Shown here: in pieces, positions 1-64,000 of the stretch
Layout of the letters: the number at the start of each line of letters is the position of its first letter
Position numbering within the stretch: position 1 is the stretch's first letter
NCBI GenBank assembly: GCA_003220535.1
Contig: QHSU01000054.1
Coordinates: forward strand, 310,001-374,000
DNA: 64,000 bases
DNA from: Candidatus Rokuibacteriota bacterium
GTDB taxonomy: Bacteria; Methylomirabilota; Methylomirabilia; Rokubacteriales; CSP1-6
Direction: 5' to 3'
Translations under genes and position numbers: made by a program
Notes under the pieces: generated by a model
The model's database searches: none
The model's input: only the letters and a program-made list of their open reading frames with translations
What the model was told of the DNA's origin: nothing

Positions 1-201
1 GGGGCCACGCTGACGACGCGCCACCTCCTGTACGAAAAGGAGTCCGAAGCGGCGCTGGGCCTGCCGCCCGGCGTTCACTCCTATGCGATTCTTCCCATCG
101 GTTACCCCATGGGAAAATTCGGCCCGGTCGGTCGAGGGCCGCTGGCGGACATCGTGTACCAGGACCGCTGGGGCAACCCCTACCGCGGCGTGAAGGAGTA
201 G
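1..201 (+). CDS. nitroreductase family protein, C-terminal part
   Basis: The frame is open from the first base of the window and ends in TAG, giving the last 66 residues of a longer protein. The tail contains the run LPPGVHSYAILPIGYP followed by GKFGPV and a DRWG segment. From family knowledge this matches the C-terminus of flavin-dependent nitroreductases that reduce quinones or nitro compounds. The FMN-binding N-terminus lies outside the window. The next gene starts four bases after the stop, so the two are probably co-transcribed with the small catabolic run that follows. Confidence 0.7.
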   Translation, partial: GATLTTRHLLYEKESEAALGLPPGVHSYAILPIGYPMGKFGPVGRGPLADIVYQDRWGNPYRGVKE

Positions 202-205
202 GACC

Positions 206-754
206 ATGCCAAGAGTGGCCCCGATCACCGGCAAGGCCGATGTCCCGGCGGAGCATCATGCCGTCGTCGACGGGGTGCTGAAGGTCTTCGGGCAGGTGCG
301 CGGACCGTTCAGCATGCTGCTGCACAGTCCCAAGCTGGCCGAGCGGATGCTCAGCCTGGGCAACTTCTATCGCGACGAGAGCATCGTCGAGCCCAAGCTC
401 CGCTCGCTCGCGATCCTGGTCGCCGCGCGGGAGCGGCAGGGGGCCTACGTGTGGGCGGCCCAGGTCAACGCCGCGCGTCGCGGCGGCCTCCGCGAGGAGG
501 CCATCGACCTGATCCGCAAGAAGGCCGACCCAGGCAAGTTCACGCTCGAAGAGCGTGAGGTCGTGGCCTACGCCGAGCAGCTGATGCGCACTAACCGCGT
601 CGACCAGGCGGCCTTCGACGCGCTCGCCAAGCGCTACGGCGTGCCGTGGCTGGTCGAGCTGACGGCGGTGGCGAACTACTACGGTCTCCTTTGCGGGATC
701 GTCAGCGCGTTCGAGGTGGCCGCGCCGCCCGACGGCGACAAGCTTCCGACCTAG
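206..754 (+). CDS. carboxymuconolactone decarboxylase / AhpD-like protein
   Basis: This 182-residue, mostly helical protein has the layout of the carboxymuconolactone decarboxylase family: a helix pair around residues 55-90 (SLAILVAARERQGAYVWAAQ) followed by the RRGGLREEAIDLI turn and a C-terminal helical pair. Family members either decarboxylate gamma-carboxymuconolactone or act as AhpD-type peroxidase partners. The CxxC of true AhpD is absent, and the position usually held by His in the Y-x-W-x-x-H motif is Gln here, so neither activity can be assumed. A GGAG ribosome site precedes the ATG. It lies between a nitroreductase and a VOC gene, which fits a degradative operon. Confidence 0.75.
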   Translation: MPRVAPITGKADVPAEHHAVVDGVLKVFGQVRGPFSMLLHSPKLAERMLSLGNFYRDESIVEPKLRSLAILVAARERQGAYVWAAQVNAARRGGLREEAIDLIRKKADPGKFTLEEREVVAYAEQLMRTNRVDQAAFDALAKRYGVPWLVELTAVANYYGLLCGIVSAFEVAAPPDGDKLPT

Positions 755-800
755 TCGGGGGCACGGCTCCGGTTCCGCAGGAGAGACCAGGAGGTCAACG

Positions 801-1322
801 ATGCCGAGTGTCAAGCTGATACATCACGTCAATGTGCAGATCAGCGATCGAGCGCGGACTCGGGCGTGGTACGAGAAGGTGCTCGGTGCGGAGTTTCTCG
901 ACCGAGGCCCGGCGCTCAACCGACGGCAGCTGCAGCTGAGGATCGGTACTGGCGAGATTCACTTCACCGAAACGCCGCGTCCCGTCGCCGTTCCGTCCAG
1001 CCATTTCGCCCTCGAGGTGGACGACTGGGACGCGACGCTCTCCCGTCTGGACGAGCTCGGGATTCCTCGCGTGCGAACGTCGGCGGCCAGCACCGGGACG
1101 AACATCGGTGGCACCGACCCCCAGCAGGGGCGTCGTGAGGATAGCGGCGAGCACTACACCTACATCAACGACCCCGACGGGAATCTGATCGAGCTCGTGC
1201 ACCATCCGCTGGGCCTCGAGGATTCCCAGGGCAAGAAGGTCGAGGTGGCGCACGATCCTCGGGGGCTGCGCTGGACCCAGCTCCCCGGCGTGGTCGAGCC
1301 CGCGGCGGGCCCCAGACCATGA
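801..1322 (+). CDS. VOC family (glyoxalase/dioxygenase fold) protein
   Basis: The 173-residue product opens with IHHVNVQISD and continues with TRAWYEKVLGAEF, the classic first beta-alpha unit of the vicinal-oxygen-chelate fold. A second unit (HFALEVDDWD) and the terminal YINDPDGNLIELVHHP strand supply the His/Glu metal ligands expected of the family. Members include extradiol dioxygenases, glyoxalase I and fosfomycin-resistance proteins, and the substrate cannot be read from sequence. A CAGGAGG site lies six bases before the ATG. The stop overlaps the next start by 4 nt (ATGA), showing coupling to the FAH-family gene, so an aromatic or ring-cleavage role is the best guess. Confidence 0.78.
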   Translation: MPSVKLIHHVNVQISDRARTRAWYEKVLGAEFLDRGPALNRRQLQLRIGTGEIHFTETPRPVAVPSSHFALEVDDWDATLSRLDELGIPRVRTSAASTGTNIGGTDPQQGRREDSGEHYTYINDPDGNLIELVHHPLGLEDSQGKKVEVAHDPRGLRWTQLPGVVEPAAGPRP

Positions 1323-2119
1323 AGTGGTGTCGCTTTCAGACCGGCCAGCGCGTGAGCTACGGCCTCGTCGAGGACGACAAGAGCGCCGAGAGCGCCGTGG
1401 TCATCGAGGTCGACGGAAGTCCCTTCGCCGAGCACCGGATCACGGCGACCCGTCATAGCCTCGGTCGGATCAAGCTCCTGCCGCCCATCATCCCCCGCGT
1501 CCTCTACGCGGCCGGCCCCAACTACCGCGGCCACCTCGAAGGCATGGCGAAGCGACGCGGGGAGCCGCCCCGCTATCCGGCCCGGCCCGAGCCGAAGCTT
1601 CGCTCGGTGAACGCGATCATCGGGACGGACGACGACATCGTCGTGCCCAAGGAGTGCGCGGGCGCGGTCCAGCCCGAGGGCCAGCTGGCGGTCGTCATCG
1701 GCAAGACGGCGCGCAATGTCTCCAGGGAAGACGCCCTGGACTATGTCGTCGGCTACAGCATCGGCAACGACATCAGTCAGCGGGACTGGCAGCGATCCGA
1801 CCGCACCCTGTTCCGAGCCAAGAACTGCGACACGTTCAAGCCGTTCGGTCCCTGGATCGCCACCGATCTGGATCCGGCCAAGTTCCGCATCATCGTCCGT
1901 CACAACGGCACAGTCTGGGAGGACTTCTCCTCGGGCGACCAGATCTGGGACACGCCAACCTGGATTCATGAAATGAGCAAGACCGCGACGCTCCACCCGG
2001 GCGACGTGCTCTGGATGGGCACCCAGGGAGCCGACGGCGACATGGTTCCGGGTGACGTCATCGAGGTCGAGATCAGCAGCATCGGTGTCCTCAGGAATCG
2101 CGTGGTGGCCCAGACATAG
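1319..2119 (+). CDS. fumarylacetoacetate hydrolase family protein
   Basis: The 266-residue product carries the FAH fold: PRVLYAAGPNYRGHL near residue 62, the metal-site strand PEGQLAVVIGK near residue 120, GYSIGNDISQRDWQ near 145, and GDVLWMGT followed by PGDVIEVEI at the end. Family enzymes cleave C-C bonds of acylpyruvates or hydrate 2-hydroxypenta-dienoates in aromatic degradation. The usual E-x-E metal pair reads E-G-Q here, so one ligand is substituted and activity is uncertain. It overlaps the VOC gene by 4 nt. With its neighbours it suggests the lower part of a ring-cleavage pathway, but the substrate is unknown. Confidence 0.82.
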   Translation: MKWCRFQTGQRVSYGLVEDDKSAESAVVIEVDGSPFAEHRITATRHSLGRIKLLPPIIPRVLYAAGPNYRGHLEGMAKRRGEPPRYPARPEPKLRSVNAIIGTDDDIVVPKECAGAVQPEGQLAVVIGKTARNVSREDALDYVVGYSIGNDISQRDWQRSDRTLFRAKNCDTFKPFGPWIATDLDPAKFRIIVRHNGTVWEDFSSGDQIWDTPTWIHEMSKTATLHPGDVLWMGTQGADGDMVPGDVIEVEISSIGVLRNRVVAQT

Positions 2120-2136
2120 CGATCGCGGAGAGCTCG

Positions 2137-3063
2137 ATGAAGATCGCGACGCCGGACCTGGTGACGAACTCGTATTTTCCAGCTCTCGCCGCCGAAGAGC
2201 TCGGGCTCTACCGCGACGAAGGCCTCGACGCCCACGTCGAGCTGCTTCCCTCGCTCGACGCCGTGAATGCGCTGCGCGACGGGGCGGTGGATTTCGTGGC
2301 CGGCGGCGCGCACACGACCTTGCTCACGTTCCCGGGCTGGAAAGGCGCGCGGCTCGTCGTCGCCCTGTCCCAGGGCACACCCTGGCTCCTGGTCCTGCGC
2401 GCGGATCTTCCCGCCCGTCGCGGCGACGTCGGCGCGGTCAAGGGGCTCCGCATCGGGGCCGCGCCGGGGCCCGACCGTGCGTTCCTCCGGCTCCTCCACG
2501 AGGTCGGCGTCGATCCGGCGCGCGACGGCGTCACGGTCGCTCCGGTGCCCGGCGGCACCGACCCCGGCGCCTCTTTCGGTGTCGTCGCCGCCGCCGCTCT
2601 CGAGCGCGGCGACGTCGACGGGTTCTGGGCGAACGCGCTCGGCAGCGAGACCGCCGTGCGGCGTGGCGTCGGGAAGGTCGTCGTCGACGTCCGGCGCGGC
2701 GACGGCCCGCCCGGTGCGGGGCAGTACACGTTCGCGGCGCTCTCGACGACGGACGCGCTGATCGCCCGGGATCCCGAGCGCGTGGCGGCGGCCGTGCGCG
2801 CGATCGTACGGGCTCAGCGAATGCTCAAGAAGGAGCCCGCGCGCGCCACCGAGGTCGGGCGGCGACGGTTTCCGCCGGCGGCCACGGAGATCATCGCCAC
2901 GGTCGTCGAGCGCGATCTGCCGTTCTACGATCCGGTGATCGGCGAGCCCGCGGTCGCCGCGATGAACGGCTTCGCCCGCTCGCTCGGGCTTCTCGCGGCT
3001 CCTGTCGCCTATGACGACGTGGTGGCCACGCGCTTCCGGAGCCTCTGGAGCGCGTCCCCGTAG
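2137..3063 (+). CDS. NMT1/THI5-like ABC substrate-binding protein, no signal peptide
   Basis: The 308-residue protein has the NMT1/THI5 type II binding-protein layout: SYFPALAAEELGLYRDEGLDAHVELL at the start, DFVAGGAHTTLLTFPG near residue 50, KGLRIGAAPGPDRAF near 105 and a helical C-terminus. Relatives deliver sulfonates, pyrimidine precursors or aromatic acids to ABC permeases. Unlike most relatives it starts directly at the first beta strand (MKIATPDLV) with no hydrophobic leader, so it may stay cytoplasmic or have lost its export signal. A GGAGAG site precedes the ATG. Its stop abuts the stop of the convergent methyltransferase gene with no intergenic base. No permease or ATPase lies next to it. 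Confidence 0.7.
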   Translation: MKIATPDLVTNSYFPALAAEELGLYRDEGLDAHVELLPSLDAVNALRDGAVDFVAGGAHTTLLTFPGWKGARLVVALSQGTPWLLVLRADLPARRGDVGAVKGLRIGAAPGPDRAFLRLLHEVGVDPARDGVTVAPVPGGTDPGASFGVVAAAALERGDVDGFWANALGSETAVRRGVGKVVVDVRRGDGPPGAGQYTFAALSTTDALIARDPERVAAAVRAIVRAQRMLKKEPARATEVGRRRFPPAATEIIATVVERDLPFYDPVIGEPAVAAMNGFARSLGLLAAPVAYDDVVATRFRSLWSASP

Positions 3064-3669
3064 CTAGCGGAAGATCACCACGAGCGCGTCGGCGGTCTCG
3101 GCCGAGTACTTCTCGACGACACGGTAGTTGGTCTCGATCCATCCGACGATCTCTCGGAAGCGGCGCGTACTGTCCCGGCTCAAGGTCACGACGAAGACGC
3201 CGTTCGCCGTGAGGTACTGCGAATATCGGTCGAGCGCGCTCTTCATCCTGAGCTCGGGGATGTTGTGAAGCGATTCTCGGAACAGGATGACGTCGTGCTT
3301 CCGCGAGGGAACGTAGGACAGCATGTCCCCCTGTTCGTAGCGGTTGGTCCCGCCCCGACCGTTGGCCTCGCTCCTTTGCGCGGCCTTCTGCGCCGCCACC
3401 TCGGAGACGTCCACGCCGGTGTACGTCTGATACCGATCGACGGCGAGCTCGTTCCCGGTGTTGCCGGAGCCACAGCCGAGATCGAGGATGCTCCCGTTCC
3501 GGCAGTATCTTTCGACGAAGCCATAGACCCGATCACCCCGGGTGTGCTCGCAGTGAGCCCACTTGCCGGACGCATATTCTCGGTCCCAGAGGGTGCGCTT
3601 CATTCCTGGAAGGCCCCACCGCTTCGTGAGACCACGCAAGACGTTCTTGATCTTCGTGTGCGGTTGCAT
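3064..3669 (-). CDS. class I SAM-dependent methyltransferase
   Basis: This 201-residue protein contains the SAM-binding motif I (ILDLGCGSGNTG, about residues 60-71), an acidic strand end (YTGVDVS, about 85) and a QGDMLSYVP motif II, so it belongs to the Rossmann-fold class I methyltransferases. No substrate domain is recognisable. It is richer in Asn, Tyr and Lys than its neighbours, which hints at separate origin, but this is only an impression. It is convergent with the upstream binding-protein gene and is followed in the same direction, 10 nt upstream, by the end of the dppF-like gene. Confidence 0.75.
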   Translation of the reverse strand: MQPHTKIKNVLRGLTKRWGLPGMKRTLWDREYASGKWAHCEHTRGDRVYGFVERYCRNGSILDLGCGSGNTGNELAVDRYQTYTGVDVSEVAAQKAAQRSEANGRGGTNRYEQGDMLSYVPSRKHDVILFRESLHNIPELRMKSALDRYSQYLTANGVFVVTLSRDSTRRFREIVGWIETNYRVVEKYSAETADALVVIFR

Positions 3670-3679
3670 GGTGTCTCCG

Positions 3680-4639
3680 TCAATACAGGTGACAGGCCGT
3701 AAACCGACCTGGGCTGACTTCTTTCCATTCCGGCTCCTGGCGACTGCACTGCGGCAGAGCGCGGGGACAACGCGGGTGAAAGCGGCATCCGGCGGGCGGA
3801 TTCACCGGGCTCGGGACCTCGCCTGCCAGCACGATCCGCGGCCGGCGCGCCGAGGGGTGCAGCGGCAGCGCTGCTGACAGGAGCGCCTCGGTGTAGGGGT
3901 GCAGCGGCTCCGCGTACACGGCGTCGCACGCGCCCACCTCGACGAGCTTGCCCGCGTACATGACGGCCAGGCGCGTCGCCAGGTAGCGCGCGGCCGCCAG
4001 ATCGTGCGAGATGATGACGTAGGCGAGCGCCAGCTCTTCCTGAAGTCGCTTCAGCAGATTCAGGATCTGCGCCCGGATCGAGACGTCCAGCGCCGACACC
4101 GGCTCGTCCAGAATGAGGAACTTCGGGTACGTCACGAGGGCACGGGCGATCGCGATGCGTTGACGCTGCCCACCGCTGAACTCGTGCGGGTAGAGGGCGC
4201 CGCTGTCTCGCCGGAGCCCCACCAGCTGCAAGACCTCTCGAACCCGCTCGGCCATCACCGCACGACTCACGCCGTTCCCGCGCGGGAGCGGCTCGGCCAC
4301 GATGTGCTCCACCCGCATCCTCGGATTCAGCGAGCTATAGGGATCTTGAAACACGGCCTGCACCGACCGGCGATAGCGCCTGAGGTCGTGGCGATCGAAG
4401 GCCCGCGTCTCCTTGCCGTCGAAGGAGAGGGAGCCGGCGGTGGGGCGTTCGAGCAGCAAGAAGAGCTTCGCCAGGGTCGTCTTGCCGGATCCCGATTCAC
4501 CGACGATGCCGAGCGTCTCGCCCTCGGCGACCTGCACGCTCACCCCGTCGAGCGCCTTGACCCAGCCGTGCGCCCGGCCCAGGGTGAAGCCGCCGGTCGC
4601 CGGAAAGTATTTCGTCAGCCCGACACCCTCGAGTTTCAT
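3680..4639 (-). CDS. dppF: dipeptide/oligopeptide ABC transporter ATP-binding protein (DppF/OppF type)
   Basis: A 319-residue ATPase with Walker A GESGSGKT at residues 47-54, signature FSGGQRQRIAIARAL, Walker B LILDEPVSALD and the Dpp/Opp-specific C-terminal block NPPAGCRFHPRCP. It energises import by the DppB/DppC permeases together with the DppD-type ATPase encoded immediately upstream. The frame stays open far upstream of the chosen ATG, but MKLEGVGL is where the ABC domain begins and lies one base after the dppD stop. It is the last gene of a dppA-B-C-D-F operon. The transported compound (peptide, nickel or other) is not defined by sequence. Confidence 0.85.
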   Translation of the reverse strand: MKLEGVGLTKYFPATGGFTLGRAHGWVKALDGVSVQVAEGETLGIVGESGSGKTTLAKLFLLLERPTAGSLSFDGKETRAFDRHDLRRYRRSVQAVFQDPYSSLNPRMRVEHIVAEPLPRGNGVSRAVMAERVREVLQLVGLRRDSGALYPHEFSGGQRQRIAIARALVTYPKFLILDEPVSALDVSIRAQILNLLKRLQEELALAYVIISHDLAAARYLATRLAVMYAGKLVEVGACDAVYAEPLHPYTEALLSAALPLHPSARRPRIVLAGEVPSPVNPPAGCRFHPRCPRALPQCSRQEPEWKEVSPGRFTACHLY

Positions 4640-4640
4640 G

Positions 4641-5678
4641 CTAATCGAGTGGGGGGGGAGCGCCTGCCGCTCCACCCCCAGACGCCCCCACCAGTTCCGG
4701 TTGTTTTGCCGCCGCCCAGCAGTGCGCCACGTGGCCACTCGCCACGGCGACCGCGGAGGGGAACTGCTCCTCACAGATCGCTTGCCGCTCGGGGCACCGG
4801 GGCGCGAAGGGACAGCCCTGGGGGAGCCGTGCCAGATCAGGAGGCTGACCGGCGATCTCGACCAGCTGTCGACGCCCCTGCTCGATGTCCGGCAGGCAGC
4901 GCAGCAGCGCTCTCGTGTAGGGATGACTGGGGTGGTTGAAGATCTGCAGCGTGGTGCCCATCTCGACGATACGTCCGGCATACATGACGGCGATCCGGTC
5001 GGCGATGGCGGCGACGATGCCGAAATCGTGGGTGACGAGGATGACCGCCACCCCCGCGGAGGCTTGCACTTCTTTGAGGAGCTCCAGGTATTGCGCCTGA
5101 ATGGTGACGTCCAACGACGTGGTAGGCTCGTCCGCGATGAGCAGCCGCGGCGCGCACGAGAGCGCGATGGCGCTCGAGACCCGCTGGCGCATCCCACCAC
5201 TGAACTGATGCGGGTAGTGCGAGAGCCGGGTGTCGGCCGCGGAGATGCGCAAGCGTCTGAGCGACTCCAGGACGCGCTCGCGGAGCGGCGCGCCGCGAAG
5301 CCCCTGATGGAGCCGCACGACCTCGCCCACCTGCGTACCGATCGTCAGCGCGGGGTTGAGCGAGGTCATCGGGTCTTGCAGCACCATGGCGATCTGCTTG
5401 CCCCGCACCCTGCGCATCTCCGCCGGGCTCTTCTGCAGCAGGTCCTGTCCCTCCAGCAGCACGCGGCCACCGACGATCCGGCCGGCCGGCTCGGGAACCA
5501 GCCGGACCAGCGACAGACAGGTCACCGACTTACCCGATCCCGATTCGCCCACGAGGGCCAGCGTCTCCCCCGCGTGAAGCGTGAAGCTGACGCCATCGAC
5601 GGCCTTCGTGACTCCGCGACGGGTGAAGAAATGCGTCTTGAGATCTTCGACCACCAGCAATGGCGCGGCCTCACGCAT
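4641..5678 (-). CDS. dppD: dipeptide/oligopeptide ABC transporter ATP-binding protein (DppD/OppD type)
   Basis: The 345-residue ATPase has Walker A GESGSGKS at residues 44-51, a Q-loop followed by DPMTSLNP, signature [15 protein letters not shown], Walker [13 protein letters not shown] and the C-terminal CPFAPRCPE block of peptide-type ATPases. It pairs with the DppF-type protein to drive the DppB/DppC permeases. The last roughly 20 residues (Gly/Ala/Pro-rich, ending APPPLD) are encoded by a G-run hairpin repeat at 4651-4693 and extend beyond the usual family terminus, so the repeat has apparently been captured in frame. The start is 129 nt from the permease gene upstream. Confidence 0.85.
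4651..4693 (+). repeat. G-run hairpin repeat, copy A, inside the 3' end of dppD
   Basis: Eight Gs followed by AGCG, a CCTGC loop, CGCTCC and a C-run with AGACGCCCCCACC. It has the same order of blocks as the copies at 7669 and 43379 (G-run, AGCG, TGCCGCTCC, C-run, AGAC, C-run, CACC). The G-run arm lies on the strand opposite to the host gene, as in every other copy. Here it is translated as the C-terminal tail of the ATPase. Confidence 0.7.
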
Positions 5679-5807
5679 GAGCGCCCTGCCCGTCGTCGGT
5701 CGCCGTCATTTCGCTCGGAGCCTCAGGTCCTCGTCGGGCGCCGAGTAGCCGTGGTCGTCATGACCGTTGCCTCCTTCGGATCAGGGCGTCATCGCAGTCG
5801 AGCCGTG

Positions 5808-6743
5808 CTACGAGTCGGCGCGAGCCGTCGCGCCGCCGGCTCCCGCTTCTCCGACCGGGTGTCCGGCCGGTTCGACGGCCGCCGCCTCGGGCTCCGCGGC
5901 GCGGCTGCCGAGCTGACGAAGCTTCGGGTCCAGATGGTCACGCAGCCAGTCGCCCATCAGGTTGACCGCCAGCACGGTCAGCAGCATCGCCAGACCCGGG
6001 AACAGCGAGATCCACCACGCCGTCGCCAGGAAGCCGCGGCCATCGGCGATCATCAGCCCCCAGGCCGGATTCGGGGGCGGCACGCCCACCCCCAGGAAGC
6101 TCAGCGTGCCCTCCAGGAGAATCACGTAGCCGACCTGGAGCGTGGAGATCACCAGGAGCGTCGGCACCACGTTGGGGAAGATGTGCCGCCGGATGATCCA
6201 GGCGCTCGATCGCCCGGCCACCACCGCGAGCGCGACGAAATCGTGTTCCTTGATCCCCAACGTCTCGCCGCGGATCTGCCGCGCGAACCGCGGCCACAGC
6301 AAGAGCGCGATCACGAGGGTGACGTTGCGGAAGCTCGGCTCGGAGACCGCGACCAGCACCACCGCGATGAGGATGAGCGGCAGCGACAGCGCGACGTCGG
6401 TCAGCCGCATCAGCACGCTGTCGGTCAGGCCGCCGCGATACCCCGAGATCAGACCGAGCACCGTGCCCAGCGTGCCGGCCACGCCGATGGCGATGAGCGA
6501 GACCAGGAGCGAAATACGGCTTCCGTAGATGACCCGGCTGAGCACGTCACGCCCGAAGCGATCGGTCCCCAGCGGATGCTCCCAGTCGCCACGCTCCATC
6601 CAGACTGGCGGGATCAGCTTCTGCGTGATGTCGCCCTCGGTGGGGCTCTGCGGCGCCAGGTACGGCGCGAACACGGCCGCGATGACGAGCGCGCCGAGGA
6701 TGACGCCCGGAACCCAGGGGAGCTCGCGGCTACGCGCGCGCAT
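5808..6743 (-). CDS. dppC: dipeptide/oligopeptide ABC transporter permease (DppC/OppC type)
   Basis: The 311-residue membrane protein has an N-terminal segment typical of the OppC_N domain (ELPWVPGVILGALVIAAVFA), the extracytoplasmic HPLGTDRFGRDVLSRVIYG block characteristic of DppC/OppC proteins, and the EAA-loop region around GYVILLEGTLSFLGVGVPPPNP. About six transmembrane segments are visible. The protein ends in an Ala/Glu-rich tail. It overlaps the upstream dppB-like gene by 14 nt, so the two permeases are coupled. It forms the pore with DppB. Confidence 0.87.
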   Translation of the reverse strand: MRARSRELPWVPGVILGALVIAAVFAPYLAPQSPTEGDITQKLIPPVWMERGDWEHPLGTDRFGRDVLSRVIYGSRISLLVSLIAIGVAGTLGTVLGLISGYRGGLTDSVLMRLTDVALSLPLILIAVVLVAVSEPSFRNVTLVIALLLWPRFARQIRGETLGIKEHDFVALAVVAGRSSAWIIRRHIFPNVVPTLLVISTLQVGYVILLEGTLSFLGVGVPPPNPAWGLMIADGRGFLATAWWISLFPGLAMLLTVLAVNLMGDWLRDHLDPKLRQLGSRAAEPEAAAVEPAGHPVGEAGAGGATARADS

Positions 6744-7653
6744 GGCGAATCCGTGGGTTCAGGTAGCTGTAGAGCACGTCCACGAAGAGGTTTCCTACGA
6801 GATAGAGCGCGCTCAGCACCAGCACCCCGGCCTGCACGATGGGATAGTCGCGCGTGGTGATCGACTCGAGGATCAGGCGTCCGAGGCCCGGCCAGGCGAA
6901 CACGGTCTCGGTGACCACGGCGCCACCTAGGAATTGCACGAAGAGCATGACGGCGAAGGTGACCACCGGGAGCAGCGCGTTCTTCAGGCCGTGCTTCCAG
7001 AGCACGACCTGCTCGTGGAGTCCCTTGAGCCGAGCGAACTTGATGTAGTCGGATCCGAGCACTTCCAGCATGGCCGAGCGGGTGAGGCGCAGGATGGCCG
7101 CCGAGGTGAAGTACCCAAGCGTGAAAGCCGGAAGGATCAGGTGCTCGAGACCGCCGCGGCCACCGGCCGGGAGCAGACCCAGCACGACGCCGAAGAACAG
7201 GATCAACATTAAGCCGAGCCAGAACGTGGGCATGGACTGCCCGAGCACGGCGAACACCCGCGCCGCGCCGTCGAGCGCGCCGCCGCGGCGCACGGCGGAG
7301 TACACGCCGAGGGGGACGCCGATGAGGACGCTCAGGAACATCGCGACGAATCCGAGCTCGACCGTCGCCGGCAAGCGCTCCCAGATGTGCTCGGTGACGG
7401 GCCGGCGCGTGAGAACCGAATTCCCGAAATCGCCGAGCAGGATGTTCTTGACGTAGAGGCCGTACTGGACGGGCAGGGGCTGGTCGAGGCCGAGGTGATG
7501 CATCAGGATCTGCTGATCGCGCTCGCTCGCATTGACGTCCAGGAGCAGGTGGACCGGGTTGCCCGAGAGCCGTGTCAGGACGAACACGATGCTGATCACG
7601 ACGAGCATGCTCAGCACCGTCTGGAACACCCGACCCACGAGATACCCCAGCAT
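6730..7653 (-). CDS. dppB: dipeptide/oligopeptide ABC transporter permease (DppB/OppB type)
   Basis: The 307-residue permease begins GYLVGRVFQTVLSMLVVISIVF without a separate leader and has the DppB hallmarks GLDQPLPVQYGLYVKN and the LPATVELGFVAMFLSVLIGVPLG transmembrane region, then the EAA loop near RLKGLHEQVVLWKHGLKNALLPVV. It forms the membrane channel with DppC. A palindromic G-run repeat lies directly upstream (7669-7696), between this gene and the binding-protein gene, a position where it could shield the more abundant binding-protein mRNA. The ATG is followed by LGY and no better start is seen. Confidence 0.87.
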   Translation of the reverse strand: MLGYLVGRVFQTVLSMLVVISIVFVLTRLSGNPVHLLLDVNASERDQQILMHHLGLDQPLPVQYGLYVKNILLGDFGNSVLTRRPVTEHIWERLPATVELGFVAMFLSVLIGVPLGVYSAVRRGGALDGAARVFAVLGQSMPTFWLGLMLILFFGVVLGLLPAGGRGGLEHLILPAFTLGYFTSAAILRLTRSAMLEVLGSDYIKFARLKGLHEQVVLWKHGLKNALLPVVTFAVMLFVQFLGGAVVTETVFAWPGLGRLILESITTRDYPIVQAGVLVLSALYLVGNLFVDVLYSYLNPRIRHARA

Positions 7654-7668
7654 GCTCTTTTACCATGG

Positions 7669-7766
7669 TCGGGGGGAGCGGCGCCGCTCCCCCCGACACC
7701 CCCCACCGGTCACGCGCGGCGGCCCAGTCCTTGATGGATCGCGCCGGCAGAGCCGGCGCTCGATCA
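7669..7766 (+). repeat. G-run hairpin repeat, copy B, with second GCGCCGGC hairpin
   Basis: Positions 7669-7696 form a perfect 28-nt palindrome (arm TCGGGGGGAGCGGC). It is followed by a CCCCCCACC tail and then by a second hairpin at 7741-7759 (GCGCCGGC, AGA loop, GCCGGCGC) flanked by GATC on both sides. The same second hairpin recurs at 12415-12433. The element lies between the binding-protein gene and the permease gene of the dpp operon, with the G-run arm on the non-coding strand. Confidence 0.8.
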
Positions 7767-7787
7767 TGAGTGCTCGCCAGCCCGCGT

Positions 7788-9413
7788 TCATCGGGATCGG
7801 GCCACGTACTCCCAGTTGTGAAACCCCATGTGTCCGGGGATCAGCGGCCACTCCCCGACCTTCGGTCCGACTCCCGCGATCGCGTGCGCGGCGCCGATGG
7901 CGACACCGGGGACGTGCTCGGCGAGCCAGGGGCCCAGCTCGTCACGCATGATACGCACCCGCTCCGCATAGCTCGGCTGGATGGCCAGACGGTCGATGTA
8001 CTCGTCGAGCTTCGGGTGCTCGATGAACAGGTTCAAGGCGGCTTTGGTGTATCCGGCGCGATACATGACCTCCCACGGCTCGGGGGCCACCAGCGGCGAC
8101 GCGTAGGCGAGACTGACCCCGGAGTAGGCCCGCGCCCTGAAATCCGCCGAGAACACGGCCCGGTCCACGGGACGGCGCTTCACCTTGAGGCCCACCTTCT
8201 CCCAGTAGGTCGCCACGGCTTCGCCCACGTCGGGGAGGAACCCCCGGCCGGGCCACGGCGTGAGATTCATGGTGACTTCGAATCCGTTGGGATAGCCCGC
8301 CTCCGCCAGCAAGGTCTTCGCCTTCGCCGGGTCGTAGGGATAGGGCTTCTTCAAGGCGTCGGAAGCCCAGGGGTCGGTGGGGTACATGAGCCAGCTTCCC
8401 ATCACCGTTCCCAGGCCGCCGAGCACCCGCTGCATGATGGCGTGCTTGTCGACCGCCAGGTTGAGCGCGAGCCGCACCTTGCGGGCACGCTCGGCGTCGG
8501 GCAGCGCCCACGGAACTTTCGGGTCGTACGTAGGCTTCGTCGGCCACTGCCCGCCGAGGATGATGTAGACCCACGACACGTTCGGCATGACGATCGTCCG
8601 CACTCCCACCTTCTTCAGCTCGTCCGCGTACTCGCCGCCGATCTCGATCACGTCGACGCTACCGGCGCGCAGCATGGCCATACGAGTGGACGGCTCCGGC
8701 ACTTTGAGGAACACCATGCGCTTGAAGTGGGGCGTGGCCCGCCAGTGGTTCTCGACGGCCTCGTACACGATGCGATCGCCGCGGACGTGCTCCACGAACT
8801 TCCACGGACCGGTCGCGACCGGCTGTCGCTCGGCGCCGTCATCCTTGGCGCTCCCGACGTGGCGCTTGGATTGGATGAAGGCCACGGATGCGAACAGCCC
8901 CTGATTGACCTTGTTCCCGAAGACCACGAACGGCTTCTCGAAGCGCACGGTGATCGTGTAGGGGTCCTCGATCTCCATGCTCTTGATCAGCCGGAACTCC
9001 GGGGCCAGCGAGTTCGCCGATCCTTCTCGGGCGAGCGTGGCGAAGGTGAACTTGACGTCCTCCGCGGTGAGCTCGCCGCGCCCGCCGTGGAACTGCACGC
9101 CCTTGCGCAAGTAAAAGGTCCAGGTGCGGCCGCCGTCGGCGACCTTCCAGCGCTCGGCCAGCATGGGACTCAGCTCGCCGGTCTTGGGATCGCGGGTGAG
9201 GAGGTTCTCGTACATGGGCTTGAGGACCACGTCCTCGGCGCCGACGTACAGGTGGGGAAGCCAGCGCTCGTTGCCGAAGGTGGCCACCGCCACCGTCAGC
9301 GTCCCTACGGGCGCGGCCGCACGCCCCTCGGGCGCGGCGTCGACTCGCGCCACCGCGGCCGCCCAGAACAGCGCCGTCACGAGCGCCGTGACGATCGAGA
9401 GCCGTCGTCTCAT
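7788..9413 (-). CDS. dppA: ABC transporter substrate-binding protein (SBP_bac_5, DppA type)
   Basis: The 541-residue protein has an N-terminal hydrophobic signal (SIVTALVTALFWAAAVARVDA) and the family-5 binding-protein core: VLKPMYENLLTRDPKTGEL, LAERWKVADGGRTWTFYLRKGVQFH and TAEDVKFTF near residues 60-120. Such proteins capture peptides, nickel chelates or glycosides in the periplasm for DppB/C. It is the first gene of the operon and is followed by a palindromic repeat before the permease genes. The ATG is preceded by CGAGGAGGAAGGCG. The length is typical for the family. Confidence 0.87.
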   Translation of the reverse strand: MRRRLSIVTALVTALFWAAAVARVDAAPEGRAAAPVGTLTVAVATFGNERWLPHLYVGAEDVVLKPMYENLLTRDPKTGELSPMLAERWKVADGGRTWTFYLRKGVQFHGGRGELTAEDVKFTFATLAREGSANSLAPEFRLIKSMEIEDPYTITVRFEKPFVVFGNKVNQGLFASVAFIQSKRHVGSAKDDGAERQPVATGPWKFVEHVRGDRIVYEAVENHWRATPHFKRMVFLKVPEPSTRMAMLRAGSVDVIEIGGEYADELKKVGVRTIVMPNVSWVYIILGGQWPTKPTYDPKVPWALPDAERARKVRLALNLAVDKHAIMQRVLGGLGTVMGSWLMYPTDPWASDALKKPYPYDPAKAKTLLAEAGYPNGFEVTMNLTPWPGRGFLPDVGEAVATYWEKVGLKVKRRPVDRAVFSADFRARAYSGVSLAYASPLVAPEPWEVMYRAGYTKAALNLFIEHPKLDEYIDRLAIQPSYAERVRIMRDELGPWLAEHVPGVAIGAAHAIAGVGPKVGEWPLIPGHMGFHNWEYVARSR

Positions 9414-9501
9414 CGCCTTCCTCCTCGTGCCTGAGAAGGCAGTGGCTTTTCGGTCGGTCAGGGACGGGTGCTGGGAAGGGTCGCGCTATCCTACTCCAAG
9501 G

Positions 9502-10914
9502 TCACTCCAGACCATAGTCGGCCCAGTGAGCGTCCACCCGGTCCAGGTCTTCCTTCGGCGGAACGGACCGGGCGGGGAACTTGTGCTTCCGCGTCGCGTC
9601 GACACCCACCTTGGAGGAAAGAACGGTCTTCCGCTCGAGCTGGTTCACATCCTCCTCGGCGGTCGACGGATCCAGCGCGACACCCGCCGTGGCGCGGTTG
9701 ACGTAGAGGTCGTGCTCGGGCTGGACGTGCCAGGACATGGCCCACAGCACCTGGAAGTAGTCGCGGACGTCGATGTCCTCGTCGACGACCACGACCCACT
9801 TGGAGAACGACGGGTCGTAGGCCCACGCAGCCCACATCGCCCGCTGGGGCAGGGCCGGATGCTCCCGGCGGAGGGAGATCGCGAGGAACGCGGCCCCGCC
9901 GCCGGCTTCGAGCAGGTGCACGTCACGAACGGGCAGCCTGAGATCCCGCCGCAGATGCTGGAGCAGCGCGACGTCTCGCCCGGTGCCGCGGATGCAGCTC
10001 GACTCACTGGGCGGCATCTGACTGAAGAAGGCCTGATAGATGGGGTCTCGGCGATGGGTGATGGCGGTGACCTCGATCACGAAGCTCGGACCGGAAGACC
10101 CCATGTAGCCCGTGTACTCGCCGAACGGCCCCTCGTGCTCGCGGACGCCGGCGGGCACGAACCCCTCGATCACGATCTCGGCGTGCGCCGGAACCTCGAG
10201 GTCGCTCGTCTCGCATTTCACCACTTCGAGCGGCGCGCCGCGGAGCGCGCCCGCCACCCCGAGCTCGTCGCCACGAATCCGCGCCACCGACGTCAGCGGA
10301 ACGGGCGGATCGCAGCCGATCACCACGGCGCAGGGCGTGGGCTTGCCGTTCCGCTCGTTCTTCATGATGTGGGCGTACATATCGCGCCACGTCGTGCTGA
10401 GGAACAGGCCGAACCGGCGCGGCCCTTTCAGCATGAGGCGGTAGGTCCCCATGTTGCGCTCACCGGTCTCCGGGTCGTGGGAGATCACGCACGGACCCGT
10501 GACGTAGGGCGCCGGATCCTGGTCGCGCGTCCAGAGACACAGCGGCAACGCCGTCGCGTCGATTCGGTCGCCGGTCTGGATCACGTCCTTCACGGGTCCC
10601 GTCGCCACTCGCACCGGCGGGATGGGGTGGCTCTGGGCATGCGCCCACTTGTCCGCGATCTGATCCACCGTGGTCTCGAGGGCCAGCGCGTAGACTTCCG
10701 GCGATGCGCCGAGGATCCCGGCCACCAGTGGCATATGGTGGCCCTTGACGTGCTCGAACATCAGCGCCGGCCGGCGCGCAGGCGGAATTCTCTGGAAGAC
10801 TCGACGGATGACCGCGGCGACCTCCCAGTTCGGATCAACTTCTTTCTTCACGTGGTGGAGCTTGCCCCGCATCTCCAGGGCGGCCAGATAGTCGCGGAGG
10901 TCTTTATAGGCCAT
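9502..10914 (-). CDS. UbiD family (prenylated-FMN) decarboxylase
   Basis: The 470-residue protein carries the UbiD pattern: KDLRDYLAALE at the N-terminus, a central domain with GTYRLMLKGPRRFG, the catalytic segment REHEGPFGEYTGY holding the two Glu of the E-R-E network, and a C-terminal DPSFSKWVVVVDEDIDVRD. Family enzymes reversibly decarboxylate aromatic or unsaturated acids using prenylated FMN made by UbiX. No ubiX is visible nearby. AAGGAGAGG precedes the ATG and lies just after the remnant permease end, so it was probably the last gene of an operon whose transporter has been lost. The substrate is unknown. Confidence 0.88.
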   Translation of the reverse strand: MAYKDLRDYLAALEMRGKLHHVKKEVDPNWEVAAVIRRVFQRIPPARRPALMFEHVKGHHMPLVAGILGASPEVYALALETTVDQIADKWAHAQSHPIPPVRVATGPVKDVIQTGDRIDATALPLCLWTRDQDPAPYVTGPCVISHDPETGERNMGTYRLMLKGPRRFGLFLSTTWRDMYAHIMKNERNGKPTPCAVVIGCDPPVPLTSVARIRGDELGVAGALRGAPLEVVKCETSDLEVPAHAEIVIEGFVPAGVREHEGPFGEYTGYMGSSGPSFVIEVTAITHRRDPIYQAFFSQMPPSESSCIRGTGRDVALLQHLRRDLRLPVRDVHLLEAGGGAAFLAISLRREHPALPQRAMWAAWAYDPSFSKWVVVVDEDIDVRDYFQVLWAMSWHVQPEHDLYVNRATAGVALDPSTAEEDVNQLERKTVLSSKVGVDATRKHKFPARSVPPKEDLDRVDAHWADYGLE

Positions 10915-10949
10915 GTCAGGTCGCCTCTCCTTTCATAGCGTCGCGCGGC

Positions 10950-11436
10950 TCACCGCCGCGCCCAGGGACACGTGCGGCGCTCGATCCATTGCAACACCCA
11001 GGTCGTCGCCACGCCCAGGAGCCCGAAGGTCACGACACCCGCGAACACGTCCTTGGTCTCCAGGAGCTGAAACGACTCCCACGAGGTCCTTGCGGACGAT
11101 GATCGGCGAGAAGCTGAAGCCGGGGCGGACCTGGCCCTTGTCGGCCACGATCCGAAAGTCCATCCCCGACGCGATCGAGTTGAAGAGGCTGGCCGCCGGC
11201 GTGCCGATGGCGACGTCGAGCTGGCCGGTGGCGAGCGCGGGCGTCATCTTGGCGCCGGACGCGAAGCGCTCGGTCTCCACCGTGATGGTCTTCTCGGCGA
11301 AGTATCCCTTCTCGATGGCGATGTAGAGTCCGGCGTTCGAGATGGCGGGCAGGTCGCCCATCTTGACGATCTCGGCGCCGAGCGCCGGTCCGGCCAGCAG
11401 GAGCGCCACCAGCGATCCCAGAGCGACGAGCCTCAT
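10950..11436 (-). pseudogene. collapsed ABC cassette: NMT1 binding-protein N-terminus joined to permease C-terminus
   Basis: The ATG at 11436 has a strong AAGGAGG site and overlaps the puuE-type stop by ATGA. The first about 115 residues are a secreted NMT1-type binding protein (leader ALGSLVALLLAGPALGA, then PAISNAGLYIAIEKGYFAEK, ending FSFSPIIVRKDL). Near 11085 the homology switches, in another frame, to the last about 40 residues of an SsuC/TauC-like permease (FQLLETKDVFAGVVTFGLLG, then WVLQWIERR and stop at 10950). The rest of the binding protein, any ATPase and most of the permease are missing, as expected from one internal deletion. Reading straight through gives a frame ending at 10933. 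Confidence 0.75.
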
Positions 11437-12467
11437 GCGGTCCTCCTTGGTTGGTACGGATGCTGCCCGACCCAGTGCCGAGCGATGTCGATCCGCCTGC
11501 AGATCCAGACCCGGTCGTGACGCTCGACATGGTCGAGGAACCGCCCGAGCGACGCGGCGCGTCCGGGCCGACCCATGAGCCGCATGTGCAGGCCGAGCGA
11601 CATCATCTTCGGCCGGTCGGCGCCCTCCGCGTAGAGGACGTCGAAGGCGTCCCGGGCGTAGGCGAGCCACTCGTCACCGGTGGCGAAGCCTCCGGGCAGC
11701 CCGAACTTCATGTCGTTGTTGTCGAGGGTGTAGGGAATCACGAGGTGCGGCTTGCCCGACACCTCCGTCCAGTATGGCAGGTCGTCGTTGTACGCGTCGG
11801 CGTCGTAGAGGAAGCCCCCCTCCTCGACCACCAGACGGCGCGTGTTGGGGCTCAGCCGTCCCGTGTACCAGCCGAGCGGCCGGCTCCCGGTCACCCGCGT
11901 GAGGCTTTCCACCGCACGCCGCATGTGCTCGCGCTCGACCTCTTCGCTGACGAACTGGTAGTCGATCCACCGCCACCCGTGGCTGACGACCTCGTGGCCG
12001 GCTTCGACGATGGCGGCCGCGGCCTCGGAATGGCGCTCGAGCGCCATGGCGACGGCGAAGACGCTGATCTTGAGACCGCGTTCGGCGAACATGCGCATGA
12101 GCCTCCAGAAGCCCGCGCGACTGCCGTACTCGTACATCGACTCGACCTGGAGGTTGCGCACGCCGGTGAGAACGGGCATGCCGATGACCTCCTGGAGAAA
12201 CGCCTCGGCCTCGGTGTCGCCGTGCAGGATCGAGCGCTCACCGCCCTCCTCGTAGTTCATGACGATCTGGAGCGCCAGGCGGGCGCCGCCCGGCCACTTC
12301 GGATCGGGCGGAGTCTTGCCATAGCCTATTAAATCTCGGAGGGGGGCGTTGTTCTGTTGGGGGGACCTGGACCCCCCCAAACCCCCCATTCGCTTTGCGC
12401 CCGACGCTTTCGTTGCGCCGGCAAAGCCGGCGCTCGAACGCGGTCGTTTTCTGCGTTGGCGGCTCAT
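11433..12467 (-). CDS. puuE: PuuE-type allantoinase (polysaccharide-deacetylase fold)
   Basis: From RDLIGYGKTPPDPKWPGGA onward this is the polysaccharide-deacetylase-fold family that includes the metal-independent allantoinase PuuE: NYEEGGERSILHGD, EYGSRAGFWRLMRMF, GHEVVSHGWRW and WYTGRLSPNTRRL are visible. PuuE opens allantoin to allantoate. The neighbours PucG, PuuD, UraD and UraH support this role over polysaccharide deacetylation. The ATG at 12467 overlaps the pucG stop (ATGA). That start adds about 48 residues encoded by a G-run repeat (12357-12433) absent from relatives; an in-frame ATG at 12389 is an alternative. The stop overlaps the following remnant gene by ATGA. Confidence 0.8.
   Translation of the reverse strand: MSRQRRKRPRSSAGFAGATKASGAKRMGGLGGSRSPQQNNAPLRDLIGYGKTPPDPKWPGGARLALQIVMNYEEGGERSILHGDTEAEAFLQEVIGMPVLTGVRNLQVESMYEYGSRAGFWRLMRMFAERGLKISVFAVAMALERHSEAAAAIVEAGHEVVSHGWRWIDYQFVSEEVEREHMRRAVESLTRVTGSRPLGWYTGRLSPNTRRLVVEEGGFLYDADAYNDDLPYWTEVSGKPHLVIPYTLDNNDMKFGLPGGFATGDEWLAYARDAFDVLYAEGADRPKMMSLGLHMRLMGRPGRAASLGRFLDHVERHDRVWICRRIDIARHWVGQHPYQPRRTA
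12357..12433 (+). repeat. G-run hairpin repeat, copy C, within the 5' end of the puuE-type frame
   Basis: A hairpin with arms TTGGGGGG (12357-12364) and CCCCCCAA (12373-12380) is followed by a CCCCCC tail and by the second module GCGCCGGC-AAA-GCCGGCGC (12415-12433), which matches the module at 7741-7759. The G-run arm is on the strand opposite to transcription of pucG and puuE. The reading frame starting at the coupled ATG 12467 runs through it without a stop. Confidence 0.7.
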
Positions 12468-13735
12468 AGGCGGCCGATGCCGCTCGCGCCGAGGTTGTCG
12501 TCGACGTCCTGGTCAGTGTGGGGGCCGGCGGACGTGTAGTGGGCGAGGGCGGCGTCGACGGCGGCGCTGGGGGAGGGGTGGAGGCCTTCGCGGCGGAGCA
12601 CGCTCTCGAGGGCGGCCAGGCAGAGGAGGACGAACTGGCGTTGGGCCGAGTAGCCCATGGTGCCGATGCGCCAGATCTTACCCTGGAGCGGCCCGAACGC
12701 GGCACCGATCTCGATGCCGAAATCTTCGACGAGCCGGCGCCGGACGCGGAGCTCGTCGACACCGTCGGGCACGACGACAGGCGTGAGAAACGGGAGCCGA
12801 TGCTCGAGCGGCTCCTTGCCGAAGAGCGACAGGCCGAGCGCGTCGAGCCCGCCGCGCAGCGCGTCGCCGTGCAGGCGGTGTCGCGCGAAGCGCGCCTCGA
12901 GCCCCTCGTCGCGCACGGCGCGCAGAGCCTCGCACAGGCCGTACACCATCGCGGTCGGCGCCGTGTGATGGTTGAACCGCGCGGGGCTCCAATAGTCGGC
13001 GAGCTGGCCGAGGTCCAGGTAGTTACTCCGCACTTTGCTCCGCCGCATCTTGATGACGGCTTCGGCGCGCGCGTTGTAGGTCACCGGCGCCAGTCCCGAC
13101 GGGCAGCTCAGACACTTCTGGGTCCCCGCGATCGCGACGTCGACGCCCCAGCGGTCGACGGCGACCTCCGATCCACCGAGCGTCGCCACGCAGTCGGCGA
13201 CCAGGAGCGCCCCGTGGTCACGGGCCAGGCGCGCGATGTCCTCGAGAGGCTGGAGCGTGCCCGTCGAGGTCTCGCCGTGCACGACCGCCACGAGCTTCGT
13301 CCGCCTTCCCTTGAGCGCAGCCTCGATCGCCGCGAGGTCGATGAGCCGGCCCCACTCGCCGTGCACGGCGACGACCTCGGCGCCACACCGCTCGGCGATC
13401 TCGATCAGGAGCAGGCCGAAGCGCCCACACTCGGCCACGACGACGCGGTCTCCCGGCTCGACGAGCGAGACGAGCGCCGCCTCGAGGCCGGCGCGCCCGG
13501 TTCCCGGCACCGGAAAGGCCCGCGCGTTCGAGGTCTGGAACGCGAACCGCGTGAGCTCCATGACCTCGTTCATGACCGCGGTGAACTCCGGATCGAACTG
13601 GCCGAGGAGGGGCGTCGACAGGGCGCGGAGCACGCGCGGATCCGCCATGGCCGGGCCGGGGCCCAGGAGGATGCGGGGAGGGGGGGTGCGGGGAGGGGGA
13701 GTGCGGGGAGGGGGGAGGAGGTCGCCGGGGGACAT
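12464..13735 (-). CDS. pucG: (S)-ureidoglycine--glyoxylate transaminase-like class V aminotransferase
   Basis: The 423-residue PLP enzyme (from ATG 13735) has the class V fold: LLGPGPAMADPRVLRALSTP, then GQFDPEF, an FPVPGTGRAGLEA cofactor loop and the Schiff-base lysine in IAGTQKCLSCPSG. The GQFDP segment is typical of PucG rather than of alanine-glyoxylate transaminases. PucG transfers the amino group of ureidoglycine to glyoxylate at the end of allantoin degradation, matching the gene neighbourhood. The N-terminus includes a Pro/Arg/Thr repeat from a 15-nt tandem repeat at 13672-13716. It is divergent from the dehydrogenase gene, 37 bases away, and overlaps puuE by ATGA. Confidence 0.8.
   Translation of the reverse strand: MSPGDLLPPPRTPPPRTPPPRILLGPGPAMADPRVLRALSTPLLGQFDPEFTAVMNEVMELTRFAFQTSNARAFPVPGTGRAGLEAALVSLVEPGDRVVVAECGRFGLLLIEIAERCGAEVVAVHGEWGRLIDLAAIEAALKGRRTKLVAVVHGETSTGTLQPLEDIARLARDHGALLVADCVATLGGSEVAVDRWGVDVAIAGTQKCLSCPSGLAPVTYNARAEAVIKMRRSKVRSNYLDLGQLADYWSPARFNHHTAPTAMVYGLCEALRAVRDEGLEARFARHRLHGDALRGGLDALGLSLFGKEPLEHRLPFLTPVVVPDGVDELRVRRRLVEDFGIEIGAAFGPLQGKIWRIGTMGYSAQRQFVLLCLAALESVLRREGLHPSPSAAVDAALAHYTSAGPHTDQDVDDNLGASGIGRL
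13672..13716. repeat. three tandem 15-nt G-rich units in the 5' end of pucG
   Basis: Three consecutive 15-nt units beginning TGCGGGGAGGGGG lie at 13672, 13687 and 13702. Because the unit length is a multiple of three they encode a repeated Thr-Pro-Pro-Pro-Arg block in the aminotransferase N-terminus without breaking the frame. Copy number is likely to vary by slippage. Confidence 0.75.
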
Positions 13736-13746
13736 GCAGCCGGAAT

Positions 13747-13752
13747 TATAAT
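13747..13752 (+). promoter_or_regulatory. palindromic TATAAT in the pucG / dehydrogenase divergent gap
   Basis: The 10-bp perfect palindrome AATTATAATT (13744-13753) contains TATAAT readable on both strands, a rare AT-rich spot in this GC-rich sequence. On the plus strand a start site near 13759 would give a 14-nt leader to the GTG at 13773. On the minus strand the pucG leader would be almost absent. No convincing -35 element is visible, so this is tentative. Confidence 0.35.
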
Positions 13753-13772
13753 TGAGGCCCGCGGCGGACCAC

Positions 13773-16094
13773 GTGCCCAACAAATTCACCGGCCGGCCCC
13801 TCACTCGCCTCGAAGACCCGCGGCTGCTACGCGGCCAGGCGACCTACGTCGACGATCTGCGGGTTCCCGGAGCTCGCCACGTGGCCTTCGTGCGCAGCGT
13901 CTATCCTCACGCGCGCTTTCGCGTCGATCCCGACGCCGCGCTCGCCCTTCCGGAGGTGGTGGGCGTGTTCACGGCGGCCGATTTCTCGACGGCCAGCGGC
14001 TTCCGCGAGATTCCCGCCGTCATCGACCACCCGGCGCTGCGACCGTGTCGACAGCCGCCGCTGGCGACGGACAAGGTCCGGTACGTCGGCGAGCCGATCG
14101 CCGCCGTCGTCGCCCAGGACCGGTACGCGGCTGAGGATGGCGCGGCGGCGCTCCAGGTGGAGTATGAGCCGCTGGACGCCGTGCCGGACGCGCACGCAGC
14201 CGTCACCCCGGGGTCGAGCCGTCTGCACGAGCACGTCGAGGGCAATGTCGCAGCCGACTTCACGGTTCGTGTCGGCGACGCCGATGCCGCCTTTCGCGGC
14301 GCCGAGGTGGTGACGCGCGGGCGCTACTACGTCCATCGCTACACCGGCATGCCCCTGGAGACGCGCGGCGTGCTGGCGGATTACGACGCCGGCACGGGGT
14401 GCCTCACGGTGTGGTCGTCGACCCAATGGCCCCACACCCTGCGGGATGCGTTGCGGGATCTCCTGGGGCTGGCCGAGCACCGGATTCGCGTCGTCGCGCC
14501 GGACGTGGGCGGAGGATTCGGGGTGAAGCAGGAGGTCTACCCCGAGGAAGTGACGCTCGCCCTGCTGGCGATGCGCCTGCGCCTGCCCGTGAAGTGGATC
14601 GAGACGCGCCGCGAGCACGTGATCAGCACGGCGCACGCTCGCGAGCAATGGCACGATATCGAGCTCGCGGCGCGCCGCGACGGGACCATCCTCGCGATGC
14701 GGGCCGAGCTCCTCGCGGACATCGGGGCCTACACACGGAGCCTGGGCGTGCTCTGCCCCTCGATCACCGCGGCGAGCTTGCCGGGCCCCTATCGGATACG
14801 GAACTACACCTGCCGGGTGCGCGCGGCGCTCACCTGCAAGGCGCCGGCGGCCGCTTACCGCGGCGCCGGGCAACCGGAGGCCGTCTTCGCGACCGAGCGC
14901 GCGGTCGACGACCTCGCGCACAAGCTAGGGATGGATCCCACCGAGCTCCGCCGCAAGAACTTCATCCGGCGTGACGAGTTCCCATGGGAAGTGGGAACCG
15001 CGTCGGCTCAGGTTCCGGTGGTCTACGACAGCGGCGACTACGAGGGCGCCCTGGACGCGGCGCTGACGCTGGCCCGCTACAAGGAGCGACGGGCCGAGCA
15101 AGCCGCAGAGCGCGAGAGGGGCGAGCGTGGCCGGCTCCTCGGCATCGGCGTCGCGGCGTACGTGCTGCTCACGGGACTCGGTCCACACGAGGGAGCGGTG
15201 CTCCGCGTCGATACGACCGGAGGGGCGCTCCTCATCACGGGCGCGTCGCCCCACGGCCAGGGGACCGCCACGGCGCTCGCGCAGGTCGTGGCCGACGAGC
15301 TCGGCCTCGAGCCGAAGGACGTGGTCGTGCGGCACGGCGACACGGCGATGATCCCGTTCGGCGTCGGAACCTACGCGAGTCGCAACGCCGTGGTCGCCGG
15401 CAACGCCGCCCTGGTCGCCGCGCGGGCGGTGGCCGCCAAGGCGCGCCGCCTGGCCGCCGAGCGGCTCGAGGTCGGCGAGGCGGACCTCGAGCTCGCCGAC
15501 GGCGTCGTCCGCGTCGTCGGTGCTCCGCACCGTCGGCTCTCCCTCGGCCAGCTCGCTGCGGCGTGCGCGCCCGGCGCGCCGCTGCCGGACGGGATGAGCC
15601 CAGGGTTGGAAGCCACGCACTATTTCCTCGCGCCGCGACCGACCTTCGCCAGCGGACTCCATATCGCCGTCGTGACCGTGGAACGCGAGACCGGGCGCGT
15701 CGAGATCGTCGACTACATCGCCGTGAGCGACGCGGGCCGACTGATCAACCCGCTCATCGTCGAGGGACAGATCCACGGCGGCGTCGCTCAGGGCGTCGGG
15801 GGCGCGCTCTACGAGGAGCTCGTGTACGACGAGCACGGCCAGCCGCGCGCCCAATCGTTGCTCGAATACACCATGCCCAACGCGGAGCAGATCCCTGCGA
15901 TGAGGATCGCCACCCTCGCCACGCCGAGCCCCCTCAACCCGCTCGGTGTCAAAGGCGTCGGTGAGGGCGGCACGCTGGCGCCACCGGCGGCGATCACCGC
16001 CGCCGTCGAGGACGCGCTGCGTCCCTTCGGGGCCCGCATCTCGGGCACGCCGCTCCGACCCGAGGACCTGCTCCGGCTGATCCACCGGCCTTGA
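13773..16094 (+). CDS. xanthine dehydrogenase/aldehyde oxidase-type molybdopterin-binding large subunit
   Basis: The about 773-residue protein has the two-part molybdenum-hydroxylase large subunit: TRLEDPRLLRGQATYVDDL at the start, the cofactor loops VGGGFGVKQ and AAYRGAGQPEA, and the catalytic-Glu motif KGVGEGGT about 45 residues from the end. The CO-dehydrogenase active-site loop is absent. In this context oxidation of hypoxanthine/xanthine to urate is the natural role, but no FAD or 2Fe-2S subunit gene is adjacent, so its electron route is unclear. The GTG at 13773 is preferred because the upstream TTG at 13752 overlaps a likely -10 element. Confidence 0.82.
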   Translation: MPNKFTGRPLTRLEDPRLLRGQATYVDDLRVPGARHVAFVRSVYPHARFRVDPDAALALPEVVGVFTAADFSTASGFREIPAVIDHPALRPCRQPPLATDKVRYVGEPIAAVVAQDRYAAEDGAAALQVEYEPLDAVPDAHAAVTPGSSRLHEHVEGNVAADFTVRVGDADAAFRGAEVVTRGRYYVHRYTGMPLETRGVLADYDAGTGCLTVWSSTQWPHTLRDALRDLLGLAEHRIRVVAPDVGGGFGVKQEVYPEEVTLALLAMRLRLPVKWIETRREHVISTAHAREQWHDIELAARRDGTILAMRAELLADIGAYTRSLGVLCPSITAASLPGPYRIRNYTCRVRAALTCKAPAAAYRGAGQPEAVFATERAVDDLAHKLGMDPTELRRKNFIRRDEFPWEVGTASAQVPVVYDSGDYEGALDAALTLARYKERRAEQAAERERGERGRLLGIGVAAYVLLTGLGPHEGAVLRVDTTGGALLITGASPHGQGTATALAQVVADELGLEPKDVVVRHGDTAMIPFGVGTYASRNAVVAGNAALVAARAVAAKARRLAAERLEVGEADLELADGVVRVVGAPHRRLSLGQLAAACAPGAPLPDGMSPGLEATHYFLAPRPTFASGLHIAVVTVERETGRVEIVDYIAVSDAGRLINPLIVEGQIHGGVAQGVGGALYEELVYDEHGQPRAQSLLEYTMPNAEQIPAMRIATLATPSPLNPLGVKGVGEGGTLAPPAAITAAVEDALRPFGARISGTPLRPEDLLRLIHRP

Positions 16095-16196
16095 CGTCGG
16101 CTGGAGTCGGTTTTAGCTTGCTGGGACAGTGACCACCCAGACCTGGTTGGGGCGCAAGGACGCGCGACCCAGCGGCTCTAGACCAAGGAGATGCGC

Positions 16197-17222
16197 ATGG
16201 TGACCACGCGCTTCGGGCTCGCCCTCGTCCTGCTCCTCGCCACGCTCCTGCCGTGGCCCACCGACGCCGCCGCACAAACGAAGGTGCGGTTCGCGCTCGA
16301 CTGGCAGATCCAGGGGCCGCAGGCGCCGTTCATCACGGCGAAGGCCCTCGGAGCGTTCACAGCCCAGGGCCTCGACGTCACCATCGACCGCGGGACCGGC
16401 TCGCAGAAGACGATCGAGCAGGTGGCGACCGGAACCTACGACCTGGGCTACGGCGACATCAACTCGATGATCGAGTACAACGCCAAGAATCCGCAGATTC
16501 CGCTCATCGCTGTCGGGATCATCCTGAACTCTCCGCCGTTCTCTCTGCTGACCCTCCGACGCTACGGCATCCGTGAGCCCAAGGACCTGAAGGGGACGAC
16601 GATCGGGGCGCCGGCCGGCGACGCGCCGCGGCGGCTCTGGCCGATCTTCGCCAAGAACGTCGGGCTGCCGGCGGACAGCGTGACGTGGACCAACATGGCC
16701 CCGCCGCTCCGCGAGCCGGCCCTGGTGAAAGGCGACGTCAAAGTCATCTCCGGCTTCTACTTCACGGGCTTCCTCAACCTGACCGAGAATCTGAAAATCC
16801 CCGAGGCCGACGTCGTGGCGTTCAAGTACAGCGAGTACGGCATCGATCTCTACGGCAACGCCGTGATGGTGCGGGTCGACTGGCTCAAGGCGAACGAGGA
16901 CACCGTGCGGCGCTTCCTCGCCGCGCTCAACACCGGATTCAAGGCGGCCCTCAAGGATCCCAAGGCCGCCATCACGCACATCAAGGCCGCGGAGCCGCTG
17001 TCGAACGAGGCCACCGAGCTCAAGCGCCTGCAGCTGGCGATCAGCGCGAACATGATCAACGACGAGGTGCGGCGAAACGGCCTGCTCGCCATCGACCCGG
17101 CGCGCATGCAGCGGGCGATCGACCAGGTCGTCGTCTCGTTCGAGCTCGGGACGAAGCCGACCGTCGCGCAGGTGTTCACCGGCGCCTACCTGCCGGCCGC
17201 GCCCGACCGGAAGCCCGAGTGA
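16197..17222 (+). CDS. NMT1/THI5-like ABC substrate-binding protein, purine cluster
   Basis: A 341-residue secreted binding protein with the leader FGLALVLLLATLLPWP and cleavage near AAA-Q, then VRFALDWQIQGPQAPFITAK and the NMT1 elements DLGYGDINSMIEY and KDLKGTTIGAPAGDAPRRLW. The ATG at 16191 directly abuts the AAGGAG site, so the in-frame ATG at 16197, six bases downstream, is the better start. ATPase and permease genes follow after a 527-nt repeat array, so this is the capture protein of a SsuABC-like importer. Position between the dehydrogenase and puuD suggests a purine, allantoin or related ligand. That is inference. Confidence 0.83.
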   Translation: MVTTRFGLALVLLLATLLPWPTDAAAQTKVRFALDWQIQGPQAPFITAKALGAFTAQGLDVTIDRGTGSQKTIEQVATGTYDLGYGDINSMIEYNAKNPQIPLIAVGIILNSPPFSLLTLRRYGIREPKDLKGTTIGAPAGDAPRRLWPIFAKNVGLPADSVTWTNMAPPLREPALVKGDVKVISGFYFTGFLNLTENLKIPEADVVAFKYSEYGIDLYGNAVMVRVDWLKANEDTVRRFLAALNTGFKAALKDPKAAITHIKAAEPLSNEATELKRLQLAISANMINDEVRRNGLLAIDPARMQRAIDQVVVSFELGTKPTVAQVFTGAYLPAAPDRKPE

Positions 17223-17230
17223 CCAGGGCC

Positions 17231-17750
17231 GTGAAGCTGCGGCGAGTCAGCCCGCGGGCCGGGAACTTCCGACGTCTAGACTGGTCGACCAGCGCCGGAG
17301 TGAGAGCCGGTGGGGGGGCTTGGGGGCGGAGCGGCGGCACGCTCCCCCCATGTACCGGCCGTGAAGCTGCGGCGAGTCAGCCCACGGGCCGGGAACTTCC
17401 AACGCTTAGACTGGTCGACCAGCGCCGGAGTGAGAGCCGGTGGGGGGGCTTGGGGGCGGAGCGGCGGCACGCTCCCCCCCATGTACCGGCCGTGAAGCTG
17501 CGGCGAGTCAGCCCGCGGGCCGGGAACTTCCGACGTCTAGACTGGTCGACCAGCGCCGGAGTGAGAGCCGGTGGGGGGGCTTGGGGGCGGAGCGGCGGCA
17601 CGCTCCCCCCATGTACCGGCCGTGAAGCTGCGGCGAGTCAGCCCGCGGGCCGGGAACTTCCAACGCGTAGACTGGTCGACCAGCGCCGGAGTGAGAGCCG
17701 GTGGGGGGACTTGGGGGCGGAGCGGCGGCACGCTCCCCCCCATGTACATC
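17231..17750. repeat. four tandem copies of a 130-bp G-rich repeat, copies D1-D4
   Basis: GTGAAGCTGCGGCGAGTCAG recurs at 17231, 17361, 17492 and 17622, giving four units of 130, 131, 130 and about 129 bp. Units differ by a few substitutions (for example GACGTCTAGA versus AACGCTTAGA) and one extra C. Each holds the 12-bp palindrome CTGGTCGACCAG and ends with the G-run hairpin core read on the minus strand (GGGGGGAGCG, CGCTCC, C-runs, CACC), the same core as copies A, B and E. The array fills the 527-nt gap between binding-protein and ATPase genes, and I see no other gene in it. Confidence 0.9.
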
Positions 17751-18550
17751 TGAACCGCCACGCAGCGGTCGCGATCCGCGACGTCGCCTTCGAGTACCGG
17801 ACGAACGGCCGTGTCACCCGCGCTCTCGACGAGGTGTCGCTCGCGGTGCCACGCGGGACCACGGTGGCGTTCGTGGGGCCGAGCGGCTGCGGCAAGTCCA
17901 CGCTGCTCAAGCTGATCGCAGGGCTCCTGACCACGACGCGGGGCACCATCGACGTCGACGGCCGGCCGGTTGCGGGCCCCCTCAAGAACGTCGGCATGGC
18001 GTTCCAGAATCCCGTGCTCCTGCCCTGGCGCACCGTCCTCGACAACGTGCTCCTGCCTCTGGAAATTCTCCGCGAGAACAACGACCCGCGCGCCGCCGAC
18101 CGCGCGACGTGGCGGGACAAGGCCCTCGCGCTGCTCGAAACGGTCGGGCTCGCCGGCGCCGAGCAGCGCCAGCCCCGCGAGCTCTCCGGCGGCATGCGCC
18201 AGCGCGTGAGTCTCTGCCGGGCGCTCATCCACGAGCCGGCGCTGTTGCTCCTCGACGAGCCGTTCGCCGCCCTCGACGCCTTCACCCGCGAGGAGATGTG
18301 GGAATTCCATCAGCGCCTTCGCCTGCGACGAGAGTTCACCGGTGTGCTGGTGACGCACGATCTTCGCGAGGCGGTGTTCCTCGCCGAGACGGTCTATGTG
18401 ATGTCGGCGAACCCCGGGCGCATCGCTCACGTCCACCCGGTGAGGCTCGGCGGCCCGCGGACGCTGGGTGACATTTATGGCGCCGAAGCGACGGAGCTCA
18501 TCCGGGTGATGCGAGAAGAGATCCGCCCGACCCAGCGGGCCGCGGCGTGA
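17750..18550 (+). CDS. ABC transporter ATP-binding protein (SsuB/TauB type)
   Basis: The ATPase domain starts at HAAVAIRDVAFEYRTNG and shows Walker A GPSGCGKS, the Q-loop AFQNPVLLPWRTVLDN, signature [15 protein letters not shown], Walker [13 protein letters not shown] and the switch VLVTHDLREAV. It powers the permease that follows. The start is unresolved: no ATG or GTG lies in frame before the domain, the first possible codon is CTG at 17750, and the frame is open upstream through all four repeat units. The repeat array has therefore replaced or obscured the original start region. The stop overlaps the permease GTG. Confidence 0.82.
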   Translation: MNRHAAVAIRDVAFEYRTNGRVTRALDEVSLAVPRGTTVAFVGPSGCGKSTLLKLIAGLLTTTRGTIDVDGRPVAGPLKNVGMAFQNPVLLPWRTVLDNVLLPLEILRENNDPRAADRATWRDKALALLETVGLAGAEQRQPRELSGGMRQRVSLCRALIHEPALLLLDEPFAALDAFTREEMWEFHQRLRLRREFTGVLVTHDLREAVFLAETVYVMSANPGRIAHVHPVRLGGPRTLGDIYGAEATELIRVMREEIRPTQRAAA

Positions 18551-19302
18551 ACCCGCGCGTCCGGCGCCTGGCGCTGCCGCTCGCGGTCTTCGCCGGACTT
18601 GTTCTCGTGTGGGAGGCGGCCGTGCCGGTGTTTCGGATCCAGCAGATCGTGCTGCCGCCGCCGAGCGGCATCGTGCGCACGATGGCCGAGACCGCCGGGC
18701 CGATCGCCTTCCACGCCCGACACACGCTCGCGACGACGCTGATCGGCTTCGGTGCGGCGGTCGGGCTCGGATTGTTGCTCGGCTTCCTCATCGGCGCCTC
18801 GGCGACGGCGAACGACGCGCTCTACCCGTTGCTGGTGGGCTTCAACAGCATCCCGAAGGCGGCCGTGGTGCCGATGCTCGTCATGTGGTTCGGCATCGGG
18901 GCCGTGCCGGCCGTGCTCACCGCGTTCCTCCTGGCCTTCTTCCCCGTCGCCGTCAACGTCGCGCTGGGTCTCGCGACCCTCGAGGCCGAGCTGCGCGACG
19001 TGCTGCGTGTCCTCGGGGCGTCGCGGTGGCAGATCTTCCGGAAGGTGGGTGCGCCGCGGACGATGCCGCTCTTCTTCGCGTCGCTCAAGGTCGCGGTCTC
19101 CTCGGCGTTCGTGGGCTCGGTGATCTCGGAGACGGTCGCGTCGAACGCCGGGATCGGCTACCTGATGGCGGTGGCGGCGTCGGACTTCAACACGCGCCTG
19201 GCCTTCGGGGGCCTGTTCGTCCTGGCGGCCATGGGCATTTTGCTGTATGGCATCTTTGCGGCCATCGAGCGCCGCGTGACCGCCTGGGCCTACGCCGAGT
19301 AA
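18547..19302 (+). CDS. ABC transporter permease (SsuC/TauC type)
   Basis: The 251-residue protein has about six hydrophobic segments and the binding-protein-dependent permease signature around EAELRDVLRVLGASRWQIFRKV (EAA loop). It starts at GTG overlapping the ATPase stop by 4 nt. It forms the homodimeric membrane channel for the binding protein encoded at 16197. The operon continues 22 nt later with puuD, so importer and urate hydroxylase are probably co-transcribed, which favours a purine-type substrate. Confidence 0.85.
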   Translation: MNPRVRRLALPLAVFAGLVLVWEAAVPVFRIQQIVLPPPSGIVRTMAETAGPIAFHARHTLATTLIGFGAAVGLGLLLGFLIGASATANDALYPLLVGFNSIPKAAVVPMLVMWFGIGAVPAVLTAFLLAFFPVAVNVALGLATLEAELRDVLRVLGASRWQIFRKVGAPRTMPLFFASLKVAVSSAFVGSVISETVASNAGIGYLMAVAASDFNTRLAFGGLFVLAAMGILLYGIFAAIERRVTAWAYAE

Positions 19303-19324
19303 GGGAGAGGGCGCCGGGATACCG

Positions 19325-20536
19325 ATGAACGACTCGCTGATCCTCGACTGGCTGAACGTCGGCCTTCGCTGGGTCCACCTGATCGCCGGGATCGGGTGGA
19401 TCGGGACCTCGCTCTACTTCATGTGGCTCGACGCCGCGTTGATCAGGTCCGACCCGCCGCGGTCGAAAGTCGAAGGCCACGCCTGGCTCCTCCACAGCGG
19501 CGGCTTCTATCTGGTCGAGCGGCGCAAGCTTCCGCCGGGCCAGCTTCCCTCGCCGATCCACTGGTTCAAGTGGGAAGCCGCCATGACGTGGCTGACGGGC
19601 TTCCCGCTGCTCGTCACCGTCTACTACCTGACCCGGGGCGTCTACCTGGTCGACCCCGCCGTGTCCTCGATCACGGTGGCGCAGGCGGTCGCGCTGGGAA
19701 TCGGGCTCCTGATCGTCTCCTGGCTCGTCTACGACCTGCTGTGGAGCTCACCGCTCGCCCGCGGCGCGAGCCATGCCGCGACGGTGCTGTCCTGGGCGCT
19801 CCTCTTCGCCGTCGTGTACGGGCTGGCGCACGTGCTGAGCGGTCGCGGGGCCTACATCCACGTCGGCGCGATGCTCGGGACGATCATGGTCGCCAACGTC
19901 TGGATGCGGATCGTGCCCGCGCAGCGGGATCTCATCGCCGCGGCGACGGCGGGCCGCACTCCGGACGACACGCTCTCGGCCCGCGCCAAGCAGCGCTCCA
20001 CCCACAACAGCTACGTGACGTTCCCCGTGATCTTCATGATGCTGAGCAACCACTACCCGGCGACCTACGGGCACCCGCTGAACTGGCTGATCCTGTGCCT
20101 GCTCATCGTCGTGGGCGTGGGTGTGCGCCACGTCATGATCGCTCGCGAGCGCGGCAAGCCGGCCGACTGGTGGCTGGTGCCGGTGGCCGCGGCCGTCGCC
20201 TTCGTCGTCTTCCTGACGTCGCCGGTCTGGTTCCGTGGAACCCCGCGCGGCGCCCGCGTCGGCTTCACGGCCGCGAAGGAAGTGATCGATCGGCGATGCG
20301 TCTCCTGCCACTCCCAGCGGCCGAGCGACGACATCTTCCGGAACGCGCCCAACGGCGTGACCTTCGAGACGCCGGAGAGCATCCGCGCTCACGCCGAAAC
20401 CATCCGCGCGCGCGTCGTCGTCTTGCGCAACATGCCGCTCGGCAACAAGACGGGGATGACCGACGCCGAGCGCGACATCCTCGCCCGGTGGCTCGACCAG
20501 GGGGCGCCGATCGACGGCAGCGCGTCGGAGCGCTGA
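19325..20536 (+). CDS. puuD: urate hydroxylase PuuD with C-terminal cytochrome c domain
   Basis: The 403-residue membrane protein begins with WVHLIAGIGWIGTSLYFMWLD and has about eight hydrophobic segments, followed by a soluble tail with a single haem motif CVSCH (about residue 324) and a distal Met in NMPLGNKTGMT. This is the architecture of PuuD, the membrane-bound urate hydroxylase that makes 5-hydroxyisourate without producing hydrogen peroxide, passing electrons to the respiratory chain via the fused cytochrome. uraD and uraH for the next two steps follow directly. The ATG lies 22 nt after the permease stop. Confidence 0.9.
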   Translation: MNDSLILDWLNVGLRWVHLIAGIGWIGTSLYFMWLDAALIRSDPPRSKVEGHAWLLHSGGFYLVERRKLPPGQLPSPIHWFKWEAAMTWLTGFPLLVTVYYLTRGVYLVDPAVSSITVAQAVALGIGLLIVSWLVYDLLWSSPLARGASHAATVLSWALLFAVVYGLAHVLSGRGAYIHVGAMLGTIMVANVWMRIVPAQRDLIAAATAGRTPDDTLSARAKQRSTHNSYVTFPVIFMMLSNHYPATYGHPLNWLILCLLIVVGVGVRHVMIARERGKPADWWLVPVAAAVAFVVFLTSPVWFRGTPRGARVGFTAAKEVIDRRCVSCHSQRPSDDIFRNAPNGVTFETPESIRAHAETIRARVVVLRNMPLGNKTGMTDAERDILARWLDQGAPIDGSASER

Positions 20537-20539
20537 GCC

Positions 20540-21064
20540 GTGACCGCCGCCACGCTGACGCTCGACACGCTGAATCGCGTGAGCCGCGAGGAGTTCGAGC
20601 AGGCACTCGGCGCCGTCTTCGAGCACTCGCCCTGGATCGCCGGCCGCGCCGGTGAGGCGCGCCCGTTCGCGAGCGTCGAGGCGCTGCACGCGGGCATGAT
20701 CGCCGTCGTCCGTCGGGCGTCACGGCAAGAACAGCTCGCCCTGCTGCGCGCGCACCCCGATCTGGCCGGCCGGGCGGCCCGCGCCGGTGCCCTGAGCGAC
20801 GCGTCCAGCGCCGAGCAATCGAGCGCGGGCCTCGATCGACTCAGCGACGAGGAGTACGAGCGCTTCGGCCGACTGAACGCGGCGTATCGCGAGAAGTTCG
20901 GGTTCCCATTCATCATCGCGGTGCGCCGGCACGACAAGACGGGCATCCTGGACACGTTCCAGACCCGTCTTCGAAACACGCCGGACCAGGAGGTGGAGAC
21001 CGCCCTGGCGGAGGTCGCGGCGATCACGCGGCTCAGACTCGCCCGCCTGGTGAAGGAGCGATGA
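20540..21064 (+). CDS. uraD: OHCU decarboxylase (2-oxo-4-hydroxy-4-carboxy-5-ureidoimidazoline decarboxylase)
   Basis: The 174-residue helical protein carries the OHCU decarboxylase signatures: LLRAHPDLAGR with the catalytic His, the SSAEQSSAGL loop, and FGFPFIIAVRRHDKTGIL. It converts OHCU to S-allantoin, the third step after urate oxidation. The start is GTG three bases after the puuD stop, and the last codons overlap the uraH ATG by 4 nt, so puuD-uraD-uraH are translated as a tight unit. Confidence 0.92.
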   Translation: MTAATLTLDTLNRVSREEFEQALGAVFEHSPWIAGRAGEARPFASVEALHAGMIAVVRRASRQEQLALLRAHPDLAGRAARAGALSDASSAEQSSAGLDRLSDEEYERFGRLNAAYREKFGFPFIIAVRRHDKTGILDTFQTRLRNTPDQEVETALAEVAAITRLRLARLVKER

Positions 21065-21432
21065 GCCCTGAGCCGAAGGCCGGCCTCACCACCCATGTGC
21101 TCGACACGTCTCGCGGTCGGCCGGCCGCGGGGCTCCGGATCGACCTTTCCAGGATCGACGCCGACGGTCGGGCTGACCTGATCAAGACCGCGACGACGAA
21201 CGCTGACGGCCGCGTCGAGACCCCGCTCCTCGACCCGGCCGAACTCAAGGTCGGCCGGTACGAGCTCCTGTTCCACGTCGGCGCGTACTTCCGCGCCGCC
21301 GGCGCCACTCTGACGGACCCGCCGTTCCTCGAGCAGGTGCCCGTGCGGTTCGCGATCGCCGAACCCTCGGCTCACTACCACGTACCGCTGCTCGTCTCAC
21401 CGTACGGCTACGTGACCTATCGTGGCAGTTGA
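21061..21432 (+). CDS. uraH: 5-hydroxyisourate hydrolase (transthyretin-like)
   Basis: The 123-residue protein has the HIU hydrolase motifs: THVLDTSRGRPAAG near the N-terminus with the first catalytic His, HYHVPLLVSPYGYVTYRGS at the end with the diagnostic C-terminal YRGS. It hydrolyses 5-hydroxyisourate to OHCU. It overlaps uraD by ATGA. About 200 nt without a convincing gene follow before the TPP enzyme. Confidence 0.93.
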   Translation: MSPEPKAGLTTHVLDTSRGRPAAGLRIDLSRIDADGRADLIKTATTNADGRVETPLLDPAELKVGRYELLFHVGAYFRAAGATLTDPPFLEQVPVRFAIAEPSAHYHVPLLVSPYGYVTYRGS

Positions 21433-21635
21433 CGACGTCGGTGGCTCGGTTCGGGCACCCTTCGAGGAATCTACGAGGACCGCCGGGCCACGGGGCGATG
21501 GCCTTGCGGCGCGGTGTTCGGCCGGAGTAGGCTGACGGGGCTCGCGGCGCCCGCCGATCGGCGCCGCCGAGAACGTCGACCCGCGCCGGACCCGCTTCGA
21601 GAGCGGACGCCGGCGAGACAGGCGGAACGTACACG

Positions 21636-23420
21636 ATGAAGCCGACGATCCTGGCCGAGACGCCCCAGCCATCGACTTCCCGCGACGAACTCTGGTCGAG
21701 CGACGCGATCGCTCGCATGCTCCAGGCCCTCGACGTGCCCTGGGTCGCCCTGGTGCCCGGCGCGAGCTTCCGCGGGCTGCACGACAGCCTCGTGAACCAC
21801 ATTGGCAACCAGCGTCCTCAGATGCTGCTCTGCCTGCACGAGGAGAGCGCGGTGGCGATGGCGCACGGCTACGCCAAAGCGAGCGGGCGCATGATGGGCA
21901 CCATCCTGCACTCGAACGTCGGCCTGCTGCACGGCAGCATGGCGATCTTCAACGCGTGGTGCGACCGGGTGCCGATGCTCATTCTCGGGGCGACGGGGCC
22001 GTGGGACGCGGCGAAGCGGCGCCCGTGGATCGACTGGATCCACACCGCCTCCGACCAGGGCGCGCTCGTCCGCGGGTACACGAAATGGGACAACCAGCCT
22101 GGATCCGTGCCCGCGGCGTACGACGCCCTCTTGAGAGCGGCGCAGATGGCGAGGACGGCGCCGTGCGGCCCCACGTACGTGAACCTCGACGCGGCGCTGC
22201 AAGAGTCAAAGCTGGGCGACCTGCCACCGCTTCCGGACGCATCGAGGTTCCGCGCGCCCGAGCCGCCCCGTCCGGCGCCCGCGCTGGTCGCCCGCGCCGC
22301 CGCGCTCCTATCCGGCGCCACGGCGCCCGTGATCCTCGTCGGTCGCGGGAATCGAACGACAGAAAGCTGGCGCGCCCGGGTGGCGCTCGCCGAGAAGCTC
22401 GGGGCCCGTGTGGTCACCGACCTCAAAGTGGGGGCGAGCTTCCCGACTCGCCATCCCCTGTACGTCGGGCCGCCCGGCACCTACCTTTCCGAGGCTGCCA
22501 CGCGGGTCGTCCGCGAGGCCGACGTCCTCCTGGCGCTCGACTGGATCGATCTGGCGGGAACGTTCAAGCAGGCGTACGGCGACCGTCCGGTCGGCGCCAA
22601 GATCGTCTCGGCGTCGGTCGACGTGCACCTCCACCGCGGCTTCAGCATGGATTACTTCGGTCTCCCCCCGGTCGACGTCCAGCTCCTGGTCGAGCCGGAT
22701 GTCGCGGTGCCCCTGCTGCTCGAGGCGTGCCGTGCTCGCGCTCAGGCGCCCGCCGCCAGCAGCGCGCCAGAGGCGCGGCGCAGCGCCTCCGATGTGCTGA
22801 GCCTCCGTGCGGTCGCCGAGGCCCTCAACGAGGGCACCGATGGTGTGGACGTCTGCCTCACGGGGCTCCCGCTCGGCTGGCCGGGTGAAACCCGCCACTT
22901 CTCGCATCCGCTCGACTACCTCGGCGGCAACGGCGGAGGCGGCGTCGGAGCGGGGCCCGGCATCACGGTGGGAGCCGCGCTGGCGCTCAAGGGCTCGGGC
23001 CGCGTTCCCATCGGTCTCGTGGGCGACGGCGACTACCTGATGGGCGTCACGGCGCTGTGGACGGCCACGCATTACCAGATTCCCTGTCTCCTGGTCGTCT
23101 GCAACAATCGCTCGTTCTACAACGACGAGGCGCACCAGGAGCGCGTCGCCCGCATGCGGGGCCGGCCGGTCGAGAACAAGTGGATCGGCCAGCGGATCAA
23201 CGAGCCGGACATCGACCTCGCCATGCTCGCGGTGGCTCAAGGGGCCAAGGGCATCGGCCCGATCACCGAGACCGCCGAGCTCAGGAAGGCCATCGCTCAG
23301 GGCGTCCGCGCAGTGCTCGACGGCGAGGTTTGCGTGATCGACGCGCGCGTGCGACCCGGTTACGATGCCGACATCAGCGGCGAGCGCGCGGCGCGGCAGG
23401 AGCCTGTGGGCAGGACCTGA
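21636..23420 (+). CDS. thiamine-diphosphate-dependent enzyme (acetolactate synthase/benzoylformate decarboxylase-like)
   Basis: The 594-residue protein has the three-domain ThDP layout: an N-terminal domain with the conserved glutamate in LCLHEESAVAMAHGYAKASG, a central Rossmann-like domain (PVILVGRGN) and the C-terminal cofactor motif GDGDYLMGV...VVCNN (about residues 465-490). Related enzymes include acetolactate synthase, glyoxylate carboligase and benzoylformate decarboxylase. Lying next to urate-degradation genes that release glyoxylate, a glyoxylate-using role is possible but not shown. A bicupin gene follows 21 nt later. Confidence 0.78.
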   Translation: MKPTILAETPQPSTSRDELWSSDAIARMLQALDVPWVALVPGASFRGLHDSLVNHIGNQRPQMLLCLHEESAVAMAHGYAKASGRMMGTILHSNVGLLHGSMAIFNAWCDRVPMLILGATGPWDAAKRRPWIDWIHTASDQGALVRGYTKWDNQPGSVPAAYDALLRAAQMARTAPCGPTYVNLDAALQESKLGDLPPLPDASRFRAPEPPRPAPALVARAAALLSGATAPVILVGRGNRTTESWRARVALAEKLGARVVTDLKVGASFPTRHPLYVGPPGTYLSEAATRVVREADVLLALDWIDLAGTFKQAYGDRPVGAKIVSASVDVHLHRGFSMDYFGLPPVDVQLLVEPDVAVPLLLEACRARAQAPAASSAPEARRSASDVLSLRAVAEALNEGTDGVDVCLTGLPLGWPGETRHFSHPLDYLGGNGGGGVGAGPGITVGAALALKGSGRVPIGLVGDGDYLMGVTALWTATHYQIPCLLVVCNNRSFYNDEAHQERVARMRGRPVENKWIGQRINEPDIDLAMLAVAQGAKGIGPITETAELRKAIAQGVRAVLDGEVCVIDARVRPGYDADISGERAARQEPVGRT

Positions 23421-23441
23421 CGCAGGCAGGGGGGGACCATC

Positions 23442-24161
23442 ATGGGCAAAGTCGTCACGTTCTCGGCGCTGTCGTTCCGGGAAGCGGTGACCGGCGTGCA
23501 GCGTGCCCTGATCACCGGCTCCGATATGAAGGAGATGTCCGCCGAGGTGATCCGCTTGGCACCGGGAGCGGCGCTGACCGAACGGGTGCCAGCGGGCTCG
23601 GATCGCTACGTCTTCACGCTGACCGGTCCCGCGACGGTGAGCGGCCGCGGCATGTCTCACAGGATGCCCGAGGAGGCGTTCGCCACGATCCAGGAAGAGA
23701 CCGAGGTCACGATTGCCGGCCTCGATGGCAATGAAGCCATGCTGATCAGCGTCGTCGCGCCCCCATCAGGAAGCGGGACGCGTAGCCCTGGCTTTTCCGG
23801 CGGTCTCGCAGTCGCGGCGCGGGCGACGACGCCGGTGCACGAGGTCGCGGAGGAGAAGAAGCACCGGATCTACTTCGTCGGGAAGGACGCCGTTCATTCC
23901 GAGCGGGCGCACGCGATGATCGTGCTGTACGCGCCCGATACCGTGACGTCCCTGCACATGCACCCGAACGCGGAGAGCATGTTCGTGTTCCTGTCCGGCA
24001 AGACCGGCTTCACCGTCAATGGCCAGGACGTGATCGTCGAGCGTGGACAGGCGACGTATTTCCCGGCGGGCGACCGCCATGGGTTACATGTCGCCGAAGG
24101 GGCCGGCGTGAGCTTTCTCGAATTCCACATTCCGGCCGCGTACACGACCGTCAGAGGCTGA
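23442..24161 (+). CDS. two-cupin domain protein
   Basis: The 239-residue protein contains two cupin folds. The N-terminal one (about 35-110) lacks metal-ligand histidines. The C-terminal one keeps the full set H-M-H, E and H (TSLHMHPNAESMFVF, then AGDRHGLHV). This asymmetry resembles the ureidoglycine aminohydrolase AllE, a bicupin of allantoate degradation, which the purine neighbourhood would favour. The sequence alone does not separate it from other bicupins, so I leave the function open. GGGGGACC precedes the ATG. Confidence 0.65.
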   Translation: MGKVVTFSALSFREAVTGVQRALITGSDMKEMSAEVIRLAPGAALTERVPAGSDRYVFTLTGPATVSGRGMSHRMPEEAFATIQEETEVTIAGLDGNEAMLISVVAPPSGSGTRSPGFSGGLAVAARATTPVHEVAEEKKHRIYFVGKDAVHSERAHAMIVLYAPDTVTSLHMHPNAESMFVFLSGKTGFTVNGQDVIVERGQATYFPAGDRHGLHVAEGAGVSFLEFHIPAAYTTVRG

Positions 24162-24180
24162 CCGTCCGCGCGACGTCCTC

Positions 24181-25428
24181 TCAGCACGCCTTGCAGGGCG
24201 GCCAGTCGCGCGAGTAGACGGGGTTCTTCAGGAACTCCTCGGCTTTGTACGGCCCGAACTGGGAGACGCCGGTGAAGGTGTGGATCACGGTGTTCTGGAG
24301 TTTGCCCTCGACCCGCTCGACGCGCCGCACGTAGATGTTTTCGATGGGGTGGCCGTAGTCGTCGAAGCTCACCGGACCGCGCGGCGCGTCGGTGATGCTC
24401 ACGCGGCGGAGGGCCGCGAGGAACTTGCCCCCGTCCTCGACGTCGCCGCCGACCGCTTCGAGCGCCGCCTTGAGCACGCTGCCCGCGACGTACGTCCCCT
24501 CCGCATAGTAGGAGGGCACCTGCTGGTGCTTGGCCTCGTACGCCTGCACGAACCGCCGGTTGGCCGGCGTGGCGAGCGCGGCCGAGTAGTGAAGAGCGGT
24601 CACGATCCCGAGCGCCTCGTCGCCCATGCTGCGCAAGACGTGCTCGTCCGTGAAGTTGCCGCTGCCGATCAGCGGCAGTCGACCCTTGAGACCGGCGTCC
24701 GTGTACTGCCGCACGAAGCGGAGCGCGTCGTTGCCGGCGAAGGCGGCGTAGACGGCGTCCACGTCGCGCTTGAGCCCCGTGATGTACGGCGCGAAGTCCG
24801 TCGTGCCGAACGGTGGCCAGAGCTTTTGCACGACCTGGCCGCCCGCCTCCTCGAACGTCCGCTGAAAGGCGCCGCAGCTCTCGTGGCCGAAGGCCCAGTC
24901 CTGCCCGATCATCGCGATCTTCCGGTATTTCAGCGTGTCGTAGACCCACCGGCCGAACGGATGCCCGGGCTGTCCCGCCGACCACCCGGTCCGGACGACG
25001 TACGGGCTGCGCCGGCGCTGGGTGAGGTCTTCGCCGGCGACGGTCGGCGACAACGTCGGGGTCTTCTGGCGCTCGATGTACGAGACGACCGCGTACGCCT
25101 CGGCGGTGGCCAAGGGCCCGACCAGAACGTGCACGCCGTGGCTCTCGACGAGGACGCGCGCCTTGTTCAGCGCGATGGGAGGCTTGCCCTCGCTGTCCTC
25201 GACGATGAGCTTGGCGTCGCGCCCGGCCAGTTGCTGGCGCTGCTCGTCGAGGTACAGGGCCAGGCCGTTGGCCATCTCCTTGCCGTTCGCCGCCAGGGGC
25301 CCGGTGAGCGGCACCAGCATTCCGATCTTGACGGGGCCGCGCTGCGCCACGCCGGCGCCGACGCCCACCAGCAGCAGGACGAAGGCCACGAGCGCGGTGA
25401 AGCCGGAACGAGTCGTGGGCGTGATCAT
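24181..25428 (-). CDS. branched-chain-type ABC substrate-binding protein (Peripla_BP_6)
   Basis: The 415-residue protein has a signal sequence (LVAFVLLLVGVGAGVAQ) and the type I binding-protein fold of LivJ/UrtA relatives: VKIGMLVPLTGPLAANGKEM at the start, VHVLVGPLATAEAYAV near 90 and IAMIGQDWAFGHESC near 175. Ligands of the family include amino acids, urea, amides and aromatic acids. No permease or ATPase lies beside it. It shares direction with, and lies 15 nt from, the dehydrogenase gene upstream, so the pair may form a transcription unit. Confidence 0.82.
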   Translation of the reverse strand: MITPTTRSGFTALVAFVLLLVGVGAGVAQRGPVKIGMLVPLTGPLAANGKEMANGLALYLDEQRQQLAGRDAKLIVEDSEGKPPIALNKARVLVESHGVHVLVGPLATAEAYAVVSYIERQKTPTLSPTVAGEDLTQRRRSPYVVRTGWSAGQPGHPFGRWVYDTLKYRKIAMIGQDWAFGHESCGAFQRTFEEAGGQVVQKLWPPFGTTDFAPYITGLKRDVDAVYAAFAGNDALRFVRQYTDAGLKGRLPLIGSGNFTDEHVLRSMGDEALGIVTALHYSAALATPANRRFVQAYEAKHQQVPSYYAEGTYVAGSVLKAALEAVGGDVEDGGKFLAALRRVSITDAPRGPVSFDDYGHPIENIYVRRVERVEGKLQNTVIHTFTGVSQFGPYKAEEFLKNPVYSRDWPPCKAC

Positions 25429-25443
25429 CTTCTGGCGATCCTC

Positions 25444-26433
25444 TCAGAGTGCGGCGCGGGTCTTTCCCCGCACCGCCGGGTTGACGACGTTGATGGGCCA
25501 CTCGCCCGTGAGAACTCGCCGCACCTCGTTAGGCGCGCCCGACTGGAGCCCCACCATCGCCTGCTCGCTGTACCAGGCGACGTGGGGAGTGATCGTCACG
25601 TTCTCCCGACCGCGCAACGGGTGCGCGTCGGGCAAGGGTTCAGGATCCGTCGTATCGAGCGCGCACCCGGCGATCCGGCCCGAATCGAGCGCCCTGACGA
25701 GCGCCTGCGTGTCGACGATGGGGCCGCGGGCGCAATTGATCAAGAACGCCGTGGGTTTCATCTTCGCCAGGGACTGATCGTTGATCATGCCCCTCGTATC
25801 GGGGGTGAGCGGCGGATGGACGGACACGAAGTCCGACTTTCGAAGCATCTCGTCGAGCTGCAGTTTTTCACCCGGAACCTGGAACTGCTTGTCCCGCACG
25901 AAGGGATCGCAATACAGGATGCGCATCCCGAACGCGGCCGCGCGCGCCGCTACCGCACGAGCGATGTTGCCAAAGCCCACGAGCCCCAGCGTGCGCCCGG
26001 CGAGCCGAAACATCGGTTTGCCCGGCGGCACCTCCCAGCGTCCACTCCTCACGAGCCGATCGTAGAACGTGGCCTTGCGCGCACACGCGAGGACGAGGGC
26101 CATCGTGTGCTCGGCGACCTCGTCGATGCAGTACGTGGGGTTGTTGGTGACGATGATCCCGGCTTCGGTTGCCGCCTCGAGGTCGATGGTGTCCACACCG
26201 ATGCCGTAACGGGCGATGATCTTGCACCGCTCCATCCGCGCCATGACCTCGGCGCTGATGGGCCCGGCGTACGTATTGAGCAGGGCGTCGCAGTCTTCAG
26301 CTTCCGGCAGGAATTCCTCGGGTCTCTTCGTCTGCAGCGCCACGAGGTGGGCCGTGTCCTCGAGCGCCTTCCGCTCGACCTCGAGCGACTCCCAGACGTA
26401 GTCGGTCAGGACTACCTTCGCCTTCCCGACCAT
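25444..26433 (-). CDS. D-isomer-specific 2-hydroxyacid dehydrogenase
   Basis: The 329-residue protein has the family layout: substrate-domain strand with YGIGVDTIDLEAA (about 95), NAD-binding Rossmann motif GRTLGLVGFGNIARAVAARA (about 150-170), INCARGPIVDTQALV (about 240) with the catalytic Arg, and TPHVAWYSEQA (about 295) with the catalytic His. It reduces 2-keto acids such as glyoxylate, hydroxypyruvate or phosphohydroxypyruvate, and the substrate cannot be chosen from sequence. A GAGGAGGACG site precedes the ATG. Confidence 0.83.
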   Translation of the reverse strand: MVGKAKVVLTDYVWESLEVERKALEDTAHLVALQTKRPEEFLPEAEDCDALLNTYAGPISAEVMARMERCKIIARYGIGVDTIDLEAATEAGIIVTNNPTYCIDEVAEHTMALVLACARKATFYDRLVRSGRWEVPPGKPMFRLAGRTLGLVGFGNIARAVAARAAAFGMRILYCDPFVRDKQFQVPGEKLQLDEMLRKSDFVSVHPPLTPDTRGMINDQSLAKMKPTAFLINCARGPIVDTQALVRALDSGRIAGCALDTTDPEPLPDAHPLRGRENVTITPHVAWYSEQAMVGLQSGAPNEVRRVLTGEWPINVVNPAVRGKTRAAL

Positions 26434-26554
26434 CGTCGTCCTCCTCGCTCGTTGCTCGATCGCGCGGCCTCGCTATGGTAGCAAGAGTCTCGCGGCTTCC
26501 GGGAAGGGATGCGGGGTCCGCGGGCGAGTGTCCCGCGGACCCGCTGCGTAAGCG

Positions 26555-26866
26555 CTACGGAGCCTGCGTCTCGTGCTCGACCACGCGGAGCGAGAGCACG
26601 GTCTTATCGTCGCCGTTCTCCGTGTAGCGCACGTCGACCGTTTCCCCCGGCCGGACGTCGGCCAGCGCCACCTGGGCCATCGGCGGGATCGTGAGCCGGG
26701 CTTGATCCTCGATCACGACCTGGCTGCCGGACGGATCGACGTCCGTGACCCGTCCCCGGACCTCCGTTTGATCGGCGGACCTGACCCAGACCGGAACCGG
26801 GGCCGCGATCGCGGTCGCGGTCAGCAGAACCACCGTCGGCGCGAGCCCGAAAATCCATTTCGTCAT
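26555..26866 (-). CDS. small secreted protein with OB-like domain (DUF1344/DUF5666-like)
   Basis: From ATG 26866 the product is 103 residues: a signal peptide (GLAPTVVLLTATAIAAPV), then a beta-rich domain RGRVTDVDPSGSQVVIEDQA with PGETVDVRY that resembles the small OB-like DUF1344/DUF5666 proteins of unknown function. GAGGAGGCC lies before the ATG. The upstream region holds a near-consensus sigma54 promoter (26940-26955) and a GTGTAACCCTTACAC palindrome (27039-27053), so it is probably part of the same regulon as the kinase operon at 46.5-50.4 kb. Confidence 0.7.
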   Translation of the reverse strand: MTKWIFGLAPTVVLLTATAIAAPVPVWVRSADQTEVRGRVTDVDPSGSQVVIEDQARLTIPPMAQVALADVRPGETVDVRYTENGDDKTVLSLRVVEHETQAP

Positions 26867-26939
26867 CCGTGGCCTCCTCAAATGTCTTCCTGTTGATGGC
26901 GCCGCCCCGCGGATTCGGAGCGAAGGCGCCACGAGGTCC

Positions 26940-26955
26940 GGCAAGCGGCGTGCCA
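26940..26955 (-). promoter_or_regulatory. sigma54-type promoter for the small secreted protein
   Basis: Read on the minus strand the bases are TGGCACGCCGCTTGCC. Against the sigma54 consensus TGGCACG-N4-TTGCW this differs only at the last base and keeps the invariant GG and GC pairs with correct spacing. The predicted start near 26929 gives a leader of about 63 nt to the ATG at 26866. Confidence 0.65.
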
Positions 26956-27038
26956 GCACGTTTGACGACACCTCAGGCGTCCAGACTCCCAACGGAGCGG
27001 CGCTTGGCTCGCGTGCGCACACCCGGGCTCGCTGTCGC

Positions 27039-27053
27039 GTGTAACCCTTACAC
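27039..27053. promoter_or_regulatory. palindrome GTGTAA-N3-TTACAC, candidate activator site
   Basis: GTGTAACCCTTACAC is a perfect inverted repeat with 6-bp arms. Its centre lies about 117 bp upstream of the start site predicted for the sigma54 promoter at 26940-26955, a usual distance for enhancer sites of NtrC-family activators. Related sequences occur at 50556-50570, 32503-32517 and, weaker, 45969-45983, all between genes. Confidence 0.5.
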
Positions 27054-27169
27054 ACGAAGTCGTAGTTCTTACGTTGTGTGCTCATTCGTCGCACGCTTGT
27101 GGCAAGGTTGGGCGAGCCGCAGGCCAGCCCTGCCGGCCGAGGCGACACCAGGGCAGGAGGGAAGGGATC

Positions 27170-28126
27170 ATGGCGAAGCTGACCAGAGACGATGTCTTGA
27201 AGAAAGCAGAGCAGCTCAAGAACTGGGGCAAGTGGGGTCCGGACGACGAGCTCGGCGTCCTCAACTACGTCACGCCCGAGGACATCGTGAACGCGGCCAG
27301 GCTGGTGAAGAAGGGCAAAGTGTTCAGGCTCGGCCTCAATCTCGACGAAAACGGCCCTCAACGCGGCATGTTCGGCGGCCGCTGGAACCCGATGCACCAG
27401 ATGCTGGCGACGGGCACCGACGCCGTCGCGGGAAAGCACGACGTCACCCCGGGCCTGCGCTATGCCGACGACGCGATCAACCTGCCGACCCAGGCCGCCA
27501 CTCAGTGGGACGCGCTGGCGCACGTGTTCCTCGGCGAGAAGATGTGGAACGGCTATCCGGCCACGCTGGTCGACACCCGCGGCGCGCACAGAAACGGCAT
27601 CGAGAAGTTCGCGAACAAGATGGTCGGACGTGGCGTGTTGCTCGACGTGGCCCGCTGGAAGGGTGTGGCGTGTCTGGCGGATGGCTACCCGATCACGATC
27701 GCCGATCTGGACGGAACGGCCCGCGCGCAAGACGTCGCCGTGCGACGCGCCGACTTCGTGATCGTTCGAACGGGCCAGATGGAGGATCGCCTGACACGGG
27801 GCGAGTGGGGCGGCTATGCCGGCGGCGACGCACCCGGGCTGGCCTTCGAGACCCTGGACTGGATCCACGCCAAACAGATCGCCGCCATCTGTAGCGACAC
27901 CTGGGGCATCGAGGTCCGCCCCAACGCCACCGGGCCCGACGTCTTCCAACCCTGGCACTGGGTCACGATCCCGGCGATCGGAATCGTGCACGGCGAGATC
28001 TTTTATCTCAAGGAGCTCGCCGAGGACTGTGCCGCCGACCACGTGTACGAGTTCTTTCTCTGCGCGCCGCCGCTGGTGATCACGCGGGGCACCGGATCGC
28101 CGATCAACCCCCAGGCGATCAAGTAA
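27170..28126 (+). CDS. cyclase family protein (kynurenine-formamidase fold)
   Basis: The 318-residue protein (ATG 27170 after AGGAGGGAAGGG) belongs to the cyclase family related to kynurenine formamidase and isatin hydrolase: LNYVTPEDIVNAARLVKKG near the start and the metal-site segment TQAATQWDALAHVF near residue 110, a variant of the usual H-x-G-T-H-x-D motif, then DTWGIEVRPN near 245. Members hydrolyse amide or lactone rings. The subfamily here keeps Asp and one His but replaces the leading His-Gly-Thr-His by QAATQ, so the substrate may differ. It is transcribed divergently from the small secreted gene. Confidence 0.78.
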   Translation: MAKLTRDDVLKKAEQLKNWGKWGPDDELGVLNYVTPEDIVNAARLVKKGKVFRLGLNLDENGPQRGMFGGRWNPMHQMLATGTDAVAGKHDVTPGLRYADDAINLPTQAATQWDALAHVFLGEKMWNGYPATLVDTRGAHRNGIEKFANKMVGRGVLLDVARWKGVACLADGYPITIADLDGTARAQDVAVRRADFVIVRTGQMEDRLTRGEWGGYAGGDAPGLAFETLDWIHAKQIAAICSDTWGIEVRPNATGPDVFQPWHWVTIPAIGIVHGEIFYLKELAEDCAADHVYEFFLCAPPLVITRGTGSPINPQAIK

Positions 28127-28184
28127 GCCCTTCCGCCGCGGCCGAGGGACGCGGGCCTTCAGCCGCGCCCGAGCGCTGTCGCTT

Positions 28185-29002
28185 TCAGCGACTGCCGAGG
28201 TGTCCGACGATCGTCTTCTGGTAGTCGAGGAAGGCGACGCTCAGGGGGTCGCGAGGGCGCGGAAGGGTGATGCGGGTCTGGGCGCGGACCGTGCCTGGAT
28301 GGGGAGAGAGGACGATCACGCGGTCGGCGAGGTAGGGCCTCGGCGACGTTGTGGGTGACGTAGAGGACCGTCTTGCGCGTCTCCTCCCACACCCCGACGA
28401 GGAACCGCTGCATCTCGTCGCGGGTCAGCGCATCGAGCGCGGCGAACGGCTCGTCCATGAGCAAGACCGACGGTCCGGAAGAGCTGGCGCTCCTCGGCGC
28501 CCATCGACTGCGCGGCCCGAATCCAGATCTCCTTGACGGCCCGCACAGCCGACCACGTGTTGACGGCGATCGGGAACGCGGCGGCGAACGCGACGAGCAG
28601 CACAGCCGGGAGGTTACCGAGCCCGAACCAGATCACGAAGAGCGGCGCGTAGGCGAGGCCGGGAATCGGGTTGCCGACGCTCACGACCGGCAGGAGCAGG
28701 CGCTCCGCCCAGCGTGAGCGGCCCATCAGCATGCCCACCGTCACGCCCGCCGCCGCGCCGAGGGCAAAGGCCGCCGCCAGGCGCAGGAGCGTGGCGAGCG
28801 CGTGGGCCGGCAAGATTCCGTTGAAGACGAGGTGAAAGAAGGTCGAGACGATCTTGTCGACGCCGGGGAAGAGCCTCGGCGGAAACGGACCGAACATCGC
28901 GAACGCCTGCCAGAGGATCGCGACCGTGATGAACGGCGTGGCGGCGCCCGCCACCGAGGTGAGCGCGCGTCGCAGGGCGGTCGAGGCCCCCCGACTGTAC
29001 AA
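28185..29002 (-). pseudogene. collapsed ABC permease-ATPase fusion
   Basis: From TTG 29002 about 170 residues match the N-terminal two thirds of an SsuC/TauC-type permease, up to the EAA loop ([20 protein letters not shown]). Near 28476 the homology jumps in another frame to the second half of the partner ATPase: [19 protein letters not shown] (Walker B) and [10 protein letters not shown] further one-base shift near 28337 is needed to reach YLADRVIVL and the stop at 28185. The permease end and the ATPase first half (Walker A, signature) are gone. The protein cannot function as a transporter. Confidence 0.78.
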
Positions 29003-29006
29003 GGCG

Positions 29007-29994
29007 CTAGCGGCCGGCCTTCGCCTTCACCAGGAGATCCTTGTTCAGCGCCTTGGTGAGATCGGGCACCGCCTTGATGCGTCCCTCGATGGTGCCGGCC
29101 GCCAGGTCCTTGGCCTGATCGCCGAGGTAGCGCTCGATGGCGGGCGCGATGTCCGGCTCCCAGCGCATGCGGCGCAGGGCCTTGTCGATGACCGCGACGG
29201 GCACGTCGCGGCCGAGCGATTTCTGCTCCTCCGTGTACACCTCCGCCGCCTTCTCGGGCTCCTCCTTGAGGAGCCTGACCGCGCGAAGCCATCCGCGCAG
29301 ATAGGCGACGACCGCGTCGGGCTGCTCCTTCAGGATCTTGTTCGTCACGGTCAGCATGAAGGCATCTGGTCGTACTTGCAGAAGTTGTCGATGACGCGGA
29401 CGAGCCCTTCGTGCTCGGTGATCGCGACGAAGGGATCGGCGACGGTCGCCGCGTCGATGGCCTTCGCCAGGAGGCTCGGGATGCGGTCTTTGGCGTCCGG
29501 GATGTTCGGTGTCTCGACGTCGCCGGCCTTGAGCCCGTAGCTCGGAGCGACCTTCGAGAGGAAGATGAACTCGGTGACCGTCCCCTTCGGCAGCCCGATC
29601 TTCTTGCCCTTGAGCTGGCCGACGTTGTTGATATCGGAGTCCTTGCGCACGACGAGGTGGTTGGTCCCGGAGAAGATCGAGTTCACCGCGACCGCGGTGT
29701 AGGGCACGCCCTTGTCGAGCCCGATGAGAAACGGCGTCGTCGCCGTCGAGTTCACGTCGATCGCGCCGGCGATCATCGCATCGCGTCCTTCCTTGCCGAG
29801 CGCGAAGCGGCGCCAATCGACCTCGAGCCCTTCCTGCTTGAAGTAGCCCTGGCGGATGGCGATGACGTCGGGGACGCCCATGAGCTGGGTGTGCCCAGGC
29901 GGATCTGGAGCGGGCGTGACTGCGCCCAGGCGTGGGCGCCCACGCCGAGGACGAGTCCCAGGATGGCCAGCGCGGCCACGGGTTTGCACGTCAT
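29007..29994 (-). pseudogene. NMT1-type ABC substrate-binding protein with two frameshifts
   Basis: The ATG at 29994 follows GGAGGTAACC and encodes a signal peptide (VAALAILGLVLGVGAHAWA). The frame must shift near 29895 to continue as HTQLMGVPDVIAIRQGYFK and again near 29363 to pass from DNFCKYDQ to DAFMLTVTNKILKEQ. All core elements of a full-length binding protein are then present up to the stop at 29007. It is the binding protein of the collapsed permease/ATPase fusion that follows by 5 nt. The shifts look like single-base losses, so consensus error is possible for this gene. Confidence 0.78.
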
Positions 29995-30108
29995 TGGGGT
30001 TACCTCCAGAGGCGAGATCGATCGACCAATCGGGCGGACTGCAGAGGCCCTCCCGAAACTTGTCAAGCCAGGGGCCGAGATGTAGGATCGCGGGCCGGGA
30101 GAAATGTC

Positions 30109-31329
30109 ATGACTCAGAACGGCGCGTCGTTCAAGAACATGCGGCTGTTGGGCGGGAACGACCTGGGCGGGTTCGGCAACTGCGGGGAGGGCATGGCGAT
30201 CCAGCTCGCCCGGGACGGACGGCGCGTGCTGTGGCTCGGCCACGAGTCGGCGCCGAAGAACTTCACCGCCGTGGACGTGACGGATCCGCGCAAGCCCTCG
30301 GTCATCGTCCAGACCGATCTGCCCCACGGCGATATGCGCTCGAACAACTTGGACCTCGTGGGCGACCTGCTCGTGGTCCCGTACCAGACGAGCCGCGTCG
30401 GCATGAAGCCGGCGGGCGTCGAGTTCTTCGACGTGGCCGATCCGGGCAAGCCGCGGTCGATCGCGTTCTTCGACGCGTCCGGGCCGCACTCGCGCGGCGT
30501 GCACCATCTGTGGTTCGTGGATGGCGCCTACCTGCATCTGGCCAGCGGCGCGCCGGATTTCAAGCCCCGCAACCCGAAGGACGACCAGTTCTATCGCATC
30601 GTCGACGTCCGCCAGCCCACGCGTCCCGTCGAGGTCGGTCGCTGGTGGCTCCCCGGGACGCGCGACGGCGACCCGGAGCCGCCCCCGGCTCGCCATCCGA
30701 AGTTCGACGCCGGCTTTCGAGCGCACAACACGAACGTCTACCCGCGTCGACCCGACCGGGCCTGGATCGGCTATATCGACGGCGGCGCGATCATCCTCGA
30801 CATCTCGGACATGGCCCGCCCGCGTCTCCTGAGCCGGTGGGACTATCACCCGCCGTATCCGGGGTTTACCCACACGCTGCTGCCGCTCTTCGACCCGCAG
30901 CTGATGATCGTCTCCGACGAGGCCACCGCGGAGGCCGGGAAGGACTGGCCGAAGCTCGTGTGGGTCGTCGACGTCCAGGACGAGACCAACCCGGTGCCGA
31001 TCGCGACCTTCCCGATCCCGCCGGTGGACGAGTTCAAGGGACGCGGCGGGCGATACGGTGCGCACAACCTGCACGAGAATCGCCCGGTGGCGAGCAATCT
31101 GGTCTCGGAGAAGATCGTCTTTGGCACCTTCTTCAACGGCGGTGTGCGCGCCTACGACGTGTCGAACCCGTTCAGGCCGGAAGAGGTCGCCTACTACGTC
31201 CCGGAAGCGCCGCGCGGATCGCGGGCGGGGGCCGTGCAAATCAATGACGTGCTGGTCGACGAGCGCCGCATCGTCTACGCCGTGGACCGGCTCATCGGCG
31301 GCCTGTATGTGCTGGAACTACAGGTTTGA
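30109..31329 (+). CDS. LVIVD-repeat beta-propeller protein
   Basis: The 406-residue protein contains repeated blade units of the form FTAVDVTDPRKPSVI, VEFFDVADPGKPRSI, IVDVRQPTRPVEVG, IILDISDMARPRLLS and AYDVSNPFRPEEV, the LVIVD-type repeat that builds beta propellers. No signal peptide is visible at the chosen ATG. Function of these proteins is mostly unknown. The stop is followed by two hairpins that separate it from the convergent superoxide dismutase gene. A related but frameshifted LVIVD gene lies 2 kb away on the other strand (33360-34815). Confidence 0.75.
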   Translation: MTQNGASFKNMRLLGGNDLGGFGNCGEGMAIQLARDGRRVLWLGHESAPKNFTAVDVTDPRKPSVIVQTDLPHGDMRSNNLDLVGDLLVVPYQTSRVGMKPAGVEFFDVADPGKPRSIAFFDASGPHSRGVHHLWFVDGAYLHLASGAPDFKPRNPKDDQFYRIVDVRQPTRPVEVGRWWLPGTRDGDPEPPPARHPKFDAGFRAHNTNVYPRRPDRAWIGYIDGGAIILDISDMARPRLLSRWDYHPPYPGFTHTLLPLFDPQLMIVSDEATAEAGKDWPKLVWVVDVQDETNPVPIATFPIPPVDEFKGRGGRYGAHNLHENRPVASNLVSEKIVFGTFFNGGVRAYDVSNPFRPEEVAYYVPEAPRGSRAGAVQINDVLVDERRIVYAVDRLIGGLYVLELQV

Positions 31330-31357
31330 CGTGAGATGACCGGGGGGACGAACCGCA

Positions 31358-31398
31358 CTCAACCCGATTCATTGGGTTGAGGGGGAGACCCCCCTCAA
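31358..31398. terminator. overlapping hairpins between convergent genes, copy F of the G-rich repeats
   Basis: CTCAACCC (31358-31365) pairs with GGGTTGAG (31374-31381) across an 8-nt loop, and TTGAGGGGG (31377-31385) pairs with CCCCCTCAA (31390-31398). The two hairpins share bases and are mutually exclusive. The region lies between the ends of the LVIVD and dismutase genes, so bidirectional termination is likely. It also resembles the G-run repeat family of this window. Confidence 0.55.
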
Positions 31399-31473
31399 AC
31401 TCCCCCGGCAAGCCACCCTTGCGCTCTCCGGATGTTGAGGGGGACTCTCCCCAATTTCCTGTGGTCCGTGGCG

Positions 31474-32112
31474 TCAAGCGGCTGAGCGCGCGGCGGAGTC
31501 TTCGCGCGTCCGCTGCTCGACGACCGACCAGTCGATGTTGCGGAGAAACGCGTCCACGTATTTCACCCTCTCGGTGGCTTTGTAGTCGCGCATGAAGGCG
31601 TGCTCCCACACATCCATCACCAGCAACGGCTTGCACCGGGCCGGGATGCCGTCCTGGTGGAGACTCACCCAGTAGTTGGTCAGACGGTCGGTGACCGGAT
31701 CCTGGAACAGGATCACCCAGCCCACGCCGCGCATGCTCCCCATCGCCTGAAAATTCTCCTGCCACTGCTCGACCGATCCGAAAGTCTCGGCGAGCGCTCG
31801 GCCGAGACCCTGTCGGTCGGACGGCCGGGCTTCGCCGCCTGGTTTCAGGTTGGAGAAATAGAACTCGTGCAGGACCATGCCGTCGTACTCGAACGCCAGC
31901 CGTCGCGTTCCCTCGGCGAGGCCGAAATCCTTCCCTGACGCCCGGCGCTCGCCGCGCATCTCCGAGAGCTCCTGCATGAGCGTGTTCACCTGCTTGACGT
32001 ATCCCGCATAGAGATCGAGGTGCTCGGCGAGCTGAGCGTCCGAGATGCCGGTGAGCCCCTCGAGGTGATCGAACGATTTCGCGCTGTAGATGGCGCGGTC
32101 GTCTTTCTTCAT
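31474..32112 (-). CDS. Fe/Mn-type superoxide dismutase family protein
   Basis: The 212-residue protein keeps the family metal-ligand blocks: a His in the LAEHLDLYAGYVKQVN helix near residue 30, VLHEFYFSNLKPGG near residue 80, and DVWEHAFMRDYKA near residue 167 with the Asp and final His. No signal peptide is present, so it is cytoplasmic. The N-terminal block is diverged from the classical HHGKHH sequence, so cambialistic or altered activity is possible. It is transcribed divergently from the DUF1328 peptide gene. A sigma54-like element at 32162-32177 lies 50 nt upstream. Confidence 0.82.
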   Translation of the reverse strand: MKKDDRAIYSAKSFDHLEGLTGISDAQLAEHLDLYAGYVKQVNTLMQELSEMRGERRASGKDFGLAEGTRRLAFEYDGMVLHEFYFSNLKPGGEARPSDRQGLGRALAETFGSVEQWQENFQAMGSMRGVGWVILFQDPVTDRLTNYWVSLHQDGIPARCKPLLVMDVWEHAFMRDYKATERVKYVDAFLRNIDWSVVEQRTREDSAARSAA

Positions 32113-32161
32113 TCGTCTTCACGACCTTCCTTCGGACATTTCACTCTCTGGCGATTGCGTG

Positions 32162-32177
32162 TGAAAGATACGTGCCA
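32162..32177 (-). promoter_or_regulatory. weak sigma54-like element upstream of the dismutase gene
   Basis: On the minus strand the bases are TGGCACGTATCTTTCA. The -24 half is perfect, but the -12 half reads TTTCA rather than TTGCA and so loses one of the near-invariant bases. A start near 32151 would give a 39-nt leader. Activity is doubtful without experiment. Confidence 0.3.
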
Positions 32178-32290
32178 GTCGCCGCTGACGCGCGGGATGA
32201 CGATCTGGGCATGGAACGTGCAGCGGCTGAGATTGCCTGTGACTTCGTGGTCAGGCACGCGGACTGGCCGAAGTCGGGAAGGAGATCGCG

Positions 32291-32458
32291 ATGCTCTACT
32301 ATGCGCTGGTTTTCTTGATCGTGGGTCTCGTCGCCGGCGCCCTGGGTCTGTTCGGCATAGCTGCGATTGCGGGGCAGATCTCGTGGGTGCTCTTCGTGCT
32401 CGCCCTGGTCTTTCTCGTCATCCATCTGGCCAGCGGGCGACGAATGCCGATACGGTGA
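32291..32458 (+). CDS. DUF1328 (YtjA-type) small membrane protein
   Basis: This 55-residue protein starts MLYYALVFLIVGLVAGALG and has a second hydrophobic stretch ISWVLFVLALVFLVIHL, with the GLFGIAAIAG turn between them. This is the full pattern of DUF1328/YtjA two-pass membrane peptides, which in many bacteria are linked to stress responses but have no established function. GGAAGGAG precedes the ATG. It is divergent from the dismutase gene. Confidence 0.85.
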   Translation: MLYYALVFLIVGLVAGALGLFGIAAIAGQISWVLFVLALVFLVIHLASGRRMPIR

Positions 32459-32502
32459 CGCACCGATAGTTGGTAGTTGTTTCCCGGTAACTTTCGCCGA
32501 TC

Positions 32503-32517
32503 GTGTAACGACTACAC
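32503..32517. promoter_or_regulatory. GTGTAA-N3-TTACAC-like palindrome
   Basis: GTGTAACGACTACAC has one mismatch to the perfect palindrome at 27039. It lies between convergent genes, about 360 bp upstream (minus-strand sense) of the weak sigma54-like element in front of the dismutase gene, so a regulatory role is less clear than for the other copies. Confidence 0.35.
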
Positions 32518-32634
32518 CGTGGAGCGAGGCCCGCGTGAGGCCAGGGTCGGCGACGCGTGCGGGCGCGCTCTCGAAGAGGAGGTAAGGCGGCGGGTTCACC
32601 GAGTGACATCGAGCGTTCCAGCAGTTCTTCTCGT

Positions 32635-33349
32635 TCATGGACACGGTCGCGCAGAGCCCTTTACGACATTGCGGCTCGCGGCGGCGTCGGGAGCCCAGTC
32701 GAGCCCTCGGTGGCCCGGCTGGGTCGTGAGCCGCAGCGGGCTTGACCCATCCGCGCGGATGACCGTCAGCCCCGCCTCTGCGGTGCGGGCGCTCCCGCCG
32801 CCGAGGAAGGCGACGTGCTTGCCGTCCGGCGACCATGCGCCGACAGGAAGATCCTCGCCGAGCGCCGTGAGCGCGCGGAGATTGCGGCCGTCGAGATCGA
32901 CCTTCCACAGCTCCCACAGGTCTCCGTTGGCGAACGCGAGCGCGGGCTGCGCCACACGGCCGAGGAGCTCGAACGGGCTCGGCCGACCGCTCGCGGGTCG
33001 GTGTCTCAGGATTCCGTCCGAGGACACCGAGCTCGAAGAAGTGGCCCTGTGGAACCAGGCCTCCCTCCCAGACGGCGCCGACGACGCGGCCGGCCCGATC
33101 TCGCTGGGTCGTCGATCGCCAGCCCGGCACACTCTCGATCTCGGTCACTCGGAGCGCCGGCGGGAACTGGACCTCGACGCGTATCGTCGGTATCGCCTTC
33201 TCGGTCGGGACCAGCAGACCGTAGCGCTGCACGAGACCCGGCGAGCTTTCGGCGGGCGACACGGTGACGTGGGCGTAGGTGAGCGGGAGGCTAGCCCCCA
33301 ACCATACGCCGACTGCGACGGCGCATCCGGCCCAACGGGCGCGCACCAC
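32635..33349 (-). pseudogene. chimera of DUF1775 (YcnI-like) N-terminus and TolB-like propeller C-terminus
   Basis: From GTG 33349 a signal peptide (CAVAVGVWLGASLPLTYA) leads into AHVTVSPAESSPGLVQRYG and a DUF1775 domain up to FFELGVLGRNP, a YcnI-like copper-associated fold. Near 33005 similarity stops mid-domain. In a different frame the sequence continues as a TolB/WD40-like propeller fragment (LWKVDLDGRNLRAL, VGAWSPDGKHVAFLG) to a stop at 32635. Two unrelated proteins are joined out of frame, as after an internal deletion. Direct translation gives a long nonsense tail. It begins 10 nt after the LVIVD gene end. Confidence 0.65.
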
Positions 33350-33359
33350 TCGAGCTGGG

Positions 33360-34815
33360 CTACCGCGCTCCCGGGATCGGTGGACGCTGCGGCATCGGAC
33401 CGGTGTAGCGCAACACCGTCACGCCACCCCCGTTGCCGTCGGTCACGTAGATCAGATGCGTTCTGGGATCGACGTAAGCTTCGCGAGTGTGGCGTCCCAC
33501 CTGGCGCGGCACCGAGAAATCCGGCGAGACGAAGTGACCGACCTCCCTGGGGCTGAACGGATTCGAGATGTCGAACGCGCGCAGCCCCTGGTCGTACCAG
33601 GCCTGATAGTAGAGGCTCCCGCGGCCGCGGGGGTCGAAGAACGGCAGGTGCGCGGACTGCTGGCCGGGCGGGCAGATGAACTTGCCCGTTGCCTGATCGT
33701 ACTGGTCGTCGACACCCGCCACGTGGATGGTCGACAGCACCTGGATGGCCTTGGGGTGCGAGATGTCGAGGATCCACACGAAGCCCGGCGGACACGAGAA
33801 ATGCTCGTCGGTCATCACCAGCAGGCGCGGCAGGGGTGCGCCCTCGTGCGGCACCGGCGCGGCCGTGTGGGCGCCCGGACAGCATCCGGGCGGGGTGCCC
33901 GGATCGCCGTTGAACGGCGGTGAGTAGTCGAACACACCGACGGTGGTCGGCCGGGTCGGGTCGGCGATGTCGAGGATGATGACCCCGGCGTCGCGGTAGG
34001 CGAGATAGAGCCGCGTCCCGTCCTTGATGATCTCGTGGCACATGATGAACTGCTGGGTGCCGTTGGGGTTCAGCTGGTTCATCTCGGAGAACGTCTCGCC
34101 GACGTGCTGGCCGACGACATGATAGCTGGCGATGACCCTCGGCGAGCTCGGCGTCGAGTAATCGAGGATGGTGAGCTCTTCGTTGCGCGGCTTGGACCGC
34201 TCGGAGGTGCCGCAGACGTAGACGTAACGATCGTCCATCTCCATGCCGTGGGTCAGGCCCCCGGCGTTGTTCCACTCGGCGATTTGACGGGCCGCCGCGG
34301 CTCGGACACGTCGTGGAACGTCACGCCGCTTCGCAGGGCGACGCCGCCCATCGGCTTGTTCGGGTTCTCCGGGCTCGCGCTGTGCCCGAGCGCCAGGATC
34401 TTCCGGTCGCAGTCGACCCGGAGATAGGCGTTCCGCGTGCCCGGGTTGCCCGGAATGAAGGACAGGGGCTCCATGGCGGCGGATTGCTCACGTCGACGAC
34501 GAGGGCGCCGAACAGCGTGGGGTTGTAGCCGCCGAAATAGGCGATGGTGCCGCAGATGCGCGCCGTGTTGAACCCGGCCCCCGGCGCCCCGGGAACGAGC
34601 CAGGGTCCGCGGAAGTAGCTGTGGCCGACGACCTCGAAATTCTTGACGGTGGAGAACTGGCGATAGCTCGCCAGGTCGTTGAGCTGGAACATGTCCCGCG
34701 CGGTCGGATTCGGCACGGTCGGCGCCGCCTGCTGAGCCCTCGGAGCGGTCGACGCGGTGAGCGTCGTCAGGAGGGCCAGACTGGTGAGAACGAGCGCGCG
34801 CGTCGATGAGCGCAT
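33360..34815 (-). pseudogene. secreted LVIVD-repeat protein with two frameshifts
   Basis: The ATG at 34815 follows CGAGGAGGTCG and encodes a signal peptide (VLTSLALLTTLTASTAPRA). The frame shifts near 34480, passing from LFGALVVDVSN to MEPLSFIPGNPGTRNAYL, and again near 34283, passing from TFHDVSEPRRP to AEWNNAGGLTHGMEMDD. After that an open frame of about 300 residues carries LVIVD blades such as AGVIILDIADPTRPTTVG and AFDISNPFSPREVG. The intact protein would be about 485 residues, secreted. Both shifts fit loss of one base in GC-rich runs, so a sequencing error is a real possibility. Confidence 0.72.
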
Positions 34816-34846
34816 GACGACCTCCTCGACTTCCGTTGCGGACGCC

Positions 34847-35854
34847 CTATTTCTTCCCGAGCTCGGTGACCGCGCGGTCCCGATACGAGAAGTTGAAGAG
34901 CTTGGTCGGCGGCAGCAGGTCCTTGTACTTGAGGTAACCCAGCTCGGCGCTCAAGCGCTGCATCGAGTCGAGCACGGTGGGGTCCATGTCGAGATTCGGA
35001 TCGAGCACGTGGGCACGCGCGCGCCGGATCACGTCGGCCTTGGCGCCGGTGTACTTGACCATCAGATCGATGTTGCGTTCTTGCTTCCACCCGTTGTCCA
35101 GGGCGAGATCGCGCGCGGCCTTGACGTACGCCAGCATGACCTTGTGCGCCAGGTCAGGGTCCTTGGCCGCCCAGTCCTTGTTCCAGAAGATGGCGGTGAT
35201 CGGTGTGGCCCGAGCACCCGCCGGGCGTGGCAGCGGCCGCACCGCGATCCCGCGCTCCTCGCCGAGCGTCGGGAAGGGCTCGGTGAGGATCGCCGCCTCG
35301 ATGGCTCCCGACTCGAGGGCCGGAACCATGTCGGGGAAGGGCATGATCTTGATCTGCACATCGCGCAAGGTTAGACCATCTCTCTTGAGAACCTGGTCGA
35401 GCATCCACTCGACGGCCGCGCCGCGGACGTTGAGCGCGATGGGCTTGCCCTTGAGATCACCGATGCGCTTGAGCTCCTTTTCCCAGGACGCCTTGCGTAC
35501 GGTGAAGTAGTCCTCGACGTAACCCGAGTGGAGTGGCGCCACGAACTCCACCGGCAGCCCCGACGCTACCGCGTTGAAGCCGGCAGCGCCCATACCGGCC
35601 CCACCAACGTGGAGCTGGCCGGTAGCCACCTGAGACAGGATCTCGGGCCCACCGCCCAGACGGACCGCCTCCACGCCGATGCCCGCAGCGGGAAGATGCC
35701 GGTCGGCCATGATGTAGAGCGCCGCGAAGGAGTCGGAGGGAATGTAGCCGATCCGGACTGTGGCCTTCGTCTGGGGCGATACCGGTGCGGCGCCGGCCAG
35801 CAGCCCCAGCGCGACCACGGCCAGCCCGACTCCTGTTCTGCAGAGAGAGCCCAT
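34847..35854 (-). CDS. NMT1/THI5-like ABC substrate-binding protein
   Basis: The 335-residue protein (ATG 35854 after AGGGAGG) has a signal peptide (VGLAVVALGLLAGAAPVSPQ) and NMT1 features: VRIGYIPSDSFAALYIMADR, GQLHVGGAGMGAAGFNAVAS and DLKGKPIALNVRGAAVEWML. The residues EPFP near 200 match the ligand-hinge motif seen in taurine/nitrate/thiamine-precursor binding proteins. No permease is adjacent on the same strand. The importer at 37040-39361 on the other strand has no binding protein of its own and might be its partner. The ligand is unknown. Confidence 0.84.
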   Translation of the reverse strand: MGSLCRTGVGLAVVALGLLAGAAPVSPQTKATVRIGYIPSDSFAALYIMADRHLPAAGIGVEAVRLGGGPEILSQVATGQLHVGGAGMGAAGFNAVASGLPVEFVAPLHSGYVEDYFTVRKASWEKELKRIGDLKGKPIALNVRGAAVEWMLDQVLKRDGLTLRDVQIKIMPFPDMVPALESGAIEAAILTEPFPTLGEERGIAVRPLPRPAGARATPITAIFWNKDWAAKDPDLAHKVMLAYVKAARDLALDNGWKQERNIDLMVKYTGAKADVIRRARAHVLDPNLDMDPTVLDSMQRLSAELGYLKYKDLLPPTKLFNFSYRDRAVTELGKK

Positions 35855-35963
35855 GGAGACCTCCCTAACTGTGACCGCGCATCGGCCGGCGGGGCCCCAG
35901 CCCCGCGACGGCTGCGGCGCGCTACAGCGTGAGGGCTCGCGTCCGCGGGTAGGTTTTCGCCGG

Positions 35964-36191
35964 TCAGCCGAGAGACCGGACGAGCCGAGCGACTTCGCCG
36001 GGCTGCGGCACGCGACCGGCTCGACGCTTGGAGAAAACGGCACGGCCATCCACGATCACGGTCAGCTCTCCGAAGCCGCCCCAGCGGATCTTCGCCGGCA
36101 CCTGGAGCGCCTCCTGCAGCTCGTCGCGGAGGCGTACCGCCTCGCGTCTCAGGTCCATTCAGACTGCGCAGCGCTTGATCTCGACGTTCAT
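35964..36191 (-). CDS. SelW-like Rdx-family selenoprotein, UGA-encoded selenocysteine at codon 11
   Basis: Read from ATG 36191 the product is 75 residues: MNVEIKRCAV, then UGA (36161-36159), then MDLRREAVRLRDELQEAL, a second strand LTVIVDGRAVFSKRRAG and VPQPGEVARLV. This is the whole SelW/Rdx thioredoxin-like fold, with C8-A-V-U11 in the place of the family's CxxU/CxxC redox motif after the first strand. Reading UGA as stop would leave a 64-residue protein lacking strand 1 and both redox residues. A SECIS-like hairpin begins 13 nt after the UGA. Only a weak ribosome site is seen, and no Sec-machinery gene lies in the window. Confidence 0.82.
36125..36146 (-). promoter_or_regulatory. bacterial SECIS-like hairpin after the in-frame UGA
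   Basis: On the minus strand CGC-GAGGCG (36146-36138) pairs with CGCCTC-GCG (36134-36125, one bulged C) around a GUA loop. The loop begins 21 nt after the UGA and its first base is G. Both features agree with the published description of bacterial SECIS elements (loop 16-37 nt after UGA, G among the first loop bases). It is inside the coding sequence, as in other bacteria. Confidence 0.65.
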
Positions 36192-36373
36192 CAATCGCGT
36201 TTTTAAACACAGATCGTCATCGAAGGCAAGGGCGGCCTTGACGGCCCTCAGTCCTCGCTGTATATGGCACCAGGGAACCCTCGGCGTCGCGACCGAGTTA
36301 TGCGCACGGCACTCCACGACGCAGGCTGGCGAGCCGCGTCGATCCCGAACGCCCACTCACAAGGAGGAGACCC

Positions 36374-36889
36374 ATGAGGATGCAACGGCTCCTGTCCCTG
36401 GTCGTCGGCACCCTGCTGGTCTTGGCCGCATCACTGGCGAGCGCTCAGCAACCAGCCGCGCCAGCGGCAGCGCCACCACCGCCGCCGTATGGCACCCCGA
36501 TCAGCCTCGACCACGCCAAGAAGGTCATGGCCGGCGCCGAGGCCGAGGCGAATAAGAACAAGTGGAACGTCGTCATCGTCGTCCTCGACTCGGGTGGCAA
36601 CCTCGTGATGCTGCACCGCATGGACGGCGCACAGTTCGGCAGCATCGACGTCGCGAAGGAAAAGGCGTACTCCGCCGTGGCCTTCCGCCGGCCCACCAAG
36701 GCGTTCGAGGACGCCCTCGGGCAGGGCGGTGTGAATTTGAGAGTCCTCAGGCTACCTGGCGCGAGCCCCCTCGAGGGCGGACTGCCGATCGTCGTCGACG
36801 GCAAGCTCATCGGCGCGGTCGGTGTCTCGGGTGTCCAGGCCACCCAGGACGCACAGATCGGCCGGGCCGGAATCGAGAGTCTGAAGTAG
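36374..36889 (+). CDS. secreted GlcG/HbpS-like haem-degrading-family protein (DUF336)
   Basis: The 171-residue protein has a signal peptide (LSLVVGTLLVLAASLASAQ), a Pro/Ala-rich linker, and the GlcG/HbpS fold: ISLDHAKKVMAGAEAEANKN, VVIVVLDSGGNLVMLHRMDGA and SIDVAKEKAYSAVAF, ending with GVSGVQATQDAQIGRAGI. Family members bind haem or cobalamin or sit in glycolate and propanediol loci, and the ligand here is unknown. AAGGAGGAGACCC precedes the ATG. A strong GC hairpin follows the stop. Confidence 0.83.
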   Translation: MRMQRLLSLVVGTLLVLAASLASAQQPAAPAAAPPPPPYGTPISLDHAKKVMAGAEAEANKNKWNVVIVVLDSGGNLVMLHRMDGAQFGSIDVAKEKAYSAVAFRRPTKAFEDALGQGGVNLRVLRLPGASPLEGGLPIVVDGKLIGAVGVSGVQATQDAQIGRAGIESLK

Positions 36890-36899
36890 TGCCCGCGCG

Positions 36900-36929
36900 A
36901 CGGGCCGGGGCACCCAGCCCCCGGCCCGT
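36900..36929 (+). terminator. GC-rich hairpin after the GlcG-like gene
   Basis: ACGGGCCGGGG (36900-36910) pairs perfectly with CCCCGGCCCGT (36919-36929) across an 8-nt loop, and the stem can extend outward by GCGCG/CGCGC with one bulge. No U-tract follows, so it could act as a pause or processing site rather than an intrinsic terminator. Confidence 0.5.
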
Positions 36930-37039
36930 TCGCGCCAGCATTCTCGCCACGCGCACCCGTTCAGAGAAATTCCTTCGAATCGTGAGTCCTGCTCGGGGAG
37001 GATATACAATCCCCGCGCCGTCGAGAGGCTCGGAGATCG

Positions 37040-37843
37040 ATGCCCACAGGCGCCCCCAAAGTCGTCGTGAACGAGGTCAGCGTGACCTTCGAGAGCCGCG
37101 GGCGATCGGTCCTGGCGCTCGACCGGATTTCCCTCCAGGCCTACGCTGGCGAGTTCCTCTGCATCGTCGGCCCGAGCGGGAGCGGCAAATCCACGCTCTT
37201 GCGCGTGCTGGCGGGCCTCCTCCGTCAGAGCGCGGGCAACGTCCGCATCGAGGCCGATCGGCCGGGAACGCCGCTCACCGCGATGGTCTTTCAGGAGCAC
37301 GCGCTGCTGCCGTGGCGCACCGTTCGCGACAACGTGACGTTCGGCCTCGAGAACCGCGGTGTCGGACGCGCGGAGCGCGAAGCGCGCGCGCGGGAGATGC
37401 TGGCAATGGTCGGGCTGACGCGGTTCGCCCAGCTCTATCCGCACCAGCTCTCGGGCGGCATGAAGCAGCGCGTCGGCATCGCCCGCGCACTCGCCAACGA
37501 CCCGGAGGTGCTCTTGATGGACGAGCCGCTGGCGGCGCTCGACGCGCAGACGCGAACGATTATGCAGGAGGAGCTGCTGCGGATCTGGGCCACGCTCGGC
37601 AAGACCGTCGTCTACGTCACGCACTCGCTCGAGGAGGCGCTGCTGCTAGGCGACCGCATCGTGCTCCTCACCGCGCGACCCGGACGGGTGAGTCAGGTCT
37701 ATCCGGTGGATCTCGGCCGGCCGCGTGGCCTCGAGGTCCGTGTCTCGCCGGCTTACGGCGCGCTGCTCGAGAAGATCTGGTCGCAGCTTCGCGAGGAAGT
37801 CGTCCGTGCGATGGCGGAGGACCGGGGCGGGGAGGGCGTGTGA
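37040..37843 (+). CDS. ABC transporter ATP-binding protein (SsuB/TauB type)
   Basis: The 267-residue ATPase has Walker A GPSGSGKS (about residue 50), Q-loop VFQEHALLPWRTVRDN, signature LSGGMKQRVGIARAL, Walker B VLLMDEPLAALD and the switch VVYVTHSLEEA. It starts at ATG after GAGGCTCGGAGATCG. The stop overlaps the GTG of the first permease. Two different permease genes follow, so the channel is probably a heterodimer. No binding protein is in the operon. Confidence 0.87.
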   Translation: MPTGAPKVVVNEVSVTFESRGRSVLALDRISLQAYAGEFLCIVGPSGSGKSTLLRVLAGLLRQSAGNVRIEADRPGTPLTAMVFQEHALLPWRTVRDNVTFGLENRGVGRAEREARAREMLAMVGLTRFAQLYPHQLSGGMKQRVGIARALANDPEVLLMDEPLAALDAQTRTIMQEELLRIWATLGKTVVYVTHSLEEALLLGDRIVLLTARPGRVSQVYPVDLGRPRGLEVRVSPAYGALLEKIWSQLREEVVRAMAEDRGGEGV

Positions 37844-38619
37844 GGGCGCTCGCCCGCTGGCTCGCCGAGCACTGGATCGCCGTCGGCTCGCCGATCGTCC
37901 TGCTCGTCGCCTGGGAGTGGGCGAGCGCGACGGGTCTGCTTCGGGAGGCCTTCTTTCCGCGCCCCTCCACCATCGTCGGGCATCTCCGCTCCCTCGTGGC
38001 GGACGGCACGCTCTGGGGCCACACCGCGACGACGCTCGTCCGCATCGGCTGGGCGTTCGCCCTGGCCACGGTTCTCGGCGTCGGGATTGGACTTGCCATG
38101 GGGATCTGGCGCCGGCTTCGGGAGGGGCTCGATCCGGTGTTCGCCGCGATCTATCCGATCCCCAGCGTCCTGTTCCTACCGATCGTGAGCTTCCTGGTCC
38201 CGCCCGGCGAGGTCGCGCTGATCGTGACGAGCGCCGTCACGTCCTTCTTCCTCGTCGCGTTCACCACGACGCACGGCGTGCGACAGATCGACCGTCTCGT
38301 CGTCGAGGCCGCCGTCCATTACGACGCGCGCGGCTGGCGGCTCTTCGCCTCCGTGCTCCTGCCCGGCGCTTTGCCGTTCATCTTCACCGGGCTTCGGCTC
38401 GGCCTCGGCTTCGCGCTGATCGTCGTCGTGGCGGTCGAGATCGTCTCCGCGAGCCGCGGGCTCGGTGCGCTTCTCTGGCTTTCCTGGCAGATCCTCAAGG
38501 TCGAGGACATGTACGCGACCTTCTTCGTCATCGCCCTCCTCGGCGCCGTCCTCTCCTACGGCCTCGCGGCCCTCCGCGCGCGGCTCCTGCCGTGGGTCCA
38601 GGACGTGGCGGAGCAGTAG
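37840..38619 (+). CDS. ABC transporter permease 1 (SsuC/TauC type)
   Basis: From GTG 37840, overlapping the ATPase stop by 4 nt, this 259-residue membrane protein has about six hydrophobic segments and the EAA loop (VVEAAVHYDARGWRLFASVLLPGALPFIF). The PSVLFLPIVSFLVPPGEVALI region is typical of this permease class. It is paired with a second permease starting one base after its stop codon. The two share the EAA-loop glycine pattern but are clearly distinct, which supports a heterodimeric channel. Confidence 0.86.
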   Translation: MRALARWLAEHWIAVGSPIVLLVAWEWASATGLLREAFFPRPSTIVGHLRSLVADGTLWGHTATTLVRIGWAFALATVLGVGIGLAMGIWRRLREGLDPVFAAIYPIPSVLFLPIVSFLVPPGEVALIVTSAVTSFFLVAFTTTHGVRQIDRLVVEAAVHYDARGWRLFASVLLPGALPFIFTGLRLGLGFALIVVVAVEIVSASRGLGALLWLSWQILKVEDMYATFFVIALLGAVLSYGLAALRARLLPWVQDVAEQ

Positions 38620-38620
38620 G

Positions 38621-39361
38621 ATGGGCCTGGCGGTCCCGGCGGCCTTGCTCGCCCTCTGGGAGCTATGCTCGCGGCTCGCGATCGTCTCGCCGCTCTACTT
38701 CCCGGCGCCGACCACGGTCGGCTGGGTGCTCGCCGATCGCTTCGCCGCGGGGGACCTCGGCGCGCAATCGCTCGTCACCCTCACGCGGCTCGCCGTCGCC
38801 TTCGCGCTCGCCGCCGTGCCGGGGGTCCTCCTCGGCCTCCTCATGGGCATCGCGCGTCCGGTGCGCGACGCGGTCGAGCCCTACATCGCGTTCATCTTCC
38901 CGGTGCCGAAGATCACGCTCCTGCCGTTTCTCTTGATCATCCTCGGCGTCGGCGAGCCCGCCTTCGTGCTGACGGGCGCGACCTCGGCGTTCTTCCAGAT
39001 TGTCATCAGCACGCTCGGCGGCGTGCAGACGATGGACAGGCACCTCCTGGAGGTCGGCCGCAACTACGGCGCCCACGGCGCGCGGCTCTTCTGGAAGGTG
39101 ATCCTTCCGGCCGCGCTCCCGACGATCTTCACGGGCCTGCGGCTCGGGCTGGGGCTGGCGCTGGTCACGCTCGTCGCGGTCGAGTTCATCGCTGCGAAGT
39201 CGGGCCTGGGCCACCTCGTCTACCGCCACTGGCAGATGCTGAGCACGCCCGAGATGTACGCGGCCTTCGCGCTCGTCAGCGCGCTCGGCCTCGCGCTCAC
39301 GCGGGGCCTGCGCGCCCTTCAGGCGCGAGTGCTCACCTGGCAGGACGATGTTGGTGTGTAG
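38621..39361 (+). CDS. ABC transporter permease 2 (SsuC/TauC type)
   Basis: The 246-residue protein (ATG 38621, directly after the permease 1 TAG) has about six hydrophobic segments and the EAA loop LLEVGRNYGAHGARLFWKVI followed by LPAALPTIFTGLRLGLGLAL. It is the second half of the probable heterodimeric channel with permease 1. Its 3' end overlaps the expected end of the damaged lnt gene on the other strand by about 29 nt. Confidence 0.86.
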   Translation: MGLAVPAALLALWELCSRLAIVSPLYFPAPTTVGWVLADRFAAGDLGAQSLVTLTRLAVAFALAAVPGVLLGLLMGIARPVRDAVEPYIAFIFPVPKITLLPFLLIILGVGEPAFVLTGATSAFFQIVISTLGGVQTMDRHLLEVGRNYGAHGARLFWKVILPAALPTIFTGLRLGLGLALVTLVAVEFIAAKSGLGHLVYRHWQMLSTPEMYAAFALVSALGLALTRGLRALQARVLTWQDDVGV

Positions 39362-40317
39362 CTGACGCCCGAAGCGCCTCACTCGGCCGACGAGACGGTC
39401 GGCTTCGTCGTGAAGCCAGCCAAGCCGCAGTGCTGGAGATGGCGCAGAGCCAACCGCATCACCAAGCTGAGCATAGACGGTCGCCTCGCCAGACCCGAAC
39501 GAGGTGAGCACCGCAAGACTCGCCACCGGCGCACTCCTGCTCGCCGCAACGTCGACGATGCGACCGTAGCGGTCGCTCACGGTCAGCAGCCCACGGCGTG
39601 CAGCTCTGACGACGGCGAAACCGCTCTCGACCCCTCGCAGGATAGCCATGCGGGCATGCCACCAGGCATCCTGGTCGAAATCCCACGCTGGCACGAGGAG
39701 CGCATCCACCCCGAGTGCGGCGTAGCGGCGCCCAAGCGTCGGGAAGTCCATGTCTCTACAGATCGCGATGCCGATACGGCCGGTCCCTACCGAGCGGACG
39801 ACAAATTCTCTTCCCGGTGTGAAGGTCGCCTCCAATCCCGGTATGAGATGGTGCTTCGCGTAGTCAGCGATGAGCTCGCCGTTGGGGGCGAACAGCCAGG
39901 CGCGGTTCTCCTTGAGACCGCGGCGACGGTCGTATCGAACCCGGCCATCAACGCCGGATAGACGAAGGCCGTGAGCCAATGTCGGGATCCCAGAACCACG
40001 GCGCGCGTGCGAGCAACGACGATACCCAAGACAAGCCCGCGCAACAGCATGACGAAAGCCGAAGCGATAGGCCCGATGAACATCGCGTAATAACTTGCGG
40101 TGCTCGCGCTGCCGATCAGCCCGGCGATGACGGCGAGCGCCCACGCTTCGCGGGTCGAGGCACGGAAGGCAGCGACCAGCAAAGGGATGGGCGCGAGCCA
40201 TGCCGCCCACCACCATGGCTCGAGGCCCGTGGCGAAATACTGCAACACGCCGGACAGTAATGCGGCACCGAAGCGCCAGCCGCGTCTATCAAGACGGAAG
40301 GCTCGGGGACCCGGCAT
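39333..40317 (-). pseudogene. lnt: apolipoprotein N-acyltransferase-like gene with internal deletion and frameshift
   Basis: From ATG 40317 (a TTG lies just before) the first about 125 residues are the hydrophobic Lnt N-terminus (LQYFATGLEPWWWAAWLAPI and LLRGLVLGIVVARTRAVVLG, ending VYPALMAGFDTTVAAVS). Near 39930 the sequence jumps in another frame to the middle of the nitrilase domain (LKENRAWLFAPNGELIADYAKHHLIPGLE, then IGIAICRDMDF with the catalytic Cys). A later shift near 39465 restores a terminal membrane helix (GWLCAISSTAAWLAS) and a stop at 39333. About 150 residues, including the nitrilase Glu region, are missing, so the enzyme should be inactive as sequenced. Confidence 0.68.
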
Positions 40318-40417
40318 CAAAGAGCATGAGAACCTCGGTTTGCAGGGCCTCGGTGATACCGGTCAGGTCCGGGGTGGCAACTGGTAGTCGGAGGGAGCGC
40401 CGGGCCCCCCCGATGTA

Positions 40418-41011
40418 TCACAGAACCCTGCAGGCCTCGTCGAACCCGAGTCGCGGCAGCTTCGGAAGAACCTTCGACGGATCGCCGTGGCCCACGTTGC
40501 AAAGGAAGTTGGATTTGATCCTGCCGTCGGGGAAGAACTCGGCGTCGACCTTGGCGTTGTCGAAGCCCGACATTCCGCCCACGTCGAGGCCGACGGCGCG
40601 CGCGGCGATCATGAAGTAGGCCCCCTGGAGCGTGCCGTTGCGGAACGCGACCGTCTCGGCGAGGCGGGCGCTCGCCTCGTACGGATTCTTCATCTCGGGC
40701 CGGTGAGGGAAGAGCCTGGGAAGAAGCTCGTAGAAGCGCGTGTCGTACCCGATGATCGCCGTGACTGGCGCCGCCTTGGTCTTGTCGACGTTGCCCGCGC
40801 TGAGCGCCGGGAGCAGCCGCGCCTTCGCCTCTGGCGTGCGGACGAAGAGGATCCGCGCCGGACAGGAGTTCGCGCTCGTCGGACCGGACCGCATGATGTC
40901 GTAGATCGCCCTGAGCTGGTCGTCGCTGACCGGAATCGGCAGCCAGCCGTTCTGCGTCCGGGCGTTGCGGAGGATCAGGTCGAGGGCCTTGTCGTCGAGG
41001 GTCTCGCGCAC
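40418..41011 (-). CDS. rutE: RutE-like nitroreductase family protein (malonic semialdehyde reductase type)
   Basis: The 197-residue protein aligns by eye along its whole length with E. coli RutE: LILRNARTQNGWLPIPVSDD at the start, GPTSANSCPARILFVRT, ETVAFRNGTLQGAYFMIAAR, GLDVGGMSGFDNAKVDAEFF and the end PRLGFDEACRVL. RutE reduces toxic malonic semialdehyde from uracil degradation using FMN. The other rut genes are not nearby, so it may serve another aldehyde or enal source. The GTG at 41011 has GGGAGGAG upstream. It lies 20 nt from the molybdenum-hydroxylase gene and shares its operon. Confidence 0.87.
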   Translation of the reverse strand: MRETLDDKALDLILRNARTQNGWLPIPVSDDQLRAIYDIMRSGPTSANSCPARILFVRTPEAKARLLPALSAGNVDKTKAAPVTAIIGYDTRFYELLPRLFPHRPEMKNPYEASARLAETVAFRNGTLQGAYFMIAARAVGLDVGGMSGFDNAKVDAEFFPDGRIKSNFLCNVGHGDPSKVLPKLPRLGFDEACRVL

Positions 41012-41031
41012 GTCGCTCCTCCCGCTCGTCG

Positions 41032-43356
41032 TCACTTCGTCTTCGCGCCCTGGATGGCCTGCCACACCCGCTCGGCCGTCGCAGGCATGTCGAGCTGCCG
41101 GACGCCGACGGAGGCGAGCGCGTCGATGACCGCGTTCATGACGGCGGGCAGCGCGCCCACGGTACCGGCCTCGCCCGCACCCTTGGCCCCGAGCGGGTTG
41201 AGCTTCGTCGGCACCGGGTTGCTCTCGATGTGCATGTCGGGGAACGTGTCCCCGCGCGGCATCGCGTAGTCCATGAATGACGCGGTCAGGAGCTGACCGG
41301 ACTCCCGGTCGTACACGACCTGCTCCATGAGCGCCTGCCCCACGCCCTGCGCGACACCGCCGTGGATCTGGCCCTTGAGGGTCACCGGGTTGATGACGGT
41401 CCCCACGTCGTCGACGATCACGTAGCTCACGAGCGCGACGGCGCCCGTGTCGGGATCGATCTCCACCTCGCACACGTGGCAGCCGTTCGGCCAAGTCGCC
41501 TGCTTCGGGGAGAACGTCCCGGTCTCGTAGAGGCCGGGCTCGACCCCCGGCGGGAGCTGGCTCGGCTGGAAGGCGGCGCGCGCGACGTCCCTGAGCACGA
41601 CGGCCCGATCGGTCCCGACCACCCCGAACTTGCCGTCGGCGAACACGACGTCCGCCTCGGCGGCTTCCAGCAGACGCGCCGCGATCTTCTTGCCCTTCGT
41701 GATCACCTTCTCGGCGGCCATCCATAGCGCGGTGCCGCCGATGACGGTCGATCGGGATCCCATCGTGCCCATGCCGAACGCGACCCGGTCCGTGTCCCCG
41801 TCGACGTAGAGCACGTCGGCCGGATCGAGACCGAGTCGCTCGTTGAGGATCTGCTTGAACGTGGTCTCGTGGCCCTGGCCCTGGTTCTTGGAGCCCATGA
41901 GGACGGTCGCGCTCCCGCTCGGCGCGAACCGGATCTCGGCGAACTCCGGCTGAGCGCCGGCCGCCTGCTCGATCGGGTTGACGACGGCCAGGCCGCGCAG
42001 CTTGCCGCGCCGCCGCGCCTCGTCACGCCGGAGGGCGAAGCCGGCGACTTCCCCGAGCTTGACGGCCTTTTCCATGCTCGTCGCAAAATCGCCGCAGTCG
42101 TAGGTCGCCCCCAGCGAATTCTTGTATGGCATCGCCGCGGCCGGGATCAGGTTCTTCCGTCGCAGCTCCACCGGGTCCAGCCCGAGCTCGCGGGCGGTGT
42201 CGTCGATCAGACGCTCGAGGACGTAGGTCGCCTCCGGCCGGCCGGCGCCCCTGTACGGTGCCGTCGAGTTCGTGTTGGTCATGACGCTCGTCACGTGCAC
42301 GTAGGCGGTCGGGAACGTGTAGACGCCGACCAGCGTCACCACGTTGCTGAAGGTGGCGAGTAGATTCCGGTCCGAGGAGACATAGGCGCCGACGTTGGCG
42401 AGGGTGTGGACGCGCATGGCGAGGAAGCGGCCCTCGGCGTCCAGGGCGAGCTCGGCGTCGCTCACGTTGTCCCGCGCGTGCTCGTCGGCGAGGATCGCCT
42501 CGCGCCGCTCGCACGTCCACTTGACCGGCCGGCGAAGCTTCCGCGCCGCCCACAGGACGAGCTTGTGCTCGGGGTACTGCCAGCCCTTGGTCCCGAAGGC
42601 GCCGCCGACGTCCCCGGCGACGACGCGGATCTTGTGCTCGGGGACCTTGAAGATGTTGCTCGCCAGCGCGTTCCTGACCCGATGCGGGTACTGGACGTCC
42701 GCGTAGAGCGTGTACCGGTCTTCGCTCGCGTCGTAGACGCCGAGCGAGCCCCGGGGCTCCATGAACTGCGCGTGGACCCGCGTGATGACGTAGCGGCGGC
42801 GGACGACGCGATGGGCCTTCGCGAAGGCTGCTTCGGTCGCCGCTCGGTCGCCGGACTCGAAGACGTTGCAGATGTTGTCGGGACACTCGTCCCAGACCGG
42901 AGGAGCCCCGGGCCGGGTCGCCTCCGCCGTCGCGGTCACCGACGGCAGAGGCTCGTAGTCGACCTGGACGAGGTCCGCCGCGTCCTCGGCCTGCGCGCGT
43001 GTCTCGGCGACGACGAGGGCGATCGGGTCGCCCACGTACCGCACGCGGTCCCGGGTGAGGCCACGGTGCGGGCGGGCGAACATCGGTGAGCCATCCGGGC
43101 GCTTGCGCTTCAGCGTCATGGTCATCGTGCCGAGGCCGTCGACGTCGGCGCCCGTGAAGACGGCGAGGACCCCGGGCGCACGGAGCGCCGCCGACGCGTC
43201 GACGGTACCCAGCCGGGCATGCGCATGCAGCGAGCGCACGATGACGGCGTGGGCCTGGCCCGGGACGTTGACGTCGTCGAGGTACCGGCCGGCGCCGCGC
43301 AGGAGCCGGACGTCCTCGACCCGTTTGATGCCTTGCCCGATTCCGAACTGCCCCAT
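41032..43356 (-). CDS. xanthine dehydrogenase/CoxL-type molybdopterin-binding large subunit
   Basis: The 774-residue protein has the molybdenum-hydroxylase large-subunit pattern: KRVEDVRLLRGAGRYLDDV at the N-terminus, DVGGAFGTKGWQYPE, APYRGAGRPEATYVLERLIDD and the catalytic-Glu motif KGAGEAGTVGALPAV near the end. The CO-dehydrogenase loop is absent, so it is an aldehyde/purine/heterocycle-type oxidoreductase of unknown substrate. No FAD or 2Fe-2S subunit gene is adjacent. The ATG at 43356 is nine bases after AGGAG, whereas the GTG at 43362 is too close. A G-run hairpin repeat separates it from the binding-protein gene upstream. Confidence 0.85.
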   Translation of the reverse strand: MGQFGIGQGIKRVEDVRLLRGAGRYLDDVNVPGQAHAVIVRSLHAHARLGTVDASAALRAPGVLAVFTGADVDGLGTMTMTLKRKRPDGSPMFARPHRGLTRDRVRYVGDPIALVVAETRAQAEDAADLVQVDYEPLPSVTATAEATRPGAPPVWDECPDNICNVFESGDRAATEAAFAKAHRVVRRRYVITRVHAQFMEPRGSLGVYDASEDRYTLYADVQYPHRVRNALASNIFKVPEHKIRVVAGDVGGAFGTKGWQYPEHKLVLWAARKLRRPVKWTCERREAILADEHARDNVSDAELALDAEGRFLAMRVHTLANVGAYVSSDRNLLATFSNVVTLVGVYTFPTAYVHVTSVMTNTNSTAPYRGAGRPEATYVLERLIDDTARELGLDPVELRRKNLIPAAAMPYKNSLGATYDCGDFATSMEKAVKLGEVAGFALRRDEARRRGKLRGLAVVNPIEQAAGAQPEFAEIRFAPSGSATVLMGSKNQGQGHETTFKQILNERLGLDPADVLYVDGDTDRVAFGMGTMGSRSTVIGGTALWMAAEKVITKGKKIAARLLEAAEADVVFADGKFGVVGTDRAVVLRDVARAAFQPSQLPPGVEPGLYETGTFSPKQATWPNGCHVCEVEIDPDTGAVALVSYVIVDDVGTVINPVTLKGQIHGGVAQGVGQALMEQVVYDRESGQLLTASFMDYAMPRGDTFPDMHIESNPVPTKLNPLGAKGAGEAGTVGALPAVMNAVIDALASVGVRQLDMPATAERVWQAIQGAKTK

Positions 43357-43378
43357 CGGCACTGTCTCCTCTACTACT

Positions 43379-43440
43379 GGGGGGGAGCGAGTGCCGCTCC
43401 TCCCCCAGACCCCCCCACCACCTCGGTCACCCCAGACCCC
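43379..43440 (+). repeat. G-run hairpin repeat, copy E
   Basis: GGGGGGGAGCG, a short AG spacer, TGCCGCTCC, C-run, AGAC, C-run and CACC appear in the same order as in copies A and D. A degenerate second AGACCCCCCACC follows at about 43433. A partial copy (GGGGGGAGCAGGCGAGCG) also forms the end of the adjacent binding-protein frame at about 43498-43515. The G-run arm lies on the strand opposite to both flanking genes. Confidence 0.75.
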
Positions 43441-43493
43441 CCACCGTTTCGAACATCAGCGAACGCACGGCGCCGCGATTCTATCCGTCTCGG

Positions 43494-44704
43494 TCATGGG
43501 GGGAGCAGGCGAGCGCCGGGAGCCGCGAATTCCTTCGGCCATACCACGACCCATTTGCCGTCCTGGACTTGCTTCACCTTCGTGAGATCGTCGCCGTAGT
43601 TGTTCGGGCCGTCGAAGCGGAACCGACCCACGATCGTCTGGACCTGGTTCTTCCGGAGCCATTGCGCCAGCGCCTTGTCGTCGAGGCTCTTGGTGGCGGT
43701 CACCGCCGCCTCGAGCATCTGCCAGGCCGCGTACGAGCCGGCGGCCTGCGTGTCGACATTCGTGTAAGGCACGCCGGCTTTCGCCGCGCGCTCGTGGTAG
43801 AGCGTCGCGAACCGGGCAGCGACCGGGTTGTTCGTGAACGGCGGGTGCTCCTCGAAGAACGTGCTGGAGAGGGCGAGCTTGGCCTCCGGCGCCAGCGCCA
43901 TGGGGCCCGGCGCGGGGAAGAGGTGGAAGTGCCGCCGGGGCGAATAATCGAGCCGCTTGAGCTCTTCCAGGACCAGGTTGCCGTCGAGGCCGAGCGCGCC
44001 CACCCAGAGCAGGTCCGGATTGGCGTCCTTGACGCGCGCGGCGATCGGACCGAAGTCACGCGTTCCGAACTCGTACTCCAGGTAGAGCAGCACTTTCAGC
44101 CCGCGCTGGATCGCGACGTCGCGGGCCCCCGAGGATTGGAACTGGGCCGACGGGAACTTGCTGGTGATGATCGCGACGGTCTTCGGCGGGTTCACGGTCG
44201 CGGCCACTGCGTCGAAGACCACGCCCGGCACCGTGCGGCTCGGCTCGGGCCCGAAGGGCGCCGCCGGGAAGTGCATCTCGTACTTCGCGAGATGCGGCAT
44301 GCCGAAGCTATGGTGAATGAGCATCTTCTGATAGCGCTGGGCCACGCCCATCGCGGCGATGATCGCGCCTGTCGCGTAGGGGCCATGAGCAGATCGACCT
44401 TGTCCACGGTGATGAGCTTCTCGTAGAGAGTCCGCGTGATCTCGGGCTTGGACTGATCGTCCAGCAGCACCCACTCGACGGGACGACCGAGCAGGCCGTG
44501 GCCGCGGTTCAGCTCCTCGATGTAGATCTCGGCGGTGATCTTGTGCAGGAGCGCCGTCGCGGCGAGCGGTCCCGTGAGTGCGAGCGTGCCGCCGATCCGG
44601 ATCGGCGGGCCGGCGGGCGCCCCGACCGCGGTCGCGACCAGGGCGAAGGCTAGGACCGCGGCCAGCCCACTCGTGAGACCCCGGGTCATCCGCGCAGTGA
44701 CCAT
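43494..44704 (-). pseudogene. branched-chain-type ABC substrate-binding protein with one frameshift
   Basis: From ATG 44704 a signal peptide (LAAVLAFALVATAVGAPAG) leads to IRIGGTLALTGPLAATALLH and VEWVLLDDQSKPEITRTLYE. Near 44387 the frame must change from DKVDLLMAP to PYATGAIIAAMGVAQRYQK, where one G appears to be missing in ATGGCCCC. The rest, to the stop at 43494, is an intact type I binding-protein C-terminal half. With the base restored it would be about 400 residues. A homopolymer consensus error is quite likely. Its C-terminal residues ARLLPP are encoded by part of a G-run repeat. Confidence 0.78.
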
Positions 44705-44858
44705 CTCCCTCCCTCGTCCTCCCTCCCTCGTCGCATGGACGTCGCACCGGATCTGCCGGCGCGTCGAGCAGGCATTGCGTCGGACGTCGGCGGGCAGTGC
44801 ACGAGCGATCGTCGCGAGCCTAACCGGGCGGGGAGCGGCGAGTCAAGGGGCGGAAGCG

Positions 44859-45440
44859 TCAGGACGGCGACTTCAACTTCGCGACCAGCCGCGCGTACGA
44901 GCTGGTTCGGATGATCTGGTCGAACTGGGCGCGATAGTTCGCGACGAGGCTCACGCCCTCGATCTGGACGTCGTAGATCAGCCACCGGTCGCCCCGGCGG
45001 AGCATCCGATAGTCGACCGGCAGCTCGCGATTGTTCTTGTCGAGCACTTTCGTCCGGACGGTGGCCTGCTCGCCTTCCACGGACTCGCCGACGTAGGTGA
45101 CGCGCTCGCCGTTGTAGCGCTCGAGCGTCGCGATATAGGAACGCTCGAGCAGATCGTGGAAGAGGCGAACGAACTCTTCGCGTTCGGCATCCGTGCGGTC
45201 TTGCCAGTGGCGCCCGAGCGCCCGCCGCGCCATCTCGGGCCAGTCGAAGATCGGGTTCGTGATCTCGGCGAGCGTGGCTCGCCGCTCTGCGGTCTTGGCG
45301 GCGCTCTTGAGTTTTGGATCCGCCAGCACCTGGATGACGCGATCGATGCCCACCTTGAGCTGTTCGGTCGGCGGGCCGGCCAGCGCGCTCGAGGCCCCTC
45401 CGAGGACGAGACAGGCCACGAGGACGCCGACACGCCTCAC
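44859..45440 (-). CDS. mlaC: MlaC/Ttg2D-family phospholipid-binding protein
   Basis: The 193-residue protein has a signal peptide (RVGVLVACLVLGGASSALA) and the MlaC fold: VGIDRVIQVLADPKLKS, ITNPIFDWPEMARRALG, REEFVRLFHDLLERSYIA and WLIYDVQIEGVSLVANYRAQF. MlaC ferries phospholipids between the outer membrane and the inner-membrane MlaFEDB complex, so this cell should be diderm. None of the other mla genes is here. Instead it overlaps a receiver-domain gene by 4 nt, and this unit is preceded by a sigma54-type promoter. Confidence 0.88.
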   Translation of the reverse strand: MRRVGVLVACLVLGGASSALAGPPTEQLKVGIDRVIQVLADPKLKSAAKTAERRATLAEITNPIFDWPEMARRALGRHWQDRTDAEREEFVRLFHDLLERSYIATLERYNGERVTYVGESVEGEQATVRTKVLDKNNRELPVDYRMLRRGDRWLIYDVQIEGVSLVANYRAQFDQIIRTSSYARLVAKLKSPS

Positions 45441-45832
45441 CGGACGGACCGCCGCCCCTGACGGGACGTCAGGGCCGCCAGCTCGTCGCGCAGCCGAGAG
45501 AAATCCACGGGCTTCTCGAGCACCGCCTGCACGCCGTCCTCCGTCATGTATCGCGGCACGTCTTCCGCGAAGCTCGAGAGCACGATCCCGGACGTGGCCG
45601 GCCAGTATCGCCGCGCGAAACGAAGAAGGTCGAGCACGTTGAGCGTGACGTGGCGTTCGGGCCGGACGTCGTCATCCAGCAAGAGCACATCGAAGGTCTG
45701 CGCGAAGATACTCGCGAATCCCACCCACATGTCCTCGGCGACGCAGACGTCATATCCGTCGGACGAGAGGATTGTCCGCAAGCCCTCCCGGGCGTGACGC
45801 TCCCGCTCGACCACGAGGATCCGTAGCGACAT
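45437..45832 (-). CDS. single-domain receiver protein with altered acidic pocket
   Basis: The 131-residue protein is a lone receiver fold: LRILVVERERHAREGLRTIL, FDVLLLDDDVRPE with the phospho-acceptor Asp, SGIVLSSFAED and a Lys in AVLEKPVDFSRL. The usual Asp-Asp pair after strand 1 reads Glu-Arg-Glu, so metal binding and phosphorylation may be altered. No output domain is attached. It is the first gene of a two-gene unit with mlaC (ATGA overlap) and has a sigma54-type promoter about 24 nt upstream, next to the kinase/activator operon. Confidence 0.8.
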   Translation of the reverse strand: MSLRILVVERERHAREGLRTILSSDGYDVCVAEDMWVGFASIFAQTFDVLLLDDDVRPERHVTLNVLDLLRFARRYWPATSGIVLSSFAEDVPRYMTEDGVQAVLEKPVDFSRLRDELAALTSRQGRRSVR

Positions 45833-45855
45833 CTGAAGGCCTCACCGCCATGCAC

Positions 45856-45871
45856 AGCAACCCTCGTGCCC
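45856..45871 (-). promoter_or_regulatory. sigma54-type promoter of the receiver-mlaC unit
   Basis: On the minus strand the bases are GGGCACGAGGGTTGCT, one mismatch (first base) from TGGCACG-N4-TTGCW, with the GG and GC doublets and spacing intact. A start near 45845 would leave a 13-nt leader before ATG 45832. Confidence 0.6.
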
Positions 45872-45968
45872 GAGTCGAGGGCACGGCGAGGCTGGAACCT
45901 AAGTATTGGAAACCCTTGAAGAGCTGCGGGGAGGAAAGGTCGAAACATCGGCGACCTATCGGCGACCT

Positions 45969-45983
45969 GTATAAGACCTACAC
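45969..45983. promoter_or_regulatory. degenerate GTGTAA-N3-TTACAC site and adjacent direct repeats
   Basis: GTATAAGACCTACAC has two mismatches to the consensus palindrome, so it is weak alone, but its centre is about 130 bp upstream of the predicted start of the sigma54 promoter at 45856-45871. Two adjacent direct copies of ATCGGCGACCT lie at about 45946-45967 and could add binding sites. Confidence 0.35.
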
Positions 45984-45990
45984 CCGTTCC

Positions 45991-46503
45991 TTACTTCGTC
46001 GTGCCCCCCAGGTCGTCGGTCAGGGCCCGCGCCTTGCTCGCAAGGTTGGCCGCGCGCTGGTAGTCGCGCTGGCCGAGCGCAGTCCGAGCCTGGTCCAGGA
46101 AATTCTTCGCAGTCCGGATGGTCTCTTGCTGCCGCGGCTTCATCTGTCGCCCTTCCAGCTCGCCCAGCAACTTCTCCACGTCGCCGATGTTCTGCCGGGC
46201 GGCCTCCAGGAGCCGTTGCTCTTCCTCGGCTGACAGCTCGGGTCGAAGCGGGCCTTTAGACGGCGTTCGGTGCGCCGCGGGCGGAGGAGCCGCAGGCGTC
46301 GCGTCAGGCGACGCAGGCGCAGCAGGGGCCGCGGGCGGCCCGGGAGGAGCGGGCGGCGCAGGAGCGGCGGGAGATGCAGGGGCCGGCGGCGGTGTGGCCG
46401 TCAACGGTGGGATCGGAGGTCGCTTCACGATCGCGTCGGTCCCGCCGCATCCGTGAAGGAGCGGGAGGAGCAGCATCGACGCGAGCAGAGTCGGTCTGGT
46501 CAC
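45991..46503 (-). CDS. proline/alanine-rich lipoprotein with helical C-terminal domain
   Basis: From GTG 46503, overlapping the kinase stop by 4 nt, the product is 170 residues. It has a lipoprotein signal with lipobox LLHGC, a Pro/Ala-rich stretch of about 55 residues that could span peptidoglycan, and a charged helical domain (LSAEEEQRLLEAARQNIGDV, then QETIRTAKNFLDQARTALGQ and DYQRAANLASKARALTDDL) resembling TPR-type helical pairs. No known family is recognised. It is the last gene of the kinase/activator operon and could be a periplasmic partner of the kinase. Confidence 0.72.
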   Translation of the reverse strand: MTRPTLLASMLLLPLLHGCGGTDAIVKRPPIPPLTATPPPAPASPAAPAPPAPPGPPAAPAAPASPDATPAAPPPAAHRTPSKGPLRPELSAEEEQRLLEAARQNIGDVEKLLGELEGRQMKPRQQETIRTAKNFLDQARTALGQRDYQRAANLASKARALTDDLGGTTK

Positions 46504-48320
46504 ATGCTTGCGGTCGTCGACGAAACCGGCAGCGTCAGGATCATCACCGTGCCGCGGTCGACCACCGAATCGACGTCGATCCGCCCGTCGTGCATCTGGA
46601 TGATGCGATAGACCATCGAGAGCCCGATCCCCGACCCCTGGGCCTTCGTCGTGTAATAGAGCCGGAAGATCCTGTCCAGATCCTCCGGTGGGATGCCCAC
46701 GCCTTCGTCGTTCACGCGCACCTCGACCGCGCCATCGGGCCCGCGGCCGGTCGACAGCGTCACCGTCCCGCCTTTGGGCATCGCCTGGATCGCGTTGGCC
46801 ACGAGATTCGTGCACGCTTGCTGGAGCAGCTCGGCGTCACCCGCGACCGGCGGCAGATCCGAGGCTACGTCCTGGACGATCCGGACCCCGGTGCGCCCGG
46901 CTTCGGGCGCCATGAGCCGCGCTATCTCTGAGAGCATAGCATTCACGTCCACGGGCCCGAGATGGAGCTCGTCGGGACGCACGAATTTGAGGAATCCCTG
47001 CACGACCCGGTCGAGCCGCACGATCTCCTGCGCGATCACGTCCAGGTTCTCGCGAACCGCGGGCTGGCCTCCGCCGAGCCGCGCCTTCAGGAGCTCGAGG
47101 TGAATGCGCATGGCGTTGAGCGGGTTCTTGACCTCGTGGGCCACCCCGGACGTCAGCCGCCCGAGAGCCGCGAGCTTCTGCGAGTACGTCACCAGCGACT
47201 GTACGGCGCGGACCGGATCCAGGTTCCTGAGCGCGAGCACGCCGCCGCCCGGCCGGTCGCCGTCCGGAATCCGGTAGCTCGACACCGCCAGCTCACGAGA
47301 CTGCCCGTCGGGGCACGGCACCTTGACGGCGGCGTTACGGCGCTCGATGCCTCCGTCGAACAGCTCGGCGACCACCGGCGCGAGCGGATGGTCGGCGGGC
47401 AGGAGGCCTTCGATCGCGCCGCCGGCGCCCGAGCCGAGTGCCTGTCCGAGCAACGCCTCGGCAGTCTGGTTGCAGAACACCACCTCTCGCTTCGCGTTCA
47501 GCACGACGACGGCATCCTCGAGGCTGTCGAGGATCCCCTCCATCCGCGCCCGGTCACTCTGCCAGTGCGACTGCTCGGCGTGGACCCGTTCGCCTAGCTG
47601 GTTGACGCGGGCCGCGATCTCCCCCAGCTCGTCGTCTCGCGTCAGCTCGACGGTGGCGCCGTACTCGCCGCGGGCCAGGCGCTCCATCCCCTGCGCGATC
47701 TTCCTGAGCGATTGCAGCAGGAAGTGACCGACCGCGAGCCCGACCACGACGGCGACTCCGAGGGCGACGAGGGCGATCGCGAGGCTGTGGAGCGCGGCCT
47801 GAGTCAGCTCTTGCCGGAGGAGACTGGTGGATACTCCTACCCGCACCGCGCCGAAGGGGCGATCGCCCAGGCGCATCGGCACCTGCGCTTCGTACACCTG
47901 TGGCTCCCCCAGGAGGGAGACGACGATCCCCAGCGTCAACCAGGTCTTCACACGCTCGAGGCTCTCGCGGGGCGGCAGGAGCTCGCCCTCGAGCCTCGGA
48001 TTGCTATGGGCGAGCACGCGGCCCGTCGGATCCACGATGGCCGCGTACACAACGGTGTGTGAGTAGCCGACCATCCCTTCGAGCAAGGCCCGGATCCCCG
48101 GGTCTTGCCTCAGGAGCGCGGGTGAGGGCTGGGGCGAGGCGGCGACGACGCGGGAGCTCTGATGATAGATCTGTCGGGCCATCAGCTCGCCTTCGTCCGC
48201 CGCCACGCCGAGGGCGATCCGCGCCACGCTCGCCAGATGGGCGATCGTCGACCCCACGACCACGAACAGGACCACGACGGCGAGCGCCAGGACCTGCCGC
48301 GCGCGAAGCGTCAGACGCAT
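46500..48320 (-). CDS. membrane sensor histidine kinase (NtrB/AtoS-like, HAMP-PAS-HisKA-HATPase)
   Basis: The 606-residue kinase has a transmembrane segment at about 8-30, a periplasmic domain of about 155 residues, a second segment at about 188-210 (LAIALVALGVAVVVGLAVG), a HAMP region, a PAS-like domain (GILDSLEDAVVVLNAKREVV), the phospho-acceptor His in SGVAHEVKNPLNAMR, the N-box NLVANAIQAMPKGG and ATP lids VNDEGVGIPPED and GSGIGLSMVYRI. It should phosphorylate the sigma54 activator whose gene ends 5 nt upstream. The signal is unknown, but the large periplasmic domain and the adjacent lipoprotein suggest envelope sensing. Confidence 0.88.
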   Translation of the reverse strand: MRLTLRARQVLALAVVVLFVVVGSTIAHLASVARIALGVAADEGELMARQIYHQSSRVVAASPQPSPALLRQDPGIRALLEGMVGYSHTVVYAAIVDPTGRVLAHSNPRLEGELLPPRESLERVKTWLTLGIVVSLLGEPQVYEAQVPMRLGDRPFGAVRVGVSTSLLRQELTQAALHSLAIALVALGVAVVVGLAVGHFLLQSLRKIAQGMERLARGEYGATVELTRDDELGEIAARVNQLGERVHAEQSHWQSDRARMEGILDSLEDAVVVLNAKREVVFCNQTAEALLGQALGSGAGGAIEGLLPADHPLAPVVAELFDGGIERRNAAVKVPCPDGQSRELAVSSYRIPDGDRPGGGVLALRNLDPVRAVQSLVTYSQKLAALGRLTSGVAHEVKNPLNAMRIHLELLKARLGGGQPAVRENLDVIAQEIVRLDRVVQGFLKFVRPDELHLGPVDVNAMLSEIARLMAPEAGRTGVRIVQDVASDLPPVAGDAELLQQACTNLVANAIQAMPKGGTVTLSTGRGPDGAVEVRVNDEGVGIPPEDLDRIFRLYYTTKAQGSGIGLSMVYRIIQMHDGRIDVDSVVDRGTVMILTLPVSSTTASM

Positions 48321-48325
48321 GCGCG

Positions 48326-49831
48326 TCAGGCGTTGTATTTGTGGAGTTTGTTGTGCAGGGTCTTGAGGCTGATGCCCAGAATCTCGGCGGCGCGGGTCTT
48401 GTTGCCTCCGGTCTGCTTGAGCGTCCTCAGGATCAGCTCGCGCTCGGCGTCCTCGACCGTCGTGCCGACCGGGACCACCACCTCGGCCTCGGTGGTCGGC
48501 GCGACCGGCGCGACCGACGTGCCGAGTGGGGGAAGGTGCTCGCCACGGACCAAGTCGCCCGCGCACACGATGACGGCTCGCTCGATCACGTTCCGGAGCT
48601 CGCGCACGTTTCCCGGCCAGCGGTGACGCCGGAGAACGTCGAGGGTATCCTCGTCCACGCCCCGGACGGTCCGTCCGTGACGCTCGTTGAATTCCTCGAC
48701 GAACGCCTGCGCCAGCTCCGAGAGATCCTCCATCCGCTCGCGAAGGGGCGGCAGCCCGATCGCGAAGACGTTGAGTCGATAATAGAGGTCCTCACGCAGG
48801 GCGCCGTCTTGCAGCGCCTTCTGCGGATCTTTGTTGCTCGCCGCGACGACCCGCACGTTGACCTGGACCTCGGCCTTGGCCCCCAGCCGGCGGAACTGTC
48901 CCTCCTGGAGAACCCGAAGGAACTTGGCCTGCGTTCCCGGCTGCATCTCCGCGACTTCGTCCAGGAACAGGGTCCCGCCATCCGCCAGCTCGAAGCAGCC
49001 TTGCCGTCGCTCCACGGCGCCGGTGAACGAGCCTCTCTCATGCCCGAAGATCTCGCTCTCCAGCAAGGTCTCGGGGATGGCCGCACAGTTGACGGCGACG
49101 AACGGCCCCCTCCGGCGTGGTGAGAGCTCGTGCACCGTGCGGGCGACCAGCTCCTTGCCGGTCCCGCTCTCACCCGTGATGAAGAGCGTCGCGTCCGTCG
49201 GCGCGGCGACTTCGACCTGCCGCATGACCTCCATCATTCCCCGCGACGTTCCCACGAGCCGGCCGAATGCCCCGCGCTGGCGCAGCTGACGACGCAGGAG
49301 CTGGACCTCGCGGACGGTCTCGCTCCGCTCCAGGGCCCGGTCGAGCAAGAGTTGAAGGCGCGTCGGGTCCACGGGCTTGGTGAGATAGTCGTAAGCGCCG
49401 TCCTTGATCGCCTGGACGGCGCTTTCAATGCTTCCCTGACCGGTCAGGAAGACCACCGCCGTGGTCGGAAAATCGTGCTTGAACCTGGCCAGCAACTCCA
49501 TCCCGTCGATCCCGGGCATGACGAGGTCGGCGATCACGAGGTCTGGGGCTCGGCCGGCCGCGCGCTCAAGCGCTTCTTGGCCGTCGCCGGCCGAGCTGAC
49601 ATCGTATCCCCAGACCCCCAGGAGATCCTGGAGGCCTTTGCGCGAGGCCGGCTCATCGTCGACGACCAAGATCCGATGATCTTTCATGCGGTCCTTGTGG
49701 CTCGAAGGCTCGGCGGCAGGGGACGCCCCCGTCGCCTCGGGCGCGGCCGTCTGGACGTCCTGGTCCGGCCGTGGCGCGGCCGGCGAGGCCCCACCCGAGG
49801 CCTCAGTGTACCCCAGCGGGACCTTACTCAT
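48326..49831 (-). CDS. sigma54-dependent response regulator (NtrC family)
   Basis: The 501-residue protein has a 45-residue Pro/Ala-rich lead, a receiver domain (HRILVVDDEPASRKGL, phospho-acceptor in VIADLVMPGIDG, Lys in YLTKPVDP), an AAA+ domain with Walker A GESGTGKE, Walker B GGTLFLDEVAEM and RHRWPGNVRELRN, and a Fis-type helix-turn-helix (NKTRAAEILGISLKTLHNKL). The sigma54-contact loop reads GSFTGA instead of GAFTGA. It should activate sigma54 promoters, and candidate targets with a shared upstream palindrome occur in this window. The ATG overlaps the preceding small gene by 4 nt. Confidence 0.9.
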   Translation of the reverse strand: MSKVPLGYTEASGGASPAAPRPDQDVQTAAPEATGASPAAEPSSHKDRMKDHRILVVDDEPASRKGLQDLLGVWGYDVSSAGDGQEALERAAGRAPDLVIADLVMPGIDGMELLARFKHDFPTTAVVFLTGQGSIESAVQAIKDGAYDYLTKPVDPTRLQLLLDRALERSETVREVQLLRRQLRQRGAFGRLVGTSRGMMEVMRQVEVAAPTDATLFITGESGTGKELVARTVHELSPRRRGPFVAVNCAAIPETLLESEIFGHERGSFTGAVERRQGCFELADGGTLFLDEVAEMQPGTQAKFLRVLQEGQFRRLGAKAEVQVNVRVVAASNKDPQKALQDGALREDLYYRLNVFAIGLPPLRERMEDLSELAQAFVEEFNERHGRTVRGVDEDTLDVLRRHRWPGNVRELRNVIERAVIVCAGDLVRGEHLPPLGTSVAPVAPTTEAEVVVPVGTTVEDAERELILRTLKQTGGNKTRAAEILGISLKTLHNKLHKYNA

Positions 49832-50049
49832 GACGTCGCGACGCGCTCCCTCTCAGGCATGGCGTGGACGAGCCGCACGCGCGCACGCTCCCGTGTCGGG
49901 ATCGCCCACTCCAGGCGGGCCGTACGCTCGATCACGTGACCGCAAGGGCCCAGGACGATCGCCAACCTCTCGTCGCCTGTCTCGTTCCAGTCTTCGACCC
50001 ACCGTAGCGCGCGACAGTCCAAACAGAAGGTGGTCTTTGTCGGGTTCAT
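49828..50049 (-). CDS. small CxxC protein of the kinase operon
   Basis: This 73-residue protein starts MNPTKTTFCLDCRALRWVED and has a second Cys in GPCGHVIERTARLEW, a layout suggesting a small metal- or redox-active Cys cluster. No family is recognised. ACGAGGGAACG precedes the ATG, the stop overlaps the activator ATG by 4 nt, and the upstream gene ends 15 nt away, so it is an integral operon member. The conserved-looking Cys pair and tight coupling argue that it is real rather than a shadow frame. Confidence 0.65.
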   Translation of the reverse strand: MNPTKTTFCLDCRALRWVEDWNETGDERLAIVLGPCGHVIERTARLEWAIPTRERARVRLVHAMPERERVATS

Positions 50050-50064
50050 TCGTTCCCTCGTTTC

Positions 50065-50391
50065 TCACATGGTCTTGCGCAAGGACTCGCGCAAAGTGCC
50101 CTGGTCGAGATCTTGGTCGTCGTCGGCTTCGTCCTCGTCGGTCGCGATCGTGGCGAGGACCACGGAGTCGGGGAGCACCCGGGCTCCGCTCACCCGCATA
50201 CGCGAGAAACCCATCGCCACGGCGCCACGCAGGGATGTCTCGAAGGCCTCCTGCAGCGCCTGCTTGATCGATGGCTCGGAACGATCCCCCAGAGCCACCA
50301 CGGTCTCCATGCGGACGGTGCGCGCTGCGACGGGTGAAGCGACAATGATTGCGACGAGCGATGCGGCCGCCAGCGAAACCAACACGCGCAT
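50065..50391 (-). CDS. small secreted protein, first gene of the kinase operon
   Basis: From ATG 50391 (GGAGGGGACC upstream) the 108-residue product has a signal peptide (LVSLAAASLVAIIVASPVAA) and a mature domain RTVRMETVVALGDRSEPSIK with a helix ALQEAFETSLRGAVAMGF and an acidic tail DEDEADDDQDLDQG. It is not recognised. It is preceded by a near-consensus sigma54 promoter at 50437-50452 and followed by the CxxC, activator, kinase and lipoprotein genes, so it may be the exported effector or signal partner of that system. Confidence 0.68.
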   Translation of the reverse strand: MRVLVSLAAASLVAIIVASPVAARTVRMETVVALGDRSEPSIKQALQEAFETSLRGAVAMGFSRMRVSGARVLPDSVVLATIATDEDEADDDQDLDQGTLRESLRKTM

Positions 50392-50436
50392 GGTCCCCTC
50401 CGCTCGCAAAAATCTTCGATCTGCGGCGAGCGATGG

Positions 50437-50452
50437 AGCATCGGTCGTGCCA
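50437..50452 (-). promoter_or_regulatory. sigma54-type promoter of the kinase/activator operon
   Basis: On the minus strand the bases are TGGCACGACCGATGCT, one mismatch (A for the first T of TTGC) from TGGCACG-N4-TTGCW. The GG and GC doublets and their spacing are kept. A start near 50426 gives a 35-nt leader to ATG 50391. Because the operon encodes a sigma54 activator, this suggests autoregulation. Confidence 0.6.
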
Positions 50453-50555
50453 GCAACCCGAGCCCGCGCCCTAACAGGCTGACTTCCCAGCGAGTTAGAG
50501 GAGAATCGAGGCGGTTACGCCAATCGGATCGCGAGGCGAGGGGGCAATAAGTACG

Positions 50556-50570
50556 GAGTAAGAATTACAC
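50556..50570. promoter_or_regulatory. GTGTAA-N3-TTACAC-like palindrome upstream of the kinase operon
   Basis: GAGTAAGAATTACAC has one mismatch to the perfect palindrome at 27039-27053. Its centre lies about 137 bp upstream of the predicted start of the sigma54 promoter at 50437-50452 and 34 bp beyond the end of the PBP gene, in the only gap of this stretch. Confidence 0.5.
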
Positions 50571-50603
50571 GGATGTCGGAGGCCCGTCAGGTACCGGGGC
50601 ATC

Positions 50604-53000
50604 TCAACGCGCGCCCGGACTTCCCGGCGGAGAGCCGCCCTCGGGCTCGCGCGACGGGCGCCGGAACCAGTCCGTCAGGCGGTTCCACCCGCCGACGACG
50701 GCGTCGATGACGCCTCGATGTTCGTCGCAGAGTGGCGGCTCGGTTCCGGTGAGGAACGCCTCGCGAACAACCACCGGGCAGGAACGACCGGCACGCTTGC
50801 CGTTGGTGACGTCGATGTCCGTGAAGACGATCCCGGTCGGAACCGTGAAGTCGGGTTGTGGATAGGCGTCGATCGCCTGCTTCATGAAGTCCACCCAGAT
50901 CGGCAGGGCGGCGCGCGCGCCACTCAGGCCATGCGGCTCACCGCCGTCGAAGCCGACCCAAACGAGGGCCAGGAGGCGGGAGGTGTAGCCTACGAACCAC
51001 GCGTCGCGCCCGTCGTTGGTGGTGCCCGTCTTGCCGGCAATCACATCGGGAAGACCGCTCTCCCGTGCAGCGCTGCCGGTCCCCGACGTCACGACCCCTT
51101 TGAGGAGCGACGTCACCAGCCAGGCTTCGGCCTGCGAGATGACCCGAACGGGCCCCTCCGCGCCGATCGGCTTCACCTCTTCATCGCTGTACCTGACGGA
51201 ACGAACCCCTGAGACCGCGGCGAGCCGAACCCCTCCGTTCGCCAGGGGGAGATAGGCCCGCGCCATCTCGAGTGGCGTGACCTCGAACGCGCCGAGCGCC
51301 ATCGCGGGCACCGGCGCCAGTTGGCCGTGGAAACCGAGCATCCTGGCCGTCTCGATCACGTTCGGCAGCCCCACCGTCTGCGCGATGCGGACCGTCGCGG
51401 CGTTGAGTGACTGCTCGAGGGCCTGTCGCACGCTCACGGTGCCTGCGTACCGATCTTCGTAGTTGCGCGGGCTCCACGGCTGGCCGCCGGCCTGCAGCGT
51501 GATCGGGAGATCGTCGACGCGCGAGGCCGGCGTGAACGGCGGGACGCCGTCGCGAGCGCGAAGGGCCGCGAGATACACGACCGGCTTGAAGGCTGAGCCC
51601 GGCTGCCGGCGAGCCAGGGTGACGCGGTTGAACTGACTGGCGAGATAGTCCCGCCCGCCGACCAGAGCGCGAATCTCTCCGGTTCCCGGCTCGATCACGA
51701 TGACGGCGACCTGCAGGCGCCGCCCGGGATCGCGGCGGTACTGGCGCGGCAGGCTGGTCTCCAGTCGGTCGACACCACGCGCCGCGGCGGCTTCCGCGAA
51801 CCGCTGCAAGTTCAGGTCGAGCGTGGTCACGATGCGGACCCCGCGCACCCGGGAGACCTCGGCGCCGAACCGCTGCTCGAGCTCCTGCCGGACGTGGTCG
51901 ACGAAGTACGGCGCCGACTGACCCGGGCTGACGAGCGAGCGCACGCGCACGGGTGCGCGGCGGGCCCGGTCGTACTCGTCCCGGGCGATCATCCCGAGCT
52001 CGCGCATCTGGGCGAGCACCGTGTTGCGGCGGTCGCGAGCCCGATCCGGGTCGACGGCCGGCGCGTAGATGTTCGGGCCGCGGATGATCGCGGCGAGCAG
52101 CGCCGCCTCGCCGGTCGTGAGCTGATGAACCTCCTTGCCGAAATATGCCCGCGTCGCGGCCCCGACCCCGCGGATCGCGATGGGGCCGCGCTGTCCGAGA
52201 TAGATCTCGTTGAGGTAGGCCTCGAGGATCCGCTCCTTGGAGTAGCGCGATTCGACGAGCGCGGCCAGCCACGCTTCGCGAAGCTTCCGGACGAGCGTCC
52301 GTTGAGGGCTGAGCAGTCGCACCTTGACGAGCTGCTGCGTGATCGTGCTCCCGCCTTCCTTGACCTTGCCCGCGCGCAGGTTGGCCCAGGCCGCGCGCAC
52401 GAGCGCGCGAAGGTCGACCCCCCCGTGCTCGAAGAACCGATGGTCTTCGGCCGCCAGGACTGCGTCGATCAGCACCCGTGGCGTGTCCTCGAGCCGGACG
52501 GGCCGATGGTCTTCGCCTGGCCGGTCGGACGCGCTCGCGAGCACCTCGGGCTCCAGGGTGACATCGGCAACTTCCTGGCCCCCGCGGCTGATGCGCGCGA
52601 TCCGATCGTCGACGACCTCCAGGCGGACGAGCTCGCTGCTGCTTCCGACGTCCTCGGTACCCCGAACGAAGATTTCCCAACCTCCGCCGGTACGCCGGAA
52701 GTGGCCGGGTGACGGTGGGACCATGCGCGTCTCCGTGTACCCGAGGCGCGCGAGCGTGGCCGCCAGCGCGACGTGCTGGACATGGACTCCTGGAGCCAGG
52801 GACTGGCCGGAGGCGTAAATGAACGTTGCTCGGCGGGCGTCGGCCCGCTCGAATCGAACAAGCTCGATCGCCGAGTAGAGGAAGGGCGCGCCCATGACCA
52901 CGGCGAGTGCGACGCCGAGCGCCCACCGCCTCCAGCGGCCGTGGTGCCGAGTCAACACCCCGAGTCGATCACGTTCTGAGCTCTCCGCCATCGCCGCCAT
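50604..53000 (-). CDS. class A penicillin-binding protein (PBP1B-like)
   Basis: The 798-residue protein has a single membrane anchor (WALGVALAVVMGAPFLYSAI, about 26-46), a UB2H-like region (ATLARLGYTETRMVPPSPGH), a GT51 transglycosylase domain with AAEDHRFFEHGGVDLRALVR and GGSTITQQLVK, and a transpeptidase with SxxK in GSAFKPVVY, SLN in LEQSLNAATV and KTG in GKTGTTNDGRDAW. It polymerises and cross-links peptidoglycan in the periplasm. The UB2H region argues for PBP1B over PBP1A. Motifs are complete. A 26-nt inverted repeat lies just upstream. Confidence 0.92.
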   Translation of the reverse strand: MAAMAESSERDRLGVLTRHHGRWRRWALGVALAVVMGAPFLYSAIELVRFERADARRATFIYASGQSLAPGVHVQHVALAATLARLGYTETRMVPPSPGHFRRTGGGWEIFVRGTEDVGSSSELVRLEVVDDRIARISRGGQEVADVTLEPEVLASASDRPGEDHRPVRLEDTPRVLIDAVLAAEDHRFFEHGGVDLRALVRAAWANLRAGKVKEGGSTITQQLVKVRLLSPQRTLVRKLREAWLAALVESRYSKERILEAYLNEIYLGQRGPIAIRGVGAATRAYFGKEVHQLTTGEAALLAAIIRGPNIYAPAVDPDRARDRRNTVLAQMRELGMIARDEYDRARRAPVRVRSLVSPGQSAPYFVDHVRQELEQRFGAEVSRVRGVRIVTTLDLNLQRFAEAAAARGVDRLETSLPRQYRRDPGRRLQVAVIVIEPGTGEIRALVGGRDYLASQFNRVTLARRQPGSAFKPVVYLAALRARDGVPPFTPASRVDDLPITLQAGGQPWSPRNYEDRYAGTVSVRQALEQSLNAATVRIAQTVGLPNVIETARMLGFHGQLAPVPAMALGAFEVTPLEMARAYLPLANGGVRLAAVSGVRSVRYSDEEVKPIGAEGPVRVISQAEAWLVTSLLKGVVTSGTGSAARESGLPDVIAGKTGTTNDGRDAWFVGYTSRLLALVWVGFDGGEPHGLSGARAALPIWVDFMKQAIDAYPQPDFTVPTGIVFTDIDVTNGKRAGRSCPVVVREAFLTGTEPPLCDEHRGVIDAVVGGWNRLTDWFRRPSREPEGGSPPGSPGAR

Positions 53001-53027
53001 TCGTGCACCGGATATGCCAGACGTCTG

Positions 53028-53053
53028 CGGTCTATCTTAAAGGACTTAGACCG
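53028..53053. repeat. inverted repeat upstream of the PBP gene
   Basis: CGGTCTA (53028-53034) pairs with TAGACCG (53047-53053) across 12 nt, in an AT-richer spot 28 nt before the PBP start codon. It could be an operator or a leader hairpin. A separate 10-bp palindrome GACACGTGTC lies at 53095-53104. Confidence 0.4.
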
Positions 53054-53151
53054 GATTGGGAGGACCGACGAGTCGGAACTACTGTCAGCGAGTTGACACG
53101 TGTCGAGAGGGCGTCGTCGCCCTGCGACGCCCTCGGAGAATTGTGCGGCGA

Positions 53152-53568
53152 TCAGCCGCCGGGAGGACGAAGCGGGTCGGGCCTCCCGAGCGCCGCCGCC
53201 ACCGCCTGGTGAAGCTGTACGAGCGCCACCGGTTTCGACACGTATGCGAAGGCTCCCATGGCCATGGCCGTGGGCTTGAGCTCGGGGTCGGTGCTGCCGG
53301 AGATCATGATGACGCGGATCGCGGGGTCGAGCGCGCGAATGCGCTCGAGCACTTGAACGCCATCGAGACCCTCCATCAGGATGTCGAGAACGACGACATC
53401 CGGTCGGTACTGCGAGACTGCGATGAGCGCGTCGCCGCCATGCGCCGCCGCGTCGACGACATAGCCTTCGTCCGCGAAGTACTTGGTGAGGATCGTGACG
53501 ACCTCGGGTTCGTCGTCGACGACGAGGATGCGACCCGGAGAACGCGAGACCGCGTCGCGCTTGTCCAA
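53152..53568 (-). CDS. single-domain response regulator
   Basis: This 138-residue protein is a complete lone receiver: GRILVVDDEPEVVTILTKYF, phospho-acceptor Asp in VVVLDILMEGLDGV, Ser in IMISGSTDPEL and Lys in AYVSKPVALVQL. There is no output domain. The start is TTG at 53568 with AGGGG upstream. No kinase is adjacent, so it may be a phosphate shuttle or act through protein contacts. It is convergent with nothing and sits in the same direction as the PBP gene. Confidence 0.82.
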   Translation of the reverse strand: MDKRDAVSRSPGRILVVDDEPEVVTILTKYFADEGYVVDAAAHGGDALIAVSQYRPDVVVLDILMEGLDGVQVLERIRALDPAIRVIMISGSTDPELKPTAMAMGAFAYVSKPVALVQLHQAVAAALGRPDPLRPPGG

Positions 53569-53753
53569 GGGCCAGGCCCCTTTCGCCTCGAATCGCCCCG
53601 GCGACCGGGCGTCGCCGTCTGGAAGGGCGTCTCCACGATTATCCCTCGCGCCGCCGCGCCGGCTAAGCGGAATGCGCGTGGGAAGCGGGCGTCAGCGTGC
53701 CCGTCGCGTCCCATGCGATCGCGAGGGCTATCGTGGCGAGCAGCCTCCGGTCC

Positions 53754-53954
53754 TCACGCGACCGGTCGCGCCTCCGCGGCCTCCACCGACGCGCTGTGCT
53801 CGGCCACCGCGACCGCCTGGTCCAGCCAGAGCGAGTGACCGCAAAGACAGCACTTCCAGAGCAAGCGCGTGGTCGCCAGGCAGGAGAACCGCCGAGCCTC
53901 CGATATGTGGGACAGATCCAGCGTGAGTGGGCCACCGCACCGGCACGTCATCAT
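53754..53954 (-). CDS. small zinc-ribbon-like protein
   Basis: From ATG 53954 (GGAGGTGCTC upstream) the product is 66 residues with MMTCRCGGPLTLDLSHISEA and LLWKCCLCGHSLWLDQA, that is C-x-C and C-C-x-x-C groups fit for one zinc site. No family is recognised. The layout (two Cys knuckles and an acidic or Ala-rich tail) recalls the small CxxC proteins at 49828 and 60432. A possible, weaker sigma54-like element lies upstream. Confidence 0.6.
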   Translation of the reverse strand: MMTCRCGGPLTLDLSHISEARRFSCLATTRLLWKCCLCGHSLWLDQAVAVAEHSASVEAAEARPVA

Positions 53955-53982
53955 GAGAGCACCTCCACTGCGCCGGTCGAAG

Positions 53983-53998
53983 TGCATGCTTCGGGCCA
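53983..53998 (-). promoter_or_regulatory. possible sigma54-like element before the zinc-ribbon gene
   Basis: On the minus strand the bases are TGGCCCGAAGCATGCA, two mismatches from TGGCACG-N4-TTGCW, with the GG and GC doublets kept. A start near 53972 would give an 18-nt leader. No GTGTAA-type palindrome is seen further upstream, so it is weaker evidence than the other copies. Confidence 0.3.
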
Positions 53999-54088
53999 GC
54001 CCTAAATCATTGACTGTCCGAAGGTCTTCGCCTCCTGCCGACGGGCGGATTGGCAAAGTGAGAAAGGCAAGTGACCGTCCTGGTCAGG

Positions 54089-54868
54089 TCAGGCCTGTGC
54101 CGTCCGCATCGCGAGCTCGGCTCGCTTCCGTTCGGTAATGTCGAGGACGATGCCCTCGAGGTACGTGGAGGAGCCCTCCAGCACCTCGCGCACGTTGATG
54201 AGCACCCAGATCGCGGTCCCGTCGGCGCGCCGCCACTGGGCTTCGTGGTTGGTGACCACGACACCGGGTTGCAGGAGCCTCATGAGTCGCTCGCGGTCGC
54301 CGGCGTCGGCGTAGAGCTCCTTCGCGTTCCGGGCGAGAAGCTCCTCTCGGGAGGTGAACCCCAGGAGATGAACGAGGGCGGCGTTGGCTTCCAGGATCCG
54401 TCCGTCGCGCCGGGACCGAAAGATCCCGGCCAGGTTGCGCTCGAACAGTGAGCGCAGCGCCGCCTCGGCGCGGGTCCGCTCGGCCAGCGAAGCGGCCACC
54501 GAGGCGGAGTGGTCACGCTCGCGACGCAGGACCTCGTCGAGGGCGTGATCGGCACGCCGCTTCATCATCGACACCATCAGCGCCATGACCGGGATCGTGA
54601 CGGCCCACACGACGACCCGCCGGAGGTTTTCGCCCGAGTACCGGAAGGGTTGACCAGGGAGCCCGAAGTAGTACGCGACATAGAAGCAGGTGATGGCCGC
54701 GCTGAGGAGGCCGGCACGCCGCCCGCCGCGAAACGCCGAGAACACCGTCGTCAGGATCAGCACGGCGTGCGGATTCGGGATTCTCAAGGCCGTCGGGGAG
54801 AGAAGCTCGAGCACGACGATCGCGGCGATCGTCAGCAGCGGGCCACCGAGGTCGGTCCAGAGCCTCAT
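54089..54868 (-). CDS. membrane PAS-domain protein with DUF4118-like anchor
   Basis: From ATG 54868 (CCGGAGGACC upstream) the 259-residue protein has three or four membrane segments of the DUF4118 kind (LLTIAAIVVLELLSPTALRI, ITCFYVAYYFGLP, VVVWAVTIPVMALMV), a short coiled linker and a PAS domain (SLFERNLAGIFRSRRDGRIL, ANAALVHLLGF, ending YLEGIVLDITERKRAE). DUF4118 anchors usually precede a histidine kinase core, but here the protein ends after PAS with no kinase, cyclase or GGDEF domain. It is a truncated or partner sensor. Confidence 0.78.
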   Translation of the reverse strand: MRLWTDLGGPLLTIAAIVVLELLSPTALRIPNPHAVLILTTVFSAFRGGRRAGLLSAAITCFYVAYYFGLPGQPFRYSGENLRRVVVWAVTIPVMALMVSMMKRRADHALDEVLRRERDHSASVAASLAERTRAEAALRSLFERNLAGIFRSRRDGRILEANAALVHLLGFTSREELLARNAKELYADAGDRERLMRLLQPGVVVTNHEAQWRRADGTAIWVLINVREVLEGSSTYLEGIVLDITERKRAELAMRTAQA

Positions 54869-54969
54869 GCCGGTCCTCCGGGAGCCGGTCGTGGACGATT
54901 GATTCGATGGGCAGCCCACGTTAGCCCGCGGGACCCGAACGGTCAAGAACGCTGCTACCGTGGAGAGCC

Positions 54970-55797
54970 ATGCAGCTCTACCAGCGCCTGCAGGCGCTCC
55001 ACCCCGGGGCCTCGCGTCGCCGCCTCAAGCAGTGGCTCACGGCCTCGCGCGTGCGTGTCAACGGCGCCATCGTCCGTCGCGGCGACGTCGCCGTCGGCGT
55101 CGACGACCGCGTCGAGCTGAACGAGCCCCCGCCGCCCGCCTGCCCGCCGCCCTTGCGACTCGTCCACGAGGACGCCGACGTCCTCGTCGTCGACAAGCCA
55201 CCCGGGCTCTTGACGATCGCCACCGAGCGAGAGCGCGAGCGCACCGCCTACCGGCTCCTGCGCGACTGGGTCGCCGCCCGACGCATCGAGTCCGCGCGGC
55301 TCTTCATCGTCCACCGCCTCGACCGCGAGACCTCCGGCCTCATCGTCTTCGCCAAGTCGGCCGTCGCCAAGGAGCGCCTCCAGGCGCAGTTCGCCGCGCG
55401 CGCCGTCGAGCGGATCTACGTGGCGCTGGTGGAAGGCGTGGTCCGGCGAGCCGAGGGCACGCTGACATCACGTCTGATCGAGGATCGTGCGCTGCGCGTC
55501 CGGACGACCGACGGGCGGGTGGGCCGGGAGGCGATCACTCGCTATCGCGTCCTCGAGCGTCGGAGAAACACGACGCTGCTCGAGCTCCAGCTGGTGACGG
55601 GGCGCCGCGCCCAGATCCGGGCCCAGCTCGCGGCGGCTGGCCACCCGATCGCGGGCGACCGCGAGTATGGGAGCCGGATCGATCCCCTCGGGCGTCTCGC
55701 GCTCCATGCGACTCGACTCGCGTTCGTCCATCCTCGCCGTGGGCGACTGAGTTTCGACAGCCCGGCTCCGGCGACGTTCGGCCACCGCCCGGGGTGA
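54970..55797 (+). CDS. RluA-family pseudouridine synthase with S4 domain
   Basis: The 275-residue protein has an S4 RNA-binding domain (RRRLKQWLTASRVRVNGAIV, about 15-50) and the RluA catalytic domain: LVVDKPPGLLT, the active-site motif HRLDRETSGLIVFAKS with the nucleophilic Asp (about residue 117), VTGRRAQIRAQLAAAGHPIAGD and LALHATRLAF. It isomerises uridines in rRNA or tRNA, and the site cannot be told from sequence. The gene is divergent from the PAS protein. Confidence 0.9.
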   Translation: MQLYQRLQALHPGASRRRLKQWLTASRVRVNGAIVRRGDVAVGVDDRVELNEPPPPACPPPLRLVHEDADVLVVDKPPGLLTIATERERERTAYRLLRDWVAARRIESARLFIVHRLDRETSGLIVFAKSAVAKERLQAQFAARAVERIYVALVEGVVRRAEGTLTSRLIEDRALRVRTTDGRVGREAITRYRVLERRRNTTLLELQLVTGRRAQIRAQLAAAGHPIAGDREYGSRIDPLGRLALHATRLAFVHPRRGRLSFDSPAPATFGHRPG

Positions 55798-55831
55798 CGG
55801 GCCAGTGCTATGATCCCGCTGGCCAAACGCC

Positions 55832-55984
55832 ATGAGTGAGCCCGAGCGTCGGGTCGGTGCAGACGTCGCCGCCCTCGCCGCCGCCATCGAGCGGGCGGCG
55901 GCCAACCTCGCGGTCGCCGAGGAGCCGGCGGGCTTCGTCGTCGCGCTCGAGGGCGACGACGATCCCGGCGAGCCCCGTGACTGA
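55832..55984 (+). CDS. small hypothetical protein overlapping the amidase start
   Basis: This 50-residue frame begins MSEPERRVGADVAALAAAIE and consists of an Ala-rich helix plus FVVALEGDDDPGEP. It overlaps the amidase GTG by 8 nt, a spacing typical of coupled genes. It is not recognised and has no motif. The evidence that it is expressed is only the coupling and codon use, so confidence is modest. Confidence 0.45.
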   Translation: MSEPERRVGADVAALAAAIERAAANLAVAEEPAGFVVALEGDDDPGEPRD

Positions 55985-57404
55985 CTGGACCGTCGAAACG
56001 CTTTCGCGCGCGATCGCGGCGCGGAAGATCTCGCCGGTCGAGGCGACCCAGGCGTGCCTCGGCCGCATCGAGCGGCTCGACGGGCGCCTCCACGCGTTCA
56101 TCACCGTCGACGCCGAGGGCGCCCTCGCGGCGGCGCGCGCGCTCGAGGCCGAGCTCGCCGCCGGCCACTCGCGTGGACCGTTGCACGGCGTGCCGCTCGC
56201 CTACAAAGACCTCTGCCACGTGTCCGGCCTTCCGACGTCGTGCGGCACCAAGACACGCGAATACTTCCCCTCCTCGATCGAGTGCACGGCGGTGACCCGT
56301 CTCCGGGAGGCCGGCGCGGTCACGCTCGGCAAGCTGAACATGACGGAGCTGGCGATGGGGCCCTTCGGGGACAACGCCCATCATGGCGATGTCCAGAACC
56401 CGTGGCGGCCCGGGCACTGCGCCGGCGGCTCGAGCAGCGGCTCGGCCGCCGCCGTCGCCGCCGGATTCGCCGTGGCGGCGCTCGGCAGCGACACGGGAGG
56501 CTCCATCAGACTGCCGGCAGCCTGCTGCGGTGTCGTCGGTCTCAAGCCGACGTACGGGCGCGTGAGTCGCGCGGGCGTGATGCCGCTGTCGTGGTCGCTG
56601 GACCACCTGGGTCCGCTGACCCGAACCGTGGCCGACGCCGCGCTGGTGCTCGAGATCGTCGCCGGGCACGACCCACGCGACGGGACGTCGAGCCCGCGGG
56701 GCGTGCCGTACTACCAGCGGATGCTCGAGAGCCCGGTCGGCGGCCTCCGCGTCGGCGTTCCGGAGAACTACTACTTCGACGGGATCGACCACGAGATGGA
56801 AGCGGCCGTACGGGCCGCCGTGCGCACCCTCGAAGGGCTGGGCGTCCTCGTGACGCCGATCAGCGTTCCCGATCCTCGGCCGCTCGCGGACATCTGCAAC
56901 GTGATCTCTCGCTCGGAGTCCGCCGCGGTGCACACCCGTCTGGCGCGCGAGCGACCGCACGAGCTGCAGCCGGCGGTCCGGGCGCGGCTGGAGATCGGCT
57001 TCCACATCGCCGCGCACGACTATCTGCAGGCGCTCCGGCTACGCGCCCGCTTCACACGCGAGTTCATCCGTGAAGTGTTCGCCGAAGTCGACGCGCTGGT
57101 CCTGCCGGTGATCCCGGAGCCCGCGCCGGCTCTCGAGACGGTGAAATCCGGCACCGTCGACGAGGTCGTCGACCGGATGGGGCGTTTCTCACGCCTGACC
57201 GGGCCGTTCAACGGGCTCGGGCTGCCCGCGCTCGCCGTGCCCTGCGGGTTCTCGTCCGACGGCCGGCCGCTCGCTCTGCAGATCGTCGGGGGCGCGTTCC
57301 ACGAAGCGACGACGCTCCGGCTCGGCCACGCCTATCAGCAGGCGACGACGTGGCACCTCGACGCCCCGCGTTCCCTGGATGTCGACGGGCGGGTGATTGG
57401 CTGA
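55977..57404 (+). CDS. amidase signature family protein (GatA/AtzF-like)
   Basis: The 475-residue protein carries the Ser-cisSer-Lys amidase triad: Lys in GVPLAYKDLCHV (about residue 79), the Gly/Ser loop CAGGSSSGSAAAVAAGFA (about 150) and the second Ser in GSDTGGSIRLPAACCG (about 172). Members include aspartyl/glutamyl-tRNA amidotransferase subunit A and hydrolases of amides or allophanate. No gatB or gatC lies nearby, so a stand-alone amidase is more likely. The GTG at 55977 is chosen because TDWTVETLSRAIAARKISP is the usual family start. Confidence 0.87.
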   Translation: MTDWTVETLSRAIAARKISPVEATQACLGRIERLDGRLHAFITVDAEGALAAARALEAELAAGHSRGPLHGVPLAYKDLCHVSGLPTSCGTKTREYFPSSIECTAVTRLREAGAVTLGKLNMTELAMGPFGDNAHHGDVQNPWRPGHCAGGSSSGSAAAVAAGFAVAALGSDTGGSIRLPAACCGVVGLKPTYGRVSRAGVMPLSWSLDHLGPLTRTVADAALVLEIVAGHDPRDGTSSPRGVPYYQRMLESPVGGLRVGVPENYYFDGIDHEMEAAVRAAVRTLEGLGVLVTPISVPDPRPLADICNVISRSESAAVHTRLARERPHELQPAVRARLEIGFHIAAHDYLQALRLRARFTREFIREVFAEVDALVLPVIPEPAPALETVKSGTVDEVVDRMGRFSRLTGPFNGLGLPALAVPCGFSSDGRPLALQIVGGAFHEATTLRLGHAYQQATTWHLDAPRSLDVDGRVIG

Positions 57405-58188
57405 CCGCTCGCGGCTCTGGCCCGTCCTCGTTGCGTACGTCGGCGCCTTCGTTGCGATCGTCGTCCTGTCCGTCGTCGCCGGCGGGATTCTGCGGACGCT
57501 CTACCCGGACCTTCCCGAGCACGCGGTGTTCGATGGCCTCCCCGGGCTCCTCGCCGGCGGCATCGCTTCGTCGACCGCATTGCTCCTGACGGTCCTGATC
57601 GCGACCGGCGGAGCATCGCCCGCCGGGCTTCGCCTCGTGCCGGGAAGGGAGACGGGCCGCACGCTCTCGGTGATGGTCGTCGGCATGCTGGCGCTCGGCC
57701 AGATGCTCGACTCCCTGACCATGCTGGCCGGGCTCGGCCAGCATGGCAGCCTGGTGGCAATCCGCCGCGCCCTGGCGCAGGCCGTCGGTCCGCAGTTGTT
57801 CCTCGCTGTGGTCGTCATCGGCGTCCTGGCGGGCACGGCCGAGGAGGTCTTCTTTCGGGCGTACATGCAGACGCGCCTCCGCGAGCGCTTCCTGCCGGCG
57901 ACGGCGGTGGTCATCGCCGGTGCTGGTTTCGGCATCCTCCATCTGGAATGGCTCCATGCCCTCCTGGCGCTGGCCCTCGGTCTCTACCTCGGCTGGATCA
58001 CGGAGTGGGCCGGCAGCGCCCTCCCGGCGGTGGTGTGTCACGTCATCAACAACGTCCTGTTCACCATCCTCACGGTGGCGTGGGGCACGCTCGAGGGCGT
58101 GGCGCTGAACGCCGGGCTCACCGCGGTCTGCGCGCTGGCGTTCGCCGGATGCGTCGTCTGGTTGAGGCGCGTCCGGCCGACACTGTAG
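57397..58188 (+). CDS. CPBP-family intramembrane glutamic endopeptidase
   Basis: The 263-residue protein has about seven hydrophobic segments and the three CPBP/Abi motifs: GTAEEVFFRAYMQ with the catalytic Glu pair (about residue 150), GFGILHLEWLHAL and VVCHVINNVLF. Relatives include CAAX prenyl proteases and bacteriocin-immunity proteases. It begins at TTG, overlapping the amidase stop by 8 nt, so it is coupled to it. The substrate is unknown. Confidence 0.86.
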   Translation: MADRSRLWPVLVAYVGAFVAIVVLSVVAGGILRTLYPDLPEHAVFDGLPGLLAGGIASSTALLLTVLIATGGASPAGLRLVPGRETGRTLSVMVVGMLALGQMLDSLTMLAGLGQHGSLVAIRRALAQAVGPQLFLAVVVIGVLAGTAEEVFFRAYMQTRLRERFLPATAVVIAGAGFGILHLEWLHALLALALGLYLGWITEWAGSALPAVVCHVINNVLFTILTVAWGTLEGVALNAGLTAVCALAFAGCVVWLRRVRPTL

Positions 58189-58236
58189 TAGGCTTGAGGG
58201 CGCTTCTCTCTCGACCATGACTGGGCGCATCTGGAC

Positions 58237-59007
58237 GTGGCGGCGGTGAACGGCGCTGTCCTTCGGCTGGCCGAGCTGTTCGCGCGCGCCCGCCGCCCGG
58301 TCGCCTTTACGGGCGCCGGCGTGAGCACCGAGTCCGGTATCCCCGACTTTCGCAGTCCGGGCGGTCTCTGGGATCGGTTCGATCCGCGCGAGTTCACCTA
58401 CCAGAACTTCGTGGGCAGCGTCAGCGGCCGGCGAAAGTACTGGGAGCTCGGGCGGGTGACCTATCCCGTGATTCGTGCCGCCCGGCCAAACGCCGCGCAC
58501 CTGGCCCTGGCCGAGCTGCATCGCCTCGGCCGGCTCGACTGCTGCATCACCCAGAACATCGACGACCTGCACCAGCGCGCCGGTCTGCCGGGGGAAAGGG
58601 TCATCGAGCTCCACGGCAACGCGACGCGCACGCGCTGTCTCGAATGCGGCGCCGCCTACACGCGGGACGAGGTGCACGAGTGGCTCCAGGCGGGCGACGA
58701 GATTCCCGCGTGCCGCCGGTGCGGCGGCGTCGTGAAGCCGACGACGGTGCTCTTCGGCGAGGCGATGCCGGCGCGCGAGATGCAGGAGGCCGAGCGTCGG
58801 TCGCGAGCGGCCGATCTCTTCGTGGTCCTCGGGTCCTCGCTGGTCGTCTACCCGGCAGCGTACATGCCCGCGCACGCCAAGCACGCCGGCGCCACGCTCG
58901 CGATCGTGAACCTCGAGGCGACGCCGCTCGACGCCCAGGCCGACCTGGTGATTCGCGACAAGGCCGGGGCCGTGATGGCGGCGGTCCTCGACGGGGTACG
59001 CGCGTGA
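58237..59007 (+). CDS. cobB: NAD-dependent protein deacylase (sirtuin)
   Basis: The 256-residue protein has the SIR2 motifs GAGVSTESGIPDFRSPGGLW (NAD site), TQNIDDLHQRAG, the catalytic His in ELHGNATRTRC, the zinc cysteines CLEC and CRRC, and GSSLVVYPAAYMP. It removes acyl groups from lysines using NAD. The start is GTG at 58237 (another GTG at 58246 is possible). It is followed by the SDR gene and probably belongs to a mixed operon. Confidence 0.92.
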   Translation: MAAVNGAVLRLAELFARARRPVAFTGAGVSTESGIPDFRSPGGLWDRFDPREFTYQNFVGSVSGRRKYWELGRVTYPVIRAARPNAAHLALAELHRLGRLDCCITQNIDDLHQRAGLPGERVIELHGNATRTRCLECGAAYTRDEVHEWLQAGDEIPACRRCGGVVKPTTVLFGEAMPAREMQEAERRSRAADLFVVLGSSLVVYPAAYMPAHAKHAGATLAIVNLEATPLDAQADLVIRDKAGAVMAAVLDGVRA

Positions 59008-59046
59008 CCGCTGCCGACAGGCTCAGCCGACCGTGACGAGGCGCCC

Positions 59047-59831
59047 GTGCGTTTGAAGGGTCAGGCCGTCGCGGTGACCGGCGCGGGCGGCGGCATCGGA
59101 CGCGCGATCGCGGTCGCGTTCGCGGGGGAGGGCGCCGCGCTGATCCTCGGCGACGTCGATGACGCCGTCGAGGCCGTCGCGAACGAGGCGCGCGCGCTGA
59201 GTGGCGCGAATGCCTTCGCCATCCGGGCCGACGTCACCCGATCGACCGACATGGTCGCGATGACCGAGCGGGCCCTCCGAGAGTTCGATCGTCTCGACGC
59301 GCTCGTCACGTGCGCCGGCCTCGGCACCGCGGGGCTCCTCGCCGAGCAGGACGAGAGCGCGTGGACGCGCGTCGTCGACGTCAACCTCAACGGGACCTAC
59401 CGCGCGATCCGTGCGGCGCTCCCGGCGATGATGACCCGACGAGCCGGCCGCATCATCACGATCTCGTCGGTCCTCGGCCGGATGGGTGGCTACTCTTCGT
59501 CACCGCGTACGCCACCTCCAAGCACGGCGTCATCGGCCTGACGCGCTCGCTCGCCGCCGAGCTCGGATCCCAGGGGTACCCGGGCATCACCGTCAACGCG
59601 ATCTGCCCAGGCTACGTGCGGGCCGGCATGGGAATCCGGATGCAGTCGACGAAGTCCGGGCCAGTGGCCGGGACCGAGATCTTCGAGCGCTACTACAAGC
59701 GCCAGGTCGCGCAACGCCGCATGATCGAACCCGAGGAGATCGCCCACGTCGCCGTCTTTCTGTCGCTCCCCGAATCGGCGGGCATCACCGGCCAGGCGCT
59801 GAACGTGGACGGCGGGTTCTTCATGTCGTGA
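59047..59831 (+). pseudogene. SDR-family oxidoreductase with one frameshift
   Basis: From GTG 59047 the product shows the classical SDR cofactor motif TGAGGGIGRAIA, the ALVTCAGLGTAG strand (Cys in place of Asn in NAG) and the Ser in TISSVLG. Near 59494 the frame must shift from RMGGYSSS to VTAYATSKHGVIGLTRSLAA, which holds the catalytic Tyr-x-x-x-Lys. The missing base is probably a C in GGCTACTCTTCG. The remainder (VNAICPGYVRAGM to NVDGGFFMS) is complete. With the base restored it would be a normal about 261-residue enzyme, so consensus error is likely. Confidence 0.8.
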
Positions 59832-59859
59832 CCGCCGCACACCCCGGCCCACCGACCGC

Positions 59860-60435
59860 ATGACGCTCGACGAGTTGGTCGCGCTGACCCGAACCCGGCT
59901 CGCAGGGCGCGAGCGCCGCGTCGTGCCTCCGGGCCCACTCGTCCGCGCCGCGGTGCTGGTGCCGCTCGTCGATCGGGGCGAGCCCCATCTGGTGTTCGCG
60001 AAGCGGACCGAGACGGTCGGAGCCCACCGGGGGCAGATCTCCTTCCCCGGTGGCACCGTCGATCCCGGGGACGCCTCGTTCCTCGAGGCGGCGCTGCGCG
60101 AGTGCGAAGAGGAGATCGGTCTGCCGCGGGCGGCGGTCGAGCCGCTGGGCGCGCTCGACGACACCGAGACGTTCGCCACGCACTTCGTCATCACGCCCTG
60201 GATCGGCGTCGTCCGCACGCCCGTCGCCTGGCGTCCCGACGGCGAGGAGATCGAGCGAGTGATCGAGGTGCCGTTCGCGGCGCTCTTCGGGCCGGGCGGC
60301 TTGCGGGTCGAGGAGTGGGAACGCAACGGCGTTGTGCGTCCCGTGTATTTCTTCGACTACCGCGGCGACACCATCTGGGGCGCCACGGCCAGGATCGTCA
60401 AGCACTATCTCGATCTCGTCGGAGACCAGCCGTGA
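59860..60435 (+). CDS. NUDIX hydrolase (CoA pyrophosphatase type)
   Basis: The 191-residue protein has LVFAKRTETVGAHRGQISFPGGTV before a complete Nudix box: GGTVDPGDASFLEAALRECE continuing EEIGL. The HRGQISFPGG segment is characteristic of the YeaB/NudL CoA pyrophosphatase group, which cleaves CoA and oxidised CoA to 3',5'-ADP and 4'-phosphopantetheine. The stop overlaps the next GTG by 4 nt. It is cytoplasmic. Confidence 0.88.
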   Translation: MTLDELVALTRTRLAGRERRVVPPGPLVRAAVLVPLVDRGEPHLVFAKRTETVGAHRGQISFPGGTVDPGDASFLEAALRECEEEIGLPRAAVEPLGALDDTETFATHFVITPWIGVVRTPVAWRPDGEEIERVIEVPFAALFGPGGLRVEEWERNGVVRPVYFFDYRGDTIWGATARIVKHYLDLVGDQP

Positions 60436-60626
60436 CCCCCGCCGGCCTCTGCGCCACGTGCCGGCATGCCAACCAGGTCACGTCCGCCAAGCGGTCGACG
60501 TTCGTGCGGTGCGGCCTCAGCGTGACCGATCCGCGCTTTCCGAAATATCCGCGACTCCCGGTCTCACGCTGCGAGGGCTTCGAGCCGCCGACGGGCGCGG
60601 CCGCGCCTCAGGGCCACCAGACATAA
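60432..60626 (+). CDS. small Cys-rich protein coupled to the NUDIX gene
   Basis: The 64-residue protein (GTG overlapping the NUDIX stop by 4 nt) reads LCATCRHANQVTSAKRSTFV, RCGLSVTDPRFPKYPRLPV and SRCEGFEPP, giving four cysteines (C-x-x-C, C, C) that could hold one zinc. I do not recognise a named family. It overlaps by 19 nt the end of the convergent sppA gene. Confidence 0.7.
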   Translation: MTPAGLCATCRHANQVTSAKRSTFVRCGLSVTDPRFPKYPRLPVSRCEGFEPPTGAAAPQGHQT

Positions 60627-61570
60627 AGGAAGCGGGGACCGGTCCCGACGATTGACGCGAGCGGGGCGACCGTCGCGTCGAGGCCGGTTGCCGACGCCTC
60701 GGACCGGGCGTAGTAGGTGGCCCGATACTCCGTGGGGCGGTGATACACGACCACCCGCGCGTCGGCGACACCGATCGCGCGGCGCGCGATCTGGAGCGCG
60801 TCGTCCATGTATCCGATCCGGTCGACCAGCTTGAGCTCGAGCGCCTGCTGTGCCGTGTAGATGCGACCGTCGGCGATCGTCTTGGCGGTCTCGAGTGGGA
60901 TCTGCCGGGCCTGGACGAGTCTCGCGACGAACTGGCCGTGCAGCCCGTCGATCACGGACTGGAAGATCTTGCGCTCGTCGCCCGTGAGCGTGCGGAGCGG
61001 GCTTCCCATGTCCTTCCGCTCGCCGGACTTGATGGTAGCGGTCGCGAGCCCGAGCTTCTGCATGAGGCCTTCGGCGTTCATCGTCACCATGATGACGCCG
61101 ATCGAGCCGGTCACCGTCGTCGGGTGGGCGATGATCGTATCGGCCCCGAGGGCGACGTAGTAGCCGCCCGAGGCCGCCACGTCCATCATGACGGCGATGA
61201 CGGGGATGCGCGCGGTGCGCTTGAATATCTCGAGCTCTTTGAACATGATGTCGGACGCCGTCACCGTCCCGCCCGGGCTGTTGATGCGAACGATCAATGC
61301 CTTGACGTCGTGATCCTCCCCGGCCTTCTTCAGCTCCTCGCGAAAGCGGACGAGCAGCGGCACCCGCGGGGTCGGCGCGCCGATGATCACCGTCGGCGAC
61401 GGTCCTTCTTCGCTGAGAAATCCCGAGATGTCCGTCAAGAGGATCTTCGTCCGGCCGCTCCCCTCGACGGTCCGCTCTTCGAGGGGCTTGATCCTCGGTG
61501 TCAGATCGACGGAGATGAGCGAACAGCCGGCCGAGAGCAAGAGAACGAGCAGCGGCGCCAGCGTCCACAT
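60608..61570 (-). CDS. sppA: signal peptide peptidase SppA, lipoprotein form
   Basis: The 320-residue protein (ATG 61570) has a lipobox signal (PLLVLLLSAGCSLI) and an S49 protease core: VKALIVRINSPGGTVTASDIM, PVIAVMMDVAASGGYYVALG, the catalytic Ser in VTGSIGVIM and the Lys in IKSGERKDMGSPLR. It degrades cleaved signal peptides at the membrane. The short one-domain form is typical of non-enteric bacteria, while the lipid anchor is less usual. It is divergent from the dehydratase gene. Confidence 0.9.
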   Translation of the reverse strand: MWTLAPLLVLLLSAGCSLISVDLTPRIKPLEERTVEGSGRTKILLTDISGFLSEEGPSPTVIIGAPTPRVPLLVRFREELKKAGEDHDVKALIVRINSPGGTVTASDIMFKELEIFKRTARIPVIAVMMDVAASGGYYVALGADTIIAHPTTVTGSIGVIMVTMNAEGLMQKLGLATATIKSGERKDMGSPLRTLTGDERKIFQSVIDGLHGQFVARLVQARQIPLETAKTIADGRIYTAQQALELKLVDRIGYMDDALQIARRAIGVADARVVVYHRPTEYRATYYARSEASATGLDATVAPLASIVGTGPRFLYVWWP

Positions 61571-61631
61571 GGCGCGAGTATACCGCGAGGGTTGATCAAC
61601 CTTCGTGCGCTCTGGGATAATCACCGTCGTC

Positions 61632-62606
61632 GTGACCGCGGCCCCCCTGCTCACGATCGACGACGTCCACGCCGCCGCGCGGCGCCTCTCGGACCGCATT
61701 CACCGCACGCCGGTCATCACGTCGCAGGCGTTCGACGATGCCAGCGGCAGCCAGGTCTTCTTCAAGTGCGAGAACCTGCAGCGCGCGGGCTCGTTCAAGA
61801 TCCGCGGCGCCCTGAACAAGCTTCTGTCGCTCACGTCGGCGGAGCGCGCGCGGGGCGTCGTGGCCTACTCGTCGGGCAATCACGCCCAGGGCGTCGCGCT
61901 CGCCGCGCGGATCGTCGGGACCACCGCGATCATCTGCATGCCCACCGACGCGCCCGCCCTGAAGGTGGAGGCGACGCGTGGCTACGGGGCCGAGATCGTC
62001 TTCTACGACCGCCTGAAGGACGACCGCGCCGCCGTCGCCCGCGGCCTCGTCGAGAAGACGGGACGCGTGCTGGTGCCTCCCTACGACGATCCCGCGATCA
62101 TGGCCGGGCAGGGGACCGCTGCGCTCGAGCTCTTCCAGGACGTCCCGTCGCTCGACGCGCTCGTCACGCCGGTGGGGGGCGGCGGTCTCATGGCCGGCTG
62201 CAGCACGGTGGCGCGGAACCTGGCCCCGGGGATCGCCGTCATCGGCGTCGAGGCGGACACCGCGAACGACACGTATCTCTCGCTGCAGAAGGGCGAGCGC
62301 GTGACGATTCCTCCGCCGTCCACCATCGCCGACGGGATCCGCCCGCAGAGCCCAGGGGAGCTCACGTTCCCGATTCTTCGCGAAAACCTGAGCGCGGTGG
62401 TGCTCGTCAGCGATGCCGAGATCGTCGCGGCCGTCCGTTTCCTGGCGCTCTCCGTGCGGGTGATCGCCGAGCCGACCGGCGCGGTCGGCGCCGCCGCCGT
62501 CCTGGCGGGGAAGCTCGCCGTCCCACGCGGCGCCCGGATCGGCGTCGTCCTCTCCGGCGGGAATCTCGACCCAGACCTGCTGATCCAGATCCTCCGAGGG
62601 ACCTGA
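61632..62606 (+). CDS. threonine/serine dehydratase-like PLP enzyme
   Basis: The about 324-residue fold II PLP enzyme has LTIDDVHAAARRLSDRIHRTP at the start, the cofactor lysine in AGSFKIRGALNKL, the asparagine loop SSGNHAQGVA, the glycine-rich phosphate loop VGGGGLMAG and VLSGGNLDP at the end. This is the catabolic threonine dehydratase/serine racemase group, without the ACT regulatory domain. The GTG at 61632 places the start at the usual distance from LTIDDV, and the GTG at 61605 is an alternative. Confidence 0.87.
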   Translation: MTAAPLLTIDDVHAAARRLSDRIHRTPVITSQAFDDASGSQVFFKCENLQRAGSFKIRGALNKLLSLTSAERARGVVAYSSGNHAQGVALAARIVGTTAIICMPTDAPALKVEATRGYGAEIVFYDRLKDDRAAVARGLVEKTGRVLVPPYDDPAIMAGQGTAALELFQDVPSLDALVTPVGGGGLMAGCSTVARNLAPGIAVIGVEADTANDTYLSLQKGERVTIPPPSTIADGIRPQSPGELTFPILRENLSAVVLVSDAEIVAAVRFLALSVRVIAEPTGAVGAAAVLAGKLAVPRGARIGVVLSGGNLDPDLLIQILRGT

Positions 62607-62617
62607 GCCCAGGCGCC

Positions 62618-63565
62618 TCAGCGGCTGTGAAACGCGGGCACGACCTCCGCCGCCAGCTGCTCGAGCTGCTCGAGCATCTGTTCGGGCGGGCACATCGGCC
62701 GGAGGACGAACTTCGATCCGCCTCCGCGCACGTACTGTTCCAGGCGCTCGCTGACCAGGTCGGCCGGGCCGAACGCAGTGCAGGCGTCGAGCGTCGGCGC
62801 GTCGGCACGCCCGCGCGGGATGAACGGGAGCGCGATCGAGCGCGCGACTGCCGGGTCGGGGTCGAGACAGAAATTCACGAGGGCGCCGAAGTGGTCGCCC
62901 GGCACCTCGCGCCCGGCCGCGGCCGCGAAGGTCAGCGTCTTGTCGACGCCGACGCGGAAGTGATCGGGCGTGATGAAGGACGGAATCCAGCCGTCGCCCA
63001 TGCGGCCGGCGCGGCGCATCGCCGCCTCGCTGTTGCCGCCGATCCAGAGCGGCATCGGCTGCTGGACGGGCCGTGGCAGCACCGTGATCCGATCGAGCCT
63101 CCAGAACTCGCCCGCGAAGGTGACGTCGGGGGCTTCCCAGCACTGGCGCATGATCCGGATCGCCTCGTCGGTACGGCGGCCGCGCTCGTGGAAGGGCACG
63201 CCGGCGGCATGGAACTCACGCTCTTGCTCGACGCCGATGCCGACCGCCGGAAGCACGCGCCCGTCGGAGAGATAGTCGAGCATCGCGAGCTGACGCGCGG
63301 CCATCACGGGCGACCTGAACGGCGCCACCAGCACGCTCGGGCCGAACTTGAGCCGCTGCGTGCGCGCGGCCACGGCGGCCATGGTGATCATGGGCTCGAG
63401 GACGGGCAGCGGCGAGGAGAGCCGGTCCGAGAACCAGACGGAGTCGATCGCGGTCCGCTCGCAGAGGTCGATGAACTGCCAGAGGAACTCGCGGCCGTCG
63501 GGCTCGCCCGGCGAGTCCGCCGGCCACGGTCCGGGCATGACGCCGATCCGGTACTTGATATTCAT
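62618..63565 (-). CDS. luciferase-like (LLM class) flavin-dependent oxidoreductase
   Basis: The 315-residue TIM-barrel protein shows the bacterial-luciferase family pattern: FIDLCERTAIDSVWFSDRLS, VAARTQRLKFGPSVLVAPFR, LSDGRVLPAVGIGVEQEREF, RRTDEAIRIMRQCW and PLWIGGNSEAAMRRAGRMGDGWIP. Members use F420 or FMN, and the cofactor and substrate are not evident here. It is followed in the same direction, 17 nt upstream, by the end of a TPP-enzyme gene and may share its operon. Confidence 0.85.
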   Translation of the reverse strand: MNIKYRIGVMPGPWPADSPGEPDGREFLWQFIDLCERTAIDSVWFSDRLSSPLPVLEPMITMAAVAARTQRLKFGPSVLVAPFRSPVMAARQLAMLDYLSDGRVLPAVGIGVEQEREFHAAGVPFHERGRRTDEAIRIMRQCWEAPDVTFAGEFWRLDRITVLPRPVQQPMPLWIGGNSEAAMRRAGRMGDGWIPSFITPDHFRVGVDKTLTFAAAAGREVPGDHFGALVNFCLDPDPAVARSIALPFIPRGRADAPTLDACTAFGPADLVSERLEQYVRGGGSKFVLRPMCPPEQMLEQLEQLAAEVVPAFHSR

Positions 63566-63582
63566 GGTGGCCCGCCTAGAAC

Positions 63583-64000
63583 CTAGAACATCGAGAAGTC
63601 TTCCGCCTTCTCGGTGATGAACTCGAGGAGCGCGGGCGTGCCGTCCTGCGTCTTACGGATGCCGCGGCGGATCGCCGGCACGATCTCGCCGGGCTCGGTC
63701 ACGCGCTCGCCGTGGCCGCCGAACGCGCGGGCCATGGCCGCGTAGTCGCCGCTGATGTCCGTGCTCCGGAACTTGGCCGTGGCCGTCTTCATGACCTTCA
63801 GCTCGATCGCCATGGAAAAGTTGTTGAGCAACACGGAGAGGATCGGGATCCGCTCACGCACGGCCGTCTCGAAATCCATCCCCGTGAAGCCGATCGCGGC
63901 GTCGCCCCAGACGTTCACGCAGAGCTTGTCGGGCGCAGCGAGCTTCGCCCCCATCGCCAGGCCGAGGCCATAGCCGAGCTGGGTCGTCTTGCCCCAGCCG
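63583..64000 (-). CDS. TPP-dependent enzyme, C-terminal part (cut by window end)
   Basis: The frame is open to the last base of the window. The visible 139 residues hold the ThDP motif GDAAIGFTGMDFETAVRERI and LLNNFSMAIE (GD...NN), then EPGEIVPAIRRGIRKTQDG. This matches the catalytic C-terminal domain of acetolactate synthase-type enzymes. It resembles, but is distinct from, the TPP enzyme at 21636-23420. The N-terminal domains lie outside. Confidence 0.82.
   Translation of the reverse strand, partial: GWGKTTQLGYGLGLAMGAKLAAPDKLCVNVWGDAAIGFTGMDFETAVRERIPILSVLLNNFSMAIELKVMKTATAKFRSTDISGDYAAMARAFGGHGERVTEPGEIVPAIRRGIRKTQDGTPALLEFITEKAEDFSMF

Follow-up and report, generated by a model that had tools for sequence, protein, structure and literature searches.

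Evidence for a divergent SelW-like selenoprotein gene in a rokubacterial genome, and relatives with two in-frame UGA codons above one hairpin

Introduction

SelW-like proteins, in which selenocysteine (Sec) stands in a CxxU motif, were the most abundant family both in the Sargasso Sea data, with 48 genes (PMC1088965), and in the Global Ocean Sampling data, with 427 genes (PMC2398784). The bacterial SECIS model, as given in the text of a 2026 review, has a loop of 3-9 nt, an upper stem of 4-16 bp and a distance of 16-37 nt between the UGA and the loop, and it also needs a G within the first two loop positions (PMC13188914). The same review cites a Methylomirabilota assembly for which 63 selenoprotein genes were predicted; its table enters SELENOW-like proteins as CxxU, with one Sec, and gives UxxU for the bacterial Prx-like, NF041115 metal-binding and FmdB-like proteins (PMC13188914). 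UxxU forms of SELENOW have been described in two eukaryotes, amphioxus and Ostreococcus lucimarinus (PMC7539508).

The gene studied here lies in a stretch of 64,000 nucleotides (hereafter, the window), which corresponds to positions 310001-374000 of contig C1 in the genome bin (7.18 Mb, 162 contigs, 8.15% contamination) of a rokubacterium from soil. Rokubacteria belong to the GTDB phylum Methylomirabilota. An earlier note on the window had proposed that it contains a gene for a SelW-like selenoprotein with a UGA-encoded Sec. We examined the gene, its motif, conservation and hairpin, the Sec machinery and the predicted fold by sequence analysis and computation. A TGA found in every gene compared, the machinery encoded in the genome bin and a hairpin within the published SECIS constraints support the proposal. 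The gene is almost certainly a real SelW-like selenoprotein gene, in which SelB and the hairpin would direct Sec insertion at the UGA, and the product would be a small thioredoxin-like thiol-redox protein.

Results and discussion

Reading frame, fold and family of the gene

In this reading frame, the standard ORF list contains only a 64-residue version, which starts from the ATG after the UGA (35964-36158, minus strand) and lacks the redox motif; this is the conventional call that the earlier note had anticipated. The span that the note gave for the full gene was correct, and the strand, which it had left unstated, is minus. When TGA is translated as Sec, the minus strand encodes MNVEIKRCAVU-MDLRREAVRLRDELQEALQVPAKIRWGGFGELTVIVDGRAVFSKRRAGRVPQPGEVARLVRSLG*, a product of 75 residues, and the plus-strand translation of 35964-36191 is unrelated to this Rdx/SelW-like product. 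The features are listed in Table 1. A short T/A-rich stretch, GTGTTTAAAA, at 36201-36210 of the window (minus strand), lies 9 bases before the ATG and has similar counterparts, similarly placed, in several same-genus relatives; it may be a -10 promoter element, in which case the leader would be very short.

Table 1. Coordinates of the selenoprotein gene, its elements, its neighbours and its UxxU relatives. Positions refer to the window except in the last row, where they refer to the named loci.
Feature	Position	Strand	Details
SelW-like selenoprotein gene	35964..36191	-	75 residues + stop; translation with TGA as U, Pfam Rdx, 17 related genes
Stop codon TGA of the SelW-like gene	35966-35964	-	
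Redox motif C8-A-V-U11	36159..36170	-	Sec codon TGA 36161-36159
SECIS-type hairpin	36125..36146	-	Upper stem 36143-36138 with 36134-36129; loop GUA 36137-36135; lower stem CGC/GCG, with a bulged C
NMT1-like ABC substrate-binding protein	34847..35854	-	Pfam NMT1_2, 47.3 bits; 109 bases downstream of the selenoprotein gene
HbpS-like protein, divergently oriented	36374..36889	+	Pfam PF03928, 124.5 bits
UxxU relatives	L035 1501-1716; L039 1114-1329; L040 1498-1719; L057 1501-1719		Two in-frame TGAs nine bases apart and one downstream hairpin

Translation, Pfam and the predicted fold bear out the claim that UGA read-through gives a Rdx/SelW-like protein of this length with C-A-V-U after strand 1. 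The read-through product scored 28.5 bits with the Pfam Rdx model (PF10262; cut-off 22.6) over profile positions 1-73 of 74, and the model was matched at E <= 0.001 by 16 of the 17 aligned members. A genome-wide Pfam Rdx search returned other Rdx genes and not the window gene itself. The AlphaFold2 model, made from nine sequences (pLDDT 93.4, pTM 0.80), has a strand at residues 3-8, a helix from residue 12 and the C8-A-V-U11 motif directly after strand 1. Foldseek matched it at E <= 0.001 to 22 PDB chains from 3dex, 2obk, 2ojl, 2fa8, 2p0g, 2oka and mouse SelW (2npb), with TM-scores, by query length, of 0.83-0.86 to the bacterial chains and 0.65 to mouse SelW. The entries 2fa8 and 2p0g are titled selenoprotein W-related, and 3dex, 2obk, 2ojl and 2oka are presumably Rdx proteins too. 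A sequence profile search of the PDB placed 2ljk, 3dex and 2fa8 at the top (E 0.0007-0.0036).

Like the bacterial SelW-like (SELENOW-like) proteins of PF10262, the window protein has one Rdx domain of about 75 residues with CxxU after strand 1, an in-gene SECIS-type hairpin and a fold matching 2fa8, 2p0g, 3dex and 2npb. It differs from them in that the motif is introduced by KRC or RRC instead of YC, in belonging to a clade of its own and in scoring under the NCBIfam cut-offs. The best curated NCBIfam model, NF041051 SelTWH_Campy, was matched at E <= 0.001 by all 17 members scanned, yet the window protein, at 41.3 of the required 88 bits, is not a member by its cut-off; the score for TIGR02174 CXXU_selWTH was 23.3 of 34.2 bits. 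Because of these scores, annotation may overlook the protein. In a tree of 34 Rdx rows, which were selected by hand, the window gene fell within a clade of 20 rows (support 100/98) whose members carry [KR]RCxxU or RRUxxU, not YCxxU. Three of these rows come from the phylum of the acidobacterial gene L047, namely L047, L074 and L076, the last of which forms a long branch. By these comparisons, the window gene adds a new and somewhat divergent member to a selenoprotein family already known from bacteria, and it belongs to the [KR]RCxxU clade. A conventionally called 64-residue ORF would thereby be recognized as a truncated selenoprotein, and a divergent clade added to SelW.

In the mechanism that we propose, the ribosome would meet the UGA at codon 11, where SelB carrying Sec-tRNA(UCA) would bind the hairpin just downstream and insert selenocysteine. 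Translation would then continue to the UGA at codon 76, to which no hairpin was assigned and which would act as the stop. The product would be a one-domain thioredoxin-like oxidoreductase in which a selenenylsulfide after strand 1 would join Cys8 to Sec11; it may serve as a small thiol-redox catalyst or carrier. We infer Sec insertion in vivo, the selenenylsulfide and the redox role from the known family.

Neighbouring genes and the role of the product

Between 34847 and 37843, the selenoprotein gene is flanked on one side by the NMT1-like gene and on the other by divergent genes for HbpS-like and ABC-transporter proteins; this arrangement is conserved, wholly or partly, in the six same-genus loci examined. 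An operon with the NMT1-like gene was tested on these six, all of the other same-genus loci except L027: the NMT1-like gene adjoins the selenoprotein gene in five and is present as a remnant in the sixth, and no function was drawn from this. At L045, from another genus of the family, none of seven neighbour proteins was matched at E <= 1e-8, and at L069-L071, from the genus with UxxU genes described below, the sole neighbour matches were ABC-transporter parts, at 32-57% identity. A phage or plasmid origin was rejected, as no tblastn match was found at E <= 0.01 in plasmid or phage collections. A base-composition scan of the window for other read-through UGAs returned eight candidates, none with a Cys nearby, a result that says little since the scan missed the known gene too.

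Among the alternatives to our reading, the one that survives best accepts the SelW fold and the Sec residue and assigns the protein to the binding or delivery of selenium or a metal(loid), not to general thiol redox. The KR or RR directly before the motif, where the other SelW-like genes compared have Tyr, would suit such a role, as would the fact that the genus-conserved neighbour is an ABC substrate-binding protein. However, the protein has the motif (CxxU) and the fold (Rdx) of a thioredoxin-like redox protein, and we regard this role as unlikely. A thiol-redox function is the one we prefer.

Conservation on both sides of the UGA

The remaining alternatives concern the UGA itself. We compared codon by codon 18 genes of the window's type, of which 17 are rokubacterial, the window gene included, and one is the acidobacterial L047. 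Whether column 11 holds U or C in related genes was a check that the earlier note had suggested, and TGA encodes this column in all 18. Three codons before it, Cys is encoded in 14 genes and a second TGA is found in 4. The start column reads ATG in 12 genes, GTG in 3, TTG in 2 and ATC in 1 (L028), the start of which is unsure for that reason. The codon after the UGA is ATG in 5 of the 18, and the genes do not all begin at this downstream ATG with no CxxU or CxxC upstream, the pattern that the note had named as speaking against its proposal.

Among eight same-genus sequences, pairwise mismatch at codon positions 1/2/3 was 0.60/0.56/0.55 upstream of the start, 0.25/0.07/0.20 from the start to the UGA and 0.19/0.03/0.31 after the UGA; for position 2 alone, the value fell from 0.555 ahead of the start codon to 0.068 over the ten codons that precede the UGA and 0.031 immediately past it. 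By this pattern of substitution, the sequence on both sides of the UGA is coding.

These data bear on the reading in which translation simply stops at the UGA and the gene begins with the next ATG, giving a 64-residue Rdx-like protein without a redox motif. This version is the one in the ORF list, and the fragment scores 22.9 bits with Pfam Rdx, just above the cut-off of 22.6. Yet the downstream ATG is present in fewer than a third of the genes, the ten codons ahead of the UGA show the conservation of coding sequence, Cys or a second TGA stands three codons before the UGA in every gene, and the fragment would be left without strand 1 and the active site, all of which makes a plain stop very improbable. 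The onset of coding-type conservation at the upstream start codon, together with the sparse downstream ATG, argues that the 64-residue ORF is a truncation. Least probable of all, to the point of being negligible, is a degenerate or mis-sequenced Cys gene, its TGA a mutation or assembly error: TGA is one base from the Cys codons and the sequences are metagenome assemblies, yet the same TGA recurs in 18 of 18 genes from different genomes, and codon position 3 is the most variable downstream of it.

For the selenoprotein gene as we read it, the distribution was then as follows. It was present in 16 of 57 genomes of the family, its own included, 13 hits having one in-frame TGA and 3 having two. 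When 95 genomes of the phylum were searched with a profile (E <= 1e-8), 25 matches were obtained in 24 genomes, 24 of the matches carrying TGA; the sole match that lacked it, in G064, was a classical YC-type gene with CTQC. Within the window's genus, one genome (G018) gave no match to the gene at the thresholds used, though its selB passed the cut-off.

The SECIS-type hairpin

The hairpin has the sequence CGC-GAGGCG-GUA-CGCCUC-C-GCG. Counted from the UGA, its lower stem begins at base 13 and its upper stem at base 16, and 21 bases separate the UGA from the GUA loop. The earlier note had described this geometry accurately, with a start 13 nt after the UGA, a loop at 21 nt and a leading G. Checked by eye, the 6-bp upper stem, the GUA loop and the 21-nt distance fall within the published SECIS constraints. 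An Rfam scan of 35800-36500 at E <= 10 returned two matches, both far below their gathering scores.

The loop G (alignment column 25) was found in 18 of 18 sequences. Over these sequences, 83.3% of cells were paired, as compared to 36.8-52.8% when the partner strand was slid. The upper stem was paired in 91.7% of cells and the lower stem, which is poorly kept in relatives, in 58.3%; two of the eight pairs counted were unpaired in 9 and 12 sequences. With the innermost pair open in 9 of the 18, the loop there becomes one of five bases with the G second.

Changes on both sides were seen in two upper-stem pairs, in a single sequence for each. When 500 shuffles were scored, values as high as the real ones were reached by 3 for pairs changed on both sides, 14 for further pair types, 19 for the covariation score, 52 for the percentage paired and 66 for cells changed on both sides. 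In the structure slid by -2, two-sided changes affected as many pairs (4) and a larger number of cells (6 vs 4). The covariation suggested by this alignment is thin.

Folded alone, as a hand-chosen 28-nt stretch, the hairpin had an energy of -13.7 kcal/mol (z -2.55), and with 54 nt of its own context the minimum-energy fold in the window was a different structure (-20.2 kcal/mol, z -1.49). In a synonymous-recoding control with 1000 recodings per sequence, in which the codon usage of six window genes was applied to all 18, the real hairpin of each of the 18 sequences was stabler than the mean of its recodings (mean z -1.43), and a fraction of 0.04-0.23 of the recodings per sequence was as stable as the real one. 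Part of the conservation of the hairpin is due to coding, since it overlaps the conserved peptide EAVRL. The third base of the Leu21 codon, which is paired, is C in 17 of the 18 sequences; in the remaining one it is G, opposite a C. Third positions vary in the codons for Ala18 and Val19, which lie beside and within the loop. Taken together, the signal for the hairpin in these sequences is consistent but modest.

Selenocysteine machinery

The earlier note held that its reading implies a Sec system in the organism, and a check of the genome found selA, selB, selC (tRNA-Sec) and selD. Absence of selB or selC, which it had named as evidence to the contrary, was not seen, as both were over cut-off in the genome bin. 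The tRNA-Sec scored 69.8 bits, the only one of 12 matches over the cut-off, and was called by ARAGORN as tRNA-SeC with anticodon tca (UCA). The scores for selA and selB were 592.7 and 354.3 bits. These three genes lie within 5 kb of one another on contig C107, not on the window's contig; selD (334.9 bits; G000:C1:110596-111537, plus strand; L067) is on the window's contig C1. Among 14 named control genomes, 5 passed the cut-off for tRNA-Sec, 1 for selA, 2 for selB and 2 for selD, which indicates that the protein models are specific, more so than the RNA model. In the family, selB was over cut-off in 51 of 57 genomes, and the Sec trait thus belongs to the lineage, despite the contamination of the bin.

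The selD gene on C1 is of the selenoprotein type too, with an in-frame TGA in a CAGU motif. Two more SelW-like Rdx genes were seen in the same genome (L001 1501-1710 and L002 1501-1704), with CGEU and CVVU motifs and one in-frame TGA each.

Relatives with two in-frame UGA codons

In 4 of the 17 rokubacterial genes compared, TGA is also found at the first Cys of the motif (UxxU), the window gene itself being CxxU. The four span two families: L035, L039 and L040 come from three genomes of one genus, and L057 comes from another family of the order. Between any two of the three same-genus genes there are 8-17 synonymous and 8-12 nonsynonymous codon differences, most of the differences being at codon position 3, so these genes are not copies of one error. 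The selA gene was over cut-off in all four UxxU genomes and selB in the three of the UxxU genus. By alignment, the loop of the UxxU hairpin has five bases and begins 20 nt past the second UGA and 29 nt past the first; both distances are within the published SECIS range.

If both UGAs are read, one bacterial SECIS would direct two Sec insertions in succession to yield a diselenide SelW, which would more likely have had two origins than one, separate from the eukaryotic UxxU SELENOW; we consider this reading probable, with appreciable room for doubt. The UxxU label requires two changes on the tree, and 0% of 200 bootstrap trees join the four genes. A single old UxxU origin followed by losses appears less likely than two origins on this tree. 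In 396 genomes of L047's phylum, 37 matches were found in 35 genomes, 36 with one TGA and one partial match without; UxxU was not seen among the 30 genes of that phylum, L047 included, that were checked residue by residue.

As in the UxxU SELENOW of amphioxus and Ostreococcus lucimarinus described in PMC7539508, two Sec residues would form a UxxU motif in a SelW protein; the rokubacterial genes differ in that their UGAs lie 9 nt apart above a single bacterial in-gene hairpin. With the Prx-like, NF041115 and FmdB-like families in the table of PMC13188914 they share two UGAs in UxxU, and the domains differ. A bacterial UxxU SelW was not found among the literature matches listed. Two-Sec UxxU motifs have already been published for other families of bacterial proteins, which leaves the SelW family and the repeated origin as what would be new here.

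With the UxxU relatives it becomes possible to ask, in natural sequences, at what distance from its hairpin a bacterial UGA can still be recoded and whether two UGAs can share one SECIS. When folded alone, the hairpin formed in all four UxxU genes, and with 63 nt of context L057 preferred a shifted pairing.
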